A stretch of DNA of 64,000 bases from positions 970,501 to 1,034,500 of the forward strand of contig NZ_CP011924.1 of assembly GCF_000238315.3 (NCBI RefSeq), given 5' to 3'. This document shows, piece by piece, positions 1-64,000 of this stretch (positions are counted from its first letter, which is position 1; the number at the start of each line of letters is the position of its first letter). The stretch comes from Pseudoalteromonas piscicida. Lineage in GTDB: Bacteria; Pseudomonadota; Gammaproteobacteria; Enterobacterales; Alteromonadaceae. A program made the translations under genes and the position numbers. The notes beneath the pieces were generated by a model. It was given only the letters and a program-made list of their open reading frames with translations. It searched no databases and was not told where the DNA came from.

Positions 1-1125
1 ATTAAGTTGCAGCTTGCGTTATTTATCTGTCTGTTGCCACTCAACCTCTATTTCTTTTCCGGTGCGAGCATCATTTCATTGGTTGCAAATATCATAGTGA
101 TCCCATTGATTTCTGTTGTGGTATTTCCGCTACTACTGCTTCATGTTACTGCGTTGCACGCTATTGATTGGCAACTTCCACTTCATCTAGTTGATAGTGG
201 GTTAGTGGTTCTGTTTGAGCTGTTGCAAAGCGCTCCACTAACTTGGGTGGATATACCCAGCGTTTCGTCCATGTTTCTAATAACCAGCTACTTAAGTGCT
301 TTGCTGCTGTTTTTATTCAGAAATTATTTTGGTTTATTACCTATATTAATTTTCCTCGTTCAGTATCTATTTCGAGCCTCTCCGCTATGGCAAGTCGATG
401 TTTTTGACGTCGGTCACGGAACCGCTGTGTTAGTTTCTCGTAATAACAAAGGGCTGCTCTATGATGTGGGGGCCAAGTATTTTGGCTATTTTTCGATGTT
501 TGAGTTTGTGATCAAACCCTATCTTTTGAATAATCGAATTACGCTACAAGATACCATCATTAGTCATAACGATGGTGACCATAATGGTGGCGTTGACGAC
601 CTCATAGCTTTTGACGGCGGGAAATCGTTACAGCGTTTTCACCGAGCAAGTGCTGCTGATAGCTGTGTGCTTGGAACACATCAATTTCAAGGGCTAGACA
701 TATCAGTGATCTGGCCTCAAGAAATGTCGAACAATGACAACAATAATTCTTGTGTAGTTAGTATCTCTGATGGGCAGTTTACGCTTTTATTACCAGGAGA
801 TATTGAGAAAGTCACTGAAACTAAGTTACTTAACCTCGAAAAAGATGCACTCAAGGCCGATATATTACTGGTTCCACACCATGGTAGTGGCAGCTCTTCG
901 AGCGAGCAGTTTATTCAAGCGGTTGACCCAGATATTGCGATATTTTCTCGTGCCTTTTATTCGCCTTGGAAAATTCCCAATGAGAAAGTGATTGAAAGAT
1001 ACCAAAGAGTAGGGAGCACACTATTGGATACCGCCTTAGATGGCCATATAAAGATCTCAATTTTTGCTCAAGAAATTACAGTTGAACGAGCTCGGGAAGT
1101 GGAAAATTACTGGTTTCTCAGATAA
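1..1125 (+). CDS. comEC: ComEC/Rec2 DNA-uptake channel, C-terminal part (5' truncated by window edge)
   Basis: The frame is open from base 1, so this is the C-terminal ~374 residues of a longer protein (the family usually has 700-800). The first ~125 residues are hydrophobic and form several membrane segments of the competence domain. After them comes a metallo-beta-lactamase-like domain with DVGHG (about residue 134), the metal-binding HNDGDHNGG (about 187-195) and VPHHGS near the C-terminus. ComEC forms the inner-membrane channel that passes single-stranded DNA during transformation; the MBL domain is thought to be a nuclease. Placement directly upstream of msbA-lpxK is the usual gammaproteobacterial order. 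The true start lies outside the window. Confidence 0.93.
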   Translation: MKLQLALFICLLPLNLYFFSGASIISLVANIIVIPLISVVVFPLLLLHVTALHAIDWQLPLHLVDSGLVVLFELLQSAPLTWVDIPSVSSMFLITSYLSALLLFLFRNYFGLLPILIFLVQYLFRASPLWQVDVFDVGHGTAVLVSRNNKGLLYDVGAKYFGYFSMFEFVIKPYLLNNRITLQDTIISHNDGDHNGGVDDLIAFDGGKSLQRFHRASAADSCVLGTHQFQGLDISVIWPQEMSNNDNNNSCVVSISDGQFTLLLPGDIEKVTETKLLNLEKDALKADILLVPHHGSGSSSSEQFIQAVDPDIAIFSRAFYSPWKIPNEKVIERYQRVGSTLLDTALDGHIKISIFAQEITVERAREVENYWFLR

Positions 1126-1187
1126 TCCATTCAGTTTTAACGATTTGAAAGTTACAATAATGCCATATAGAAAAGTAGAGGCTGGCA

Positions 1188-2927
1188 ATGCAACCAACCG
1201 ACAAGCAGATTTACGCTAGATTATTTAGCTATGTAAAAGACTTTAAACTCGCTGCCATATTTTCAGTAATTGGCATGATAGGGTACGCTGCGATGGACGC
1301 TTCGTTCGTTGCGCTAATGGATCCGTTTATCGATGAGGGCCTTACTGCAGGGAATCGCGATGTACTAAAACTGGCTCCCTTTGTTGTCATCGCGTTAGTT
1401 ATTGGACGCGGTATCTTTAACTATATGGCATCGTATTGCTTGTCTTATGTTGGGTCTCAGGTTGTGCGTGCTTTGCGTCAGCAACTATTTGAACATATGT
1501 TGTATCTACCAGTGTCGTTTCATGATCAACATTCTAATGGAGAATTGATATCAAAAATCACTTTTGATACTGAGCAGGTACAGCAAGCCGTCACTAAGGC
1601 GCTTCAAGTGCTGATCCGTGAAGGTGCATTTGTATTTTTCTTACTTATCACGATGTTTTATGCAAGTTGGCAGCTATCGCTCATTTTCTTAGTTGTGGTA
1701 CCAATCGTGGCGGTGATAGTTACTGTGGTGTCTAAGCGTTTTAAGAAAATCTCCAAGAATATTCAAGATGCGATGGGAGAAGTGACGAAAAGCTCTGAGC
1801 AAATGATGGCGGGTCATAAAGTTATTCATGGCTTTGGTGGTCAAGATAAAACCATCTCTCACTTTGCTAAAGTTAATAATCATAATCGCCAGCAACGCGT
1901 AAAAATGGACGCGACTAAAGCGCTGAGCGTGTCTATCATCCAAATTATAGCGGCGAGCGCAATGGCGGTGATACTCGCGATTGTCGCAATGCCTTCTATG
2001 GTAGATAAAATTTCATCGGGCACCTTTGTCACTTTGATCACCTCTATGATGATGATGCTGCGTCCTTTAAAACAACTTGCCAATGTGAATAGTGACCTGC
2101 AACGCGGGATCTCTGCGGCGAAAAGTGTGTTTGCGGTGATTGATCTTGAAAAAGAAAAGGACACTGGCACTCAGTCTTTATCTCGTGCTCAAGGTAACCT
2201 ACAAGTCAAAGACTTAACCTTTACTTATCCATCTAAAAACGATCCGGTAATTGAGTCATTAAACCTTGAAATCAAAGCCGGGCAGAGTATTGCGTTGGTT
2301 GGTAGAAGTGGCTCAGGAAAATCAACGATTTCTAATCTATTACCGCGTTACTATGATATTGAAGCGGGCAGTATTGAGTTAGACGGCACGAACATAAATG
2401 ATTACCAGCTTGCGGATTTACGCGCGCAGTTTTCCATCGTGTCGCAGCAAGTGGTGCTGTTTAATGACACCATTGCAAACAATATAATGTACTCGTTAAA
2501 GCAGCCATTATCGCAAGAAGCCTTAGAAAAAGTCGTAAAACAAGCTCACGTCTGGGAGTTTGTTAAAGATCTTCCTGAGGGCCTAAATACTGTTGTTGGT
2601 GAAAATGGTGTGATGCTTTCTGGCGGACAACGGCAACGTATCGCCATCGCGCGTGCTATTGTGAAAGATGCACCTATCCTTATTTTAGATGAAGCCACAT
2701 CAGCGTTAGACACAGAATCTGAGCGTTTGATCCAACAAGCGTTAGAAGAGCTGATGGCCGACAAAACAACCATAGTAATTGCCCATCGGTTATCGACAAT
2801 CGAGCGTTGCGACTGCATCTATGTGCTAGATAAAGGCAAGATCATTGAACAAGGCAAGCATGCTGAATTGGTCGCGCAGGAAGGGGTTTATCATGCACTT
2901 TGCAAAATGCAGTTTGGTGAGCAATAA
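1188..2927 (+). CDS. msbA: Lipid A export ATP-binding/permease protein MsbA
   Basis: 579 residues, the normal MsbA length: an N-terminal six-helix exporter domain (about 1-320) followed by a nucleotide-binding domain. Visible motifs are Walker A GRSGSGKST, signature LSGGQRQR, Walker B ILILDEATSALD and the H-loop IAHRLSTI. MsbA flips lipid A-core across the inner membrane as a homodimer. The ATG is followed at the 3' end, with no spacer, by lpxK (stop and next ATG are adjacent), indicating translational coupling in an LPS operon. Other ABC exporters share the fold, but the lpxK neighbour makes the assignment firm. Confidence 0.95.
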   Translation: MQPTDKQIYARLFSYVKDFKLAAIFSVIGMIGYAAMDASFVALMDPFIDEGLTAGNRDVLKLAPFVVIALVIGRGIFNYMASYCLSYVGSQVVRALRQQLFEHMLYLPVSFHDQHSNGELISKITFDTEQVQQAVTKALQVLIREGAFVFFLLITMFYASWQLSLIFLVVVPIVAVIVTVVSKRFKKISKNIQDAMGEVTKSSEQMMAGHKVIHGFGGQDKTISHFAKVNNHNRQQRVKMDATKALSVSIIQIIAASAMAVILAIVAMPSMVDKISSGTFVTLITSMMMMLRPLKQLANVNSDLQRGISAAKSVFAVIDLEKEKDTGTQSLSRAQGNLQVKDLTFTYPSKNDPVIESLNLEIKAGQSIALVGRSGSGKSTISNLLPRYYDIEAGSIELDGTNINDYQLADLRAQFSIVSQQVVLFNDTIANNIMYSLKQPLSQEALEKVVKQAHVWEFVKDLPEGLNTVVGENGVMLSGGQRQRIAIARAIVKDAPILILDEATSALDTESERLIQQALEELMADKTTIVIAHRLSTIERCDCIYVLDKGKIIEQGKHAELVAQEGVYHALCKMQFGEQ

Positions 2928-3911
2928 ATGGCATCAAAAATAGAGCAAAGTTGGTATAAGAAGCCGGGCGTACTGACGTTATTATTGCTTCCGTTAAGCC
3001 TGCTATTTGGACTTATTAGCTCGGTGAGAAAGGGGCTTTATAAACTCGGTATATGCCCCGCGTACCGCTCGCCTGTTCCGGTTATTATTGTCGGTAACAT
3101 CAGTGTGGGCGGTAATGGCAAAACGCCATTTGTGCTTTGGTTAGTCCCTTTTCTTGAAAAGCTTGGTTTTAAGGTTGGTGTGATCAGTCGAGGCTACGGT
3201 GCAAAACCTAGCTCAACCCCGTTTTTGGTCACTGCAGCGACTTCAACGGAAGAGGGCGGTGATGAACCTTGTTTACTCGCTAAACGATTGAAATGCCCAG
3301 TGATGATTGGTGCTGATAGACAAGCCAGTATTGAAAAATTATTAGGTAATAGCGATGTAAACATCATCGTCAGCGACGATGGGCTACAGCACTATAAATT
3401 GGCACGAGATATTGAGTTCTGTATTGTTGATGCTGAGCGACGCTTTGGTAATGGCTTGTGGATGCCTTCAGGGCCGCTTAGGGAATCACCTAAGCGTATT
3501 CAGAGTGTCGATCTTACCGTATACAATGGTGGAAGCGAAAGTTACTCCTACACGTTAGAGACGGTTGGTTTTTTTCGTGTTACAGATGATAGTCCAGCAT
3601 CCAACATAGAAATGGCTGGCGCTTCAGTCTGTGCTATCGGCAATCCAGCGCGATTTGAAAATACGCTACGAGATAGAGGGATTGTTCTGGGTGAAACTCT
3701 ACATTTTGCGGACCATCATCCATACCAAGCGTCCGACTTCTCGCAAATTGAAAGCGGCGCTATTTTTATGACAGAGAAAGATGCGGTAAAGTGTCGCACA
3801 TTTGCAAAAGATAATTGGTATTACCTCAAAGTAGATGCCAAACCTACATCAGCGCTTGAAAAAGCGGTATTAAATTTACTTAAAAAGAAAGAGATTTATC
3901 ATGGCCTTTGA
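2928..3911 (+). CDS. lpxK: Tetraacyldisaccharide 4'-kinase LpxK
   Basis: 327 residues. Adds the 4'-phosphate to the lipid A disaccharide at the inner membrane. A hydrophobic N-terminal helix (about 15-30) is followed by the P-loop-like [13 protein letters not shown] (about 56-68) and the conserved ISRGYGAK and SDDGLQHY motifs, all typical of LpxK. It starts directly after msbA and overlaps the following 65-codon gene by 11 bases, so all are probably translated from one mRNA. Confidence 0.95.
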
Positions 3912-4098
3912 TACCAAATTACTAGAAATAATTGCCTGCCCAGTATGTAAAGGCAAATTAAGATATGACAAAGAAAACAAAGAGTTGATCAGCACAGCAG
4001 CCAAGCTTGCGTATCCAATTAAAGACGATATTCCTGTGTTATTGGAAAACGAAGCGCGCGAGCTGAGCAGTGATGAGGTTGAGCAGTGGAATTCGTAG
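3901..4098 (+). CDS. ycaR: Trm112-family zinc-ribbon-like protein YcaR
   Basis: 65 residues. The sequence [14 protein letters not shown] near the N-terminus and [13 protein letters not shown] in the second half are hallmarks of the short bacterial Trm112/YcaR family. Only one CxxC pair is visible, as usual for this family. Function is not well defined; the gene is almost always between lpxK and kdsB, as here (overlaps lpxK by 11 bases and kdsB by 13). Confidence 0.9.
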
Positions 4099-4847
4099 TC
4101 GTTATTCCGGCGCGTTATGCTTCAAGCCGGCTGCCTGGTAAACCACTTGCCGATATCGGCGGTAAACCAATGATCCAGCGTGTTTACGAACAGGCTATTC
4201 AATCTGGCGCTGCAGCGGTTTATATTGCTACCGATCACAGTGCGGTATTTGAGGCTGCGCAACACTTCACTGATAATGTGCTCATGACGCGTGAAGATCA
4301 CCAATCAGGTACTGAGCGACTCGCCGAAGTTGTTGAACAACTGGAGCTGAACGAACAAACCTTGGTGGTTAATGTACAAGGTGATGAGCCACTGCTAGAG
4401 CCTGATAACATCGCACAAGTGGCAGCACTACTGCATCATTCTGATGCACCGATGGCGACTTTGTGCGTTGATGTGGAAGATGTAGAAGAGGTGTTAAATC
4501 CGAATGCCGTAAAAGTGGTGTCTGATATTCAAGACAACGCACTGTATTTCTCTCGCTCGTCTATTCCGTTTCAGCGTGACAGTATGTTAACGCTCGACAA
4601 AAATAGCATTCCAGTGAGCCATTTTAAACGTCATGTTGGCATATATGCCTATCGTGCGGGCTTTATTCAAACCTATTTATCGCTAAGTGTTTCACCGCTA
4701 GAAGTGCAAGAGTCGCTAGAGCAGCTACGCGTGCTGTATCATGGATACAAAATTAAGGTCGCTAAAGCGGCTAAGCCGGTGCATGCTGGAGTGGATACTC
4801 CTGAAGATTTGGCACGGGTTCAAGAGATACTGAATGGAAAAGTTTAA
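4086..4847 (+). CDS. kdsB: 3-deoxy-manno-octulosonate cytidylyltransferase (CMP-KDO synthetase)
   Basis: 253 residues. Activates KDO with CTP for the LPS inner core. The N-terminal [15 protein letters not shown] signature and VNVQGDEPL (about 94-102) are the nucleotide- and metal-binding motifs of KdsB. The ATG lies within the end of ycaR and the 3' end overlaps the next gene by 14 bases, continuing the tight envelope operon. Confidence 0.95.
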
Positions 4848-5499
4848 GCTCATTGCGGACGAGGTAGACTATGTGGTTGCATACAAACCACATAGTATGA
4901 GCTTCCATAGTGAGGACGGTGCAGGTTTTGTTGCCTTACTGACGGATCAACTAGGCTATCCCTTATTTCCAGTTCACCGCCTCGATAAAGTCACATCGGG
5001 ACTCATCCTTTTAGCGAAGTCTAGCGAGGCTGCAAAGCAGCTGACGAGCTTGTTTTCCGCTCGGAAAATAGACAAATTTTACCTGGCGTTAGTTAGTGCT
5101 AAACCGAAGAAAAAGCAAGGCTGGATAAAAGGTGATATGGCTAAGTCGCGTAGAGGCACCTATAAACTGGTTAAAACTAAGCTAAATCCTGCGGTGACTC
5201 GATTTTATTCATGCTCTGTTGCGACCAACCTACGCGCTTGTATCGTTAAACCGTTTAGCGGCAAAACACACCAAATTCGGGTGGCACTAAAAAGCATCGG
5301 TGCGCCAATTTTAGGCGATTTAGCCTATAGTGGAGAGCCTGCAGATAGAACGTATCTTCACGCATTTTGCCTTGAATTTGAGTGGCAAGGTAACCATCAA
5401 CACTATCAAGCGGCGCCTGAAGGTGATGGTGCATTTGGCCATTTATTGGCACATGAAATCTTTGCAAGTTGGCAAAATCCAAGTCAATTAGAGTGGTAA
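4834..5499 (+). CDS. RluA-family pseudouridine synthase
   Basis: 221 residues. The catalytic motif [12 protein letters not shown] (about 47-58) with the essential Asp, and [12 protein letters not shown] (about 144-155), identify a single-domain RluA-type uridine isomerase. There is no N-terminal S4 domain, so it belongs to the short forms whose RNA target (rRNA or tRNA) cannot be told from sequence. The ATG overlaps the end of kdsB; tcdA starts one base after the stop, so three RNA/LPS genes appear co-transcribed. Confidence 0.88.
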
Positions 5500-5500
5500 C

Positions 5501-6298
5501 ATGACTGATTCGAGTAGAGAACTAAGATTTGGCGGCATTGGTCGGTTATACGGTAACGCCGAGTTAGAAGCATTAAGTAAAGCACACTTTTGTGTCATTG
5601 GTATTGGTGGCGTTGGCAGTTGGGCTATAGAAGCGCTAGTGAGAACGGGTATAGGTAAAATAACGCTTATCGATATGGACGATATTTGTGTAACCAACAT
5701 TAACCGTCAGTTACATGCTCATAGCGAAAGTATCGGGATGCAAAAAATAGAGGCAATGCGAGATCGCTGTCTTGCGATTAACCCAGATTGTGAAGTTACC
5801 CTGATCGATGATTTTTTGATGTTAGATAACATTAAAAATTATATTCAAGGCTTTGATTATGTTATCGACTGTATCGACGCGGTTAAAGAGAAAGCAGGAT
5901 TAATTGCGCATTGTAAGCGCAATAAAATACCGGTGATCACTACAGGTGGTGCAGGTGGTCAAACCGATCCGAGCCAGATCCAATTTGGGGATGTGGCAAA
6001 GACGACCCATGATCCGCTGCTGGCAAAAGTACGCTATATTCTCAGAAAACAATATAACTTTAGCGATAATCCAAAACGTAAATTTGGCGTAGATTGCGTG
6101 TATTCCACAGAGCAACTCGTTTACCCAAGTACCGACGGCACCGTGTGCAAAGCAAAGCAACAAGCTGAAGGTGGGAAAAACATGGACTGCGCCACCGGGT
6201 TCGGCTCTGCCACTATGGTAACCGGGAGTTTTGGTTTTTTTGCGGCGTCCAAAGCAATACGTAAGTACCTCGATAAACAAAGCAAAAGCAGCAAATAA
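5501..6298 (+). CDS. tcdA: tRNA threonylcarbamoyladenosine dehydratase (CsdL/TcdA)
   Basis: 265 residues of the E1/MoeB/ThiF fold. The ATP-binding GIGGVGSWAIEALVRTGIG (about 31-49) and LIDMDDICVTNINRQ are clear. TcdA cyclises the t6A37 side chain of tRNA to ct6A using ATP. In E. coli it works with the CsdA-CsdE sulfur relay; here csdE-csdA are the next two genes on the opposite strand, convergent with tcdA, which supports the assignment. Confidence 0.93.
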   Translation: MTDSSRELRFGGIGRLYGNAELEALSKAHFCVIGIGGVGSWAIEALVRTGIGKITLIDMDDICVTNINRQLHAHSESIGMQKIEAMRDRCLAINPDCEVTLIDDFLMLDNIKNYIQGFDYVIDCIDAVKEKAGLIAHCKRNKIPVITTGGAGGQTDPSQIQFGDVAKTTHDPLLAKVRYILRKQYNFSDNPKRKFGVDCVYSTEQLVYPSTDGTVCKAKQQAEGGKNMDCATGFGSATMVTGSFGFFAASKAIRKYLDKQSKSSK

Positions 6299-6300
6299 GT

Positions 6301-6316
6301 GTGCTCGTTTGAGCAC
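6301..6316. terminator. Hairpin between tcdA and csdE
   Basis: GTGCTC-GTTT-GAGCAC forms a 6-bp stem with a 4-base loop just after the tcdA stop and before the convergent csdE stop. It is followed on the plus strand by CTTATATCACTTTATTTTA, not a clean U-tract, so it is a weak or bidirectional terminator at best. Confidence 0.5.
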
Positions 6317-6327
6317 CTTATATCACT

Positions 6328-6735
6328 TTATTTTAATATCTCCGCCTGCACTTGGATCTGTTCAACAATCGCACGTATACCATTACCTCTTGATGGGCTC
6401 AGATGAGCAATTAATCCAAGCGACTCAAACAGCTCATAAGCATTAAATTGACTCGCCTGCTCAGGCGTTTTACCTGCGTACGCTGCAATGATGATTGCAA
6501 GTAAGCCTTTAACAATACGCGTATCTGAGTCGGCAATAAGTACGAGTTGCTGCGCACTTTCATCTAAGTCCAGATAGAGCCACACTTTACTATCACAGCC
6601 CGACACTAATGCTGAGTCGACTTTCAGTGCATCAGGAAGCTCAGGAAGTTGTTTTCCTAGCAGCATAATTTCACGGTATTTGGCTTGCCAGCCGTGACTT
6701 TCGGATAATTTTTTTGTGATATGTTCAATATTCAT
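6328..6735 (-). CDS. csdE: Cysteine desulfuration protein CsdE (SufE family)
   Basis: 135 residues, usual for SufE/CsdE. The motif SALVSGCDSKVW contains the sulfur-accepting Cys that takes persulfide from the desulfurase. Upstream on the same strand is csdA, with only 4 bases between stop and start. Assigned as CsdE rather than SufE from the lack of other suf genes and proximity to tcdA; this distinction is inference. Confidence 0.88.
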   Translation of the reverse strand: MNIEHITKKLSESHGWQAKYREIMLLGKQLPELPDALKVDSALVSGCDSKVWLYLDLDESAQQLVLIADSDTRIVKGLLAIIIAAYAGKTPEQASQFNAYELFESLGLIAHLSPSRGNGIRAIVEQIQVQAEILK

Positions 6736-6739
6736 AAGT

Positions 6740-7951
6740 TTAATCTAATAAATCTATTGTGGCATTTAACGCATTAATAAAATGCTCAATATCGTCTTGG
6801 TTATTATAAAAAGCCAAACTTGCACGTACAGTCCCATTAACCTTGAGCATTTTCATTAGCGGTTGAGTACAATGGTGTCCGCTTCTCACTGCTACGCCGT
6901 ATGTATTGAGTAGTGTGGCAAGATCGTAGTGGTGTTCGTTTTTATAGTTAAAACTGACGACGCCAACATTGTTTTGTGTATCGCCATAAACCGTGATGCC
7001 TTTAATCTGTCTTAGCTTCTCTAAAAGGGAGTGGTAGAGCGCTTGCTCGTATCGTTGAAGTGCACTGGGATCAATCTCGTTTACATAATCTATCGCTGCG
7101 GCAAATCCGATAACGCCAGAAATATTGGGAGTGCCGGGCTCAAACTTGCCAGGTGCCTCTCTATAGCTGGAACGCTCGAAGTTCACTTCTTTTATCATTT
7201 CGCCGCCGGTTTTGTATACGGGGAGCGCATTTAGTTGCTGGTATTTACCATAAAGTCCACCGACACCTGTTGGTCCAAGCGCTTTATGAGCTGAAAAAAC
7301 ATAAAAGTCGCAATCCAGTGCCTTCAGATCAGGTCTCAAATGCAGTAAAGACTGTGCGCCGTCGATAACCGTGATGGTACCTAAGGCGTTGCAAACTGAA
7401 ATGAGCGACTCAACTGGATGAATATTCCCAAGTGCGTTTGAAACATGGCCCATGGCTAACACATCAGGTTTATGCTGCTTTAACAGCGCAATAGCGCCTT
7501 GCTCATCGAGGACGCCGTCTAACATAGGTAACACCAGTAAAGTTGCGCCGGTACGCTGACAAGCTTCTTGCCAAGGCACTATGTTAGCGTGATGTTCAAA
7601 GGGACTGATGGCAATGACGCTGTCTGAATTGAAGCGTGCACTCAGGCCATGAGCCAACAAGTTGAGTGATTCAGTTGCGCCGCTGGTCCATACGATTTCT
7701 CGTGTTTCTACATTTAAAAAATTGGCAATTGTTTCTCGGGCACTTTCGTAGCGAACCGTGGCGTTTTCACTAAGCGTGTGTAAACCTCTATGTACGTTTG
7801 AATTCTCATTTTGATAAAAAGTTTTTATGACATCGATGACTTTGTTCGGTTTTTGCGCAGTTGCAGCAGAGTCAAGATAGCAAAGCGGCTGCCCATCGAG
7901 TTGTTTGTTCAAAATTGGAAAGTCGTTGCGCAGAGATTGGATGTCAGTCAT
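6740..7951 (-). CDS. csdA: Cysteine desulfurase CsdA (SufS-like, class V aminotransferase fold)
   Basis: 403 residues. A PLP enzyme releasing sulfur from cysteine as an enzyme persulfide. FYVFSAHKALGPTGVG holds the PLP-binding Lys and VRSGHHCTQPLM the catalytic Cys, the group II (SufS/CsdA) arrangement. Forms an operon with csdE. Genes for iron-sulfur scaffold proteins are absent, so the likely local role is with CsdE and TcdA in tRNA modification. Confidence 0.9.
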   Translation of the reverse strand: MTDIQSLRNDFPILNKQLDGQPLCYLDSAATAQKPNKVIDVIKTFYQNENSNVHRGLHTLSENATVRYESARETIANFLNVETREIVWTSGATESLNLLAHGLSARFNSDSVIAISPFEHHANIVPWQEACQRTGATLLVLPMLDGVLDEQGAIALLKQHKPDVLAMGHVSNALGNIHPVESLISVCNALGTITVIDGAQSLLHLRPDLKALDCDFYVFSAHKALGPTGVGGLYGKYQQLNALPVYKTGGEMIKEVNFERSSYREAPGKFEPGTPNISGVIGFAAAIDYVNEIDPSALQRYEQALYHSLLEKLRQIKGITVYGDTQNNVGVVSFNYKNEHHYDLATLLNTYGVAVRSGHHCTQPLMKMLKVNGTVRASLAFYNNQDDIEHFINALNATIDLLD

Positions 7952-8011
7952 AACGTACCTGAGTTAATTGAGCAGCGCGATTCTAACGAATACGCGGCGA
8001 TATTAAAACAA

Positions 8012-8036
8012 AAAAGGCCGCATTAAGCGGCCTTTT
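8012..8036 (-). terminator. Rho-independent terminator of gltA
   Basis: GGCCGC-ATTAA-GCGGCC with flanking A and T runs; read on the minus strand it ends in six T. It lies 18 bases past the gltA stop and before csdA. Confidence 0.85.
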
Positions 8037-8053
8037 CAAACACAATAACGAGA

Positions 8054-9340
8054 TTATCTGTCGTTTTGTGTTTTGTAGTCGCGAGACGTGTAGCCTTTGT
8101 ATAGCTGACGCGGACGACCAATTTTGTGTCCTGGTTGAGAAAGCATTTCGTTCCAGTGTGAAATCCAGCCCACAGTACGAGACATCGCGAAGATAACCGT
8201 AAACATGCTTGTTGGAATACCGATTGCTTTAAGAATGATACCAGAATAGAAGTCTACATTCGGGTATAGTTTCTTCTCGATGAAGTAAGGGTCTTCTAGG
8301 GCGATCTGTTCAAGTTTCATTGCAACGTCAAGCAGTGGATCTTGAATGTTTAGCTCTTTAAGCACCTCGTGACACGTTTGACGCATTACTGTCGCACGTG
8401 GGTCAAAGTTCTTATAAACGCGGTGTCCAAAGCCCATTAGACGGAACGGATCGTTCTTGTCTTTTGCTTTTGCAACATACTCGTCAATACGATCAACAGA
8501 GCCGATTTCTTCAAGCATAGTCAAACATGCTTCGTTTGCGCCACCGTGTGCAGGACCCCAAAGTGATGCAATACCTGCCGCGATACACGCGTAAGGGTTT
8601 GCACCTGAAGAGCCAGCAAGACGAACTGTTGAAGTTGACGCGTTTTGCTCATGATCTGCGTGAAGCATGAAAATACGATCCATTGCTTTAGCAAGTACAG
8701 GGCTGACGTTGTAGTCTTCAGCTGGCACAGAGAACATCATGTGGAGGAAGTTTTCTGCGTAGCTCAAGTCGTTACGTGGATATACGAACGGTTGGCCAAC
8801 GTTATATTTGTACGCCATTGCAGCAATTGTTGGTAGCTTAGCTACTAACTTGATTGCACAACGCATACGTTGATCTTCGTCAGAAATATCCAAATCTGAG
8901 TGGTAGAACGAAGATAACGCTCCAACTACACCACATAGCATTGCCATAGGGTGTGCATCGACACGGAAGCCTTGGAAAAACGCTGCAATTTTCTCGTGCA
9001 TCATTGTGTTGCGAGTGATCTCATCTGAGAACTCAGCTAGTTGTTCTTCGCTTGGTAATTCACCATTTAATAGTAGGTAGCAAAGTTCAATATAGTTAGA
9101 ATTTTCAGCAAGTTGCTCAATTGGATAACCGCGGTGAAGCAGTACACCTTTGGCACCGTCAATGTAAGTGATAGACGAGTCACAAGAGGCAGTCGACATA
9201 AATCCTGGGTCATACGTAAATAGGCCGTGAGCACCCAAAGAACGAACGTCAACTACGTCTTGTCCAGCTGTACCTTCGTAAATTGGTAACTCAATCGGAT
9301 CGTGACCATCAATATGGACTGTGGCTTTTTTATCTGCCAT
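8054..9340 (-). CDS. gltA: Citrate synthase (type I)
   Basis: 428 residues, the length of the hexameric NADH-sensitive enzymes of Gram-negative bacteria. Conserved blocks [25 protein letters not shown] and [15 protein letters not shown] carry the catalytic and oxaloacetate-binding His residues. Condenses acetyl-CoA and oxaloacetate. Divergent from sdhCDAB across a 380-bp regulatory gap, the usual gammaproteobacterial arrangement for coordinated TCA control. Confidence 0.96.
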
Positions 9341-9720
9341 CTATTTGTCTCCTATTTAATAACAATATTCTGATTGTTATGTTGTGATACTAATGTTAAG
9401 CAAATTCAGATCATTCTAACTTATAACCTAGGTTAAAAGTCAATTTTTCTGTGATTTATGCATAAATGTATAATAAATATTCTACGACGATTAAATATTA
9501 GACCATTCGCTAATTCGCAAGCGTCTCTATCTAAACAAGAATTGTAAAAGGGCGCATAGCCTTATATACTGTCAACGGTTTTATACCGTATCGTCTGTGG
9601 GTAAACCTATTTTTACATCAATTTTTACACTCGAGTGAACTTTTTGGTGTCCTAATTGGTTTATCTAGAGTGTGCCACTTACATTTGCAATATGTAGGTG
9701 GGTTTCATAAAAACAAGTAG
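9341..9720. promoter_or_regulatory. Divergent gltA / sdhC control region
   Basis: 380 AT-rich bases with no open frame of note. They must hold the promoters of gltA (minus) and sdhC (plus). I cannot pick out an operator with confidence; AT-rich tracts lie at about 9420-9520. AGGTGG at about 9697 is too far from the sdhC ATG at 9721 to serve as its ribosome site, leaving that start uncertain. Confidence 0.5.
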
Positions 9721-10134
9721 ATGAGCTCCTTTGTGGGCAAAGATGGGCAAGTAACTGTGAAAAAGCAAAGACCTGTAAATCTAGATCTTACGACTATATC
9801 TATGCCGCCAACGGCTAAAGCGTCGATTCTTCACCGTGTCACCGGTGTCGCTTTCTTCTTCGCTTTGACCTTTGTGATTTGGGCTTGGTCTGAATCCCTT
9901 TCTTCTCCTGAAGGCTTCGAGTTTGTAAAAGAACTGATGTCTGGCTTTATCGCGAAATTCATCGCGTGGGGCACCCTAACTGTATTGTCTTACCACATCA
10001 TCGGTGGTATCCGTCACATGATCCAGGATATGGGACATTGGGAAGAATTAGAATCAGGCAACAATAGCGCGAAGATTGCACTAGCACTTTGGGTTATCGT
10101 AGCAATTTTGGCTGGAGTATGGATATGGTCTTAA
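9721..10134 (+). CDS. sdhC: Succinate dehydrogenase cytochrome b556 subunit
   Basis: Up to 137 residues with three membrane helices. VKKQRPVNLDL followed by SILHRVTGV is the conserved SdhC N-terminus, and SYHIIGGIRHMIQDMGHW contains the heme-ligand His region. Anchors SdhAB and binds quinone with SdhD. The ATG at 9721 lacks a clear Shine-Dalgarno; homologues often begin near KKQRPVNLDL, so a GTG start at 9757 (125 residues) is an alternative. It overlaps sdhD. Confidence 0.92.
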   Translation: MSSFVGKDGQVTVKKQRPVNLDLTTISMPPTAKASILHRVTGVAFFFALTFVIWAWSESLSSPEGFEFVKELMSGFIAKFIAWGTLTVLSYHIIGGIRHMIQDMGHWEELESGNNSAKIALALWVIVAILAGVWIWS

Positions 10135-10472
10135 ATCAAGCGACTCTAAAGCGTGATGGCGTACAAGACTACGTGTCACTACGTACAACTGCGTTAATTA
10201 TCCTAGCTTACGCGGTATTCATCGTAGGCTATCTTCTAATTACTCCTGAACTGACTTATGAAGCTTGGTCAGGGTTGTTCTCAAACTTAGCTGTCAAAGC
10301 AGCAACGATGATCACACTAGTATGCATCATGGTACATACACGCATCGGTTTGTGGCAGGTTCTAACTGACTACGTTAAGAACTCAACAACTCGCACTATT
10401 CTTGGCTTTGTATTAAACCTTATGGCTTTAGCTTACGTAGCTATTGGTCTGTTTGTTCTGTGGGGTGTTTAA
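10125..10472 (+). CDS. sdhD: Succinate dehydrogenase hydrophobic membrane anchor subunit
   Basis: 115 residues from the ATG at 10125 (MVLNQATLKRDGVQDY); an ATG two codons upstream is also possible. Three membrane helices, with HTRIGLWQVLTDYVK between the second and third as in SdhD. Overlaps the end of sdhC by 10 bases, and sdhA begins right after its stop. Confidence 0.92.
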   Translation: MVLNQATLKRDGVQDYVSLRTTALIILAYAVFIVGYLLITPELTYEAWSGLFSNLAVKAATMITLVCIMVHTRIGLWQVLTDYVKNSTTRTILGFVLNLMALAYVAIGLFVLWGV

Positions 10473-12245
10473 GTGAAATATAACGTACGTGAATTTGACG
10501 CAGTTGTAGTCGGTGCAGGCGGTGCGGGTATGCGCGCGGCACTTGCTATCTCGGAATCAGGCAAAACTTGTGCTCTTATTTCAAAAGTTTTCCCAACTCG
10601 TTCTCATACAGTATCAGCACAAGGCGGTATCACCGTTGCGCTAGGTAACTCTCACGAGGACAACTGGGAATGGCACATGTACGATACGGTTAAAGGTTCT
10701 GATTACATCGGTGACCAAGACGCTATCGAGTACATGTGTAAAACAGGTCCAGAAGCTATCACTGAACTTGAGAACATGGGTCTACCTTTTTCTCGTTTTG
10801 AGAACGGTCGCGTATATCAGCGTCCTTTCGGTGGTCAGTCGAAAAACTTTGGTGGCGAGCAAGCTGCACGTACAGCAGCCGCAGCGGACCGTACTGGTCA
10901 CGCGTTGCTACACTGCCTATATCAGCAAAACGTTAAAAACAAAACAAACGTTTTCTCTGAGTGGTATGCACTAGACCTAGTAAAAAATGACAATGGCGAT
11001 GTAGTGGGTGTCACCGCAATCGACATCGAGTCAGGTGAAATCACTTATTTCAAATCAAAAGCAGTTGTCCTTGCAACTGGTGGTGCGGGTCGTATTTTCG
11101 CATCAACAACGAACGCGCACATCAACACGGGTGACGGCGTTGGTATGGCGGTACGCGCTGGCATTTCAATGCAAGACATGGAAATGTGGCAGTTCCACCC
11201 GACAGGTATCGCAGGTGCGGGTGTACTAGTAACGGAAGGTTGTCGTGGTGAAGGTGGTTACCTTCTTAATAAAGATGGCGAGCGCTTCATGGAGCGTTAT
11301 GCGCCAAACGCGAAAGACCTAGCGTCACGTGACGTTGTTGCACGTTCAATGATGACTGAGATCCGTGAAGGTCGTGGCTGTGATGGTCCTTGGGGTCCGC
11401 ACATCAAGCTGAAGCTTGACCACCTAGGTGCTGAGACACTTAACTTACGTCTTCCTGGCGTTTGTGATCTAGCGAAGACATTCGCACACGTAGACCCAGC
11501 AGAAGAGCCAATTCCAGTAATCCCAACTTGTCACTACATGATGGGTGGTGTACCAACTAACGTAAACGGTCAAGTGCTAAACGTAGACGGTCAAGGTAAT
11601 GAAAAGATCGTTGAAGGTCTATTTGCAGTAGGTGAGATTGCGTGTGTATCTGTACACGGTGCAAACCGTCTAGGTGGTAACTCACTGCTTGACCTTGTCG
11701 TATTCGGTCGTGCGGCGGGTAACTTCCTTGGTACTTACTTGAAAGATGCTGAAATCGCCAAAGAAGCAAGCAACGATAACGTAGACGCAGCACTTGCGCG
11801 TACTAATCGTTGGGAAACTTCTGCGAAAGGTCAGGGTGAAGATCCTGTACAAATCAAGAAAGATCTACAACGTTGTATGCAGCTTAACTTCTCGGTATTC
11901 CGTGAAGGTGATGCAATGGCTGAAGGTCTTAAAGAACTTAAAGAAATTCGTGAGCGTCTACAGTACGCACGTCTTGACGATAAGTCTGCTGAATTCAACA
12001 CGCAACGTATTGAGTGTCTAGAGTTAGATAACTTGATGGAAACAGCGTACTCGACAGCGGTTGCTGCGAACTTCCGTACGGAAAGTCGTGGTGCACACTC
12101 TCGCTTCGACTACCCAGAGCGTGATGATGAAAACTGGTTGTGTCACTCGATTTACAACCCAGAGTCTGAGTCTATGAGTAAGCGTGAAGTTAACTACGCG
12201 CCTAAGACTCGTGAAGCATTCCCACCGAAAGCACGTACATACTAG
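10473..12245 (+). CDS. sdhA: Succinate dehydrogenase flavoprotein subunit
   Basis: 590 residues from a GTG start abutting the sdhD stop. FAD-binding [13 protein letters not shown] at the N-terminus; [11 protein letters not shown] carries the His that bonds FAD covalently; HPTG and the [20 protein letters not shown] block are typical of SdhA. Oxidises succinate to fumarate and passes electrons to SdhB. Part of sdhCDAB. Confidence 0.97.
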
Positions 12246-12255
12246 GAGCTAAGCG

Positions 12256-12975
12256 ATGGCAACTTTAGAATTATCTGTTTATCGTTATAATCCTGATGAA
12301 GATGCGGCACCACGCATGCAAGACTATTCTCTAGAAGTAGAGGAAGGTCGTGACATGATGGTATTAGATGCTCTTATGCAGTTAAAAGAGCAAGATCCAT
12401 CTTTATCTTTCCGTCGTTCATGCCGTGAAGGGGTATGTGGTTCTGACGGTATTAATATGAATGGTAAAAACGGCCTTGCATGTATTACTCCAATTTCTGC
12501 TTTGCAGAATGGTGGTAAAGGCAAGATCGTCATTCGTCCATTACCAGGTCTTCCGGTGATCCGTGACTTGGTAATCGACATGAGCCAGTTCTATACGCAA
12601 TACGAGAAGGTTAAGCCATTCTTGATCAACGACAAACCAACTGGTGGTGAAGAGCGTCTTCAGTCAATTGAAGAACGTGAAAAGCTAGATGGCCTGTACG
12701 AGTGTATTCTTTGTGCATGTTGTTCAACGTCTTGTCCTTCTTTCTGGTGGAACCCAGACAAGTTCATCGGTCCTGCGGGTCTTCTACATGCTTATCGTTT
12801 CTTGGCTGATAGCCGTGATACAGCGACAGAAGAACGTCTTGCTGGTCTTGATGACGCGTTCAGCGTATTCCGCTGTCACAGTATTATGAACTGTGTTAGC
12901 GTATGTCCAAAAGGCCTTAATCCAACTAAGGCAATTGGACAAATTAAATCAATGTTGTTAAACCGTTCGGTATAA
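12256..12975 (+). CDS. sdhB: Succinate dehydrogenase iron-sulfur subunit
   Basis: 239 residues. SCREGVCGSDGINMNG (2Fe-2S), CILCACCSTSCPSFWW (4Fe-4S) and CHSIMNCVSVCPKGLNP (3Fe-4S/4Fe-4S) hold the three cluster-binding groups. Carries electrons from SdhA to quinone. Preceded by AGGAGC 8 bases before the ATG. Confidence 0.97.
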   Translation: MATLELSVYRYNPDEDAAPRMQDYSLEVEEGRDMMVLDALMQLKEQDPSLSFRRSCREGVCGSDGINMNGKNGLACITPISALQNGGKGKIVIRPLPGLPVIRDLVIDMSQFYTQYEKVKPFLINDKPTGGEERLQSIEEREKLDGLYECILCACCSTSCPSFWWNPDKFIGPAGLLHAYRFLADSRDTATEERLAGLDDAFSVFRCHSIMNCVSVCPKGLNPTKAIGQIKSMLLNRSV

Positions 12976-12990
12976 CACATACTACTAGCT

Positions 12991-13024
12991 AAGATGGCAA
13001 GCAAAAGCTTGCCATCTTGTTTTC
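12991..13024 (+). terminator. Terminator or attenuator between sdhB and sucA
   Basis: A perfect 12-bp stem, AAGATGGCAAGC with AAAA loop and its complement, followed by GTTTTCGTTT. It should end or reduce transcription from sdhCDAB before sucA. Confidence 0.8.
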
Positions 13025-13059
13025 GTTTGAGTTTCTGCGCTAGATAAAAGGGCTAATAG

Positions 13060-15873
13060 ATGCACGAAGGTGTGATGAAGGCATGGCTAGAATCTTCGCA
13101 TTTGTACGGCGGTAACGTTGCGTACGTAGAAGATCTATATGAGGCGTATCTAGATGATGCAGCTTCAGTGCCAGAAGAGTGGCGAGAGGTGTTTGATCAA
13201 CTACCTAAAGTTGATGGAGTGGATGTTGACACTAAACATTCAGAAGTAAGAGCGCAATTTGCGGAGCTTGCTAAAAACAAACACAGAGAAGTCGTGGTTT
13301 CCGCAGAGGGTTCTGCTGATGCCAAGCAAGTTAAAGTTCTGCAGTTAATTAATGCATTCCGTTTCAGAGGTCATCAGAACGCAAACCTAGATCCGTTAGG
13401 GATTTGGGATAGAGAACGTGTTCGCGATCTTGACCCTGCTTTTCATGATTTAACCGATGCAGACTTAGATAAAGAATTTAACGTTGGCTCTTTTGCTTGT
13501 GGCAAAGAGACAATGAAACTCAAAGACTTGTACGCTGCGCTTAAAGCGACATACTGTGGCTCTATCGGTGCTGAGTACATGCACATCACCTCTACCGAAG
13601 AAAAACGTTGGTTACAACAGCGTTTGGAATCGTCCTTCTCGAAGCCACAATTCGACAAAGAAACCAAACTAAGAATCTACAAAGGTCTAACTGCTGCAGA
13701 CGGCTTAGAAAAGTACTTGGGCGCAAAATTCCCAGGCGCTAAGCGTTTCTCTCTAGAAGGCGGTGACTCACTTGTGCCTATGCTGAAAGAGCTTATTCAC
13801 CGTGCTGGTGAAAGCGGTCAGCAAGAAGCCGTAATTGGTATGGCCCACCGTGGTCGTCTAAATGTACTAGTGAACGTATTGGGTAAAAACCCACAAGAAC
13901 TATTTGACGAGTTCGCTGGTAAATATGGCGAGCACGCAGGTTCTGGTGACGTTAAATACCACATGGGTTTCTCTTCTGACTTCGGTACGAAGGGTGGCAA
14001 TGTTCATATGGCATTGGCATTTAACCCATCTCACCTTGAAATCGTAAACCCAGTAGTAATGGGTTCGGTACGTGCTCGTCTTGACCGTTTGAATTGCCAA
14101 AGTGGTTCTAAAGCATTACCAATCACAATTCATGGTGACTCTGCAATCGCAGGTCAAGGTGTCGTTCAAGAAACGTTTAACTTATCGCAAACACGTGCAT
14201 ACGGCGTTGGCGGTTCGATCCGTATCGTAGTTAATAACCAAGTTGGTTTCACTACGTCAAAACGCGAAGACACTCGTTCGACTGAATACTGTACTGATAT
14301 CGCTAAAATGGTTCAGGCACCTATCTTCCACGTGAACGCAGATGATCCTGAAGCCGTTGCTTTTGTTACACAAGTTGCACTTGATTTCCGTAATAAGTTT
14401 AAACGTGATGTGGTGATTGACTTAGTATGTTACCGTCGTCACGGTCACAACGAAGCGGATGAGCCAAATGCAACGCAACCGCTGATGTATCAGAAGATCA
14501 AAAAGCACCCAGTACCTCGCCAATTGTATGCTGATCAACTTGTACGCGAAGGTGTGATTTCTGAAGACGATGCGAAACAAATTGCTGATGATTACCGAAA
14601 TGGTCTTGATAAAGGCGTTTGTGTTGTAGAAGAAATTCAAAAAGAAACCAAACACTCATCAGATTGGTCTAAGTATGTTGGTCACGATTGGGACACGCCG
14701 TATGAGCCAAAAGTTGCGCTAGATAAACTCAAAGCGCTTGGCGAAAAGATTGCGAGCTACCCTGAGGCTCATAAAGCACAATCACGCGTTAAAAAGATTT
14801 ACGATGACCGTAAACTTATGGCGCAAGGTGAGAAAATGCTTGATTGGGGTATGGCTGAGACATTGGCTTACGCGACCTTGGTTGATGAAGGCACTGATAT
14901 TCGTCTTACTGGTCAGGATTCTGGTCGTGGTACATTCTTCCACCGCCATGCCGTAGTTCATAACCAAAAAGACGCGTCTACTTATCTTCCGCTGCAAAAT
15001 ATTCGCGAAGGTCAAGGCTTGTTCGAAGTGTACGATTCAGTACTATCAGAAGAAGCGGTACTTGCATTCGAATATGGTTACGCGACAGCAGAGCCAACGT
15101 CATTGGTATTATGGGAAGCGCAATTTGGTGACTTCGCTAACGGTGCGCAAGTCGTATTTGACCAATTCTTAAGTTCAGGTGAGCAGAAGTGGGGCCGTTT
15201 GTGTGGTCTAACACTACTACTTCCTCACGGCTATGAAGGTCAAGGTCCAGAGCACAGTTCTTCGCGTTTAGAGCGTTATTTACAGCTTTGTGCTGACCAC
15301 AATATGCAAGTATGTGTGCCGTCAACACCAGCGCAAGTATACGCAATGCTGCGTCGTCAATCGGTTCGTCCGCTGCGTCGTCCTCTGATTGTAATGACGC
15401 CTAAGTCGCTATTACGTCATCCATTAGCTGTTTCTAGCCTAGAAGAGCTATCTGAAGGCGTATTCAATAACATGATCGATGAGATTGATGATATCAATCC
15501 TGAAAACGTTGAGCGTGTAGTGTTCTGTAGCGGTAAGGTTTATTACGAACTACTGCAAGAGCGTCGTAAGCAAGAGCTTAACAACGTGGCTATCGTTCGT
15601 GTTGAACAGCTATATCCATTCCCTCACAAAGAGATGGATGAGATCATGGCTCGCTATCAGCACGTAAAAGATTTTGTTTGGTGTCAAGAAGAACCACAAA
15701 ACCAAGGTGCTTGGTACTGTTCACAGCATCATTTCTGGGAAGCTATCCCAGCTGGCGCAAATCTGACTTATGCAGGCCGTAAGGCTTCAGCTGCACCAGC
15801 ATGTGGATACATGTCTACACATACTAAAGAACAAAACGCGTTAATTGCTGACGCTTTAACAATTAAGAAATAA
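13060..15873 (+). CDS. sucA: 2-oxoglutarate dehydrogenase E1 component
   Basis: 937 residues. N-terminal LYGGNVAYVEDLYEAYL is the E2-binding-type motif; GMAHRGRLNVLVN, GDSAIAGQGVVQETFN and NNQVGFTTS belong to the thiamine-diphosphate domain; TGQDSGRGTFFHRHAV is in the second half. Decarboxylates 2-oxoglutarate and transfers succinyl to SucB. ATG at 13060; an ATG at 13075 is an alternative. sucB follows 10 bases after the stop. The E3 gene (lpd) is not in this window. Confidence 0.97.
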   Translation: MHEGVMKAWLESSHLYGGNVAYVEDLYEAYLDDAASVPEEWREVFDQLPKVDGVDVDTKHSEVRAQFAELAKNKHREVVVSAEGSADAKQVKVLQLINAFRFRGHQNANLDPLGIWDRERVRDLDPAFHDLTDADLDKEFNVGSFACGKETMKLKDLYAALKATYCGSIGAEYMHITSTEEKRWLQQRLESSFSKPQFDKETKLRIYKGLTAADGLEKYLGAKFPGAKRFSLEGGDSLVPMLKELIHRAGESGQQEAVIGMAHRGRLNVLVNVLGKNPQELFDEFAGKYGEHAGSGDVKYHMGFSSDFGTKGGNVHMALAFNPSHLEIVNPVVMGSVRARLDRLNCQSGSKALPITIHGDSAIAGQGVVQETFNLSQTRAYGVGGSIRIVVNNQVGFTTSKREDTRSTEYCTDIAKMVQAPIFHVNADDPEAVAFVTQVALDFRNKFKRDVVIDLVCYRRHGHNEADEPNATQPLMYQKIKKHPVPRQLYADQLVREGVISEDDAKQIADDYRNGLDKGVCVVEEIQKETKHSSDWSKYVGHDWDTPYEPKVALDKLKALGEKIASYPEAHKAQSRVKKIYDDRKLMAQGEKMLDWGMAETLAYATLVDEGTDIRLTGQDSGRGTFFHRHAVVHNQKDASTYLPLQNIREGQGLFEVYDSVLSEEAVLAFEYGYATAEPTSLVLWEAQFGDFANGAQVVFDQFLSSGEQKWGRLCGLTLLLPHGYEGQGPEHSSSRLERYLQLCADHNMQVCVPSTPAQVYAMLRRQSVRPLRRPLIVMTPKSLLRHPLAVSSLEELSEGVFNNMIDEIDDINPENVERVVFCSGKVYYELLQERRKQELNNVAIVRVEQLYPFPHKEMDEIMARYQHVKDFVWCQEEPQNQGAWYCSQHHFWEAIPAGANLTYAGRKASAAPACGYMSTHTKEQNALIADALTIKK

Positions 15874-15883
15874 GGAATAAGAG

Positions 15884-17377
15884 ATGACAACCGAAATTAA
15901 GGTTCCTGTTCTTCCTGAGTCTGTTGCCGATGCAACGGTTGCTACATGGCATGTAAGCGTTGGCGATAAAGTGACTCGTGATCAAAACTTAGTTGACATC
16001 GAAACGGATAAGGTCGTTTTAGAAGTTGTAGCGCCAGAAGATGGTGTTATTGTTGCAATTTCTGAAGAGGAAGGCGCAACCGTTCTTGGCGAACAAGTTA
16101 TTGCACAACTAGGTGCTGCTGATGAAGCAGCAGCGCCTGCTCAATCAAATGAAAAACCAGCAGCGTCAGAATCGGCGCCAGCAGCAGAAGGTAAAGAAGT
16201 GGACATTAAAGTACCTGTACTTCCTGAGTCAGTAGCAGACGCTACTATCGCAACTTGGCACGTTCAACCAGGTGAAGCGGTTAGCCGCGACCAGAATCTA
16301 GTTGATATTGAAACAGATAAAGTGGTTCTTGAAGTTGTTGCACCTGAAGACGGTGTGATGGGTGAGCACATCCACGCTGAAGGTGAGACAGTACTAGGTG
16401 ATCAAGTTATCGGTAAAATCGTTGCCGGTGGCGCACCAGCTGCATCATCAAGTGCGAAGAAAGAAGAAGCACCAGCTGCTGCTTCTGACGAAAACTCAGA
16501 TGTACTAACACCATCTGTTCGTCGTCTTATCGCGGAGAAAGGCCTTGATGCTTCTAAGATCAAAGGTTCTGGTAAAGGCGGTCGCATTACTAAAGAAGAT
16601 GTGGATGCTTTCCTTAAAGCACCAGCAAAATCAGAGTCTAAGGCTGCAGCTTCTGCACCAGCTGCCCCGGTAGGTGAGCGCACTCAGAAACGTGTACCTA
16701 TGACTCGTCTACGTAAGACAATCGCTAACCGCTTATTAGAAGCGAAAAACTCAACAGCAATGCTTACAACGTTCAACGAAGTAAACATGAAGCCAATCAT
16801 GGACCTTCGTAAGCAGTACCAAGAGGTATTTGAGAAGCGTCACGGTATTCGTTTAGGTTTCATGTCTTTCTACGTGAAAGCGGTAACTGAAGCACTTAAG
16901 CGTTTCCCTGAAGTTAACGCGTCAATCGACGGTGACGATATCGTTTACCACAACTACTTTGACATCAGCATCGCGGTATCAACACCTCGTGGTCTAGTGA
17001 CTCCAGTACTACGTGATTGCGATAAGCTTTCTGTTGCTGAAATCGAGAAGAATATTCGTGAATTGGCTATCAAAGGTCGTGATGGCAAACTAACTGTTGA
17101 CGATATGACTGGCGGTAACTTCACTATTACCAATGGTGGTGTATTCGGTTCACTACTATCTACGCCTATCATCAATTTGCCACAGTCTTCAATCTTGGGC
17201 ATGCACAAAATCCAAGAGCGTCCTATGGCAGTAAACGGTAAAGTTGAAATTTTACCTATGATGTACCTAGCACTATCTTATGACCACCGTCAAATCGATG
17301 GTAAAGAGTCAGTTGGTTTCCTAGTAACAATTAAAGAGTTGCTTGAAGATCCAACACGTCTACTACTAGACGTTTAA
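15884..17377 (+). CDS. sucB: Dihydrolipoyllysine succinyltransferase (E2 of 2-oxoglutarate dehydrogenase), two lipoyl domains
   Basis: 497 residues, about 90 more than E. coli SucB. Two lipoyl domains, each with the [10 protein letters not shown] motif, lie at about 4-77 (lipoyl Lys43) and 107-180 (Lys146). They are joined by Ala/Pro/Glu-rich linkers. A peripheral subunit-binding domain (about 209-246) and the catalytic domain with [16 protein letters not shown] near the C-terminus follow. Transfers succinyl to CoA. The repeated lipoyl domain is unlike the single one in most SucB proteins and recalls AceF; the sucA neighbour fixes the role. Confidence 0.95.
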
Positions 17378-17393
17378 TATTTGTTTAAAGAAT

Positions 17394-17424
17394 AAGCTGT
17401 ATGCTCGCATACAGCTTTTTTTTT
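17394..17424 (+). terminator. Rho-independent terminator after sucB
   Basis: AAGCTGTATGC-TC-GCATACAGCTT, an 11-bp stem, followed by a run of eight or more T. It separates sucAB from sucCD, which therefore probably has its own promoter in 17425-17550. Confidence 0.92.
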
Positions 17425-17550
17425 GCGCCTTTGGTCTAAGTGGGGTTTTCATCAGAAGCCTTGGGATCTATACTATGTGCGCAATTTGGGATAGCTGACT
17501 ATTTGCATAAATATTCAGCTTTTTTAGTATAAAAAATTGGATAAAGCATC

Positions 17551-18717
17551 ATGAATTTGCATGAGTATCAGGCAAAACAACTTTTTGCCGAATATGGTTT
17601 ACCTGTATCAGAAGGCTTTGCTTGTGATACACCTCAAGAAGCAGTTGAAGCTGCTGGTAAAATCGGTGGAGACAAGTGGGTTGTTAAGTGTCAAGTACAC
17701 GCTGGCGGCCGTGGTAAAGCTGGCGGTGTTAAACTTGCAGACAGCAAAGACGAAATCCGCGCATTCGCTGAAAACTGGTTAGGTAAAAACCTAGTTACTT
17801 ACCAAACAGACGAGAAAGGTCAGCCTGTTGCTAAAATCTTAGTAGAAAGCTGCACTGATATTGCAAATGAACTATACCTAGGTGCTGTTGTTGACCGTGG
17901 CTCACGTAAAATCGTGTTCATGGCATCAACTGAAGGTGGTGTAGAAATTGAACAAGTTGCAGAAGAAACGCCTGAACTAATTCATAAAGCTGAGATCGAC
18001 CCACTAGTAGGTCCTCAAGCTTACCAAGGTCGTGAGCTAGCGTTCAAACTAGGTTTGAACCCAACTCAAGTTAAGCAATTCACTAAGATCTTCATGGGTC
18101 TAGCGCAAATGTTTATCAACCACGACTTTGCTCTACTAGAAATCAACCCTCTAGTGATCACAGACGCTGGTAACCTACACTGCCTAGACGGCAAAATCGG
18201 TGTAGACGGCAACGCATTGTTCCGCCAGCCTAAGATCCGTGAATTCCACGATCCTTCACAAGAAGACGCTCGTGAAGCACACGCAGCAAGCTTTGAACTT
18301 AACTATGTAGCACTAGACGGTAACGTTGGTTGTATGGTTAACGGTGCAGGCCTTGCGATGGGTACTATGGACATCGTAAACCTACACGGCGGCAAGCCAG
18401 CTAACTTCTTAGACGTTGGTGGTGGTGCGACTAAAGAGCGTGTATCTGAAGCATTCAAGATCATCCTTTCTGACGACAATGTTAAAGCAGTACTAGTTAA
18501 CATCTTCGGTGGTATCGTACGTTGTGACATGATCGCTGAAGGTATTATCGGTGCGGTTAAAGAAGTTGGCGTAAACGTACCAGTAGTTGTACGTCTTGAA
18601 GGTACTAACGCTGAAGCTGGTCGTGAAGTACTAGCTAACTCTGGCCTTGACATCATTGCAGCTGAGTCACTAACTGACGCTGCTGAGAAAGTAGTTGCTG
18701 CTGCGGAGGGCAAATAA
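17551..18717 (+). CDS. sucC: Succinyl-CoA synthetase beta subunit (ADP-forming)
   Basis: 388 residues, ATP-grasp fold at the N-terminus ([39 protein letters not shown]). [11 protein letters not shown] and [17 protein letters not shown] are conserved SucC motifs. Makes ATP from succinyl-CoA with SucD. Stop and the sucD ATG overlap by one base, indicating coupled translation. Confidence 0.97.
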
Positions 18718-19589
18718 TGTCTGTACTAATTAACAAAGATACTAAAGTAATCTGTCAAGGTTTCACTGGTGGTCAGGGTACTTTCCACTCTGAGCAAGCT
18801 ATCCAGTACGGTACACAAATGGTTGGTGGTGTTTCTCCTGGTAAAGGCGGCACAACTCACCTAGGTCTACCTGTATTTAACACAGTACGTGAAGCGGTAG
18901 AGTCAACTGGTGCAACTGCATCTGTTATCTACGTACCAGCTGCATTCTGTAAAGACGCTATCCTTGAAGCGATCAGCGCAGGTATCGAACTAATCGTATG
19001 TATCACTGAAGGCATCCCTACACTAGATATGGTTGATGTTAAAGTGAAGCTAGAAGAAACTGGCGTTCGCATGATTGGTCCTAACTGCCCAGGTGTTATC
19101 ACTCCAGGTGAAACTAAGATCGGTATCATGCCAGGTCATATCCACTTGCCTGGTAAAGTAGGTATCGTGTCACGTTCTGGTACTTTGACTTATGAAGCAG
19201 TTAAGCAAACAACTGACGCTGGCTTCGGTCAATCTACTTGTGTTGGTATCGGTGGTGATCCAATCCCAGGCACTAACTTCATCGACGTACTAGAGATGTT
19301 CCAAAACGATCCGCAAACTGAAGCTATCGTAATGATCGGTGAGATCGGCGGTACAGCTGAAGAAGAAGCGGCTGAGTACATCAAGCACAACGTAACTAAG
19401 CCTGTTGTTTCTTACATCGCAGGTGTTACAGCTCCTCCAGGTAAGCGTATGGGTCACGCTGGTGCAATTATCGCAGGCGGTAAAGGTACAGCTGACGAGA
19501 AATTCGCAGCACTTGAAGCAGCGGGTGTTAAAACAGTTCGCTCTCTTGCAGAAATCGGTTCTGCACTAAAAGAGAAAGCGGGTTGGTAA
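18717..19589 (+). CDS. sucD: Succinyl-CoA synthetase alpha subunit
   Basis: 290 residues. N-terminal CoA-binding Rossmann domain ([19 protein letters not shown]), [11 protein letters not shown], and [14 protein letters not shown] with the His that is phosphorylated during catalysis. Partner of SucC. Confidence 0.97.
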
Positions 19590-19605
19590 GTTAATACCAC
19601 ACGTT

Positions 19606-19632
19606 AAAAAGGCTCCTTATGGAGCCTTTTTT
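19606..19632 (+). terminator. Rho-independent terminator after sucD
   Basis: AAAAAGGCTCC-TTAT-GGAGCCTTTTTT; strong stem and T6 tail, 17 bases past the sucD stop. Confidence 0.93.
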
Positions 19633-19709
19633 GATCTATTTAAGCAGATTATAAAATTGGTATTATCAGCGCGAGTGTAATTAAATCGACTTCGGTGAGA
19701 GGACTGTAC

Positions 19710-20276
19710 ATGCCTTATCAAACTTTAGGTCAGCTCTGTGAAACAATGAAAGCTGAACTCTTAGCGTTCACTGATGAACATCCTGAACTTATTAGGACGA
19801 ATCATACTCGAGGTGAAATAGTGTTGTCACAAGGTGCTAAACAGGACATAGGCTATTTTATCGAAAAGGGGAAGCTAGTTTCCTCAGCTATCAGCGAGGG
19901 TGGAGAGATAAGGCATAAGGAGTTTTATTTTCCAGGTGAGCTATGTATTTTGTATGCCGAATGGATAAGGGACTTACCCAGCCACTTTCAACTAGCTGTA
20001 ATTGAAGATGCGATGTTAGTGCACGTTCCCTTGAGCCTATTCAAGCAGCAGACAACAACAGAGCTTAAATTAAAGTTGTTTCAGCAACAGTTATTGTTTA
20101 AAGAGGCAAAGGAAGCTTTTTTACTTTTAAACACGGTTGAAGAACGCTACCGATTTTTACTTGAGTATAGAACTGATTGGGTAATGAAGATTACTAATCA
20201 AGATTTGGCAAACTATCTAGGATGCACGGCACAAGGGTTATCAAGAATTAAAAATAGAATAAAGAAAATTAATTGA
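19710..20276 (+). CDS. Crp/Fnr-family transcriptional regulator
   Basis: 188 residues from the ATG at 19710, chosen because GAGAGGAC lies 6-13 bases upstream; an in-frame GTG at 19695 would overlap that site. A cyclic-nucleotide-binding-like beta-barrel (about 15-120; HTRGEIVLSQGAKQDIGYFIEKGKLV) is followed by a helix-turn-helix at the C-terminus (MKITNQDLANYLGCTAQGLSRIKNRI). It lacks the Cys set of Fnr and the RxS cAMP pocket of Crp, so the ligand is unknown. It resembles the small CRP-like regulators common in Bacteroidetes and marine gammaproteobacteria. Confidence 0.85.
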   Translation: MPYQTLGQLCETMKAELLAFTDEHPELIRTNHTRGEIVLSQGAKQDIGYFIEKGKLVSSAISEGGEIRHKEFYFPGELCILYAEWIRDLPSHFQLAVIEDAMLVHVPLSLFKQQTTTELKLKLFQQQLLFKEAKEAFLLLNTVEERYRFLLEYRTDWVMKITNQDLANYLGCTAQGLSRIKNRIKKIN

Positions 20277-20285
20277 TTTATTTTA

Positions 20286-20331
20286 ATAATAAACCACTAT
20301 TATAAATATAGGAATTATAGTGGTTTATTAT
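20286..20331. terminator. Bidirectional terminator between crp-like gene and small secreted protein gene
   Basis: A perfect 15-bp stem (ATAATAAACCACTAT and its complement) around a 16-base AT-rich loop lies between two convergent genes, with AT-rich tails on both sides. Confidence 0.8.
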
Positions 20332-20340
20332 AATCTAGGA

Positions 20341-20652
20341 TTACTCGTTAACGGTTTTAGTATTTAATTTACTACTTTGCAGTGGAGTATATACATCTCT
20401 ATACATTACTGAAGAACCAAAAAAGCTCCTGTAAGTGCCAAGTATCACCTTACCACCTTCACATGTGGCTTCTTCTTCAGTCAAATACCAAGGCGTATTT
20501 GAACGCTCCGAAGCTGAATAACTATAGAGTACGCCATTAACGCTTGTTATCCCATTAGCTGCATAATAGCACTCACTTGAATAATAAGTAACTTCTTGGG
20601 CAGATACTACCGATGCTCCTAATACCATAGATAACGCAATGAGTGATTTCAT
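20341..20652 (-). CDS. Small exported protein of unknown function
   Basis: 103 residues. MKSLIALSMVLGASVVSAQ is a clear signal peptide with a likely cut after ASVVSA. The mature ~84 residues contain two Cys (likely disulfide) and aromatic residues, and no recognised domain. AGGAAA-type ribosome site precedes the ATG (plus strand 20655-20665). Convergent with the Crp-like gene. Function unknown. Confidence 0.7.
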   Translation of the reverse strand: MKSLIALSMVLGASVVSAQEVTYYSSECYYAANGITSVNGVLYSYSASERSNTPWYLTEEEATCEGGKVILGTYRSFFGSSVMYRDVYTPLQSSKLNTKTVNE

Positions 20653-20875
20653 TCTATTTTCCTTTAAAATGTTAACTTACGTTGATTTGAGAATTTATCA
20701 TAGAAGAGTTTTTAAAATATGCCACCAGTAATTTATGAAATTTTTTATTTAAAAGTTGCAATTTTTATATTAGTTGTTATTTGAAGGGTTTTTGTCGTAA
20801 TTTGAAGTTGTCTTGCTAGAGATAAAAACAGCTAGAGCAAGACAATTTTGTCGGTGGTGGTAATCGTTAGTAGCC
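20653..20875. other. Noncoding gap with one hairpin
   Basis: AT-rich. A 10-bp inverted repeat (TTGTCTTGCT at 20808-20817, complement at 20836-20845) may terminate transcription of the downstream-reading minus-strand gene, though no U-tract follows on that strand. Nothing else seen. Confidence 0.4.
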
Positions 20876-21187
20876 TTATAAGCTATATTCTCGCTCTACC
20901 TTAGCAATACGAGTTGTATAGCTTTGATACCATTTTTTGTTGCCGTTTTTTTGTGCCTCAATATGCTCAGCATTGGCTTTCCATGCTTTGATTGATTCTA
21001 GGTCGCGCCAATAAGAAACGGTGATCCCAACCTCTTCACGCGCAGATTCTAACCCTAAAAACCCGGGTTGTAGCTGTGCAAGCTCGACCATTCGCGAAGC
21101 GGTTTGCGCATAGCCTTCATCGTCTTTATTTTTAATATTGGTAAAAATTACAGCGTAATAGGGTGGTGGAGGAGTAGTTGCTATCAT
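20876..21187 (-). CDS. Antibiotic biosynthesis monooxygenase (ABM)-domain protein
   Basis: 103 residues. YAVIFTNIKNKDDEGYAQTASRMVELAQLQPGFLGLES followed by ITVSYWRDLESIKAWKANAEHIEAQKNG matches the dimeric alpha-beta-barrel ABM fold of small heme- or cofactor-free oxygenases and quinone-type proteins. Physiological substrate unknown. Stands alone, on the same strand as the M24 peptidase downstream of which it lies by about 120 bases. Confidence 0.82.
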   Translation of the reverse strand: MIATTPPPPYYAVIFTNIKNKDDEGYAQTASRMVELAQLQPGFLGLESAREEVGITVSYWRDLESIKAWKANAEHIEAQKNGNKKWYQSYTTRIAKVEREYSL

Positions 21188-21306
21188 AAGTTGTGACGCA
21201 GTAAATTGCAGGTGTTAAGTTTATACCAATTAACCCCTGCTTAAATCAATCACGATAAATGGTGAATTGCTTATCAGAGCATCTCACCATGTAGCTATCG
21301 CTAGGG

Positions 21307-22518
21307 TTATTCAACCCCAAAAGGATTTTCTATGCTATGTGCAGGTTCAGTAAACCAACGTGGACCTTCGTCGGTCATATAGAAATGGTCTTCCAAGCGA
21401 ATGCCAAATTCATCAGGAATAACCAGCATAGGTTCGTTTGAAAAACACATTCCGGCTGCAAGCGGTTCTGGGTTGTCTTTGACTAAATAAGGCCATTCGT
21501 GGATATCTAAGCCGATGCCATGCCCAGTGCGATGCGGGCAACCTGGTAGTTGATAATCAGGACCGAGCCCATTGCTGGCAATATATTCTCTCGCGGCCTT
21601 ATCAACAGCGCCACAGGGCGCACCAATTTTGGCTGCATTAAATGCTGCAATTTGCGCTTGCTTCTCGATTTGCCAAACGGACTTTTGCTTTTCACTGGGG
21701 TCGCCAAAAACATAAGTACGGGTAATATCACTAAGGTAGCCGTGTAACTTACAGCCAGTGTCGACGAGAACCACATCGCCTTTTTTCAGCGTTTGTGGAT
21801 TTTTTACACCATGTGGGAATGACGACGCCACACCAAATAGCACAATACAAAAATAATTGCCCGGCGCCCCCACTTTTTTGTGCGCTTCATTAATAAAGGC
21901 TTCAACTTCGGTTGTCGTGATCCCTTCATACAGCATAGATGCCGTTGCTTTATGTACGGCAAGTGTCATGTCCATTGCACGTTGAATAAGGGCAATTTCA
22001 TTGGCCGATTTATGCATTCTACAATGCGCGGTTACTGCCTTTGCATTGATAAGCGAAAGCTCAGGTGCCGCGAGTCTGATCCCATCAGCAACAAAAAACG
22101 CAGTGCTTTCGTCAATGGCGAGTGTGCCTGTGCTATCAATATTGAGTGTGTTAAGTACGTTTGCGACGAGCTGGTAAGGAGATTCTTCTTCTTGCCAAGC
22201 ATGAATAGGACCTTCAATCAGCCAATAATCCTTGATTGAGCCGATCTCGAAAAATGGGACGATAAACTGAACTTGTCCATTGGCGGGTAAAATAGCACCG
22301 ACCAAACGCTCACTGGCGTACCACTGCAAACCAGTAAAGTATTTTAAATTTGTACCAGCATTTAAATAGAGTGCATCAATGTTGTTCTGCTGCATATATT
22401 GTTGAGCTTTCTCTATTCTTGCTAAATACTCGCTTTCGCCAATTGGCGCTACGCCTTTGGTCATATCTTCTAAGTTATCTAGCGCCTGTTGCGCGCTCTG
22501 GTATGCAATACCTTTCAT
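21307..22518 (-). CDS. M24-family metallopeptidase (Xaa-Pro dipeptidase/aminopeptidase-like)
   Basis: 403 residues from the ATG at 22518, chosen for the AGGATC site 8-13 bases before it; an upstream TTG at 22560 has none. N-terminal creatinase domain (about 45-170), then the pita-bread domain with the metal ligands: DTGCKLHGYLSDITRTYVFG (two Asp), CPHRTGHGIGLDIHEWPYL (His), CFSNEPMLVIP (Glu) and IRLEDHFYMT (Glu). The family cuts X-Pro bonds. Downstream of the dehydrogenase and beside hydroxyproline genes, so a role in freeing proline or hydroxyproline from collagen-derived peptides is likely (inference). Confidence 0.88.
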   Translation of the reverse strand: MKGIAYQSAQQALDNLEDMTKGVAPIGESEYLARIEKAQQYMQQNNIDALYLNAGTNLKYFTGLQWYASERLVGAILPANGQVQFIVPFFEIGSIKDYWLIEGPIHAWQEEESPYQLVANVLNTLNIDSTGTLAIDESTAFFVADGIRLAAPELSLINAKAVTAHCRMHKSANEIALIQRAMDMTLAVHKATASMLYEGITTTEVEAFINEAHKKVGAPGNYFCIVLFGVASSFPHGVKNPQTLKKGDVVLVDTGCKLHGYLSDITRTYVFGDPSEKQKSVWQIEKQAQIAAFNAAKIGAPCGAVDKAAREYIASNGLGPDYQLPGCPHRTGHGIGLDIHEWPYLVKDNPEPLAAGMCFSNEPMLVIPDEFGIRLEDHFYMTDEGPRWFTEPAHSIENPFGVE

Positions 22519-22560
22519 TTTTGTGATCCTATATATCAATTTGACTTGATACTTGCTCAA

Positions 22561-22665
22561 TTTGAAGGAGTAAATTTTACGCTAACTGCGTTAAAAATTT
22601 CTTATTTAGCGTAACTAAATCACAAAATTTTTGCCTTGCTATCGGTAAAATTTTCTTGCTTCAAA
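22561..22665. repeat. MITE-like imperfect palindrome, 105 bp
   Basis: The two halves are reverse complements in blocks: TTTGAAG, AAATTTTAC, AAAAATTT and ATTTAG recur in order from the left end and, complemented, from the right end, with short mismatched blocks between. Centre near 22613. It fills the gap between the dehydrogenase and peptidase genes of one operon and could fold into a long hairpin in their mRNA. Confidence 0.6.
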
Positions 22666-22695
22666 TAGACCTCTTAATCAAGCAAATTGCTATTA

Positions 22696-23931
22696 CTAAT
22701 TAAATCGAGCAATACTAAAGGGAGTAAGATCGATGTCGTTGGGCTTGTTGTCAATAAGATCTGCGATACATTCACTTGAAATTGCGGCTTGGGTCAGTCC
22801 TAAATGCTGATGACCCAGTGCAAAATACAGGTTGTGATGATTTGGCGCTTGTCCGATGACAGGTAAATAATCTGGGAGTGAGGGACGGCAGCCAACCCAA
22901 AGCGCTTCACTATGTTGTGGCAGAGGTTGCCTTAATAGAATACTTGCGTGATGTAATAATACGCGAGCACGGCTGTAGTTGGGTTTACTCTCCAGTGCGG
23001 CAAACTCTACCGTTCCGGCCAGTCGTAAACCTCGTGACATGGGCGTCATGATAAACCCTCGTTCACTCGATGCGACAGGTCGTGTAAGCGTATTATTCAT
23101 TGCCAACATGTTGTGATAACCACGCTCGGCAATAATGGGCAGTGAATACCCTAAAGACGCACAGAGCGTTTTACTTGCAGCTCCGGTTGCCACAACGACT
23201 TTGTTAAAGGTCATCTTGTGGCTTTTGGAGTGAAGTGTGTAGCCATGCTCTGTGTGGGTAATATCGTCGATAGAGCCTTGTTGGAATGCTCCCCCTAGCT
23301 GAATAAACTGCTCATATAACGTCAAACAGAGAGCGTAGGGATCTGTGCTATGCGCGACTTTATCAAAATACAGTGCCGAGGTAATGGTATTTGATAGGAT
23401 CGGCTCCATTTCTCGGGCTTGATCACCTGTAAGTAAGCTCACTGAGATGTTTTGTTCGGCGTATTTTTTATAGCTTTGACGCGCAGAGCTTTCGTCACCT
23501 TCAAATACCAGTAAACTGCCGTTGCTAGATATAAGTGTATGATACTTATCACCAAGTAAACGCTGGTATGCGGGTAGTGCGCGTTCATTTAAACTTCTAA
23601 GTGCGATTGTACCTTTGTGGAAACAGCTACTTTTCATTTGCTTTAAGAATCGTAGAAACCAAGGAATATTTTTGAGTAAAGAGGTGGTCTCTATTCGCAA
23701 AGGCCCCACCGGATTGACTAACATGGCAGGCACTTTTGTTAGTAAAGCTGCATCAGCCATGGGGAATACCTGTTCTGTGGCAAAATGCCCAGCGTTACCC
23801 TTAGAGCATCCCTCCGCGGGCCGGTTTTTATCGAACAAGGTAACAGCGTGGCCTCGTCGAGCTAATTGCAGCGCGGTGGTGATCCCAATGATCCCTGCGC
23901 CGATCACTGCAATTTTATTATTACTTTCCAC
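22696..23931 (-). CDS. FAD-dependent D-amino-acid-type dehydrogenase, probable D-hydroxyproline dehydrogenase
   Basis: 411 residues from a GTG start with GAGGTGA 4 bases upstream. N-terminal Rossmann motif KIAVIGAGIIGITTALQLARRGHAVTLFDK and DadA-like features (KGNAGHFATEQVFPMA; WVGCRPSLPDYLPVIGQAPNHHNLYFALGHQHLGLTQA). DadA proteins oxidise D-amino acids to imino acids in the membrane. With the epimerase and deaminase next door, the likely substrate is cis-4-hydroxy-D-proline giving pyrroline-4-hydroxy-2-carboxylate; this is inferred from context. First gene of a minus-strand unit with the M24 peptidase. Confidence 0.85.
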   Translation of the reverse strand: MESNNKIAVIGAGIIGITTALQLARRGHAVTLFDKNRPAEGCSKGNAGHFATEQVFPMADAALLTKVPAMLVNPVGPLRIETTSLLKNIPWFLRFLKQMKSSCFHKGTIALRSLNERALPAYQRLLGDKYHTLISSNGSLLVFEGDESSARQSYKKYAEQNISVSLLTGDQAREMEPILSNTITSALYFDKVAHSTDPYALCLTLYEQFIQLGGAFQQGSIDDITHTEHGYTLHSKSHKMTFNKVVVATGAASKTLCASLGYSLPIIAERGYHNMLAMNNTLTRPVASSERGFIMTPMSRGLRLAGTVEFAALESKPNYSRARVLLHHASILLRQPLPQHSEALWVGCRPSLPDYLPVIGQAPNHHNLYFALGHQHLGLTQAAISSECIADLIDNKPNDIDLTPFSIARFN

Positions 23932-24093
23932 AATTCACCTCACCATCCTAAATTGTATTTCCACATAGACATCAATCAGGCCTCGTTTAAATACCTACAA
24001 GAAAAAATTTACCACTTATAAGTCATAAGATTACAGACATTTAGGCCAGTCATTTGAGTTGATGACTAAAAAATCTCTCTTTTGAATATTGAT

Positions 24094-24107
24094 TATTGTA
24101 TACAATA
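24094..24107. promoter_or_regulatory. Palindromic operator in the divergent hydroxyproline promoter
   Basis: A perfect 14-bp palindrome, TATTGTATACAATA, midway between the two divergent transcription units. Its core TTGTATACAA has the TNGTNNNACNA pattern typical of GntR/FCD-family operators; the broken GntR gene at 28303 is the natural partner. The same 10-bp core recurs at 27646-27655. Confidence 0.7.
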
Positions 24108-24159
24108 TACCTATGATGGCAAGCACAATAACTAAACAACCTAATGAAAGGCGAGAACC

Positions 24160-25074
24160 ATGAACGTAAATTGGCAGGGTGTATATCCAGCAGTAACCAC
24201 TCAATTCCATGATGATGAAAGCATCAACTTTGATACTACCAAAGAGATGATAGATAACCTGATTAACGAAGGGGTTCATGGCATCATAGTATTAGGCACC
24301 GTCGGTGAAAACTGCTCACTCACGGCTGACGAGAAACGCCAAGTGTTAAAAGCTGCAACAGAAGTGGTAGGTGATAGAGTGCCACTACTTAGTGGTGTGG
24401 CTGAAACTACAACTGCACTTGCTGTCGAGTTTGCCAAGGATGCAGAAGCGCTCGGCATAGATGGACTAATGGTATTGCCGGGGATGGTCTACCGCTCAAC
24501 CGAGCGCGAAGCGATTCATCATTACCAACAGGTAGCGCGAAGCACAGCATTACCTATTATGATTTACAACAATCCGGTGACCTACGGTGTCGATGTGTCT
24601 ATTGAGGGCATGAAAACCTTAGCTGAAGAGCCCAATATTGTTTCTGTAAAAGAGGCGACGGAAGATACCCGCCGTATTAGTGAGCTGTTTAGCGCATTTG
24701 GCGATCGCTACGTTGTATTTGGTGGTGTTGATGATATCGCACTGGAAAGCCTAATGCTTGGCGCGACAGGTTGGATCTCGGGATTGACCAATGTATTCCC
24801 ACGCGAGTCAGTGGCTATTTATAAGCTTGCTGAACAAGGTCGCTATGAGGAAGTGCGCGCGCTGTGGCGTTGGTTTTTACCTTTGCTACGCTTAGATACT
24901 ATTCCGACACTGGTGCAGTGCATCAAATATGCAGAACATTTGGCTGGACGTGGTAGTGAAGTGACTCGTTCTCCAAGATTGCCACTCACCCAAGAACAAA
25001 AGGCTTACGTGAGTCGTTTGTACGATGAAGCGATGGCAAATCGAATTGACTTAAGCCAATATAACTTGGACTAA
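24160..25074 (+). CDS. DHDPS/NAL-family lyase, probable pyrroline-4-hydroxy-2-carboxylate deaminase
   Basis: 304 residues of a TIM-barrel dihydrodipicolinate synthase-like protein. GTVGE at 46-50, the catalytic Tyr136 in MIYNNPVTYG and Schiff-base Lys164 in VSVKEATEDT are in place. In hydroxyproline pathways this family removes ammonia from Pyr4H2C to give 2-oxoglutarate semialdehyde. Neighbours (epimerase 4 bases downstream, then the semialdehyde dehydrogenase) favour this over lysine synthesis. AAAGGCGAG precedes the ATG. Confidence 0.88.
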   Translation: MNVNWQGVYPAVTTQFHDDESINFDTTKEMIDNLINEGVHGIIVLGTVGENCSLTADEKRQVLKAATEVVGDRVPLLSGVAETTTALAVEFAKDAEALGIDGLMVLPGMVYRSTEREAIHHYQQVARSTALPIMIYNNPVTYGVDVSIEGMKTLAEEPNIVSVKEATEDTRRISELFSAFGDRYVVFGGVDDIALESLMLGATGWISGLTNVFPRESVAIYKLAEQGRYEEVRALWRWFLPLLRLDTIPTLVQCIKYAEHLAGRGSEVTRSPRLPLTQEQKAYVSRLYDEAMANRIDLSQYNLD

Positions 25075-25078
25075 GCGT

Positions 25079-26080
25079 ATGATTTTAGGCACCTACTATT
25101 GTATAGATGGCCACACCTGTGGCAATCCCGTGCGCTTGGTCACAAGCGGTCATCCAACGCTTTTGGGCGAGAGCATGAGTGAAAAGCGCCAACATTTTTT
25201 ACGTGACTACGATTGGATAAGGCGCGCACTGATGTTTGAGCCCAGAGGCCATGACATGATGTCGGGTGCCTTTTTATATCCACCGACTACCGCAGATGGG
25301 GATGTGGCAATCCTATTTATCGAAACCTCTGGGTGCTTGCCTATGTGTGGGCACGGCACTATCGGGACAGTCACTTTTGGCCTTGAAAGCGGCCTTATTA
25401 CTCCAAAGGAACAGGGTGTACTCAAGCTTGACACCCCTGCGGGGCGTGTGAATGCCTATTATGAGATGAAGGCTGGTAAAGTGACTTGGGTAAAGCTCTA
25501 CAATGTGCCGGCATTTTTGGCATACCAAGCGGTGCCTGTCCACGTTGATGGGCTAGGGGAGCTCATCGTTGATATTGCCTATGGCGGTAACTTTTACATT
25601 ATTGTTGAGCCTCAAAGTCTATTTGCTGGTGTGGATCAAAGCTGTGCTGCCGAATTACTGGCGTGGAGCCCCAAAGTGCGCGCGGCAGTTAACGCACAAA
25701 TAAACCCAATTCATCCTGAAGACTCCACCGTGTGTGGCGCCTCCCATGTGTTATGGACAGGCAAGCCACAACATCCAGATAGTCATGCGGCCAACGCGGT
25801 ATTTTATGGCGATAAAGCGATTGATAGATCGCCTTGTGGCACAGGCACAAGTGCACGAATGGCACAGCTGTTTGCAAAAGGACAGCTAAAAGAGGGCGAT
25901 ACGTTTGTTCACGAGAGCATCATAGGCAGCCAATTTATCGGTAAGGTCGAAGGCACAACTGAAGTGGCGGGAAAAGCCGCAATTCTGCCAAGTATTCAAG
26001 GTTGGGCACGTCAAACGGGGAGTAATTGTATCACTGTAGATGGCGAAGATCCGTATGCATTTGGTTTTCAGGTGCTCTAG
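25079..26080 (+). CDS. 4-hydroxyproline 2-epimerase (proline racemase family)
   Basis: 333 residues. Both catalytic Cys are present: Cys90 in CLPMCGHGTIG and Cys253 in DRSPCGTGTSARMA. Two Cys mark racemases/epimerases; dehydratases for trans-3-hydroxyproline have Thr in place of the second. It should convert trans-4-hydroxy-L-proline to cis-4-hydroxy-D-proline. The start lies 4 bases after the deaminase stop. Confidence 0.9.
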   Translation: MILGTYYCIDGHTCGNPVRLVTSGHPTLLGESMSEKRQHFLRDYDWIRRALMFEPRGHDMMSGAFLYPPTTADGDVAILFIETSGCLPMCGHGTIGTVTFGLESGLITPKEQGVLKLDTPAGRVNAYYEMKAGKVTWVKLYNVPAFLAYQAVPVHVDGLGELIVDIAYGGNFYIIVEPQSLFAGVDQSCAAELLAWSPKVRAAVNAQINPIHPEDSTVCGASHVLWTGKPQHPDSHAANAVFYGDKAIDRSPCGTGTSARMAQLFAKGQLKEGDTFVHESIIGSQFIGKVEGTTEVAGKAAILPSIQGWARQTGSNCITVDGEDPYAFGFQVL

Positions 26081-26164
26081 GGCTTGTTGGCCTTTGCTGC
26101 AAAAACAAACTTGAAAGATCAACAGGCCCTAGCCATTAAGACTGAAAGAAAACAGGAGCTAACA

Positions 26165-27661
26165 ATGAATTTATCAGGAAAGAGTTACATTAACGGTGCG
26201 TGGCAAGCCGCACAAGCGGCAACAACGTTTTACGCGTTTTGCCCGGCAACCAATGAAGCGTTAACGCAAGCATTTTTTAACGCCAGTGAAGCACAAGTAG
26301 AGGAAGCCGTTAATGCAGCAGAGCAGGCTTTTAAGGCTTATCGTAAAACGTCGATGACTGCTAGAGCAGAGTTTTTAGAGACCATAGCACAAGAAATTCT
26401 CGCCTTAGGTGATGAGCTAATAACCACCACGATGGCAGAAACTAACCTGCCAAGGCCAAGACTCGAGGGCGAGCGCGGCCGCACGGTAAACCAATTAAAC
26501 GCATTTGCCGCAGCGCTGAGAGATAACCTAACAGAGCTCAGTCTAGATAAAGAAGAGCAAGCAGACCCAAATCGGACGCCGCTGCCTAAGCCGAAATCAC
26601 AGCTTAAGCATATTCCAATTGGCACTGTTGCGGTGTTTGGCGCGTCAAACTTCCCGTATGCCTTCTCTACGCTCGGAGGCGATACCGCAGCTGCGTTAGC
26701 CGCTGGCTGCCCTGTGGTATATAAAGGTCACCCAGCACATCCGGCAACGTGTGAGCTAATGACTAAGGCCATCGCCACAGCAATAAGCAAGTGCGATATG
26801 CCAAGCGGGGTGTTTTCAATGCTGCAAGCCACAGCGTATGATGTTGCACATTGGCTGGTGGAAGCTAAGCCTATCAAAGCTGTTGGGTTTACAGGCTCCT
26901 TTGGCGTTGCAAAAGCATTGCAAGACACCATTGCGAAGCGCCATGAGCCTATCCCGCTCTACGGTGAGCTTGGCAGCGTGAACCCGCAAATTGTCTTACC
27001 TGAAAAAGTACAGGCAAAAGGCGCAGAGCTTGGTGCACAATTTGTCCAGTCTTTACTTATGGGTAATGGTCAATTTTGTACTAGCCCCGGCATTTGGTTG
27101 GTGCCAAGGAATAGTTCGCAAACATTTATCGAGACAACTAAGCGACATATTAGTGAAGCGCCTTCAGATACCTTATTGACTCCGGGCATTTTAAAAGCTT
27201 ATCAAAACAGCATCGCGGCGCTAAAAGCACACCCTCAAGTAACGTTGTTGAGCGCTGGTGAGCAAGCACAGCCGTTTCACGCAAGCGCTCACTTGTTCCT
27301 GACGGATAGCGAAAGCTTTGCAACCGATGCAAGGCTTAAAGAAGAAGTCTTTGGGCCAAGTGCTTTAGTGGTGAGCTATGACAACTTAGCGCAGCTTGAA
27401 GACTTAATCGCAGACTTAGATGGACAACTCACCGCCAGTATTCATGGGACTGAGTCTGACCTATATCAAGCCGAAGGCATCATAGAGGCGCTACAATACC
27501 GTGTAGGTCGACTGATTTACGGGCAAATGCCAACAGGCGTTGAAGTGTGCGCCACCATGAACCATGGTGGGCCGTTTCCGTCATCAACCGATGTACGCTC
27601 AACATCGGTAGGGCTAGAAGCGCTAAAGCGATTCGTAAGACCAATTTGTATACAAAGTTAA
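26165..27661 (+). CDS. 2-oxoglutarate (alpha-ketoglutaric) semialdehyde dehydrogenase
   Basis: 498 residues from the ATG at 26165, which has AGGAGC 6-11 bases upstream; an upstream in-frame TTG at 26084 gives no homology-like sequence. Aldehyde dehydrogenase superfamily: GAS-N-FPYAFS cofactor region, YGELGSVNPQIV with the general-base Glu and GNGQFCTSPG with the nucleophilic Cys. It should oxidise the deaminase product to 2-oxoglutarate, completing the pathway into the TCA cycle. The ~85-base gap from the epimerase holds no other gene. Confidence 0.9.
   Translation: MNLSGKSYINGAWQAAQAATTFYAFCPATNEALTQAFFNASEAQVEEAVNAAEQAFKAYRKTSMTARAEFLETIAQEILALGDELITTTMAETNLPRPRLEGERGRTVNQLNAFAAALRDNLTELSLDKEEQADPNRTPLPKPKSQLKHIPIGTVAVFGASNFPYAFSTLGGDTAAALAAGCPVVYKGHPAHPATCELMTKAIATAISKCDMPSGVFSMLQATAYDVAHWLVEAKPIKAVGFTGSFGVAKALQDTIAKRHEPIPLYGELGSVNPQIVLPEKVQAKGAELGAQFVQSLLMGNGQFCTSPGIWLVPRNSSQTFIETTKRHISEAPSDTLLTPGILKAYQNSIAALKAHPQVTLLSAGEQAQPFHASAHLFLTDSESFATDARLKEEVFGPSALVVSYDNLAQLEDLIADLDGQLTASIHGTESDLYQAEGIIEALQYRVGRLIYGQMPTGVEVCATMNHGGPFPSSTDVRSTSVGLEALKRFVRPICIQS
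27645..27656. promoter_or_regulatory. Second TTGTATACAA palindrome at the end of the dehydrogenase gene
   Basis: TTTGTATACAAA, a perfect 12-bp palindrome, spans the last codons before the stop. It shares its 10-bp core with the operator at 24094. It may be an extra regulator site or chance, since the bases also encode protein. Confidence 0.4.
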
Positions 27662-27683
27662 GCAAACCAAGTTAAGCAAACCA
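27656..27683 (+). repeat. Two tandem copies of a 14-bp unit
   Basis: AGTTAAGCAAACCA repeated twice without a gap, starting in the stop-codon region of the dehydrogenase gene and running into its terminator. Confidence 0.85.
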
Positions 27684-27711
27684 AGCCCATAGTATTGCTA
27701 TGGGCTTTTTA
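27683..27711 (+). terminator. Rho-independent terminator of the hydroxyproline operon
   Basis: AAGCCCATAG-TATTG-CTATGGGCTT followed by TTT; a 10-bp stem 22 bases past the stop. Confidence 0.9.
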
Positions 27712-27853
27712 CTAAATTTTACTTTAGGCGGTGTTCATACTTATGGCGAGGTTGAATTACGGTAGGAACTTAAAATATTTTCGCTTGAGCGGATATGTAT
27801 AGAGTGATAAGTTACCGCTTTTCATAACAATAATCGGAACAGTCATAGCGTCC

Positions 27854-28057
27854 ATGGTTTGTAAAGACACAGATAAAAAGCCTAATTCACCAATCAACTC
27901 AAACAAGTACAAGTTCAAGCTAGCGCTGGTTTTAGGGGTCATAGCGCTAGTCGGTACTGTTGTATTTTTTGTCCTGACCAGTAATTTTATTGCGGTTGAC
28001 AATTGTTTAGATGCTGGGGGAAGCTTTGATTACGCACTAGAGACTTGTGTTCATTAA
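27854..28057 (+). CDS. Small single-pass membrane protein, hypothetical
   Basis: 67 residues: a basic N-terminus, one membrane helix (about 23-43) and a short tail DNCLDAGGSFDYALETC with two Cys. That tail pattern (CLD-GG-F/W-Y---C) is one I recognise from small hypothetical proteins of gammaproteobacteria, which supports a real gene. No strong ribosome site precedes the ATG. Function unknown. Confidence 0.5.
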   Translation: MVCKDTDKKPNSPINSNKYKFKLALVLGVIALVGTVVFFVLTSNFIAVDNCLDAGGSFDYALETCVH

Positions 28058-28251
28058 TAAAGCGGCCGTTATACGTGTAGTGCTTTATACGATGCTACTG
28101 ATGCGATTTAATAACAAGGAACAAATATGTTTCTTCTTCTACAAGTAAACTATAAGACGAAGCTCAGTACAATAAACATAAACCTAAGTTTGCGCAGCCA
28201 CTTATAACTCAATACATGACTCTGTAATTAATTAAGACAAACATGCAATTT

Positions 28252-28278
28252 GAACTCAGATACGTTTATAATGAGTTC
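28252..28278. promoter_or_regulatory. Putative promoter and inverted repeat before the GntR gene
   Basis: TATAAT at 28267-28272 could be a -10 box. It is overlapped by the right arm of the 7-bp inverted repeat GAACTCA (28252-28258) / TGAGTTC (28272-28278), a possible operator. No good -35 box seen. Confidence 0.35.
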
Positions 28279-28302
28279 ATAAAACAATAATTACTAAATA
28301 CT

Positions 28303-28968
28303 ATGGCGATTGTACATAAAACTCGAACTCAATTAGTTGCTGAAGCAATTCGTGAAAAAATCCTCACTGGCGAAATCAAAGCGGGCGAGCCGCTAAGGTA
28401 AGCCGCGCTGGCAGATGAGTTAAATGTAAGCCGTATTCCTGTTAGAGAAGCCCTTCTGCAACTAGAAGCTGAAGGCTTAGTTAACTTTGAAGCGCACAAA
28501 GGTGCGACAGTCACGCGTTTAAGTGCCGAACAAATCGATGAAATATTTGATCTACGCGCATTGTTAGAAGCCGAGCTATTACGTCACTCAATCAACAAGT
28601 TAACCGCACGCGACCTATTAGAAGCCGAAGCCATTTTAGCCGAGCTTGAAGAAGCAATGGCCGCTGGCGATACACAACTGGCAACGGGCAAACTCAACGC
28701 CGAATTTCACAGCAAACTCTACAGCAAAGCACAGCGCCCACAAACACGTGAGCTGGTGGATGTGTACAGTAAAAACTCTGAGCGTTACGTGCGCATGCAC
28801 ATCTTACTCGCCGGCGGCATTAAAACCGCACCAGAGGAACACCGCCAGCTATTAGAGCTATGCCGCGATAAAAATACCAAAGGGGCCTGTGACTTTTTGA
28901 AAAAACATATCACCGGCGCAAAAGATGATATCAAAGCGTTGCTGCTAAAGCTTGAAAGCGAGCAGTAG
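28303..28968 (+). pseudogene. GntR/FCD-family regulator interrupted by an in-frame stop
   Basis: From the ATG at 28303 the frame reads a GntR N-terminus (TQLVAEAIREKILTGEIKAGEPLR) and meets TAA at 28399-28401, codon 33. It continues in the same frame as AALADELNVSRIPVREALLQLEAEGLV, the rest of the winged helix, and a full FCD ligand domain up to 28968. Family members have Gln at this place, so one C-to-T change (CAA to TAA) explains it. Without the stop the protein would have 221 residues, a normal length. It is the probable local regulator of the hydroxyproline genes. A sequencing error is possible. Confidence 0.88.
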
Positions 28969-29000
28969 GTAACCTTGGTGGGGTAGGCTTCGGAGGATCT

Positions 29001-29045
29001 CTGAACAATCGTCACGTATATTCCAATGGCGGCTCGATTGTTCAG
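29001..29045. terminator. Inverted repeat after the GntR pseudogene
   Basis: CTGAACAATCG (29001-29011) and its exact complement (29035-29045) flank 23 bases. No T run follows, so it may be a weak terminator or a small palindromic element. Confidence 0.4.
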
Positions 29046-29678
29046 GGTGCTGTGATTATATTTGTTTGCAAGAGCAAGTGCTCATTTAAGGTTATCTTTT
29101 AACTTATGCTAACTCTTTTGAGTAAAGGCAGCACATACTGCAACCCCAATGCTACAACCAAAAGCCGCACCTATTGCCACACTAAAGGAAAGAATGTTAA
29201 ATGTGACGCCAACCATAACACCTACTGTAGTTCCAATACCTGCGCCAACTGCAATACTTTTTCCAAGAAACTGACTGTCTAGCTTTTTAGGGGGAGATAT
29301 AGAAATAATCCTTTATTTTTTAATAACTTTAGGCGTGCAGAACAAACTAACAGTAAACTGTAACTCCTGCAATCACCTCATTCTACTTCATATTAGTACC
29401 AGATTAATCGAACATCCACCAACTTTTTTGTTAAAAAGTAGGGCTAGTTGTTCGTAGTGAGTAGATGACGCTCATAGGCATTTTCTTGACTATAAAAGAA
29501 AGTAAGCTTAGCTCCGGAAATGTACATTAGCTAAGTTATTGTATCCCCATACAAACCATAATCATATCTAACGCCCCCAACATTGATCCACATCATCCTC
29601 GCAAGACTAAAGTCTCATCAAAACTTGGCGGTTTTTTATCTATCTTTACTAAGTTCCAGCGAAACTGAGTAACTTATT
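29046..29678. other. Mostly noncoding gap with a start-less open frame and an inverted repeat
   Basis: On the minus strand 29312-29109 is an open frame of 67 codons encoding a Gly/Ala-rich, membrane-like stretch (IAVGAGIGTTVGVMVGV, then ICCSIG-type repeats ending FTQKS), but with no ATG, GTG or TTG at its 5' end; it is probably a decayed gene. At 29539-29554 is TTGTAT-CCCC-ATACAA, an inverted repeat with the same half-site as the operator at 24094, about 125 bases before the acyl-CoA synthetase gene. Confidence 0.4.
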
Positions 29679-31574
29679 ATGACAACAACAACCTATCAAC
29701 AGGCATATCAAACATTTTCCCAAGACCCAGAGGCATTTTGGCTTAAAGAAGCGGCACGGCTTGATTGGCATACGCCACCAAAAATCGGACATAACCAAGA
29801 CCAAGAGGGACTGAGTCATTGGTTTAGTGATGGCTTGATGAATACTAGTTATTTGGCACTCGACCATCATGTAAACCAAGGGAGAGCAGAGCAAACCGCG
29901 CTAATTTATGATTCGCCTGTGACGAATACAAAACGCAAAATTAGCTATCGAGAGTTGCTCTCTCAGGTGAGCCATTTTGCCGCTGGCTTAAATCAACTTG
30001 GTGTAAATGTAGGTGATAGGGTCGTAATTTATATGCCTATGGTGCCTGAAGCGGTCGTTGCTATGCTTGCTTGTGCGCGCGTGGGTGCTATTCATTCTGT
30101 GGTGTTTGGCGGCTTTGCACCTCATGAGCTTTTGGTGAGAATAGATGATGCTAAGCCAAAGCTAGTGATCAGCGCTTCTTGCGGAATTGAAATAGACCGC
30201 ATCATTGAATACAAACCTATGCTGGATGAAGCGCTCTCGTTGGCAAAGCATCAAGTGGAACATTGCATTGTGTTACAGCGTGAGGAGTACCAAGCGCAGA
30301 TTTCGTCGCCAAGGGACCTAGATTGGGCTGTGGTGGCAAACACGCCAGAATCCTTTGATGCCGTGCCGTTACCAAGCACCCATCCGCTTTATATTTTGTA
30401 TACCTCTGGCACCACAGGCACACCCAAAGGAGTAGTGCGAGAGCAGGGCGGTCACGCTGTGGCATTAAACTACAGTATGAAAACCGTTTACGGCATGGAG
30501 CCCGGTGAAGTGTTTTGGGCTGCATCCGACATTGGCTGGGTTGTGGGGCATTCTTATATTGTTTATGGCCCGCTGATTTATGGTTGCACCAGCGTATTAT
30601 ACGAAGGAAAACCGATTAAAACTCCAGATGCAGGGGCGTTTTGGCGAGTGGTCGAAGAATACCAAGTGGTTGCACTTTTTAGTGCTCCGACAGCATTTCG
30701 TGCCATAAAAAAAGAAGATCCGAGCGCAGCCCTCTTGGCTAACTACAACACCAGCAGTCTAAAAGCACTATTTTTAGCTGGTGAACGACTCGACCCTGCT
30801 ACCTACGACTGGCTACAGTCCACCACAAAGCTGCCGGTAATCGACCACTGGTGGCAAACGGAAACGGGCTGGGCAATTGCATCTAACCCAGTTGGAATTG
30901 AATTGATGCCTACAAAGGCGGGCAGTGCCACAGTTCCTACACCGGGCTATCAAGTTGAGATCCTTGATGTGGACGGCAGTCCATGTGAAGCCAATCAACA
31001 AGGTGTTGTTGCGGTTAAATTGCCACTTCCCCCTGGTTGTTTAACCACCATTTGGAATAATACAGCACGCTTTAAAGGCAGTTACTTATCACAATACCCC
31101 GGTTATTATCTCTCTGGTGGCGGCGGCTATTTTGATGGAGACGGCTATTTGTTTATTATGGGCCGCACCGATGACGTAATAAACGTAGCCGGGCATAGAC
31201 TGTCAACCGGTGAAATGGAAGAAATCGTCGCAGGTCACAATGCAATTGCAGAATGCGCCGTGTTTGGCGGTAAAGACGAGCTAAAAGGCCAAGTGCCTAT
31301 TGCCATGGTGGTACTGAAAGATGGCGTAAACACCACTGAAACGGCCATTGCCGAGGAAATAAGAAGCCTGATCCGCGAAAAAATCGGCGCGATTGCCTGT
31401 CTTAAAACCATTAAAGTGGTTGAGCGTTTACCCAAAACCCGTTCAGGTAAAATTCTTAGAAAGAACCTACGCCAGCTGGTAGACGGAGAAGACATTGTCG
31501 TGCCATCTACCATTGACGACCCCGCCATTATAGAAGAGTTAAAGCAATTGTGGGATGTGAGCCAGCACCAATAG
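29679..31574 (+). CDS. Propionyl-CoA/acetyl-CoA synthetase-like enzyme (PrpE type)
   Basis: 631 residues of the acyl-adenylating superfamily. YILYTSGTTGTPKGVVR is the P-loop-like motif, SDIGWVVGHSYIVYGPL and WWQTETGW the substrate region, GRTDDVINVAGHRLSTGEMEE the hinge, and TRSGKILRK near the end holds the acetylatable Lys. Overall it fits PrpE (propionyl-CoA synthetase) better than Acs, judged by length and the SHWFSDGLMNTSYLALD N-terminal region. No methylcitrate genes are nearby. Substrate uncertain between propionate and related short acids. Confidence 0.82.
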   Translation: MTTTTYQQAYQTFSQDPEAFWLKEAARLDWHTPPKIGHNQDQEGLSHWFSDGLMNTSYLALDHHVNQGRAEQTALIYDSPVTNTKRKISYRELLSQVSHFAAGLNQLGVNVGDRVVIYMPMVPEAVVAMLACARVGAIHSVVFGGFAPHELLVRIDDAKPKLVISASCGIEIDRIIEYKPMLDEALSLAKHQVEHCIVLQREEYQAQISSPRDLDWAVVANTPESFDAVPLPSTHPLYILYTSGTTGTPKGVVREQGGHAVALNYSMKTVYGMEPGEVFWAASDIGWVVGHSYIVYGPLIYGCTSVLYEGKPIKTPDAGAFWRVVEEYQVVALFSAPTAFRAIKKEDPSAALLANYNTSSLKALFLAGERLDPATYDWLQSTTKLPVIDHWWQTETGWAIASNPVGIELMPTKAGSATVPTPGYQVEILDVDGSPCEANQQGVVAVKLPLPPGCLTTIWNNTARFKGSYLSQYPGYYLSGGGGYFDGDGYLFIMGRTDDVINVAGHRLSTGEMEEIVAGHNAIAECAVFGGKDELKGQVPIAMVVLKDGVNTTETAIAEEIRSLIREKIGAIACLKTIKVVERLPKTRSGKILRKNLRQLVDGEDIVVPSTIDDPAIIEELKQLWDVSQHQ

Positions 31575-31626
31575 TTTTTGTGTGTTAGCCGGTTACCCCT
31601 AACGCTAAACGCGCATCAACATTAGT

Positions 31627-31704
31627 TAGGAGCGGGTTCACCCCGCGATTTTTTGGTGTGTCGTTCCTTCTAAAATCTGATGTCGCGATAAATCACAATC
31701 TACC
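31627..31704. repeat. REP-like palindromic unit A
   Basis: Core TTAGGAGCGGGTTCACCCC then GCGATT, with the hairpin GCGGG-TTCAC-CCCGC, and a second block GTCGCGATAAATCACAATC ending in CTACC. Same two-block layout as the units at 41.8-42.2 kb. Confidence 0.8.
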
Positions 31705-31863
31705 AGTTTTAGTCGCGATCTAGCGGTGCTGCTGAGCTATTAGAGTAACTTGTGTTAAGCGTGCAGCAATATTAGGTGGGAGATGTATGGACTCCTCCCC
31801 CTTAACGGGAGAGTACGGTATAAAGATATTGCAAAACACTTTTACCAAATAAGGAATCCATAC

Positions 31864-32895
31864 ATGACACAGTCTAATTTAATTGCTATCGACTTGGCAA
31901 AAAACATTTTCCAAGTAGCGCAGCTGAAAGGCAATAAACTCAAGTTTAATAAGCCAATGAAACGCGAACCTATGCTTGAGTTGCTAGCAAAAGCCGAGGG
32001 TTCAAAGGTCGTGATGGAAGCTTGTGGTAGCGCCCAGCACATTGCTCGCAAAGCGCTGTCGCTGGGGCACGATGTCATGTTGCTTCCCCCTAAATTTGTT
32101 AAAGCGTTTAGGCAAGGCCAAAAAACTGATGCAAATGATGTCCTCGCCATTGCCAGTGCAAGCCAAGCATATAACGTGAAGCCCTGTAAAATCATGACAG
32201 TTGAAGAGCAAACGTTGCAGTCATTGAGCCAAGCGAGAACCTTAGTAGATAAACAAAAGACTCAGCTTTCAAATCAAATACGTGGCTTGCTATTAGAGTT
32301 TGGTGTTGTCATTAATCAAGGCGATGCAGCGTTAACACAAGCGGTTCCAGATATTTTAGAAGATGCTGAAAATGCGCTCCCTATCGCATTAAAACAAGCA
32401 CTCGCGGTGAGTTACGAGCTATATAAAACACAATGTGCCGCTAAAGCACAACTACATAAACAAGTTGAAGCGATAACCAAGCAAAATGACAGTTGCCAGC
32501 GTTTAATGGCATTAGAAGGCGTTGGCCCAATTACCGCGATAGAGCTGTTATCATTTTTAGGCAATACTTCACAATTTAGTGATGCCAGAGGAGCGGCGGC
32601 ATGTGCAGGTGTTACACCGACCCAGCACTCATCAGGCGGAAAAGCCAAGATAGGTCATATCCCCAAAAGACGAGGCAATACATTAAGGAAAAACCTGTTT
32701 CTCGGTGCAAGAACGGTAGTCAGCAGGCTAAAACATAAAGAAGCGACCACAGAGAAAGAACGCTGGATAAAAAATCTACTCGCCAAGAAAAGCGTGAAAT
32801 GTGTTGCCATTGCATTGGCCAATAAAACGGTTAGAACCGCCTATGCCTTACTTAAAAACGGTTCAACATACGAGCCAAAAATCTTAGCGGCGTAG
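31864..32895 (+). CDS. IS110-family transposase/recombinase
   Basis: 343 residues from the ATG at 31864 (AAGGA 9-13 bases upstream). An in-frame ATG at 31783 lies on the first bases of the element and adds 27 unconserved residues. N-terminal RuvC-like DEDD domain: Asp10 (LIAIDLAKN), Glu52 (MEACGS), Asp89 and Asp92 (KTDANDVLAI). Then coiled-coil and C-terminal Tnp20-type domain (LMALEGVGPITAIELLSFLG; GVTPTQHSSGGK with Ser256/257 as candidate nucleophile). Moves the element by RNA-guided recombination, as shown for this superfamily. Confidence 0.9.
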   Translation: MTQSNLIAIDLAKNIFQVAQLKGNKLKFNKPMKREPMLELLAKAEGSKVVMEACGSAQHIARKALSLGHDVMLLPPKFVKAFRQGQKTDANDVLAIASASQAYNVKPCKIMTVEEQTLQSLSQARTLVDKQKTQLSNQIRGLLLEFGVVINQGDAALTQAVPDILEDAENALPIALKQALAVSYELYKTQCAAKAQLHKQVEAITKQNDSCQRLMALEGVGPITAIELLSFLGNTSQFSDARGAAACAGVTPTQHSSGGKAKIGHIPKRRGNTLRKNLFLGARTVVSRLKHKEATTEKERWIKNLLAKKSVKCVAIALANKTVRTAYALLKNGSTYEPKILAA

Positions 32896-33216
32896 CACTG
32901 AGTAACAGAAGAACAAATCAAGATAAACAGAACGTAAAAGCAGAAAGCATACTGAGATTACCCCCAGTATTGAACAAGCCAAGATAGAGCATTAAGCGGT
33001 GAGACCCACCCTTGAGAGCCTGTTAAACCGCAGGTGTATACAAATACCGCGTGGGAGAGAAGGCACAAGGGCGCGAATACATCAAAGAGGCCGAGGTAGC
33101 ACCTCATCAAGAGCCCGGATATAAGCACGCAATCACACTAATAATGCTAAAAGTGGCTTGTACAATTGGAGGAGTCCATATAAGCGGGTTCACCCCGCGA
33201 TCTTTTAATTGTGGTT
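32173..33216 (+). repeat. Tandem duplication, copy 1 (1044 bp)
   Basis: Runs from transposase codon 104 through the IS right end and 33 bases of REP flank to GTGGTT. The next 1044 bases repeat it. Differences found: A/G at 32199/33243 (silent), G/A at 32228/33272 (Ser to Asn) and T/C at 32775/33819 (silent). Confidence 0.93.
32896..33167 (+). ncRNA. Right-end noncoding region with putative bridge/seekRNA, copy 1
   Basis: About 270 bases without a gene between the transposase stop and the right inverted repeat, the position of the guide RNA in IS1111-group elements. Short stretches match the element's junctions. GTGGGAG (33051-33057) equals the left target. ATACATC (33077-33083) is the complement of the left element end (31782-31788). 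GAGCCCG (33111-33117) pairs with the right target CGGGTTC with one G-T wobble. ATATAAGC (33119-33126) equals the right element end (33178-33185). A GAGGT-AGC-ACCTC hairpin (33093-33105) separates the pairs. Exact RNA ends are not determined. Confidence 0.6.
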
Positions 33217-33939
33217 AACGTGAAGCCCTGTAAAATCATGACGGTTGAAGAGCAAACGTTGCAGTCATTGAACCAAGCGAGAACCTTAGTAGATAAACAA
33301 AAGACTCAGCTTTCAAATCAAATACGTGGCTTGCTATTAGAGTTTGGTGTTGTCATTAATCAAGGCGATGCAGCGTTAACACAAGCGGTTCCAGATATTT
33401 TAGAAGATGCTGAAAATGCGCTCCCTATCGCATTAAAACAAGCACTCGCGGTGAGTTACGAGCTATATAAAACACAATGTGCCGCTAAAGCACAACTACA
33501 TAAACAAGTTGAAGCGATAACCAAGCAAAATGACAGTTGCCAGCGTTTAATGGCATTAGAAGGCGTTGGCCCAATTACCGCGATAGAGCTGTTATCATTT
33601 TTAGGCAATACTTCACAATTTAGTGATGCCAGAGGAGCGGCGGCATGTGCAGGTGTTACACCGACCCAGCACTCATCAGGCGGAAAAGCCAAGATAGGTC
33701 ATATCCCCAAAAGACGAGGCAATACATTAAGGAAAAACCTGTTTCTCGGTGCAAGAACGGTAGTCAGCAGGCTAAAACATAAAGAAGCGACCACAGAGAA
33801 AGAACGCTGGATAAAAAACCTACTCGCCAAGAAAAGCGTGAAATGTGTTGCCATTGCATTGGCCAATAAAACGGTTAGAACCGCCTATGCCTTACTTAAA
33901 AACGGTTCAACATACGAGCCAAAAATCTTAGCGGCGTAG
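33217..33939 (+). pseudogene. Truncated IS110-family transposase (duplicate, N-terminus missing)
   Basis: Equals transposase residues 104/105-343 of the upstream copy with one substitution (Ser to Asn). An in-frame GTG at 33211 could start it, but the DEDD catalytic residues are absent, so it cannot cleave alone. It retains the C-terminal Ser-containing domain. Confidence 0.9.
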
Positions 33940-34211
33940 CACTGAGTAACAGAAGAACAAATCAAGATAAACAGAACGTAAAAGCAGAAAGCATACTGAG
34001 ATTACCCCCAGTATTGAACAAGCCAAGATAGAGCATTAAGCGGTGAGACCCACCCTTGAGAGCCTGTTAAACCGCAGGTGTATACAAATACCGCGTGGGA
34101 GAGAAGGCACAAGGGCGCGAATACATCAAAGAGGCCGAGGTAGCACCTCATCAAGAGCCCGGATATAAGCACGCAATCACACTAATAATGCTAAAAGTGG
34201 CTTGTACAATT
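33940..34211 (+). ncRNA. Right-end noncoding region with putative bridge/seekRNA, copy 2
   Basis: I see no difference from copy 1. The guide-like stretches lie 1044 bases further on (left-target match at 34095-34101, right-target match at 34155-34161). If transcribed it would give a second source of the same guide RNA without a full transposase gene in front. Confidence 0.5.
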
Positions 34212-34227
34212 GGAGGAGTCCATATAA

Positions 34228-34320
34228 GCGGGTTCACCCCGCGATCTTTTAATTGTGGTTCCCACTAAAATTTGATGTTGCGGTAAGTCACGAACAGCCA
34301 GTTTTAGTTACGTTCAGCTA
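34228..34320. repeat. Right part of the interrupted REP unit
   Basis: GCGGGTTCACCCCGCGATC, then a diverged second block GTTGCGGTAAGTCACGAAC. Together with TTAGGTGGGAG at 31773-31782 it rebuilds a full REP unit, so the IS inserted inside it. The first 33 bases also occur at 33184-33216 in copy 1. Confidence 0.75.
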
Positions 34321-34321
34321 T

Positions 34322-34346
34322 TGTCCGCAAACTGTCCGGTGTCCGT
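34322..34346 (+). promoter_or_regulatory. Cluster of TGTCCG half-sites (candidate enhancer)
   Basis: TGTCCGC (34322-34328), TGTCCGG (34333-34339) and TGTCCGT (34340-34346) are direct repeats 65-90 bases upstream of a sigma-54-like promoter. The same half-site forms a 7-bp inverted repeat at 34446-34465. These could bind the NtrC-type regulator encoded at 39137. Confidence 0.5.
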
Positions 34347-34409
34347 CCAATCCCCTTGAATAAAGCCGTTAAATATAATAAATGCTATATAAAACAGTAG
34401 TATAAATTC

Positions 34410-34424
34410 TGGCACACTACTTGT
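34410..34424 (+). promoter_or_regulatory. Sigma-54-type promoter of the efflux operon
   Basis: TGGCACACTACTTGT matches the -24/-12 consensus TGGCAC-N5-TTGC with correct spacing and one mismatch (GT for GC at -12). Transcription would start near 34436, 41 bases before the adaptor ATG. The operon encodes a sigma-54 activator, which supports the call. Confidence 0.6.
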
Positions 34425-34445
34425 AATTAGTTACTCATGATAATC

Positions 34446-34465
34446 GCGGACACCCACTTGTCCGC
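34446..34465. promoter_or_regulatory. Inverted repeat in the leader of the efflux operon
   Basis: GCGGACA-CCCACT-TGTCCGC, a perfect 7-bp inverted repeat ending 2 bases before the AGGAGG ribosome site (34468-34473). It may be a regulator site (same half-site as 34322-34346) or an mRNA hairpin near the start codon. Confidence 0.55.
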
Positions 34466-34476
34466 AAGGAGGTAGC

Positions 34477-35745
34477 ATGATTAAAGATACAAGTGTGCAA
34501 GACAAACAAATCGCAAAAAAGCGAACCATAAAAAAGCCGGTGATTGCGTTGTTGGCCGTTGGCATCACCTTAGCTGGATTAACCAGTACTTGGCCAAGCA
34601 TTAACACGATTCTGTCAGCAGAGCAGACCGTATCGCGCGAGCAAGTACGTCTCGCCACAGTAGTGAGAGGAGATATCAGCGAAGATATTCGCGTTGAAGG
34701 GCGTACGCTCGCTGCGAATAATCCAGACTTATACGCCATCGCATCGGGCACAGTAACACTCAATGTTAAACCCGGTGATGCCATCAAAGCGGGGCAAGCG
34801 TTGCTTAATATCGACAGTCCAGAGCTAACCAACCGTTTACTACAAGAAGAGGCGACATTTGAACGTTTACAAACGGAAGTTGAGCGCCAAAGGATCTCGA
34901 TTAAACAGCAGCTACTCGATACTGAACAACGCATGGAAATGGCGAAAGTAGACTTAGAAGCGGCAGAGCGGGAAATGGCACGCTCAAAACAAAGCATCGA
35001 AAAGCAAATTATCTCAAAACTAGAGCTTGAACAGTCAATGGTTGAACTTAAGCGCGCGCAGCTACAAGAGCGTCACGCCATCGATTCGCTAAAGCTTGAG
35101 CAAGAGCGACTTGCGTTTGAGCTAAAAAGTAGTGAGCTGAGCCTAACCAGACAACAGCATATTTTAGAAGAAGTGCAGCGTCAGGTAGCCGCTCTTAACA
35201 TTATTTCGCCGTTGTCAGGTATTGTTGGTACAGTGCATGTCCAGCAAAAGCAGTTTGTACAGCGAGATGCGGCATTAATCTCCTTGGTTGACCTTTCTGA
35301 GCTTGAGGTTGAAGCGCAAATACCAGAAATTTACGCCGACAATCTAGGTGTCGGCATGGCCGCTGAAGTATTTATCAATCAATACCAATATCACGCAAAG
35401 CTGGTCGCTATTTCCCCTGAAATCGAAGCAGGCCGTGTCAGTGCGCGAGTACGTTTTGATGAACAACCAAGCGGTCTTCGCCAAAACCAAAAGGTATCTA
35501 CAAGAATTATCCTGTCGCAAAAGCAAGACGTGCTCAAAGTAAGGCGTGGTGCATTTGTTGAAACCGGCGCTGGGCGTTTTACCTATGCGGTTGTCGGTGA
35601 GCAGGCTGATCAAACACCCATTCAGCTCGGTGTAAAAAGTATTTCTGAAGTTGAGATTATCGAGGGCCTGAATGAAGGACAAGAAATCGTGATCTCAAGT
35701 TTAGATCCGTTCAATAACAAAGCGCGAGTGTTACTCGGGAAGTAG
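34477..35745 (+). CDS. Periplasmic adaptor (HlyD/MacA family) of an ABC efflux system
   Basis: 422 residues. One N-terminal membrane helix (about 21-42), a split biotinyl-lipoyl domain (about 75-110 and 240-260: NVKPGDAIKAGQALLNIDSP; NIISPLSGIVGTVHV), a long coiled-coil hairpin between them (about 112-232, rich in Gln/Glu/Lys) and beta-barrel/membrane-proximal parts to the end. Links an inner-membrane ABC transporter to an outer-membrane channel. First gene of the operon; AGGAGG precedes the ATG. No TolC-like gene is present here. Confidence 0.87.
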   Translation: MIKDTSVQDKQIAKKRTIKKPVIALLAVGITLAGLTSTWPSINTILSAEQTVSREQVRLATVVRGDISEDIRVEGRTLAANNPDLYAIASGTVTLNVKPGDAIKAGQALLNIDSPELTNRLLQEEATFERLQTEVERQRISIKQQLLDTEQRMEMAKVDLEAAEREMARSKQSIEKQIISKLELEQSMVELKRAQLQERHAIDSLKLEQERLAFELKSSELSLTRQQHILEEVQRQVAALNIISPLSGIVGTVHVQQKQFVQRDAALISLVDLSELEVEAQIPEIYADNLGVGMAAEVFINQYQYHAKLVAISPEIEAGRVSARVRFDEQPSGLRQNQKVSTRIILSQKQDVLKVRRGAFVETGAGRFTYAVVGEQADQTPIQLGVKSISEVEIIEGLNEGQEIVISSLDPFNNKARVLLGK

Positions 35746-35786
35746 CTTCATCTTGCGTACCGAATAAGAATGAGAAGGAATAGACA

Positions 35787-36482
35787 ATGTTAAAAATGAA
35801 TGAAGTAAGCAAAATCTATCGCACAGATATGATTGAGACCCATGCACTCAGCAATGTCAATTTAACCATTGAAGAAGGGGAGTTTATTGCGGTCACAGGC
35901 CCGTCAGGATCAGGCAAAACGACCTTTTTGAACATTGCCGGTTTGTTAGAGCGTTTTGAGCGCGGTGACTATTTTCTAGATGGTGAAAACGTTGCCAATC
36001 TTAACGATAAAAAGCTATCACAACTACGAAACGAAAAAATTGGCTTTATCTTCCAAGGCTTTAATCTTATCAGCGACTTATCTTTATATGACAACGTTGA
36101 AGTTCCCCTTATTTTTAGGGGAATAAAAGCCAGTGAGCGTAAAAAGCGCATTGAGGAAGCGCTTGAACTCGTTGGGCTTGCAAGCCGAATGAAGCACTAT
36201 CCGGCACAGTTGAGTGGTGGGCAGCAGCAGCGTGTGGCTATTGCCAGAGCGCTGGCGGGGAAACCGCGCTTCCTTTTAGCGGATGAACCAACGGGTAATT
36301 TAGACAGCTTAATGGCAAGGCAAGTGATGGATTTATTACAAGAAGTGAATCAGGCGGGCACCACATTGATTATGGTAACCCATGACAATGAGCTGGCTCG
36401 AAGAGCGGGTCGTAATATCCAAATTCTTGATGGTGAGTTAACCGACATCACTAAATCTCAGTTAACCGAATTGGCAGTGTAG
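35787..36482 (+). CDS. ABC transporter ATP-binding protein (LolD/MacB type)
   Basis: 231 residues. Walker A GPSGSGKTT, signature LSGGQQQRVAIARAL, Walker B FLLADEPTGNLD and H-loop VTHD. The LADEPTGNLDS pattern is typical of the ATPases that drive FtsX-like permeases. It serves the two permeases encoded next. Confidence 0.92.
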   Translation: MLKMNEVSKIYRTDMIETHALSNVNLTIEEGEFIAVTGPSGSGKTTFLNIAGLLERFERGDYFLDGENVANLNDKKLSQLRNEKIGFIFQGFNLISDLSLYDNVEVPLIFRGIKASERKKRIEEALELVGLASRMKHYPAQLSGGQQQRVAIARALAGKPRFLLADEPTGNLDSLMARQVMDLLQEVNQAGTTLIMVTHDNELARRAGRNIQILDGELTDITKSQLTELAV

Positions 36483-36491
36483 GAGCAAGCA

Positions 36492-37853
36492 ATGAAAGAG
36501 CTAATACTGTTAGCTTGGCAGGGATTAAAGCAAAAACCCAAGCTAAGTGCATTGATGGTGATCAACCTTGCAGTTGGGATCACGTTAATGTTGACGATGT
36601 CAGCCATTGTAAAACAAAGCAGTAGTGAGGTGATTGGTCATAAGGGGGATTACTTGTACACCGCGGGCCTGAATTTTTTTGATGGCGACCAAGACGTTGT
36701 CGATTTCAACCAATTTCCTCGCTGGACATATCAAGATGCAGAGGCGCTTAAGCAAGCAGATATACCATACGAGCATCTATCATTTAACTACACCACAGAG
36801 TTTATTGTGGGGCTGGCGGATAACTCAGTTAGGCCTATTAGTGTAGAAGCTTCTGGCACAGATAGAGAGATGTTTAGTGTACTAGATGCGCCGTTTATCC
36901 ACGGAGCTTCTTGGAGTGAACAAAGCCAGCAAAGTGGTGAAGCGGTCGCTGTGATCAGTAAAAATGCTAATGATCATCTTTTTGGTGGGGCGAATTCTGT
37001 CGGGCAGTTTATTCAAGTTCAAGGCGAACAAATACAAGTCGTGGGCGTGGTTGATTTAAGCAATTATAAACGTCGTTTCCAAGATTTGAGCTTTAGTAAT
37101 AATTACAATCACGATGCTTTTATCCCGCTAAATTATGCCTATGTGCAAAGCTTTCCACGAACAGGGCAAGTATCGTGTAGAACCGACGATTTATACACCG
37201 AAACTAACCCGCGTAGCGGCAATATCGACATGCTGAAAAGTGCTGAATGTGGTTATTTGACGGTTTGGTTCCAATACCAAAATGATATGGGAACAGCACA
37301 CCTCGCGGAATTAAAAACGTGGTTGAATAGCTATATTGCAAATCAGCAAGCGGTCGGTCGCTTTCAACATAAAAATCTTACCGACTTTTATAGCATGGGC
37401 GAGCTCTATATTTTGATCCAGCGTTTTATGGCATGGGAAGCCATTTACCTGACGTTTGCGTATTTACTATTTGGCATTTGTTTAGTGAATACCGTTGGCA
37501 TTCTGCTCGCCAAATTCCAAGCTAATCGCAAGCTTATTTCCCTCTATCGAGCGCTCGGCGCAAACCGTGGGGTCATAATGCAAATTCACTTTTTAGAGAT
37601 TTTGATGCTCACAGTTGCCTCTGTCGTGCTTGGTTTTGTACTAGCATTTGCAGGACTCGAGTTGATGTTCCATTTGCGTATGTATCAGACGGATTATATG
37701 GCGTTTGCCGAGCAAGTTCGTCAAATCTATCAGTTCGATGGTGAGCTGGCACTTTGGACGACGACAGGTATTTTCTTGGCGGTTGGGATATCTGGATTAT
37801 ATCCGGTATACCGTAGTAGCCGTATATCACCAGCTGCAGAGTTAAGGGGGTAA
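36492..37853 (+). CDS. FtsX-like ABC permease, first of two
   Basis: 453 residues: an N-terminal membrane helix (about 18-40), a large periplasmic MacB-type domain, then three C-terminal helices (from about 315). The tail SRISPAAELRG resembles the C-terminal motif of MacB permeases. Starts 9 bases after the ATPase; the second permease begins 2 bases after its stop. Confidence 0.88.
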   Translation: MKELILLAWQGLKQKPKLSALMVINLAVGITLMLTMSAIVKQSSSEVIGHKGDYLYTAGLNFFDGDQDVVDFNQFPRWTYQDAEALKQADIPYEHLSFNYTTEFIVGLADNSVRPISVEASGTDREMFSVLDAPFIHGASWSEQSQQSGEAVAVISKNANDHLFGGANSVGQFIQVQGEQIQVVGVVDLSNYKRRFQDLSFSNNYNHDAFIPLNYAYVQSFPRTGQVSCRTDDLYTETNPRSGNIDMLKSAECGYLTVWFQYQNDMGTAHLAELKTWLNSYIANQQAVGRFQHKNLTDFYSMGELYILIQRFMAWEAIYLTFAYLLFGICLVNTVGILLAKFQANRKLISLYRALGANRGVIMQIHFLEILMLTVASVVLGFVLAFAGLELMFHLRMYQTDYMAFAEQVRQIYQFDGELALWTTTGIFLAVGISGLYPVYRSSRISPAAELRG

Positions 37854-37855
37854 GT

Positions 37856-39076
37856 ATGGCGATTAAACATATTTTGAAACTGATCTTAAAGCAAAAAAGT
37901 ATTGCACTGTTAATCATTCTACAAATCGCGATCACCGTGATGATAGTCAGCAATACGGCGTTTATCAGCTATGCAACGCTACAAAACTGGCTAATTCCTT
38001 CAAAGTTGGAAGAGCAACAAATTCTCAACGTAACGACGCGAGTATTTGATACCTCGGTAGACATGCAGTCGCTTATAGAAAAGGATATTCAAGCGATTGA
38101 AAATGTGCCTGGGGTCGTTGCCGCATCTTATGCTGGTAGAGAGCTGGTATTAAACAGCTTAGGCCCTGGATGGACTATTTTTAAAGATACCCAACCAGAA
38201 ACAGACTACAGCGTGTTCGGCTACTTTGGCTTAGATGAAAAAGGGGTAGATGTACTTGGGCTTGAACTCGTTGAGGGGCGTAGATTTTATGCCAGCGAAT
38301 TTATCAAAGGTGATGAGGCAACAAAAAATGCAGGCGTTATTATGATAAGTGACGACCTTGCCACGTCCTTATTTGGTGATGACTCTGCTCTTGGACAGAC
38401 GGTGTATATTTCAAGACAACGCATTCCACATCAAGTAGTTGGTGTTTATAAAGGTAAAATGCTTGGAGAAGGCGCAACATACAATCAACAACCCTACAAT
38501 TCGGGGGTTGTACCTGAAGTCATTTGGGGTAACCGTCAACGGGCAAATTATTTAGTCAGAGTTGAAAAAGGCGTGTCTGAGCGAGTGCTAGAAGAAGTTG
38601 AAACGGCACTTTATCACACCAACGGACGAATGGTTGAGCGAGTAGAGTTTGTTGCCAGAGCAAAAAAACGTTTGTGGGATGGCCGTAGCACCTTTGCACT
38701 CACCATGGCAGGTATAAGCATCATAGCATGCGTGGTCACCGCGCTTGGTATTGTCGCACTTGTCAGTTTTTCTGTTAGCCTAAGAAAGAAAGATCATGGT
38801 GTACTTCGTGCGTTAGGTGCATCTAAAGGCAAAGTGATGTGGTCTTTAATTAAAGAAAATACAATTTTAGTCTTTATCGGTTTAGTGCTAGGCTTTGGTC
38901 TCTCGATTTTGCTTTACTATTTTTTGATGAATAATGTTCGCGTGCAAAGTGTGGTAGAGATCCCGTTGTTGGTTGGGGTAGCTATTTTTACTTGGCTTGT
39001 GAGTACATTGGCGGTGTACCTGCCAGCCAAGGAAGCTGCGAAAGTGTCGCCGGCACAAGTAACGAAATCCAGTTAA
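37856..39076 (+). CDS. FtsX-like ABC permease, second of two
   Basis: 406 residues with the same plan (helix about 15-40, periplasmic domain, three C-terminal helices) and ending in KEAAKVSPAQV. It differs clearly from the first, so the transporter is probably a heterodimer, unlike MacB. Confidence 0.88.
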   Translation: MAIKHILKLILKQKSIALLIILQIAITVMIVSNTAFISYATLQNWLIPSKLEEQQILNVTTRVFDTSVDMQSLIEKDIQAIENVPGVVAASYAGRELVLNSLGPGWTIFKDTQPETDYSVFGYFGLDEKGVDVLGLELVEGRRFYASEFIKGDEATKNAGVIMISDDLATSLFGDDSALGQTVYISRQRIPHQVVGVYKGKMLGEGATYNQQPYNSGVVPEVIWGNRQRANYLVRVEKGVSERVLEEVETALYHTNGRMVERVEFVARAKKRLWDGRSTFALTMAGISIIACVVTALGIVALVSFSVSLRKKDHGVLRALGASKGKVMWSLIKENTILVFIGLVLGFGLSILLYYFLMNNVRVQSVVEIPLLVGVAIFTWLVSTLAVYLPAKEAAKVSPAQVTKSS

Positions 39077-39091
39077 GAATAAAAACAACAA

Positions 39092-39107
39092 AGCCCCGAA
39101 AGGGGCT
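39092..39107 (+). terminator. Hairpin between permease and regulator genes
   Basis: AGCCCC-GAAA-GGGGCT, a tight GNRA-like tetraloop hairpin with no T run. It probably lowers expression of the two-component genes or stabilises the upstream mRNA. Confidence 0.55.
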
Positions 39108-39136
39108 AAATCTACAAATTAGGATAAAAAGCGTTC

Positions 39137-40456
39137 ATGAGTGTATTGGTAATTGACGATAATCCGGATGTAATTCAAGCCATTAAAGTCCTTTTGTTGC
39201 TCAATGATATTCCGTGTGAAGGTGTTACCTCTCCGCAGCTGGGCCTAGAGAAGGTTCGTAGCAAACAGTTCGACTTAGTTATTCAAGATATGAACTTTAC
39301 CCGAGACACCACCAGCGGTGCGGAAGGTAAAGCCCTGTATAAAGCCATTCGAGATTTAGAGCCTGATTTGCCAATCATTTTATTGACGGCTTGGACAAAC
39401 CTTGAAATGGCGGTAGAGCTAATAAAAGATGGTGCGGCAGACTACTTAGCCAAACCTTGGAAAGACCATAAACTCGTCACCTCAGTGAAAAATTTGCTCG
39501 AAATGCGTGAATTGCAAGAGCAGGTGAGTAGTGCTGCTAATCAGCGTAATGTCAGATTACAAAAGCTAAAAGCGCAATACGACCTGTGTGGTGTGGTGGT
39601 TGCCGATCCGGCCATGTTGAGCTTGCTTGAAATGGCGACGCAGGTTGCGCACTCCGACGCGCCAATTCTGATCACAGGACCAAACGGCGCTGGTAAAGAG
39701 AAAATTGCAGAAATCGTGCAAGCCAATAGCAGCTATAAACATAAACCCTTTATTAAAGTGAATGCGGGGGCTATTCCGGCGGACCTCATTGAGGCCGAGT
39801 TATTTGGGGTTGAAAGTGGTGCTTATACAGGCGCACAAAAATCGAGGGCTGGACGTTTTGAAGCCGCCGATGGTGGCACTTTGTTTTTGGATGAAATCGG
39901 CAACTTGTCTTTGACAGGGCAACAAAAATTACTGAGGGTTTTACAAAGCGGTGAGTTTGAGCGCGTTGGCAGTAACGTGACCAAAAAGGTGAGCGTTAGG
40001 GTGATCAGTGCCACCAACAGTAATTTACCAGAGGCCATTCGCGCGGGTAGTTTTAGAGAAGACTTGTATTACCGAATTAACATGATTGAGCTGAAGCTAG
40101 CGCCATTATCTGAACGCAAAGAAGATATTACGGTGTTGGTGGAGAATTTTTTACCGAGCAATAAAACGATAAGCAACGCGGCAATGAAGCAGTTAAAGCA
40201 TCATACTTGGCCTGGAAACGTTAGGGAGCTTGAAAACACCATAGGTCGTGCTGTGCTATTGAGCCCCGGGCAAGAAATTGAGTGTGAGCATTTAGCAATT
40301 CAAACACCACAACATGAAGAGCCGCTTGAATATACACAAGCAGATATCGAAGCCGCATTAGACAGCGCTGATGGCGTAGTCAGTAAAGCCGCAAGAAAGC
40401 TTGGGTTAAGTCGGCAAGCACTATACCGGAGAATGGAGAAGTTTGGCTTAAAATGA
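39137..40456 (+). CDS. NtrC-family sigma-54-dependent response regulator
   Basis: 439 residues. Receiver domain (about 1-120) with phosphoacceptor Asp51 and acidic DD at 7-8. The AAA+ domain (about 150-370) has a P-loop variant GPNGAGKE, the sigma-54-contacting loop as GAYTGAQ (usual GAFTGA), and Walker B LFLDEIGN. A Fis-type helix-turn-helix closes the protein (KAARKLGLSRQALYRRMEKFGL). Likely activates the upstream efflux operon. Its TGA overlaps the kinase ATG. Confidence 0.93.
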   Translation: MSVLVIDDNPDVIQAIKVLLLLNDIPCEGVTSPQLGLEKVRSKQFDLVIQDMNFTRDTTSGAEGKALYKAIRDLEPDLPIILLTAWTNLEMAVELIKDGAADYLAKPWKDHKLVTSVKNLLEMRELQEQVSSAANQRNVRLQKLKAQYDLCGVVVADPAMLSLLEMATQVAHSDAPILITGPNGAGKEKIAEIVQANSSYKHKPFIKVNAGAIPADLIEAELFGVESGAYTGAQKSRAGRFEAADGGTLFLDEIGNLSLTGQQKLLRVLQSGEFERVGSNVTKKVSVRVISATNSNLPEAIRAGSFREDLYYRINMIELKLAPLSERKEDITVLVENFLPSNKTISNAAMKQLKHHTWPGNVRELENTIGRAVLLSPGQEIECEHLAIQTPQHEEPLEYTQADIEAALDSADGVVSKAARKLGLSRQALYRRMEKFGLK

Positions 40457-41790
40457 TGGTGTCTCTTCAAGCAGCGGTGTCTGCATGCCTATTTGTATCA
40501 CTATTAGTGTTTGCGGCTATTCTATGGCTGGCAGCTTTATTTGCAATACCATTTACTCTGGCAATTCCACTGGGGCTACTTGTTGCGGCGGTAGTAGGCG
40601 TTATCGGTATCAGTTACTTTTTCTCTCGCCAACAACGGATCATAGATTGCTTAACGGACGGGATCCGCAGTTTTAAAGATCAAGACTTTTCAGTTCAAAT
40701 TACGCATTTTGAAAGCATAGAAATGTCTGATCTAATTTTGGAATATAATCGTTTATCGACAACACTAAAAAAGCAGCGCCACGCTACTAGCCAAAGGGAG
40801 TTACTACTCGATACCATTTTGCAGGTGTCGCCGGTGTCGATTATATTACTCAATCAGTTTGATCAGGTTGTATATGCCAACGACAAAGCTGGGAAATTAC
40901 TCAATAACAAAAAATCTTTAAGTGGCCTTGTACTTCATCATGCCATCGCGAATGCAGATCCTAAGCTGCAAACAATTTTGCTACAAAAAGAATCCGGGTT
41001 TGTGACTTTTCAAGCCAATGATGAAAAGCAGAGCTATTACTTTTCAAGGCAGAGTATCACACTCAACCACCAGCCGCATGTGTTGCTTATGTGTCAAAAC
41101 CTATCTAGCGAAATGAGCCGCCAAGAGGTAGGGCTTTGGAAAAACGCCATTCGGCTGATAAGTCATGAGCTCAATAATTCATTAGCGCCCATTTCTTCGT
41201 TGACGAACTCCGCAAATACAATTGTAGAGCGAAGCGCCAAAGAGCAAAACCACGCCCTTATTCAACTATTGCCCGAAATGCTTTCGACGATTAACCGCCG
41301 CACCGAAAACTTGAGTGAATTTGTGGCTAAATATAGCGAATTTGCAAGATTACCTGCGCCACATATTACAGAGCAACCCTTGCAGCCCTTACTTGATACC
41401 GTTGGTAAGCTTTATGATTTTACTTTGCTGGCAGCACTTCCTTTGGAGCGCGCTTTTTTTGATCCCATACAGGTAGAGCAGGTGATGATAAACTTAATAA
41501 AGAATGCACACGAATCAGGCTCAGAGGTGAGCGAAATAGGTGTGAAGCTGCTGGTTGACTACCAACGACTAATCGTTGTAGTTGTTGACAGAGGCGCAGG
41601 GATGGAAGAAGAAAAGCTAGCAAACGCAGTACTGCCATTCTTTTCTACTAAACCCAGTGGCACAGGCATAGGACTTAGTATTTGTAATGAAGTTGCCATT
41701 GCCCACGGTGGACAACTTAAGCTATTTAATCGCGAAAAGGGCGGACTAATGGTGCAGTTTGATCTGCCTCTCGTTGCACCTAAAGCATAG
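40453..41790 (+). CDS. Sensor histidine kinase, partner of the NtrC-type regulator
   Basis: 445 residues. Two N-terminal membrane helices (about 8-55), a PAS-like segment (about 115-215), an H-box LISHELNNSLAPISSL (about residue 240) and an ATPase domain with NLIKNAHESG (N-box), VVDRGAGM and PSGTGIGLSIC. This is an NtrY/AtoS-like kinase; the signal is unknown, perhaps the exported compound or envelope stress. The start overlaps the regulator by 4 bases. Confidence 0.9.
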   Translation: MMVSLQAAVSACLFVSLLVFAAILWLAALFAIPFTLAIPLGLLVAAVVGVIGISYFFSRQQRIIDCLTDGIRSFKDQDFSVQITHFESIEMSDLILEYNRLSTTLKKQRHATSQRELLLDTILQVSPVSIILLNQFDQVVYANDKAGKLLNNKKSLSGLVLHHAIANADPKLQTILLQKESGFVTFQANDEKQSYYFSRQSITLNHQPHVLLMCQNLSSEMSRQEVGLWKNAIRLISHELNNSLAPISSLTNSANTIVERSAKEQNHALIQLLPEMLSTINRRTENLSEFVAKYSEFARLPAPHITEQPLQPLLDTVGKLYDFTLLAALPLERAFFDPIQVEQVMINLIKNAHESGSEVSEIGVKLLVDYQRLIVVVVDRGAGMEEEKLANAVLPFFSTKPSGTGIGLSICNEVAIAHGGQLKLFNREKGGLMVQFDLPLVAPKA

Positions 41791-41816
41791 CGTTGTCATT
41801 GCACCAACCCATATCG

Positions 41817-41909
41817 GGTGGGAGCGGATTCACTCCGCGATATTTGGGTTTTAATGGCGTATCTTAAGCAGCGAAAATCTCTTTGTCGTGATAAATCACA
41901 ATCTACCAG
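41817..41909. repeat. REP-like unit C
   Basis: GGTGGGAGCGGATTCACTCC then GCGATA, later GTCGTGATAAATCACAATC ending CTACC. Its hairpin reads GCGGA-TTCAC-TCCGC, with a paired change from the GCGGG/CCCGC of the other copies, which keeps the stem. Confidence 0.85.
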
Positions 41910-41956
41910 TCAGCTGCGCTGCTAAAGCAAATATTGTCCTAAAAGCTCAATTTCTG

Positions 41957-42048
41957 GTAGGAGCGGGTTCACCCCGCGATCTTTTTGGTTTTAATGCCGT
42001 ATTTCAGGCGGCGGAAATCTCTTTGTCGTGATAAATCACGACCTACAA
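41957..42048. repeat. REP-like unit D
   Basis: GGTAGGAGCGGGTTCACCCC then GCGATC, a middle that is nearly the same as in units C and E, and GTCGTGATAAATCACGACC ending CTAC. Confidence 0.88.
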
Positions 42049-42100
42049 ATAATAAGCTTCACAGGTTTATTTTATTGACTTCACTTTTTACTAAACGTAT

Positions 42101-42195
42101 GTAGGGTGGGAGCGGGTTCACCCCGCGATCTTTGGGTTTTAATGCCGTATCTTAGGCGGCAGAAATCCTTTGGTCAGATAAATCACGACCTACAA
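42101..42195. repeat. REP-like unit E
   Basis: GTAGGGTGGGAGCGGGTTCA then CCCCGCGATC, ending in ATAAATCACGACCTAC. It shows what the unoccupied IS target at 31773/34228 would look like (GGTGGGAGCGGG). The rest of 41791-42273 shows no gene. Confidence 0.88.
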
Positions 42196-42273
42196 ATAAA
42201 ACCGGTTGAGCGCATATCTATCGACAGGCAAAGGCAGAACAGCGATACTCAAGCAAGTTGACAATATAGGGAA

Positions 42274-42720
42274 ATGAATTTGAACGCGCAAACTCAAACG
42301 ACCAACCATTTTTTACTCTTCGCGGGTGTGTGTACAGTCATTGCAGCAGTGGCGCACATTGGCTGCATCATCTTCGGTGCACCTTGGTATCGCTTTTTTG
42401 GTGCCGGTGAGGAAATGGCTACTATGGCGGAGCAAGGGTTTATTTATCCTCACCTTATCACTGCCGTTATCGCTACGATTTTACTGCTCTGGTCATGCTA
42501 CGCGTTTTCAGGGGCGAAACGGATCCGACAATTACCTATGCTTAAAATCGCCCTGTGTATAATAAGTGCAATCTTTTTAATAAGGGGAATTGGCTTTGTT
42601 TTTATCATGCCAACGATCCCTGATAACAGCATGACGTTTTGGCTGGTGAGTTCCTCAATTTGTTTGGTAATAGGAGGGGCTTACGCGCTTGGAACCAAAA
42701 AGGCATGGTCACAAATCTAA
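42274..42720 (+). CDS. Small integral membrane protein, hypothetical
   Basis: 148 residues with four predicted membrane helices (about 13-35, 58-78, 88-110, 118-140) and no recognised catalytic motif. The ATG follows ATAGGGAA. Possibly a DoxX-like or DUF-type four-helix protein, but I cannot assign it. Single gene with its own terminator. Confidence 0.7.
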   Translation: MNLNAQTQTTNHFLLFAGVCTVIAAVAHIGCIIFGAPWYRFFGAGEEMATMAEQGFIYPHLITAVIATILLLWSCYAFSGAKRIRQLPMLKIALCIISAIFLIRGIGFVFIMPTIPDNSMTFWLVSSSICLVIGGAYALGTKKAWSQI

Positions 42721-42727
42721 CAGCTTT

Positions 42728-42756
42728 AAAAGCTAGCACTCAGGTACTAGCTTTTT
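42728..42756. terminator. Terminator between membrane protein gene and katA
   Basis: AAAAGCTAG and CTAGCTTTTT form a stem around a 10-base loop, between two convergent genes. Confidence 0.8.
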
Positions 42757-42777
42757 GTTCAGATTGGTTAGTTAATC

Positions 42778-44220
42778 TTATTTATTCAGTGCCGTTCTAA
42801 CGCCGGCTTCAAGTTCTTCGTGAACAGATTTAAATAACCCAAGTTGGCGTTCTATGATATGTTCAGGTACACCCGCCATCGCGCGTGCTATGTTGCCGTA
42901 CAAGCGCTGCTTTTGGGCATCATCAAATAAGCAATATAGAGCACGAGGCTGTGAAAAATCATCATTGTCTTTGCGGTGGTCGTATCTATCCGCCATTCCC
43001 TCAAGTTCAAGAGCAGGGCGTTTATACTCTGGATTCTCTTTTGGGCCTCCCATCGAGTTAGGCTCGTAGTAAGCATCTTCGTTACCACCGGGTTCATTGT
43101 TAAAGAATCGCATTGCACCGTCTTTGTGATAATGATGCACAGGGCATTTTGGGCGATTAACAGGTAATGCCTCATAATGCGTACCGAGTCGGTAGCGGTG
43201 AGCATCTGCATAGGAGAAAATGCGTGCTTGCAACATTTTATCCGGAGAAAATCCAATGCCAGATACCACGTTAGACGGACTAAATGCGGCTTGTTCTATC
43301 TCTGCAAAATAATTGTCTGGTACGCGATTTAATTCGAGTGTGCCAACATCGATGAGTGGAAAGTCGCCATGCGGCCAGACTTTGGTTAAATCAAACGGAT
43401 TGTGTTGGAACTGTTTTGCTTGCGCTTCAGTCATCACCTGAATTTTCATATCCCATTTCGGATAATTTCCGCGCTCTATGGCTTCAAGCAAGTCCTCTTG
43501 AAAGCTCTCTCTGCTTTCGCCAATTACTGATTTTGACTCTTCATCGGTATGATGCTGGTGGCCTTGTTGGGTTTTCATATGAAACTTCACCCAAACTCTT
43601 TGGTTTTCGTCGTTAATCAAACTAAAGGTGTGAGAGCCATAACCGTTCATGTGTCTCACATCTGTTGGCAAGCCACGGTCAGACATTAAAATTAATACTT
43701 GATGCAGGCTTTCTGGCGACAGTGACCAAAAATCCCATTGCGCAGTGTTGGAACGCAAGTTGGTTTTTGGGTGGCGCTTTTGGGTGTGAATAAAATCAGG
43801 GAATTTATACGGATCACGGACAAAAAATACGGGGGTATTATTACCAACTAAATCCCAATTTCCTTCTTCAGTGTAAAACTTTATCGAGAAACCTCTTACG
43901 TCACGCTCCGCATCCGCAGCCCCTTTTTCTCCGGCTACCGTTGAAAAGCGCATCAGAATGTCGGTTTGCTTACCAACCTCAGCAAATAGCTTTGCCTTGG
44001 TATATCGGCTTATGTCGTTTGTTACCGTAAATGTTCCAAACGCACCCCATCCTTTAGCATGCACGGTACGCTCTGGTATACGCTCTCTATTTTGATGCGC
44101 CAGTTTTTCGATTAACTGGTAATCTTCAACCAATAAGGGGCCTCTAGAACCTGCGGTCAAACTATTTTGATTATCGGCGATTGGATTACCAGCTGTGGTG
44201 GTTAATGGACACTTGGTCAT
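42778..44220 (-). CDS. katA: Catalase (monofunctional, heme, small-subunit clade)
   Basis: 480 residues, the small-subunit length. [17 protein letters not shown] contains the catalytic His (about 54), [24 protein letters not shown] the distal Asn region, and [17 protein letters not shown] the proximal heme-ligand Tyr. Breaks down hydrogen peroxide, in the cytoplasm as there is no signal peptide. Stands alone; the symbol katA is by clade and not certain. Confidence 0.95.
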
Positions 44221-44387
44221 TGCTCGTTTCCTTCATATAAAATTTAGAAATTAACAGCAATAAATGAACCAAAATAAAAGTGAAATAAAAACAATTGGTT
44301 ATAGATCTTGTCGGCGGGGGTTGTGAGTTTTACTGAGCAAAGTTTTCAGAGTGATGTAAGCGCTACATGAAATATGTAGGCGGTTGA

Positions 44388-44413
44388 AATGCAGCGGTTT
44401 TATCCGCTGCATT
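44388..44413. terminator. Hairpin after the S41 peptidase gene
   Basis: AATGCAGCGG-TTTTAT-CCGCTGCATT, 10-bp stem, followed by TTTT on the plus strand and a shorter T tract on the minus strand; probable terminator of the peptidase gene. Confidence 0.7.
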
Positions 44414-44439
44414 TTTAGAAATTAATCGTAGCTAAAGTT

Positions 44440-46371
44440 TTAGAAAAACCTCGTTGAATTCCATAAACGAGTTTTACCACTATCTAACCCAACAAACTGC
44501 ACTGTACCTGTCGTTACGTTACTTGGTAATGTATAGCTAATCGTTTTAGCTTGAGTACCATACGCAAATGCAGAAATACGTTTTACTTTAGTACCATCAA
44601 TGTAAACGTCTACGTACTCTGTATTGGTTACATCAAAATTATACACGCCGTTAGTTTCAGCAACCGACGCAAATCTATCTGAATTAAATGCTACCGTTGC
44701 TCGCGCCGTGGGTTTTGCGAGTAACTTACGAGCGATCGTATTGAAATCTTGAGCATCACCATCGAATATGTCTTCAACGTTATAACTGACAACTTCATTG
44801 GCAACACAGCCGTAGTCCTCAATGAGCGCATTGATGTGATGACCTTGACGTACCGACTGACGCCAAGACACCCGCATACTTTGATCATAAGGTAGCGCTT
44901 GATATGGTGCACCCACGTACTGTACAAATAAACCATGCTCAATTACGTTTGCGCCACCTGCACCTGTACGTTCGTGCTGTCCAAATACGGTTGCAATACC
45001 ATTATCTTGCATACCACATGTGAACATATCACCTGCAGAGTAGGTGTTAGCGTTTGCCCAAACCCCCACGTTACCATAATATGCCTGACCAATCTGGTTT
45101 GCTGCATCTTTTGTCATGAATGAGGTTGCAGCAGAGTATTGTTCATTGGTGCCTTGTACGTCGGCCAATACTTGGTGCCAATTATCACTTAGGTAAGTAC
45201 CGAACAGCGAATTATTTAGAATATGGTGGTTCTCAGGTGTGTTGATAAAACGTACATGAGATGGAGTAACACGTTTTGGTGTAAACAGTTGTAGCAAATA
45301 GTCGTTGTATAGAATATTGCCGCCAGGGTTACTTCTAACATCAATAATAAGTGCTTTCGTGTCACTTAGCTGGTTATCTAAGATATCTATGATGGCAACA
45401 AGGGCGGTGTTAGTTCCATTTTTAGGTGAAAAAGAGGCAATCTTAATGTAGCCGACGGATTCGCCGTCTACTTGCACCTTATTCCATGTTACCGTCGGCT
45501 CAGCTGTGGCATTCGCTGCTAGGGCTAAAGCACCATCTTGTGCGGCCGCTTCTAACTCTTTAAATGTAGCAAATTCATAGTTAATACTTTGCGTAAACTG
45601 CGCTGTATCATCTTCTGTATTCGCTTGTGTACTCGGATTTCCGTTATAAACCAACCAAGGCAAGTTAACGCTATATATTTCGCCCGTTTCGTAAGATTCC
45701 AAAGTAAGCGCTAGCGCGTCATTTTGTGGCGGCATCTGTTTATTATGTGATTTGATAGTCAAGTTGTTTAACGCACCAACAAACCCGCCATCTGGGTTAG
45801 CCCCACCGCCTTGGAATAGTGTGTTGTTTACCACATCAGACACTGCTTGGCCGTTGTATGCAATGACTTTATCGCCTAAAGAAACCGTTGATGTATCTGG
45901 TGCAAGTACGGTGTAGTTTTGCCAGATGCGGTTTACGCGTACTTCCTTGCTGCCATCTGCATTAACGGTTTGTGCAAAATGAACTGGCACAAAAGAAACA
46001 AAGTTTTTCATTGGTGCCGGGTAGTTATAGTCCAAATGAAAATCTCGCTGAGATAAGAAGATCTTTTGCAGCTGCTGATGAAATTGAGAAGAACTTAGAT
46101 TTCCCATGTTATTGATTAAGTCGTCTACTGCAACTACTGGGTCTAAGTGTCCGGCCGGAGAAAGTCCGTAGTACAGGTTTTTTGCGTATTTATTGACGTA
46201 TAAACCGTCAAGCAATAGTTTCGCTTGCTCAGCTACAAGCGCTTTTTGTTCATAACTATAATCTTGAATACTAATTTGGTCGCGTGTGTCCTCAAGATAG
46301 GATATTTGTGCCATAGCACCCGATGTAAAGCTTAATGCCAAAAGACTGGCAACTGTTGATAATTTAAACAT
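44440..46371 (-). CDS. Exported S41-family (C-terminal-processing-type) serine peptidase
   Basis: 643 residues from the ATG at 46371, which begins a clear signal peptide (MFKLSTVASLLALSFTSGAMAQ); upstream ATG and in-frame codons lack this. The S41 domain contains ALIIDVRSNPGG and, about 100 residues later, NANTYSAGDMFTCG with the probable catalytic Ser. The last ~80 residues form a separate beta-rich module (VYNFDVTNTEYVDVYIDG). No PDZ domain is obvious. Likely a periplasmic or secreted protease of unknown substrate. Confidence 0.85.
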   Translation of the reverse strand: MFKLSTVASLLALSFTSGAMAQISYLEDTRDQISIQDYSYEQKALVAEQAKLLLDGLYVNKYAKNLYYGLSPAGHLDPVVAVDDLINNMGNLSSSQFHQQLQKIFLSQRDFHLDYNYPAPMKNFVSFVPVHFAQTVNADGSKEVRVNRIWQNYTVLAPDTSTVSLGDKVIAYNGQAVSDVVNNTLFQGGGANPDGGFVGALNNLTIKSHNKQMPPQNDALALTLESYETGEIYSVNLPWLVYNGNPSTQANTEDDTAQFTQSINYEFATFKELEAAAQDGALALAANATAEPTVTWNKVQVDGESVGYIKIASFSPKNGTNTALVAIIDILDNQLSDTKALIIDVRSNPGGNILYNDYLLQLFTPKRVTPSHVRFINTPENHHILNNSLFGTYLSDNWHQVLADVQGTNEQYSAATSFMTKDAANQIGQAYYGNVGVWANANTYSAGDMFTCGMQDNGIATVFGQHERTGAGGANVIEHGLFVQYVGAPYQALPYDQSMRVSWRQSVRQGHHINALIEDYGCVANEVVSYNVEDIFDGDAQDFNTIARKLLAKPTARATVAFNSDRFASVAETNGVYNFDVTNTEYVDVYIDGTKVKRISAFAYGTQAKTISYTLPSNVTTGTVQFVGLDSGKTRLWNSTRFF

Positions 46372-46556
46372 ATTGTTATTGTCCTGTATATAGAAACAAA
46401 ACTGTTTTATATCTTTTGGGTACAAAAGTCGATAGGTGTTAAACAAAATGATAATAATTCATTGCTTTTATGTGTGTTAATTAAACCGAACTTCTTACTC
46501 GTTGCAGGCTAACTAAAGAGATTATTGGCAGGATTTTGCTTTAGAGGATTATTTTA

Positions 46557-46587
46557 GTTGCCACGCAAAACCCTTTTGCGTGGCAAC
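46557..46587. terminator. Strong hairpin after the acyl-CoA synthetase gene
   Basis: GTTGCCACGCAAAA-CCC-TTTTGCGTGGCAAC, a perfect 14-bp stem 19 bases past the stop at 46606 on the minus strand. Followed by CTAAAATAAT, so intrinsic termination is plausible but lacks a pure T run. Confidence 0.75.
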
Positions 46588-46605
46588 AAAGATGTCGAAC
46601 GCAAA

Positions 46606-48315
46606 TTACGCTGTTTGATGTAACTCTTGCTCCATTTGATCTCTCATTTTAAACTTTTGTAGCTTACCCGTTACCGTCATCGGATAGGCGTCAACCAATT
46701 TGATGTATTTTGGTACTTTGAAATAGGCCAGTTTATCTTTTAAAAATACACGAATATCTTCTTCCGAAATATAGTGTCCGGGCTTAAGTTGAACCCAAAC
46801 ACATACTTCCTCACCATACTTTTCGTCTTTGATCCCAAATACAGCGGCATCCTGAATATCATCATGATGATAAAGCACCTCCTCAATTTCTCTGGGGTAA
46901 ATATTCTCGCCACCGCGAATGATCATGTCTTTTATGCGGCCGACGATGCTAACGAAACCTTCGTCGTCCATTACCCCTAAATCACCAGAGTGTAGCCAGC
47001 CGTCGTCATCTATGGTCGCCGCCGTTTTTTCTGGGTCTTGCCAATAGCCTTTCATTACACAATATCCTCTGGCACATACTTCACCAGGCGTACCAATTGG
47101 GGCAATATGTCCTAGCTCGTCAATAATTTTGACCTCGGTATGTGGCATCGCGCGACCAACAGTCTGCACGCGTTTTTCTACAGGCGAATCGATCTCGGTA
47201 ATATTGTTGATTGGGCTGCACTCGGTTTGCCCGTAACCAATGAGTACATCGGTCATATGCATTTGGGTTTGTACTTGGCGCATGACCTTTTCTGGGCAGG
47301 TGGAACCTGCCATCACCCCAGTGCGCAGCGAAGATAAATCAAACTGCGTAAAGTCTGAGTGTTCTAATTGTGCGATAAACATTGTCGGTACACCATGAAG
47401 CCCGGTGCATTTTTCTCGTTCAACAACTTCTAAGGTGATAAGTGGATCAAAGCTATCGTTAGGGAATACAGCGCACGCCCCTTTACTGATACAAACGAGA
47501 TTACCGAGCACCATGCCAAAACAATGATAAAGCGGCACAGGAATACAAAGCTTATCTTGCTCTGTGAGCTTCATGGCATTGGCGACGAGCAATCCATTAT
47601 TGAGGATATTACTGTGGGTGAGGGTGGCGCCTTTTGGGTTGCCAGTAGTACCTGAAGTAAATTGAATATTGATAGCATCACAGGCACTGAGGTTGGCTGC
47701 AATCGCATTTGCCTCAAGATAGTGGGCATCATTAGCTTTAGATAACAAAGTGCTGAAATTCATTAGACCTGGTTCAATATCCTCGTCGATAAGCACAATC
47801 TGTTTGAGTGAGGGAAGGCGCTGTGAAGATAATTCGCCAAACATACAGTCATAAGATTCTGGTGCCAGCTCTCTTATCATGTCGACGTAATGGCTATGTT
47901 TAAAAGACTTCGCCATAACTAACATCTTACACTCAACGTTGTTTAGCACGTATTCAAGCTCACTTGGGCGATAGGCGGGGTTAATGCACACCATAATTGC
48001 ACCAATTTTAGCGGTTGCGAATTGCACTAGACTCCATTCAAGATTGTTTGGAGACCAAATCCCAACTCTATCCCCTGGTTGTATGCCTACAGCTAAAAGA
48101 CTTGCGGCAAGTTGATTTATTTTTGCCAGATACTCACGATAATTTAATCGAACTGATTGATGAGAGACAACAATGGCGTCTCTTTCTGGGTAATTGTCGA
48201 CAATATCTTCTAGATATTGCCCTATAGTGAGGTGAGTCAGCGGTGCTACTTGGGGGCCTTTGAAGTAACTCTTTGTAAGTGTACTTGCATTTATTAATTG
48301 GCTCTCTGTTGTCAT
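46606..48315 (-). CDS. AMP-dependent acyl-CoA synthetase (fatty-acid-CoA ligase family)
   Basis: 569 residues from the ATG at 48315, preceded by AAGGA; an upstream ATG at 48351 has no such site. INIQFTSGTTGNPKGATLTH is the AMP-binding motif, IGYGQTECSPI the second, GWLHSGDLGVMDDEGFVSIVGRIKDMIIRGGENIYPREIEE the hinge, and MTVTGKLQKFKMR carries the catalytic Lys. Medium-chain or branched acyl substrate is likely from similarity to FadD-like ligases; exact substrate unknown. Confidence 0.85.
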   Translation of the reverse strand: MTTESQLINASTLTKSYFKGPQVAPLTHLTIGQYLEDIVDNYPERDAIVVSHQSVRLNYREYLAKINQLAASLLAVGIQPGDRVGIWSPNNLEWSLVQFATAKIGAIMVCINPAYRPSELEYVLNNVECKMLVMAKSFKHSHYVDMIRELAPESYDCMFGELSSQRLPSLKQIVLIDEDIEPGLMNFSTLLSKANDAHYLEANAIAANLSACDAINIQFTSGTTGNPKGATLTHSNILNNGLLVANAMKLTEQDKLCIPVPLYHCFGMVLGNLVCISKGACAVFPNDSFDPLITLEVVEREKCTGLHGVPTMFIAQLEHSDFTQFDLSSLRTGVMAGSTCPEKVMRQVQTQMHMTDVLIGYGQTECSPINNITEIDSPVEKRVQTVGRAMPHTEVKIIDELGHIAPIGTPGEVCARGYCVMKGYWQDPEKTAATIDDDGWLHSGDLGVMDDEGFVSIVGRIKDMIIRGGENIYPREIEEVLYHHDDIQDAAVFGIKDEKYGEEVCVWVQLKPGHYISEEDIRVFLKDKLAYFKVPKYIKLVDAYPMTVTGKLQKFKMRDQMEQELHQTA

Positions 48316-48497
48316 ATCTTGTCCTTGCTGTTGATCTCTAGTTTTTATCATTATGCTTTATCAATGATAACCTAATTGTCGACAAAATCAAGTGCGATTG
48401 GACGAAAAGCATGAAATTACGACTAATGGATAGTGATAAAGTGCGTGATGGCAAGATAGTGGAAAGGCGGTTGTAACTTTATCAGACATATAAAAAA

Positions 48498-48517
48498 ACG
48501 CCTGAAAGTTCAGGCGT
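48498..48517 (-). terminator. Terminator of the RND efflux operon
   Basis: ACGCCTGAA-AG-TTCAGGCGT with T6 following on the minus strand, 26 bases past the stop at 48544. Confidence 0.88.
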
Positions 48518-48543
48518 TTTGTGGTTTAACTTAAGGGATGTTA

Positions 48544-51500
48544 TTAAGCTAATCCTTCATCTGTATCGACATGTTCATCTTTATGATGCTTCGCGATTTC
48601 ATCTGAAAGCTCTTGCTTAGAACGCTTCTCTGACATCCTTCTTGCCATTAGCCAATAGAAGAATAGTGGCAAGAAGAATACTGCGAGGAAGGTAGCCGAG
48701 AGCATACCACCCATTACGCCAGTACCGACACTGTGCCTTGCTCCTGCGCCAGCTCCAGAACTCATCACCAGTGGAACTACACCAAGTATGAAAGCAAGTG
48801 AAGTCATGATAATAGGTCTAAAACGCAGTCTTGCCGCTTCAAGGGCTGCGGTTGCTGGACTCCACCCTTCTTGATACTTCATTAGCGCGTACTCGACAAT
48901 AAGAATGGCATTCTTACTGGCAAGGCCAAGCAGGGTAACCAAGCCGATTTGGAAGTAAACGTCGTTGGTCAGCCCTGCAATCCAGATTGAGACCAACGCA
49001 CCAAAAGTACCAAACGGTAGCGCTAACATAACCGAGAATGGCAATGACCAGCGCTCATAAAGTGCTGCGAGGATCAAAAATACCATGATCACGGCCATAC
49101 CGAGCGCAATACCGGTTGTGCCAGAGTTTTGCTTTTCTTGGAACGCGGAACCCGTCCACTCGTAAGTCATATCTGGTGGTAGCACTTTGTTGGCGATACG
49201 CTCAAACTCCGCGATAGCTTGACCTGAGCTGTAGCCAGGTGCTGCTTCGCCCATTAACTTAACTGCAGATAAGTTATTGTAACGATTCATGGTTTCCGGA
49301 CCGCGACTATACTCAACATCCGTAAATGCAGAAATTGGTACCATTTCGCCACGATTGTTTTTCACATAAATGCGGCCAACATCTTCCGGTGTCATTCTAA
49401 ACTCGGCTTCTGCGGACATAATCACCTGCCATGCACGACCAAACTTATTGAAGTCGTTGACGTAGTAATTACCTAAATTGGCTGCAAGTGCGTTAAACGC
49501 AGAATTGATATTAACCCCCATGGCACGCGCTTGTTCACGATCCATATGCACCTTTAGCTGCGGAGCATCAGGACGCCATAGCGTTTGAATGCCTGTAAGA
49601 ATAGGGCTCTTCTGCGCCTCGGCCATGATCATCTGCATGCCTTGCTTCAATTTAGCGGGATCAGAGCCGCCTTTATTTTGCAAGAAGACTTCAAATCCGC
49701 CTGTTGTACCCAAGCCGAAAATTGGCGGTGGGTTAAACGCCAGCACTAATGCTTCGTTAATATGCGCGGTTTTCATAAATAGCTCACCAACAAGTTCCTT
49801 CGCCGACACATCGCGTTCATCCCAATGTGTTTGCGTCACGAACATAGTCGCCGCGCTGTTTTTGAAGCCACCACCGATGAAGTCCATCCCCGTAAACGCC
49901 ACGACGTTTTCGTTAGCTGGGTTTGACTTCGCAGCAGCGATTACTTCATCAGCCACTTTAGCGGTGCGCTCTAATGAAGATCCATCAGGCAAGAACACAG
50001 CAATCATGTAGTAACCTTGGTCTTCGTCTGGTACCAAAGAGCTTGGTGTTTTTTGCCACAGGAATACTGTCGCACCAATCATCGCTACCATCAATGTTAG
50101 GCCTACAAAACCACGGCGAACCATAAAGCTAACCGCGCCAACATAGCGTCCGGTTACACGATGGAACCAGTCATTGAACCACAAGAAAAACTTGGCATCT
50201 TGTTTGTGCTCGTGCTTAAGCAGCAATACACAAAGTGCAGGTGTCATCGTCAGTGCAACCACACCGGATAAACTTACAGAGATAGAGATTGTGATCGCAA
50301 ATTGGCGGAATAGTTCGCCTGTTAACCCACCTAGGAAAGCGATAGGTACAAACACCGAACACAATACCAATACAATCGCGACTACGGGGCCGCTTACTTC
50401 CTGCATCGCTTTAACTGCGGCTTCTCTAGCCTGCAAGCCTTGCTCATGCATAATACGCTCGACATTCTCAAGTACCACGATGGCGTCATCTACCACAATA
50501 CCAATCGATAACACCATGCCGAACAGCGTTAGCGTGTTAATCGAGTAACCGAGCATATACAGACCTGCAAATGTACCAAGTAACGAGACCGGAACTGCAA
50601 GCGTTGGAATTAGCGTTGCGCGCCAGTTTTGCAAGAACAGGTAAACCACTAAGAATACCAAAATCATTGCTTCACCAAGCGTTTTTAACACCTCTCGAAT
50701 TGAGACTTCTACAAAGCGTGTGGTGTCGTAAGAGTTAACGTGAGCGAGGCCAGTAGGGAACTGAGGTTTGATCTGTTCAATTTCAGCCTCTACTGCTTTA
50801 GCCACGTCAAGCGCATTCGCGCCCGGTTGCAAGAATACACCGAGTAATACCGCTTCCTTACCGTTAATAGTACCTTGGAAGTTATAGTCTTTAGAACCAA
50901 GCTCTACGCGAGCAACATCCTTAAGGCGCAGTGTTGAGCCATCAGGGTTTGCACGAACGATGATATTTTCGAACTCTTCAGCCGTCGATAAACGTCCTTT
51001 CGCGGTGACACTATAAACTAGCGATTGCGCGTCTTGAGAAGTCGGTGTTGCACCAATACTACCCGCTGCATACTGAGAGTTTTGCTCTCTAATTGCTCCC
51101 GCTATATCGTCTGCTGTGACTTGCAGTTGACTCATAATGTCCGGGCGCAACCAAATACGCATGGCATAGTCTTTAGCACCGAAGATCTGCACGTTAGTCG
51201 TACCAGGAATACGTTTGACGCGGTCAAGGATATTCATGGTGACGTAGTTAGATGTCCAGAGACTTTCTCGAGTACCATCTGGCGAATAGAATGCGTGTAC
51301 TTGTAAGAAGTTAGAAGATGTCTTTTGAACTACCACGCCTTGGCGTCTAGTTTCTTCAGGGAGACGAGCCTCGACTTGCTTAACACGGTTGTTAACATCT
51401 ACCGCGGCTTGATCAACATCCGTTCCAATCTCAAAAGTTACTGCAATAGTCGTTACACCGGAGTTGGTACTGGTTGATGTCATGTACATCATGCCTTCAA

Positions 51501-51717
51501 CACCGGTAATCGCGTTTTCGATAGGAGTTGCTACGGTTTGTTCTAGTACATCCGCTGATGCACCAGGATATACTGCACGCACCTCAACTTGAGGTGGTGT
51601 AATTTCGGGATACTGTGCGACAGGCAAACTACGCATTGCAGCAAGCCCGGCAAGCACTATCACGATAGAGATAACAAAGGCAAAAATAGGCCTGTTTATG
51701 AAATATTTGGAGAACAT
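48544..51717 (-). CDS. RND multidrug efflux permease (AcrB/MexB, HAE1 family)
   Basis: 1057 residues. MFSKYFINRPIFAFVISIVIVLAGL is the typical first helix; twelve helices and two large periplasmic loops follow. The proton-relay residues are present: GIVVDDAIVVLEN (two Asp) in the fourth helix and LASKNAILIVEYA (Lys) in the tenth. Pumps drugs or other amphiphiles as a trimer with the adaptor encoded just upstream (4-base gap) and a TolC-like channel encoded elsewhere. Confidence 0.95.
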   Translation of the reverse strand: MFSKYFINRPIFAFVISIVIVLAGLAAMRSLPVAQYPEITPPQVEVRAVYPGASADVLEQTVATPIENAITGVEGMMYMTSTSTNSGVTTIAVTFEIGTDVDQAAVDVNNRVKQVEARLPEETRRQGVVVQKTSSNFLQVHAFYSPDGTRESLWTSNYVTMNILDRVKRIPGTTNVQIFGAKDYAMRIWLRPDIMSQLQVTADDIAGAIREQNSQYAAGSIGATPTSQDAQSLVYSVTAKGRLSTAEEFENIIVRANPDGSTLRLKDVARVELGSKDYNFQGTINGKEAVLLGVFLQPGANALDVAKAVEAEIEQIKPQFPTGLAHVNSYDTTRFVEVSIREVLKTLGEAMILVFLVVYLFLQNWRATLIPTLAVPVSLLGTFAGLYMLGYSINTLTLFGMVLSIGIVVDDAIVVLENVERIMHEQGLQAREAAVKAMQEVSGPVVAIVLVLCSVFVPIAFLGGLTGELFRQFAITISISVSLSGVVALTMTPALCVLLLKHEHKQDAKFFLWFNDWFHRVTGRYVGAVSFMVRRGFVGLTLMVAMIGATVFLWQKTPSSLVPDEDQGYYMIAVFLPDGSSLERTAKVADEVIAAAKSNPANENVVAFTGMDFIGGGFKNSAATMFVTQTHWDERDVSAKELVGELFMKTAHINEALVLAFNPPPIFGLGTTGGFEVFLQNKGGSDPAKLKQGMQMIMAEAQKSPILTGIQTLWRPDAPQLKVHMDREQARAMGVNINSAFNALAANLGNYYVNDFNKFGRAWQVIMSAEAEFRMTPEDVGRIYVKNNRGEMVPISAFTDVEYSRGPETMNRYNNLSAVKLMGEAAPGYSSGQAIAEFERIANKVLPPDMTYEWTGSAFQEKQNSGTTGIALGMAVIMVFLILAALYERWSLPFSVMLALPFGTFGALVSIWIAGLTNDVYFQIGLVTLLGLASKNAILIVEYALMKYQEGWSPATAALEAARLRFRPIIMTSLAFILGVVPLVMSSGAGAGARHSVGTGVMGGMLSATFLAVFFLPLFFYWLMARRMSEKRSKQELSDEIAKHHKDEHVDTDEGLA

Positions 51718-51721
51718 CAGA

Positions 51722-52894
51722 TTATTCTCCTTGCTCGCTCACAGATACTGGCATACCAGGGAAGAAGATCCTCGCCATACCTTCAACGATGACAGGTTGA
51801 CCTTCTTTTAAGCCTTCGCGAATAACCCACATATTTTCATTATTAAGCTTGACCCATTCACCAACTTTGACCGGCGCAGGTAGGGCTACGGTTGCACCTT
51901 GTTCATTTTTGGTAGCAATGTACACAAATTTCCCCGTACCATTGTCTAGTACCGCTTTTTGCGGAAGCACAATAGCGTTATTGCGTACCGCACCAGAGAG
52001 CTTAACTCGCACAAATTGACCCGGTCTTAACTCGCCGTTTTCATTAGGAATACGAGCTTGTAACTCACTGGTACCCGTAAAGCGATTTACCCTAACGTCG
52101 CTAAAGTTTACTTTACCGGCTTGTCCATAGAGTGAACCGTCTTGCAGAATAATCGTGGTATCAAATTCATTATGAGCTGGTAATGACAATGAGCCATTTT
52201 CTACATCTTGGCGCATTGTTAGCTGCTCACGCTCTGAAAAGCCGAAGCGAGCACGAATAGTGCTGATGTCAGTAAGTTCAGTTAATAGTACACTCGGACC
52301 GGAAACATAACTGCCTTCTGACATTAGCTCACGACCCACGATACCAGAAACTGGCGCTTCAACTTTGGCGTATTCAAGGTCTAGCTTAGCTTCACTCAAT
52401 GCGACTTTTGCAGATTCTAAATTCGCAACTGCAATATCGTAGGCCGATACTGAGTTATCAAAGTCGCGCTTTGATACCGAACGCTCATTCTTCAAACGCT
52501 CAAGCCTTTCGCTCTCGCGCTTAGTTTGATCAACGTTTGCTTTTGCTGCCTGAAGTGCTGCCTGCGCTTTGTCTACCGCTAATTCAAAAGGTTTAAGTTC
52601 GATGGTGAATAGTGAATGACCAGCTTTTACAAACTGACCTTCCTCAAAGTTGCGAGATTCGATTATCCCAGAAACTCGAGAGCGAATTTCTACTTCCTTA
52701 TCACCCGCGAGGGTCGCTGGAAGTTCGATATCGAATGGCACTGATTGAGTAGTAACTTGTTGTACACTCACTTGCGCAGGCGGCATTGCGTGGCCCCCTT
52801 GCTGTGGTGCTTCTGAACACGCTGACAAAGTGCCTAACGTGAGCATTAAAAAAGATAGGTGTTTAACACGACTGCGTATTGATGCTGGATACAT
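51722..52894 (-). CDS. RND efflux periplasmic adaptor (AcrA/MexA family lipoprotein)
   Basis: 390 residues from the ATG at 52894, with GGAG 7-10 bases before it. The signal peptide ends in the lipobox LSAC. Lipoyl halves (EIRSRVSGIIESRNFEEGQFVKAG; KVEAPVSGIVGRELMSEG) flank an alpha-hairpin. First gene of the adaptor-pump operon, divergent from the TetR regulator. Confidence 0.92.
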   Translation of the reverse strand: MYPASIRSRVKHLSFLMLTLGTLSACSEAPQQGGHAMPPAQVSVQQVTTQSVPFDIELPATLAGDKEVEIRSRVSGIIESRNFEEGQFVKAGHSLFTIELKPFELAVDKAQAALQAAKANVDQTKRESERLERLKNERSVSKRDFDNSVSAYDIAVANLESAKVALSEAKLDLEYAKVEAPVSGIVGRELMSEGSYVSGPSVLLTELTDISTIRARFGFSEREQLTMRQDVENGSLSLPAHNEFDTTIILQDGSLYGQAGKVNFSDVRVNRFTGTSELQARIPNENGELRPGQFVRVKLSGAVRNNAIVLPQKAVLDNGTGKFVYIATKNEQGATVALPAPVKVGEWVKLNNENMWVIREGLKEGQPVIVEGMARIFFPGMPVSVSEQGE

Positions 52895-53064
52895 GAACAC
52901 TCCAATTCCTATATTATCATTGTATGCTGCCCCCACTTTAGCGGGGAACTACCTTGCAATTTGCCTTTAATAACGCACACTCGACTGGATGCAATCAGAC
53001 AAGTGACTTCATTTCATACCTTAACCACACCAAAGTAAAGGCTATTTGTTCGACAATTAAACAA

Positions 53065-53148
53065 GTAAACGGTAGTGTATACTTAAAGAAATAAAAGGTA
53101 AACGGTTGCGTGTACTTTTCTTCAATTTAGGTATACGATCATGTGTAC
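53065..53148. promoter_or_regulatory. Three 18-bp palindromic operators at exact 33-bp spacing
   Basis: Copies at 53065-53082, 53098-53115 and 53131-53148; the following TT is also shared. Examples are GTAAACGGTAGTGTATAC, GTAAACGGTTGCGTGTAC and GTATACGATCATGTGTAC, with the consensus GTAWACG-N4-YGTRTAC. The second is the best palindrome. They lie between the adaptor start (52894) and the TetR gene, so are probably TetR-regulator sites. A further GGTATACAA lies at 53236-53244. Confidence 0.72.
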
Positions 53149-53312
53149 TTTTTATTAACGACTTTATTGATTAAAATAAAGGGAATGTTGATTTATTACA
53201 AAGAAGGCTTATCTCTGTATAGAGAGGTGGTTCTTGGTATACAACTGACCATGTGAGTAGCAGCTATCAAAGGCTCGCTTTTCCCACTATTAATTAAAGA
53301 CAGAATAAGTAA

Positions 53313-53915
53313 ATGACGCAACTTTCACCAAAACAGCAGTCAATTTTATGTGCAGCGATAGAAGAGTTCGCTCAAAAAGGCTTGCAGGCGACGACGATGG
53401 AGTCGATCAGTCAATCAGCGGAAGTATCAAAGCGCACGTTATACAAACATTACTCGACCAAAGACGAGCTCTTTGATGCCGTTGTTGAGCTGTTAATTGA
53501 GCGGATAAAGCCGATAACTGCGATACAATTTATCCCAAACTATGATTTTTCAGTGCAATTGCAACATCTTGCGAAAAGCGCAATGACTTTGTTGAATGAC
53601 GAGGATTATATGCGTTTGTCGCGTATTGTGATGATTGAATCGATGCGTAGCTTTGAGCAAGCACAGAATCTAAATGAAAAGTTTAGTCATTGTGAAGCCG
53701 CGATGATCCAATGGTTCGAAGATGCGGCGAATTCAGGGTGTCTTGGTAGTTTTGATGCGGACTTTGCCGCAGCGTACTTTTTGGGCGCACTGAAAAAGCT
53801 AGGCTATTGGGAACGCGCGATAAAATGGCAAGCTCCGCTTCCAGAAGCAGAGCTTGATATATTAGTTGAAAAGGCGGTCGCGCTATTTTGTAACGGCGTT
53901 ACTCAACCCCAATAA
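53313..53915 (+). CDS. TetR/AcrR-family regulator of the RND pump
   Basis: 200 residues. N-terminal helix-turn-helix FAQKGLQATTMESISQSAEVSKRTLYKHYSTKDELF (about 18-53) then an all-helical ligand domain (about 70-200). Divergent from the adaptor-pump operon; probably represses it and itself through the operators at 53065-53148. Its last 17 bases overlap the end of the convergent ABC exporter gene. Confidence 0.9.
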   Translation: MTQLSPKQQSILCAAIEEFAQKGLQATTMESISQSAEVSKRTLYKHYSTKDELFDAVVELLIERIKPITAIQFIPNYDFSVQLQHLAKSAMTLLNDEDYMRLSRIVMIESMRSFEQAQNLNEKFSHCEAAMIQWFEDAANSGCLGSFDADFAAAYFLGALKKLGYWERAIKWQAPLPEAELDILVEKAVALFCNGVTQPQ

Positions 53916-55743
53916 ATCCACCGGTTTGATGCGACCAAAGTTTGGCGTAAATACCACCTAAGGCTAGCAAGGATTGATGGCTTCCTTCTTCTACTATCCG
54001 ACCTTCATCCATTACGATTAATCTGTCCATTTGTGCAATTGTGGATAATCTATGGGCAATTGCAATAACGGTTTTACCTTCCATCAGTGCATCTAAGCTC
54101 TCTTGGATGGCTTGCTCAACCTCAGAATCCAAAGCAGAAGTGGCTTCGTCTAAAATTAAAATTGGCGCATTTTTTAGTAATACACGAGCAATGGCGATAC
54201 GTTGGCGTTGGCCACCTGATAGTTTCACACCACGTTCACCGACTTGTGCGTCAAAGCCGGTATTTCCGTGGCTGTCTTCTAAGTCTTGGATAAAATCATA
54301 AGCCTGCGCTTCTTTTGTTGCGGCTATTAATTCTTCCTCTGATGCATCAGGGCGACCATAAAGGATATTGTCGCGTACGCTGCGATGGAGCAAAGAAGTA
54401 TCTTGCGTCACCATAGCGATATGACGTCGTAAGCTTTCCTGCTTTACTTTAGCAATATTTTGGCCATCAATTTCGATGCTGCCGCCGTCGGTATCGTAGA
54501 ATCTCAGTAATAAGTTCACTAAGGTCGACTTCCCCGCACCTGAGCGGCCAACTACACCAATTTTCTCGCCGGGTTTGATATGTAGGTTCAGGTTATCGAT
54601 GACGTTATGTTGTCTCGCTGCATCCTTACGCTTATAAGCGAAGGTAGTGTTACAAAAGTCGATTTTTCCGGCTTTAAAATCTAACTGCGGCGCTGTTTGT
54701 TGATCAACAATATCAAGCGGTCTTGAGAGCGTGTTCATGCCGTCTGCAACTGTACCAATATTTTCGAATAGGCCGCTAATTTCCCACATTATCCACTGCG
54801 CCATACCATTTAGTCGTAAGGCTAAGCCTACTGTAATTGCGATTGCACCAGCGGTTATCGCATTGAAAGACCATAAATAGATGGAAAGTGCCGCGACGGA
54901 AAATACCAAAAGATAATTTAAGGCCTGAATACTAACGTTTAAGCTAGTTGCTAAGCGCATTTGCTTATATACAGGTTGAATAAATACATCCATGCTATCT
55001 CTAGCATATTCTTCTTCTCGTTTGGTATAAGAGAAAAGCTTTACGGTTGAAATATTGGTGTAGCTATCAACTATCCTTCCTGTCATTTCTGAGCGCGCGT
55101 CAGCCTGTTCACTAGAAACACGTTTTAACTTAGGAACAAAATAAAATTGGAAACAGATATAGCAGCCAAGCCAAATAACCAGCGGGATCATCAAACGTAT
55201 ATCACTGCTTGCAACAAGCGCGAGCATTGCGGTGAAGTACACTAAAATATATACCAGCACATCGAGTAGTTTCATGACTGATTCGCGCACGGCTAGGGCA
55301 GTTTGCATCACTTTAGTTGCAATACGTCCTGCAAACTCGTTTTGATAGAATGTCATAGACTGCTTTAGCAAGTAGCGATGTGCCTGCCAGCGAATAGCCA
55401 TTGGGTAATTACCCAATAAACTCTGATGTAAAATGGCGCTGTGAAAAAAGACTAACAGTGGCAATGCCACTAACGTGATCACAGACATTCGAATTAACTC
55501 GGTTTGCTTGGCCTCAAACAGAGTTTGTGGTGTATAAGTTGAGAGCCAGTCAACTAAATCACCCATAAAGCCAAATAATGTTACTTCCAAAATTGCGAGG
55601 ATCGCGGCACTTAGCGACATAAATAGCAAGGGTAATTCCATTCCCTTAGTGTAGAAGCGACAGAAAGCCAACAAACCTTGTGGTGGCTGACCAACTTCTT
55701 GCTCGGGAAAGGGCTTGGTAAAGCGTTCAAATACTCGATACAT
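53899..55743 (-). CDS. ABC exporter, fused permease and ATPase
   Basis: 614 residues: six-helix exporter domain (about 35-330), then ATPase with GRSGAGKST, LSGGQRQRIAIARVL, ILILDEATSALD and IAHRLSTI. Half-transporter similar to multidrug/lipid exporters. Substrate unknown. Convergent and overlapping with the TetR gene. Confidence 0.88.
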   Translation of the reverse strand: MYRVFERFTKPFPEQEVGQPPQGLLAFCRFYTKGMELPLLFMSLSAAILAILEVTLFGFMGDLVDWLSTYTPQTLFEAKQTELIRMSVITLVALPLLVFFHSAILHQSLLGNYPMAIRWQAHRYLLKQSMTFYQNEFAGRIATKVMQTALAVRESVMKLLDVLVYILVYFTAMLALVASSDIRLMIPLVIWLGCYICFQFYFVPKLKRVSSEQADARSEMTGRIVDSYTNISTVKLFSYTKREEEYARDSMDVFIQPVYKQMRLATSLNVSIQALNYLLVFSVAALSIYLWSFNAITAGAIAITVGLALRLNGMAQWIMWEISGLFENIGTVADGMNTLSRPLDIVDQQTAPQLDFKAGKIDFCNTTFAYKRKDAARQHNVIDNLNLHIKPGEKIGVVGRSGAGKSTLVNLLLRFYDTDGGSIEIDGQNIAKVKQESLRRHIAMVTQDTSLLHRSVRDNILYGRPDASEEELIAATKEAQAYDFIQDLEDSHGNTGFDAQVGERGVKLSGGQRQRIAIARVLLKNAPILILDEATSALDSEVEQAIQESLDALMEGKTVIAIAHRLSTIAQMDRLIVMDEGRIVEEGSHQSLLALGGIYAKLWSHQTGGFIGVE

Positions 55744-55832
55744 GGATGATCCCTAAATTTGTTCAGAAGCTAGTCTACCTTGATAGTATGAAATGCGCGA
55801 GTCACAGATTGGTGCCTAATTTGCACGAATAA

Positions 55833-57020
55833 TTATAGCTGTTTTTGGTTGAGTTGTTTTTGTGTAATGAGCTCACCAGTGACAGCATTATAACTACTCA
55901 AAGTCAGTGGCGTAGAATAGTGCTTTAAATAGACCTGATCATGTGGCTTTTCTACTGTAATTTTGTCGATTGGGACGAGTTTTTTACCTTCATCGACAAA
56001 AAATGACAGTTCTAAATAGCATGGAAAAACCTCTTTACATACACCGAGTGATTGTTGTTGTAGATCAAACGTTGAGGAGAGCCAGCTTGGCCTATTATTG
56101 ATTATCGTGGTTCTGGGCCAAGTTACAGAAAGATCAAATCGTTGCGGATCTGAAGAGTAGTGCTGAGATTGGCTTGCTACTCGTGCAAGCAGCAAAGGAG
56201 TATTGCCACTCACTGATTGAACCTCAGATAAGCGAACCTGATCAACGGTGAGTGGATTAATTTTCAATGTTTGTTTGAGTTCACTCGCCAGTTGGTTTTG
56301 CTCATCTAGTTGAGAAAATCCTAGATGAACGAGTAGTTTTGCATCACGATTGTTATCAAATACCTTTTCTTTTAAGTGTTCAGCTGCGGCTTTGGCTCTA
56401 CCTTGTTGTGAATCGTGATCGTAACTAATAATCTCGTAGCCAAGTGATTTGGCTTCAAATATCAAGCTCGCGTAAGTCGCTTCCATGGTGTAGATCCCAT
56501 GCTCGTATGTTGTAAAGCCGTGTTTATTGATTTGCTGCTCAACGCTTACCTGTGGAGTGAGGGCTTCTAATGCAAGGTAGCGATAGCCTTGTTCATATAA
56601 AGGCTTCAATAGGGCAATCGTTAGCGCTCGGTGTTTAGCATTATGATACGCCTCGTTTACCATAGTGATACGCGTGTCAGCAGCCTTTTGTTCTATGATT
56701 TCTAACGCAGGAACTAGCCGATAATCGTTTAGCAACATATCTGGATTGATCACCCCAGAGGTGAGTTTTTCTGCTTCAAAATAATTGCCGACGATAGAAT
56801 GATAGGTTGCTGCATATTGAATGTTTGCTGAGCTACTATCTAAATGTCCTTTGACTGGAATTTGGCTTTCAAGTGACTGTGTGTTTTCAAACACACGTTT
56901 ATCTGAGTTAACACCAAAGATTAAAGAAGCAGGGTTAGCGCTTGAATTTGCTAATGCTGGTACAGCTATCAGCGAACATGCGCAAAAAATAACGGCTTTT
57001 CCATATTGTTGAGGTAACAC
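55833..57020 (-). CDS. Exported protein with ChaN/EreA-like domain, function unknown
   Basis: 395 residues from a GTG start preceded by AGGAG. Signal peptide VIFCACSLIAVPALA. The middle part (about 105-240: TRITMVNEAYHNAKHRALTIALLKPLYEQGYRYLALEAL, then SLGYEIISYDHDS and LLVHLGFSQL) resembles the ChaN/erythromycin-esterase-like fold, with Glu and His at the places of its catalytic or ligand residues. The C-terminal ~130 residues are beta-rich. The similarity is from pattern only; the function is not known. Confidence 0.65.
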   Translation of the reverse strand: MLPQQYGKAVIFCACSLIAVPALANSSANPASLIFGVNSDKRVFENTQSLESQIPVKGHLDSSSANIQYAATYHSIVGNYFEAEKLTSGVINPDMLLNDYRLVPALEIIEQKAADTRITMVNEAYHNAKHRALTIALLKPLYEQGYRYLALEALTPQVSVEQQINKHGFTTYEHGIYTMEATYASLIFEAKSLGYEIISYDHDSQQGRAKAAAEHLKEKVFDNNRDAKLLVHLGFSQLDEQNQLASELKQTLKINPLTVDQVRLSEVQSVSGNTPLLLARVASQSQHYSSDPQRFDLSVTWPRTTIINNRPSWLSSTFDLQQQSLGVCKEVFPCYLELSFFVDEGKKLVPIDKITVEKPHDQVYLKHYSTPLTLSSYNAVTGELITQKQLNQKQL

Positions 57021-57162
57021 CTAAATCCACTCCTTGCGGTTTATTACGGTTATATTAATAGCATAAAAGCGCGGAGGGCTGAATCAAATAAAAGCAAATT
57101 TTTTACAAGTATTTTATATTTGAATTATTTACAGGGGAGATAAATGTGGAAGCAAATAAAAA

Positions 57163-57188
57163 GGCCAGTAGTTAAGTAACAGCTGGCC
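57163..57188 (-). terminator. Terminator after the DUF3010 gene
   Basis: GGCCAG and CTGGCC stem around a 14-base loop, with TTTTTATTT following on the minus strand. Confidence 0.75.
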
Positions 57189-57198
57189 CTTGATATGA

Positions 57199-57645
57199 TT
57201 ATTCTTCTTTGCCGTATGTTTTACGAAGAATATAAACATAGGCATTGATGAAAGCTTGCTCTTGAAACTTTTTCAACCCAGTGTCTTCATAGTCAACAGG
57301 AATTGGGTTTCTTTTTAATTGCTCTTTAACTTCAGTGCTAGATAGTAACTGCACGTCCACACCTGAAATTAACTGGATTGCAGCTTCCATTTTAAAACCA
57401 GCCGCACTACCTGCGAATTTACCTTTGTGTGGGCGCTGACGAATGGCGATAGAATCTACGCCGTAATCTTCTACTAGTTTTGCAAAGTCGAATTGGAACT
57501 TGCGCATTTCATCAAGTTCTGTCCCTTGGTTACTTAACGTAAAGCGGCGCTGACGAATGTCTCTGATATCAAAAACATCATCTTCTTTCGTTAGCATACA
57601 AAGCAGAGCTTCGCTGCCTGAAATTTCAACCCCAAGTGTTCTCAT
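57199..57645 (-). CDS. DUF3010-family protein
   Basis: 148 residues if started at the ATG at 57645 (MRTLGVEISGSEA); an ATG 7 codons upstream at 57666 is less likely as family members begin near RTLGVE. IRQRPHKGKFAGSAAGFKMEAAIQL is the most conserved part. The fold looks RNase-H-like (starts with a beta-strand GVEISGSEALLCML), but the function is unknown. Confidence 0.82.
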   Translation of the reverse strand: MRTLGVEISGSEALLCMLTKEDDVFDIRDIRQRRFTLSNQGTELDEMRKFQFDFAKLVEDYGVDSIAIRQRPHKGKFAGSAAGFKMEAAIQLISGVDVQLLSSTEVKEQLKRNPIPVDYEDTGLKKFQEQAFINAYVYILRKTYGKEE

Positions 57646-57679
57646 TTTCGTGTCCAGATTATGCAAAAACTGAATTATC

Positions 57680-58672
57680 TCACAGTGTTATTTCTATTGC
57701 TATCGCTGCATGGTCAGAATAGCAAATATCTTCGTCCATACGCTTCGGATCAAGGTGAGCATCGTAACTGTAGTAATGTAACGACTTCACTCTGGGTGTT
57801 TCTCGGTTGGGATTGAATTCTTTTGAACAAAGAATGTAATCAAGTACGTTACCTTCACCTTGATAGTAATGACTGGCTGGCTTTACTTTGTGGTTGTTGT
57901 CGGCGTAAAGAAAACTGTCGAACAATCCGACACTGTCAAAGCCATTACTAGCAAGGACGGGTGGAAAGGCTTGCGTCATAAAAGATAATGCTGGGCTGTC
58001 TAATGCATCATTAAAGTCGCCCATCACCAACGTTGCAGCCTGTTTCTCTCTTTGTGTTTTTAATGCATCGTAATAAATGATGGAAGCTTCGAGTGAACGT
58101 GAGATTTGCGACTGCATCGTACCTACGGTTTCGTGAAGTAATGTAAGTAGCGGGTCGTCTTGATTGGAATCTCCCAGCATGTGGGCCATTGAATGCACGC
58201 GTTGAGACTTAAAGTGCACGGCATAACACGCGAGTAACCCGAAGCCTGGAATGTCGAACTTACATTTTATCGGGGTGCGATTGAATTTAAATTGATGTTG
58301 ATTATTGAGGTATTCAAGTAACTCGGGGCAGGGCTCTAACGGCGCAAAGGATTTAAATGGTAGTTTTGATGCAATAGCGACCACGGGTTTAAACAATACC
58401 GATGGGTATACGTGATCAGGACTTGGCGCATCGACTGTGGCAAAGTGAACAAGACCCAAGTCTTCGCACAGCATCTGTAAGCTATCGGGTGAGAAGACTT
58501 CTTGAAACACAATGACATCGGGGTTTATATGCTGAATGAGTCCCGTGATAAACTGAGTTTTGGTTTGCCACTGTGTTTCATTATAGTGCTCATGAAGTTG
58601 ATAAAACGAATAAGGCGGCGCTGCAAAATTTAGTAGATTAAAGGTTGCAAACCGATAACGCTTTTTGGCCAC
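57680..58672 (-). CDS. Endonuclease/exonuclease/phosphatase-family protein
   Basis: 330 residues from GTG at 58672, with GGGA 10 bases upstream; a TTG at 58684 is an alternative. FATFNLLNF (N-terminal metal-binding region), FQEVFSPDSLQ with the metal-ligand Glu, VMGDFNDAL and SDHAAIAIEI at the C-terminus are the motifs of the DNase I-like fold. Substrate unknown (nucleic acid, phospholipid or sugar phosphate). No signal peptide. Confidence 0.82.
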   Translation of the reverse strand: MAKKRYRFATFNLLNFAAPPYSFYQLHEHYNETQWQTKTQFITGLIQHINPDVIVFQEVFSPDSLQMLCEDLGLVHFATVDAPSPDHVYPSVLFKPVVAIASKLPFKSFAPLEPCPELLEYLNNQHQFKFNRTPIKCKFDIPGFGLLACYAVHFKSQRVHSMAHMLGDSNQDDPLLTLLHETVGTMQSQISRSLEASIIYYDALKTQREKQAATLVMGDFNDALDSPALSFMTQAFPPVLASNGFDSVGLFDSFLYADNNHKVKPASHYYQGEGNVLDYILCSKEFNPNRETPRVKSLHYYSYDAHLDPKRMDEDICYSDHAAIAIEITL

Positions 58673-58684
58673 GAATAATCCCAA

Positions 58685-58901
58685 AATAGTTTTTGTAAAT
58701 TAATAGATTAATTTTAGCTCTAGGCTTGCACTTAGCCAAGTAACACGCGAGAATAGTGATTCTTATTCGAAAGCCCTCGGATGAGCCGCGATAATTCGCG
58801 CAAGACAATGCTTATTCGTAAAAGCGTTGATAGGCACACTTTAAAATTAATTAAATACATGTGATGCATTGTAGGTGTCACCACTGTAAATAGGATTTAT
58901 C
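58685..58901 (+). promoter_or_regulatory. Upstream region of thrS
   Basis: 217 bases without a gene, divergent from the EEP gene. ATAGGATTTATC before the ATG serves as ribosome site. thrS leaders are often autoregulated by ThrRS in enterics; I cannot draw a convincing tRNA-like operator here. Confidence 0.4.
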
Positions 58902-60812
58902 ATGCCAGTTATTACTCTCCCTGACGGCAGTCAGCGTATTTTTGAAAACCCTGTCACTACTCTAGAAGTCGCTCAAGACATCGGTCCTGGCCTTGCAAAA
59001 GCAACGATTGCTGGCCGTGTAAATGGCGTTCGTGTTGATGCTTGTGACCTCATCGAAAATGACTCAGCGCTTGAAATCATCACCGCAAAAGACGACGACG
59101 GTCTTGAGATTATTCGTCACTCGTGTGCGCACTTGATTGGTCACGCTGTAAAACAATTGTTCCCAGAAGCTAAGATGGCGATTGGTCCTACCATCGACAA
59201 CGGTTTCTATTACGATGTTGACTTAGAGCATTCGCTTACTCAAGAAGACCTTGAAGCGATTGAAAAACGCATGTTGGAGTTGGCAAAAACCGACTACGAC
59301 GTAGTAAAGAAAAAGGTGAGCTGGCAAGAAGCGCGCGATGCATTTGCAGCACGCGGTGAAATCTATAAGATGGAAATCCTAGACGAGAATATCGCGAAAG
59401 ATGACCGTCCAGGTTTATATCACCACGAAGAATATGTTGATATGTGTCGTGGTCCGCACGTACCAAATATGAAATTCTGTCACCACTTCAAGATTATGAA
59501 AGTGGCGGGCGCGTATTGGCGCGGTAATTCAGAAAACAAGATGTTACAGCGTATTTATGGTACAGCTTGGGCTGACAAGAAGCAGCTAAAGGCGTATCTT
59601 AAGCGTTTAGAAGAAGCTGAAAAGCGTGATCACCGTAAAATTGGTAAAGCACTCGACCTGTGGCATTGGCAAGAAGAAGCGCCAGGCATGGTTTTCTGGC
59701 ATAATGATGGCTGGAGCATTTATCGTGAGCTTGAAGATTTTGTTCGTGAGAAACTACGCGAATATCAGTACGAAGAAGTAAAAGGTCCGTTGATGATGGA
59801 CCGTGGCTTGTGGGAAAAATCAGGTCACTGGGACAAGTACTCAGATGCTATGTTCACGACTGAGTCAGAGAAACGTGAGTATGCTATTAAGCCGATGAAC
59901 TGCCCAGGTCACGTGCAGATCTTTAACCAAGGTCTAAAGTCATACCGTGATTTACCATTACGTATGGCTGAGTTTGGCTGTTGTCACCGTAATGAACCAT
60001 CAGGCGCACTACATGGCTTGATGCGCGTTCGTGGCTTTACTCAAGATGATGCGCATATCTTCTGTACAGAAGAGCAAATCATGGATGAAGTATCTGCCTG
60101 TATCAAAATGGTATATGACACTTACTCGACATTTGGCTTTGAAAAGATTGTTGTAAAACTTTCGACTCGTCCAGAAAAGCGCATTGGTGAAGACGAAATA
60201 TGGGACAAAGCGGAAGCTGCATTGGCTGAAGCGTTAAAAGTTAACAACATCGAGTTTGAATATCTGCCGGGTGAAGGGGCGTTTTATGGTCCTAAGATCG
60301 AATTCACGCTGTATGATTGTTTAGAGCGTGCGTGGCAATGTGGTACAGTGCAATTAGACTTCGCACTACCAGGTCGTTTAGGTGCAACTTATGTTGCGGA
60401 AAGTAACGAGCGTAAAACACCAGTTATGATCCACCGCGCAATTCTGGGTTCACTAGAGCGCTTTATTGGAATTCTAACGGAAGAATATGCTGGTCAGTTC
60501 CCAACTTGGCTTGCGCCGAAACAAGTTGTGATCATGAATATCACGGATAAACAAGCGGATTATGTCCACGAAGTTGTACAAAAGTTGAATAAACTTGGAA
60601 TAAGAGCTTGTGCCGACTTGAGAAATGAGAAGATTGGTTTTAAAATCCGCGAGCATACTTTAAAACGTATACCTTATTTACTAGTGGTGGGTGACAAAGA
60701 AGTCGAGCAACAAGAAGTTGCAGTAAGAACCCGTACTGGTGAAGATTTAGGTAAATTATCGATTGATGATTTCATCGTTAAAGTTAGCGAAGAGATTAAA
60801 AATCGACTATAA
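58902..60812 (+). CDS. thrS: Threonine--tRNA ligase
   Basis: 636 residues with the full set of domains: TGS (about 1-61), editing domain with [16 protein letters not shown] and [13 protein letters not shown], class II catalytic core ([40 protein letters not shown]), and an anticodon-binding C-terminus. Upstream of infC-rpmI-rplT in the usual order. Confidence 0.97.
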
Positions 60813-60883
60813 ATATAAACTTGCGTGTACTTTACTTTTTCTGGTGCACGCATTTACTTTTGAATTTTTTGGAGGAACGTACC

Positions 60884-61432
60884 ATTAGAGGCGGCAAAAA
60901 AGGGCAAAATAACGCTCAGAAAAATCGTATTAACGAAGAGATTACAGCGAAAGAGGTTCGCTTAATTGACGCTGAAGGCGAGCAAGCTGGCATTGTCTCA
61001 ACAAGAGACGCACAAAACATGGCGGATGAAGCAGGTCTAGATCTAGTTGAGATCAGTCCAAATGCTGAGCCACCGGTTTGTAAAGTGATGGACTACGGTA
61101 AGTTCCTTTTTGAAAAAGCAAAAATCCAAAAAGAACAAAAGAAAAAGCAAAAGCAAATTCAGGTTAAGGAAGTTAAATTCCGTCCTGGTACAGATGTTGG
61201 TGATTACCAAGTCAAGCTACGTAGCCTTCGCAAGTTTCTTGAGGGGGGCGATAAAGCTAAAGTCACAATTCGCTTCCGTGGTCGTGAAATGGCGCACCAA
61301 GAGATTGGTATTGATCTACTAGAACGTATCAAGACTGAATTGGAAGATATCGCATCAGTTGAGTCTTTCCCGAAAAAAGTAGAAGGTCGTCAGATGATAA
61401 TGATGATGGCGCCTATTGCTAAAAAGTCTTAA
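60884..61432 (+). CDS. infC: Translation initiation factor IF-3 (ATT start)
   Basis: 182 residues starting at ATT 60884 ([17 protein letters not shown]), 7 bases after a strong GGAGGA (60871-60876). A start at ATG/GTG further up would give non-IF3 residues in the leader. The rare AUU start is a known feature of infC that lets IF-3 limit its own synthesis. Domains: N-terminal ([16 protein letters not shown]) and C-terminal ([16 protein letters not shown]). Confidence 0.96.
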
Positions 61433-61456
61433 TCTCGGCATAATACGCATCGAATT

Positions 61457-61492
61457 TAACGCAGGTCTCAAGTGCTAACGCCACCTGCGTTA
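61457..61492 (+). promoter_or_regulatory. Hairpin in the infC-rpmI spacer, candidate L20 control site
   Basis: TAACGCAGGT pairs exactly with ACCTGCGTTA around a 16-base loop, in the 181-base leader of rpmI. In E. coli L20 represses rpmI-rplT by binding structured mRNA here; that this hairpin takes part is inference. Confidence 0.45.
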
Positions 61493-61613
61493 TCCGGTTT
61501 TAAAGTAAGGTATTGATCCTTCACCGGTTTTAGGTAGTAAGCTAGGCCTACAAGTGAGTTTATCTCCGCCTGCTTACATTGTGTTAAAGCAATATCATTC
61601 GGAGTTATTGCAA

Positions 61614-61814
61614 ATGGCTTATAAGCTAAAATCACACAGAGGTGCTGCTAAGCGCTTCAAAAAGACTGCTTCTGGCGGTTACAAGCGTAAACAGTCGCAT
61701 CTTCGTCACATTCTGACTAAGAAATCTTCAAAGCGTAAATTACACCTTCGTGCTAAGTCTATGGTTCATAAGAATGACCTAGGCCTAATCGATCGTATGT
61801 TACCATTCGCTTAA
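61614..61814 (+). CDS. rpmI: Ribosomal protein bL35
   Basis: 66 residues from ATG 61614 ([25 protein letters not shown]), with CGGAG upstream. Very basic, normal length. Upstream in-frame ATG codons give unrelated residues. Confidence 0.97.
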
Positions 61815-61829
61815 TAGAGGATATCAGAA

Positions 61830-62189
61830 ATGGCAAGAGTTAAACGCGGCGTAGTTGCACGTGCACGTCACAAAAAAGTATTAAAGCAAGCTAAAGGTTA
61901 CTATGGAGCGCGTTCACGCGTTTACCGCGTAGCTTTCCAAGCGGTAACTAAAGCTGGTCAATATGCTTACCGTGACCGTCGTGCTAAGAAACGTACTTTC
62001 CGTCAACTATGGATTGCTCGTATCAACGCAGCTGCACGTCAAAATGGTCTTTCTTACAGCCGTTTCATCAATGGCCTTAAAAAGTCATCGATTGAAATCG
62101 ATCGTAAGATCCTAGCTGATATCGCAGTATACGACCAAGTAGCTTTCGCAGCACTAGTTGCTAAAGCAAAAGATGGTCTAGCTGCTTAA
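61830..62189 (+). CDS. rplT: Ribosomal protein bL20
   Basis: 119 residues, normal length; begins [29 protein letters not shown]. 15 bases after rpmI with AGAGGATA as ribosome site. Also the likely repressor of its own operon. Confidence 0.97.
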
Positions 62190-62231
62190 TAAGCGGAACT
62201 AGAATTAGTCTTAGGACTAAACCTGGTATTG

Positions 62232-62256
62232 AAAAGGAGCCTTAGGCTCCTTTTTT
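62232..62256 (+). terminator. Terminator of the thrS-rplT operon
   Basis: AAAAGGAGCC-TTA-GGCTCCTTTTTT, 43 bases after rplT. Confidence 0.92.
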
Positions 62257-62347
62257 AGTTTTATACTCGTTATCAACGCTAACATTGGCACTAGCGGTTT
62301 TTTATTAAGATTTTATCCAGCATCTTACTGCTCAATATTCGTTTTAA

Positions 62348-63124
62348 CTATCCCATCAAATAGGTCGGAAACGTAACGTAATATCTCGCCTTTGCAGTCT
62401 TCGCACTCAGTGCGTGTTGCAGCACTTTATAAACAGCTTCTGGCTCTAAAGTAAATTTTTGCGGTGCTTCTTCTGAACCTAAGCGGTTAAGCTGCGCCTG
62501 ATATGCTTTGTGATGTACACTATTTTCGTGATCGATATTCGCTAAAAAGGCGTGTTTCGCGTTTTCTCTAAATTTAGACACGATTGGACCTGGCTCTATT
62601 AGGCTAACTTGAATATTGCTATCTGAAAGCTCCATGCGTAAGGTGTCGGTAAGTCCTTCAAGTGCAAATTTACTCGCGTTATAGGCGCCGCGATATGGCA
62701 GTGCAACTAACCCAAGTACGGATGAGTTATGAATAATGCGGCCTGCGCCTTGCTTACGCATTTGCTCAACTGCGAGACAGGTGAGCGTATGCCAGCCAAA
62801 AAAATTAACTTCAAATTGTTGCCGTAACACCTCTGTAGGCAAGTCTTCTACCGCACCAGGTTGGCCGTAGGCACCGTTATTGAACAACGCGTCTAGCTGA
62901 CCATTTGCGATTGTCAAAGCTTGGTTAAAGCCATCATTTATACTTTGCTCGCACGCTAAGTCGAGCAAAATACATTGAATGTCTGTGCCTTCAAATTTAT
63001 TCAAGTCTTTTGCATTTCTAACCGAAGCAATAACTTGATATCCTGCTTTTGACAATTGCACAGCGCAGTAATAACCAATCCCGCTAGAACAACCTGTGAT
63101 TAAAATTGATTTTTGTACGCTCAT
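62348..63124 (-). CDS. Short-chain dehydrogenase/reductase (SDR) family oxidoreductase
   Basis: 258 residues from ATG 63124 (MSVQKSILITGCSSGIGYYCA), with AGGGAT before it; an upstream start at 63163 adds unconserved residues. TGCSSGIG is the NAD(P) motif; NNGAYGQ and the catalytic YNASK with the preceding NSS (Ser) are present. Classic SDR; substrate unknown. Confidence 0.88.
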   Translation of the reverse strand: MSVQKSILITGCSSGIGYYCAVQLSKAGYQVIASVRNAKDLNKFEGTDIQCILLDLACEQSINDGFNQALTIANGQLDALFNNGAYGQPGAVEDLPTEVLRQQFEVNFFGWHTLTCLAVEQMRKQGAGRIIHNSSVLGLVALPYRGAYNASKFALEGLTDTLRMELSDSNIQVSLIEPGPIVSKFRENAKHAFLANIDHENSVHHKAYQAQLNRLGSEEAPQKFTLEPEAVYKVLQHALSAKTAKARYYVTFPTYLMG

Positions 63125-63247
63125 TTGATCCCTAAAGTTATGGTTATCTGCGATTAACTGCAAATTTTTGTTGAATCACCGCACATTGTAAGCCGATATC
63201 TAAAATATTGATATAATTGGCAGATAAAAGCAGAGGAATAGATAAAT

Positions 63248-64000
63248 ATGATGAGTTCCAGCATTATTATGCTTACTGCAATGCTAGGTATGAGCGGTCA
63301 TTTACCACCTTTGATAGAGTGGCAGGGCAAAAGTGAACAACTATTACAACAACAAGGCCCATTAACGACTGATTTTGAACTAAGTGGTGCGATAGATTCT
63401 CCTAATTACGCCGATACGATGGCATTTGTTGACCGCCTAGTGGCTGCTAATCCGACCCAATTTAAGCTAGAGACGATCGGATTTAGCAATAGTAATCGCG
63501 CGATTAAGATGATTGTTGCAACGGAGCAGGGCGGTGACAAGTCAAATGTTATTAATAATGGTAAGCCAACCATTTTAGTACAAGCTGGTATTCATGCCGG
63601 AGAAATTGACGGCAAAGATGCCATGTTTATGTTGCTTCGCGATGTTGCAACCGGTAAGCGCCGTGATATCTTGACGAAAGTGAATTTACTCTTTATCCCT
63701 ATTCTCAACGTCGATGGGCATGAAAGGCGCAGCGAGTTTAACCGTATAAATCAACGCGGCCCGACTGTTATGGGCTTTAGAACCAATGCCAATAACTTAA
63801 ATCTGAATCGTGATTACACTAAATTGGATACGCCAGGAGTTAAGGCGGTCATGCAGGTGATTAATGAATATAATCCGGATCTGTACATCGATGTTCATGT
63901 AACGGATGGCGCAGACTACCAATACGATGTCACTTATGGTTTTAACCCAACTTTTGCAAGTGAGTCACCGGCAATAGCTGAGGTGTTAGAAAATCAGATT
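63248..64000 (+). CDS. M14-family zinc carboxypeptidase, N-terminal part (3' truncated by window end)
   Basis: The frame is open to the window end (about 250 residues). ATG at 63248 or 63251, with AGAGGA 11-17 bases upstream. After a short hydrophobic N-terminus, VQAGIHAGEIDGKDA holds the zinc ligands His and Glu of the HxxE motif; NVDGHERR, NLNRDY and YIDVHVTDGADYQYD (third zinc-ligand His) follow in M14 order. Likely an exported peptidase or glutamyl/peptidoglycan-type enzyme; substrate not clear. Confidence 0.85.
   Translation, partial: MMSSSIIMLTAMLGMSGHLPPLIEWQGKSEQLLQQQGPLTTDFELSGAIDSPNYADTMAFVDRLVAANPTQFKLETIGFSNSNRAIKMIVATEQGGDKSNVINNGKPTILVQAGIHAGEIDGKDAMFMLLRDVATGKRRDILTKVNLLFIPILNVDGHERRSEFNRINQRGPTVMGFRTNANNLNLNRDYTKLDTPGVKAVMQVINEYNPDLYIDVHVTDGADYQYDVTYGFNPTFASESPAIAEVLENQI

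Follow-up and report, generated by a model that had tools for sequence, protein, structure and literature searches.

An RNA-guided mechanism for elements of this kind was already described in 2024, and two reports from that year provide the closest comparisons. In the available text of the first (PMC11187229), the seekRNAs of IS1111 elements have their target matches arranged as in the RNA described below, a promoter is formed at the joined ends of the element, and the domain that binds the IS ends is stated as not known. In the available text of the second (PMC11208160), donor-binding nucleotides were predicted by manual inspection for six elements, including ISPa11 of the IS1111 group. A literature search by title produced no later paper devoted to IS1111 donor guides, a weak negative result since bioRxiv and most subscription papers lie outside its coverage.

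The element described here lies in a window of 64,000 nucleotides (the whole stretch of DNA that was analysed) from the genome of Pseudoalteromonas piscicida. It shares with the IS1111 seekRNA elements ISPa11, which has a Pseudomonas REP target, and ISEc11, as far as these are described in the available text of PMC11187229, a DEDD transposase, subterminal inverted repeats and a downstream noncoding region, together with the strand order of the guides, the absence of target duplication and natural retargeting; a REP target is common to this element and ISPa11. Two differences from these elements are the right guide of the window's subgroup, which is mismatched at the core A, and the presence of two donor guides backed by co-variation, whereas the available text of that paper reports none. 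The predicted RNA also resembles the IS621/IS110 bridge RNA, as presented in the available text of PMC11208160, in having two loops with two guides per loop, a core that would be read in both and a donor loop that would read the joined ends. However, it is located in the right end rather than the left, the strand order of its target guides is reversed, and the core reads AG on the strand of the transposase gene and CT on the opposite one.

This is very probably an IS1111-family element in which the 3′ noncoding region encodes a guide RNA of two loops, by which the DEDD recombinase is steered, in agreement with a first-pass annotation of the sequence, which had proposed that the element is of IS1111 type and has its guide RNA at the right end. 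The wider reading that IS1111 RNAs are generally four-guide bridge RNAs addressing both target sides and the element's own ends, with a right guide that has been loosened in the window's subgroup, is considered probable, with appreciable doubt. What is added here is comparative sequence evidence suggesting that the RNAs of IS1111 elements recognize the ends of the element as well as the target, together with an apparently odd, loose right guide; the gain is modest. It bears on a question left by the 2024 papers for IS1111, the reading by the RNA of the element's own ends.

The element and its target site

The element and its surroundings comprise the following features.

31776–31782, + strand: left target flank GTGGGAG, in which AG is the core dinucleotide (from the sequence and empty sites)
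31781–33182, + strand: IS1111-type insertion sequence of 1,402 bp, with one copy of the shared AG dinucleotide assigned to the target
31786–31798, + strand: left subterminal inverted repeat TATGGACTCCTCC (repeat search; 13/13 with the right repeat)
31864–32895, + strand: DEDD transposase/recombinase gene, 343 amino acids, a stop-free frame
33158–33163, + strand: TTGTAC, the possible −35 element of a promoter that would be made on joining of the ends (TTG in 23/23 rows of an alignment)
33168–33180, + strand: right subterminal inverted repeat GGAGGAGTCCATA (repeat search; 13/13 with the left repeat)
33183–33192, + strand: core AG and right target flank CGGGTTCA, the first half of the REP palindrome (from the sequence and empty sites)

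The ends at 31781 and 33182 are based on comparison of both junctions with empty REP sites and on empty sites in similar flanking DNA (L188, L189 and L191), and the element between them is intact. The transposase matches the Pfam families DEDD_Tnp_IS110 and Transposase_20, each above the curated cut-off, and the presence of both a DEDD (RuvC-like) N-terminal domain and a Transposase_20 C-terminal domain is a trait of the IS1111 family. The nearest solved structures by sequence are those of ISCro4 (9t56) and IS621 (8wt6). With the boundaries given by the empty sites, the inverted repeats are read as 12 bp long, leaving extensions of 6 and 3 bp beyond them, in accord with the subterminal repeats of usually 11–13 bp and asymmetric extensions of 7/3, or occasionally 6/3, that define IS1111 elements. 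The 272 nt noncoding stretch between the stop codon and the right repeat fits the same family, as does the use, in the copies looked at, of a specific target in a single orientation without target duplication.

Empty REP sites within the window genome read GTRGGAG/CGGGTTCACCCCGCGAT at most of the places shown. In other genomes, DNA resembling the window's left flank runs into a REP array with an empty site, the sequence of which is ATTAGGTGGGAGCGGGTTCACCCC in L188 and L191 and has GTAGGAG instead in L189; one of the L191 repeats also has the window's right flank, up to TTGATGTTGCG. These empty sites in related genomes therefore indicate precise insertion without target duplication, with an AG dinucleotide common to both junctions. 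Three further target-type REPs, all of them empty, are present at 41824–42129 of the window.

Among named organisms, the nearest relatives of the element belong to Pseudoalteromonas, namely P. flavipulchra (87–98% at the protein level) and Pseudoalteromonas sp. NC201 (96.7% at the DNA level); more distant ones include Alteromonas, Vibrio and Nitrosomonas. The relatives collected comprise 59 loci from a search of genome contigs, matches in 25 of the 108 genomes of the genus (its own genome counted), additional right ends in 17 of 107 genomes, and 31 regions. From these, 54 distinct combinations of RNA and right flank, with 35 distinct RNAs, were kept and sorted by hand into 11 subgroups according to transposase identity and ends. 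Eight distinct right ends lacking a complete RNA and right ends with a repeat departing from the search motif (e.g. L123) were dropped before the counts. As the copies are kin, the permutation figures given below are not strict probabilities.

Consensus fold and donor guides

The right end yields the following RNA features.

33002–33131, + strand: guide-RNA core, comprising the target loop and the donor loop (alignment of 35 RNAs; consensus fold)
33009–33071, + strand: target loop, closed by helices 33009–33014/33066–33071 and 33019–33021/33061–33063, in which 7/9 pairs changed on both sides
33033–33037/33044–33048, + strand: inner hairpin of the target loop, from the window's own fold only
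33073–33130, + strand: donor loop, with helices 33073–33074/33129–33130 and 33087–33091/33113–33116 and hairpin 33093–33096/33102–33105
33077–33083, + strand: donor guide 1 (ATACATC), complementary to the left IS end (permutations; co-variation with the left end)
33119–33125, + strand: donor guide 2 (ATATAAG), identical to the right IS end and core (permutations; occurrence of the element's own end)

A covariation fold across homologous right ends, a check proposed in the first-pass annotation, gives a two-loop consensus of 19 pairs, 13 of which have changed on both sides. Changes on both sides of the helices amount to 101 cells compared with 24.7 in shuffles (0/500 shuffles as good). The fraction of cells that pair is 96.4%, compared with 82.2% when shuffled and 32–49% when the partners are slid, although better pairing than in the slid versions is to be expected of a structure derived from the same sequences. 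One of the five fold measures is less clear-cut, with 26 further pair types versus 21.6 in shuffles (6/500). The GAGGT/ACCTC hairpin at 33093–33097/33101–33105, already recognized by eye, has pairs that vary on both sides in the relatives. At the inner hairpin of the target loop the single-sequence folds of the relatives disagree with one another. The single-sequence fold of the RNA core alone is weak (z = −1.77), and that of a longer region beats shuffles (z = −4.05). The case for the predicted RNA structure is founded on the alignment, not on single-sequence folding. A search of positions 31400–34600 against Rfam returned no family with an E value of 1 or below.

In the proposed mechanism, the noncoding right end would be transcribed and processed into an RNA that is bound by the recombinase, as are the 70–100 nt seekRNAs of IS1111 type by their transposases. 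Within the first loop, residues 33022–33032 would pair with the top strand to the right of the insertion point and residues 33051–33057 with the bottom strand to the left of it, so that the RNA would seek REPs in which GTGGGAG is followed by approximately NNGGTTYA. Within the second loop, residues 33077–33083 would pair with the left IS end and residues 33119–33125 with the right IS end, both presented in a circle of joined ends, an intermediate characteristic of the IS1111 family. The RNA-bound DEDD recombinase could then exchange strands at the shared AG, with insertion in a single orientation and without target duplication.

The evidence for the second loop comes from changes in the ends of relatives. 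ATACATC is the reverse complement of GATGTAT at 31782–31788, as had been pointed out from the sequence, and its proposed role in reading the left IS end is borne out: among 20 representatives, the segment matches the complement of its own left end at a mean of 5.90/8 positions versus 5.02 for other ends (14 end classes; 0/20,000 permutations), the individual fits being partial (5–8 of 8). The base following ATG at the left IS end and its counterpart before CAT in the RNA form the combinations T:A (26), A:T (8) and G:C (5), i.e. they are complementary in all 39 of the elements that could be parsed, out of 52; seven of the 13 unparsed elements lack the anchor ATG or were mis-parsed. On the other side, ATATAAGC at 33119–33126 equals 33178–33185, and the reading of the right end suggested by this identity also holds among the relatives. 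The 20 representatives match their own right-end sequence at 6.70/7 positions versus 5.26 for other ends (eight classes; 1/20,000), and the element's own right-end 6-mer occurs in the RNA stretch of 46 of the 52 elements, with six lacking an exact copy, compared with 6/468 for the right ends of other elements. A second loop with two segments pairing with the two IS ends, a trait of bridge RNAs, is thus found on comparative evidence.

One alternative is that the RNA reads the target only, as a seekRNA in the narrow sense, and that the protein recognizes the IS ends through the inverted repeats; the donor-like segments would then resemble the ends for another reason, such as a single protein surface that binds both RNA and DNA. 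The inverted repeats of the window element are indeed long and, in the available text of PMC11187229, an 82 nt ISEc11 seekRNA was enough for transposition and target matches alone were identified. However, from one end class to another the two donor segments change together with the ends in the manner expected of base pairing, one as a complement and the other as an identity, and the target-only explanation is considered unlikely.

The core dinucleotide is itself variable (AG, CG, TG or undefined) and five changes are needed on the transposase tree, a count that depends on core labels assigned by hand from the junctions and on a tree with several long branches, in which the L073 row is a partial transposase with a meaningless core label. 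If the four-guide reading is correct, the IS ends, the core dinucleotide (AG, CG or TG) and the RNA would evolve together.

Target guides and choice of site

Two segments of the first loop are assigned to the target.

33022–33032, + strand: right-target guide GTTAAACCGCA, complementary to the top strand to the right of the core (subgroup permutations)
33051–33057, + strand: left-target guide GTGGGAG, identical to the top strand to the left of the core, core included (subgroup permutations; near-identical copies)

The two are ordered with the top-strand complement 5′ of the bottom-strand complement, as in IS1111-type seekRNAs. CCCACC at 33005–33010 is a by-eye candidate for a further complement of the left flank.

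The identity of GTGGGAG at 33051–33057 with 31776–31782 had been interpreted in the first-pass annotation as a guide for the left flank, and the segment does track this flank, both across subgroups and among near-identical copies. Excluding the core, it matches the left flanks of its own subgroup at 4.22/5 positions versus 1.71 for other subgroups (eight subgroups, that of L044, L045 and L047 being excluded; 0/20,000 permutations). Including the core, the values are 6.19/7 and 3.11 (nine subgroups; 1/20,000); here L044, L045 and L047, the left flanks of which end at 6 nt at contig ends, entered with 6 nt, so that their score of 7/7 is a scaled 6/6, and L139, with a mutated left end scoring 2/7, was retained. 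In the window's subgroup, where the guide is either GTGGGAG or GTAGGAG, guide and left flank agree in 12 of the 13 combinations for which this flank is known, the sole exception being a G–T wobble. Near-identical copies with GTAGGAG in the RNA sit in GTAGGAG sites in 8/8 cases. Within one genus, this provides a natural series of near-identical recombinases in which guide and target have changed together, which helps in telling strict from loose guide positions.

The right-target guide had been overlooked. The stretch from 33021 (the best of five offsets) matches the right flanks of its own subgroup at 6.28/8 positions versus 3.69 for others (11 subgroups; 0/20,000). In the window's subgroup the fit is imperfect, with the core A unpaired in 15/15 combinations in either of two registers. 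Set one base off the register of the relatives, the guide pairs in 78/90 cells at positions +3 to +8 and in 90/150 overall; in the register of the closest relatives (subgroups 74 and 58) the counts are 56/90 and 84/150. The core G is paired in 15/15 combinations in the relatives' register and in 0/15 in the shifted register. The two target matches of IS1111-type seekRNAs share bases at the core. In nine other subgroups (subgroup 44 being excluded owing to its short flank) the right guide pairs with the first core base in 37/38 combinations, and in subgroup 47A the first base to the right of the core pairs with the guide base in six of seven combinations, the seventh being a G–U wobble. The right guide of the window's subgroup has either drifted or is directed chiefly at the invariant portion of the REP. 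If it has been loosened, it would pair mainly with this invariant part and not with the variable first bases or the core A, and one RNA could serve many REP variants.

That the matches are due to chance, or to a REP-like sequence acquired by the IS end without any guide function, is very improbable. REP-like motifs are frequent (250 matches to a broad motif in the window genome versus 27 for a backward control). For a single match, simple arithmetic bears out the estimate of about a 2% chance per 7-mer given in the first-pass annotation. All four letter matches are present in the sequence; as they had been picked by eye post hoc, chance was judged using the relatives, with the result that three were kept and one was removed. 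Against a chance origin, subgroups with targets that are not REP-like match at the same aligned positions of the RNA, and the subgroup permutations for the target guides given above point the same way.

The match that was removed is GAGCCCG at 33111–33117, which is complementary to CGGGTTC at 33185–33191 of the right flank (six pairs and one G–T wobble, at this one site) but was rejected as the right-target guide, a role now given almost no credence, since it stays GAGCCCG or GAGTCCG, GAAACCG, AAGCCCG or GAGCCTG regardless of the right flank and is retained in copies with other right flanks, fits the right flanks of its own subgroup at a chance level (3.11/8 versus 3.02 for others; 4,980/20,000 permutations as good), includes one strand of a helix that shows compensatory changes and would impose an order opposite to that of published IS1111 RNAs. 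The refuting condition named in the first-pass annotation, the same guide letters in copies at different targets, thus applies to GAGCCCG, whereas GTGGGAG withstands it. The strand concerned is GCCC (33113–33116), the 3′ strand of the middle helix of the donor loop, which is partnered by 33087–33091; one pair of this helix changes from GC to AU or UA in 10/35 rows, with five more rows unpaired, and a second changes from CG to UA in 5/35 rows. The interleaved order of segments implied by the first-pass annotation is replaced by right guide and left guide in the target loop, followed by left end and right end in the donor loop.

The distribution of insertions among REP variants is consistent with guidance by the left-target guide. 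Matches to the motif in the window genome number 30 for GTGGGAG, 104 for GTAGGAG and 100 for GTAGCAG (backward-pattern controls 2, 6 and 9, respectively), and 4/4 left ends are in GTGGGAG although only 30/234 motif matches carry this variant (binomial probability 2.7 × 10−4). In genome G072, where the RNA reads GTAGGAG and the motif counts are 88, 144 and 110 for the same three variants, 8/8 left ends are in GTAGGAG compared with a background of 144/342 (9.9 × 10−4). In genome G075, where the RNA reads GTGGGAG, two of three insertions are in GTGGGAG compared with a background of 46/269, and one insertion differs from the guide by a wobble. The three insertions of the 74% subgroup are all in GTAGCAG, which carries little information because this is the commonest motif type in those genomes. 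These counts are indications, because the copies may be non-independent and the REPs sit in arrays, which push up the background motif counts.

Other copies and derivatives

A second, incomplete copy follows the element in the window.

33213–34256, + strand: tandem partial duplicate of the IS, with the transposase from about codon 103, the whole RNA region and the right flank

The genome of the window (G000) is in two contigs (4.25 and 1.23 Mb) and holds several related copies. The 5′-truncated copy at 33213–34256 and that in L156 (G000:C1:4141500–4146500) begin at the same internal nucleotide, AACGTGAAGCCC, at about codon 103. Both are fused to the same right flank, each at a different point of it, and the junctions show no clear microhomology of more than one or two bases. 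A third copy (L003 and L155; G000:C1:53354–54789) is 98% identical; its transposase frame is broken into two pieces, one with three stops, its RNA core is unchanged and both of its ends are present. L153 (G000:C2:622976–623333) is an internal-deletion derivative that has kept both ends but retains little of the transposase gene or of the target guides, and is possibly a non-autonomous copy.

A second IS1111-type element, with a transposase that is 37% identical, is present at five places in the same genome (L018–L022). The two copies looked at (L021 and L022) have the ends GATGTAATGG/CCATATATG and an RNA with matching donor segments. In another genome, three copies of a related IS lie in direct tandem with a spacing of 1,709 bp (L141; G032:C7:264209–270434).
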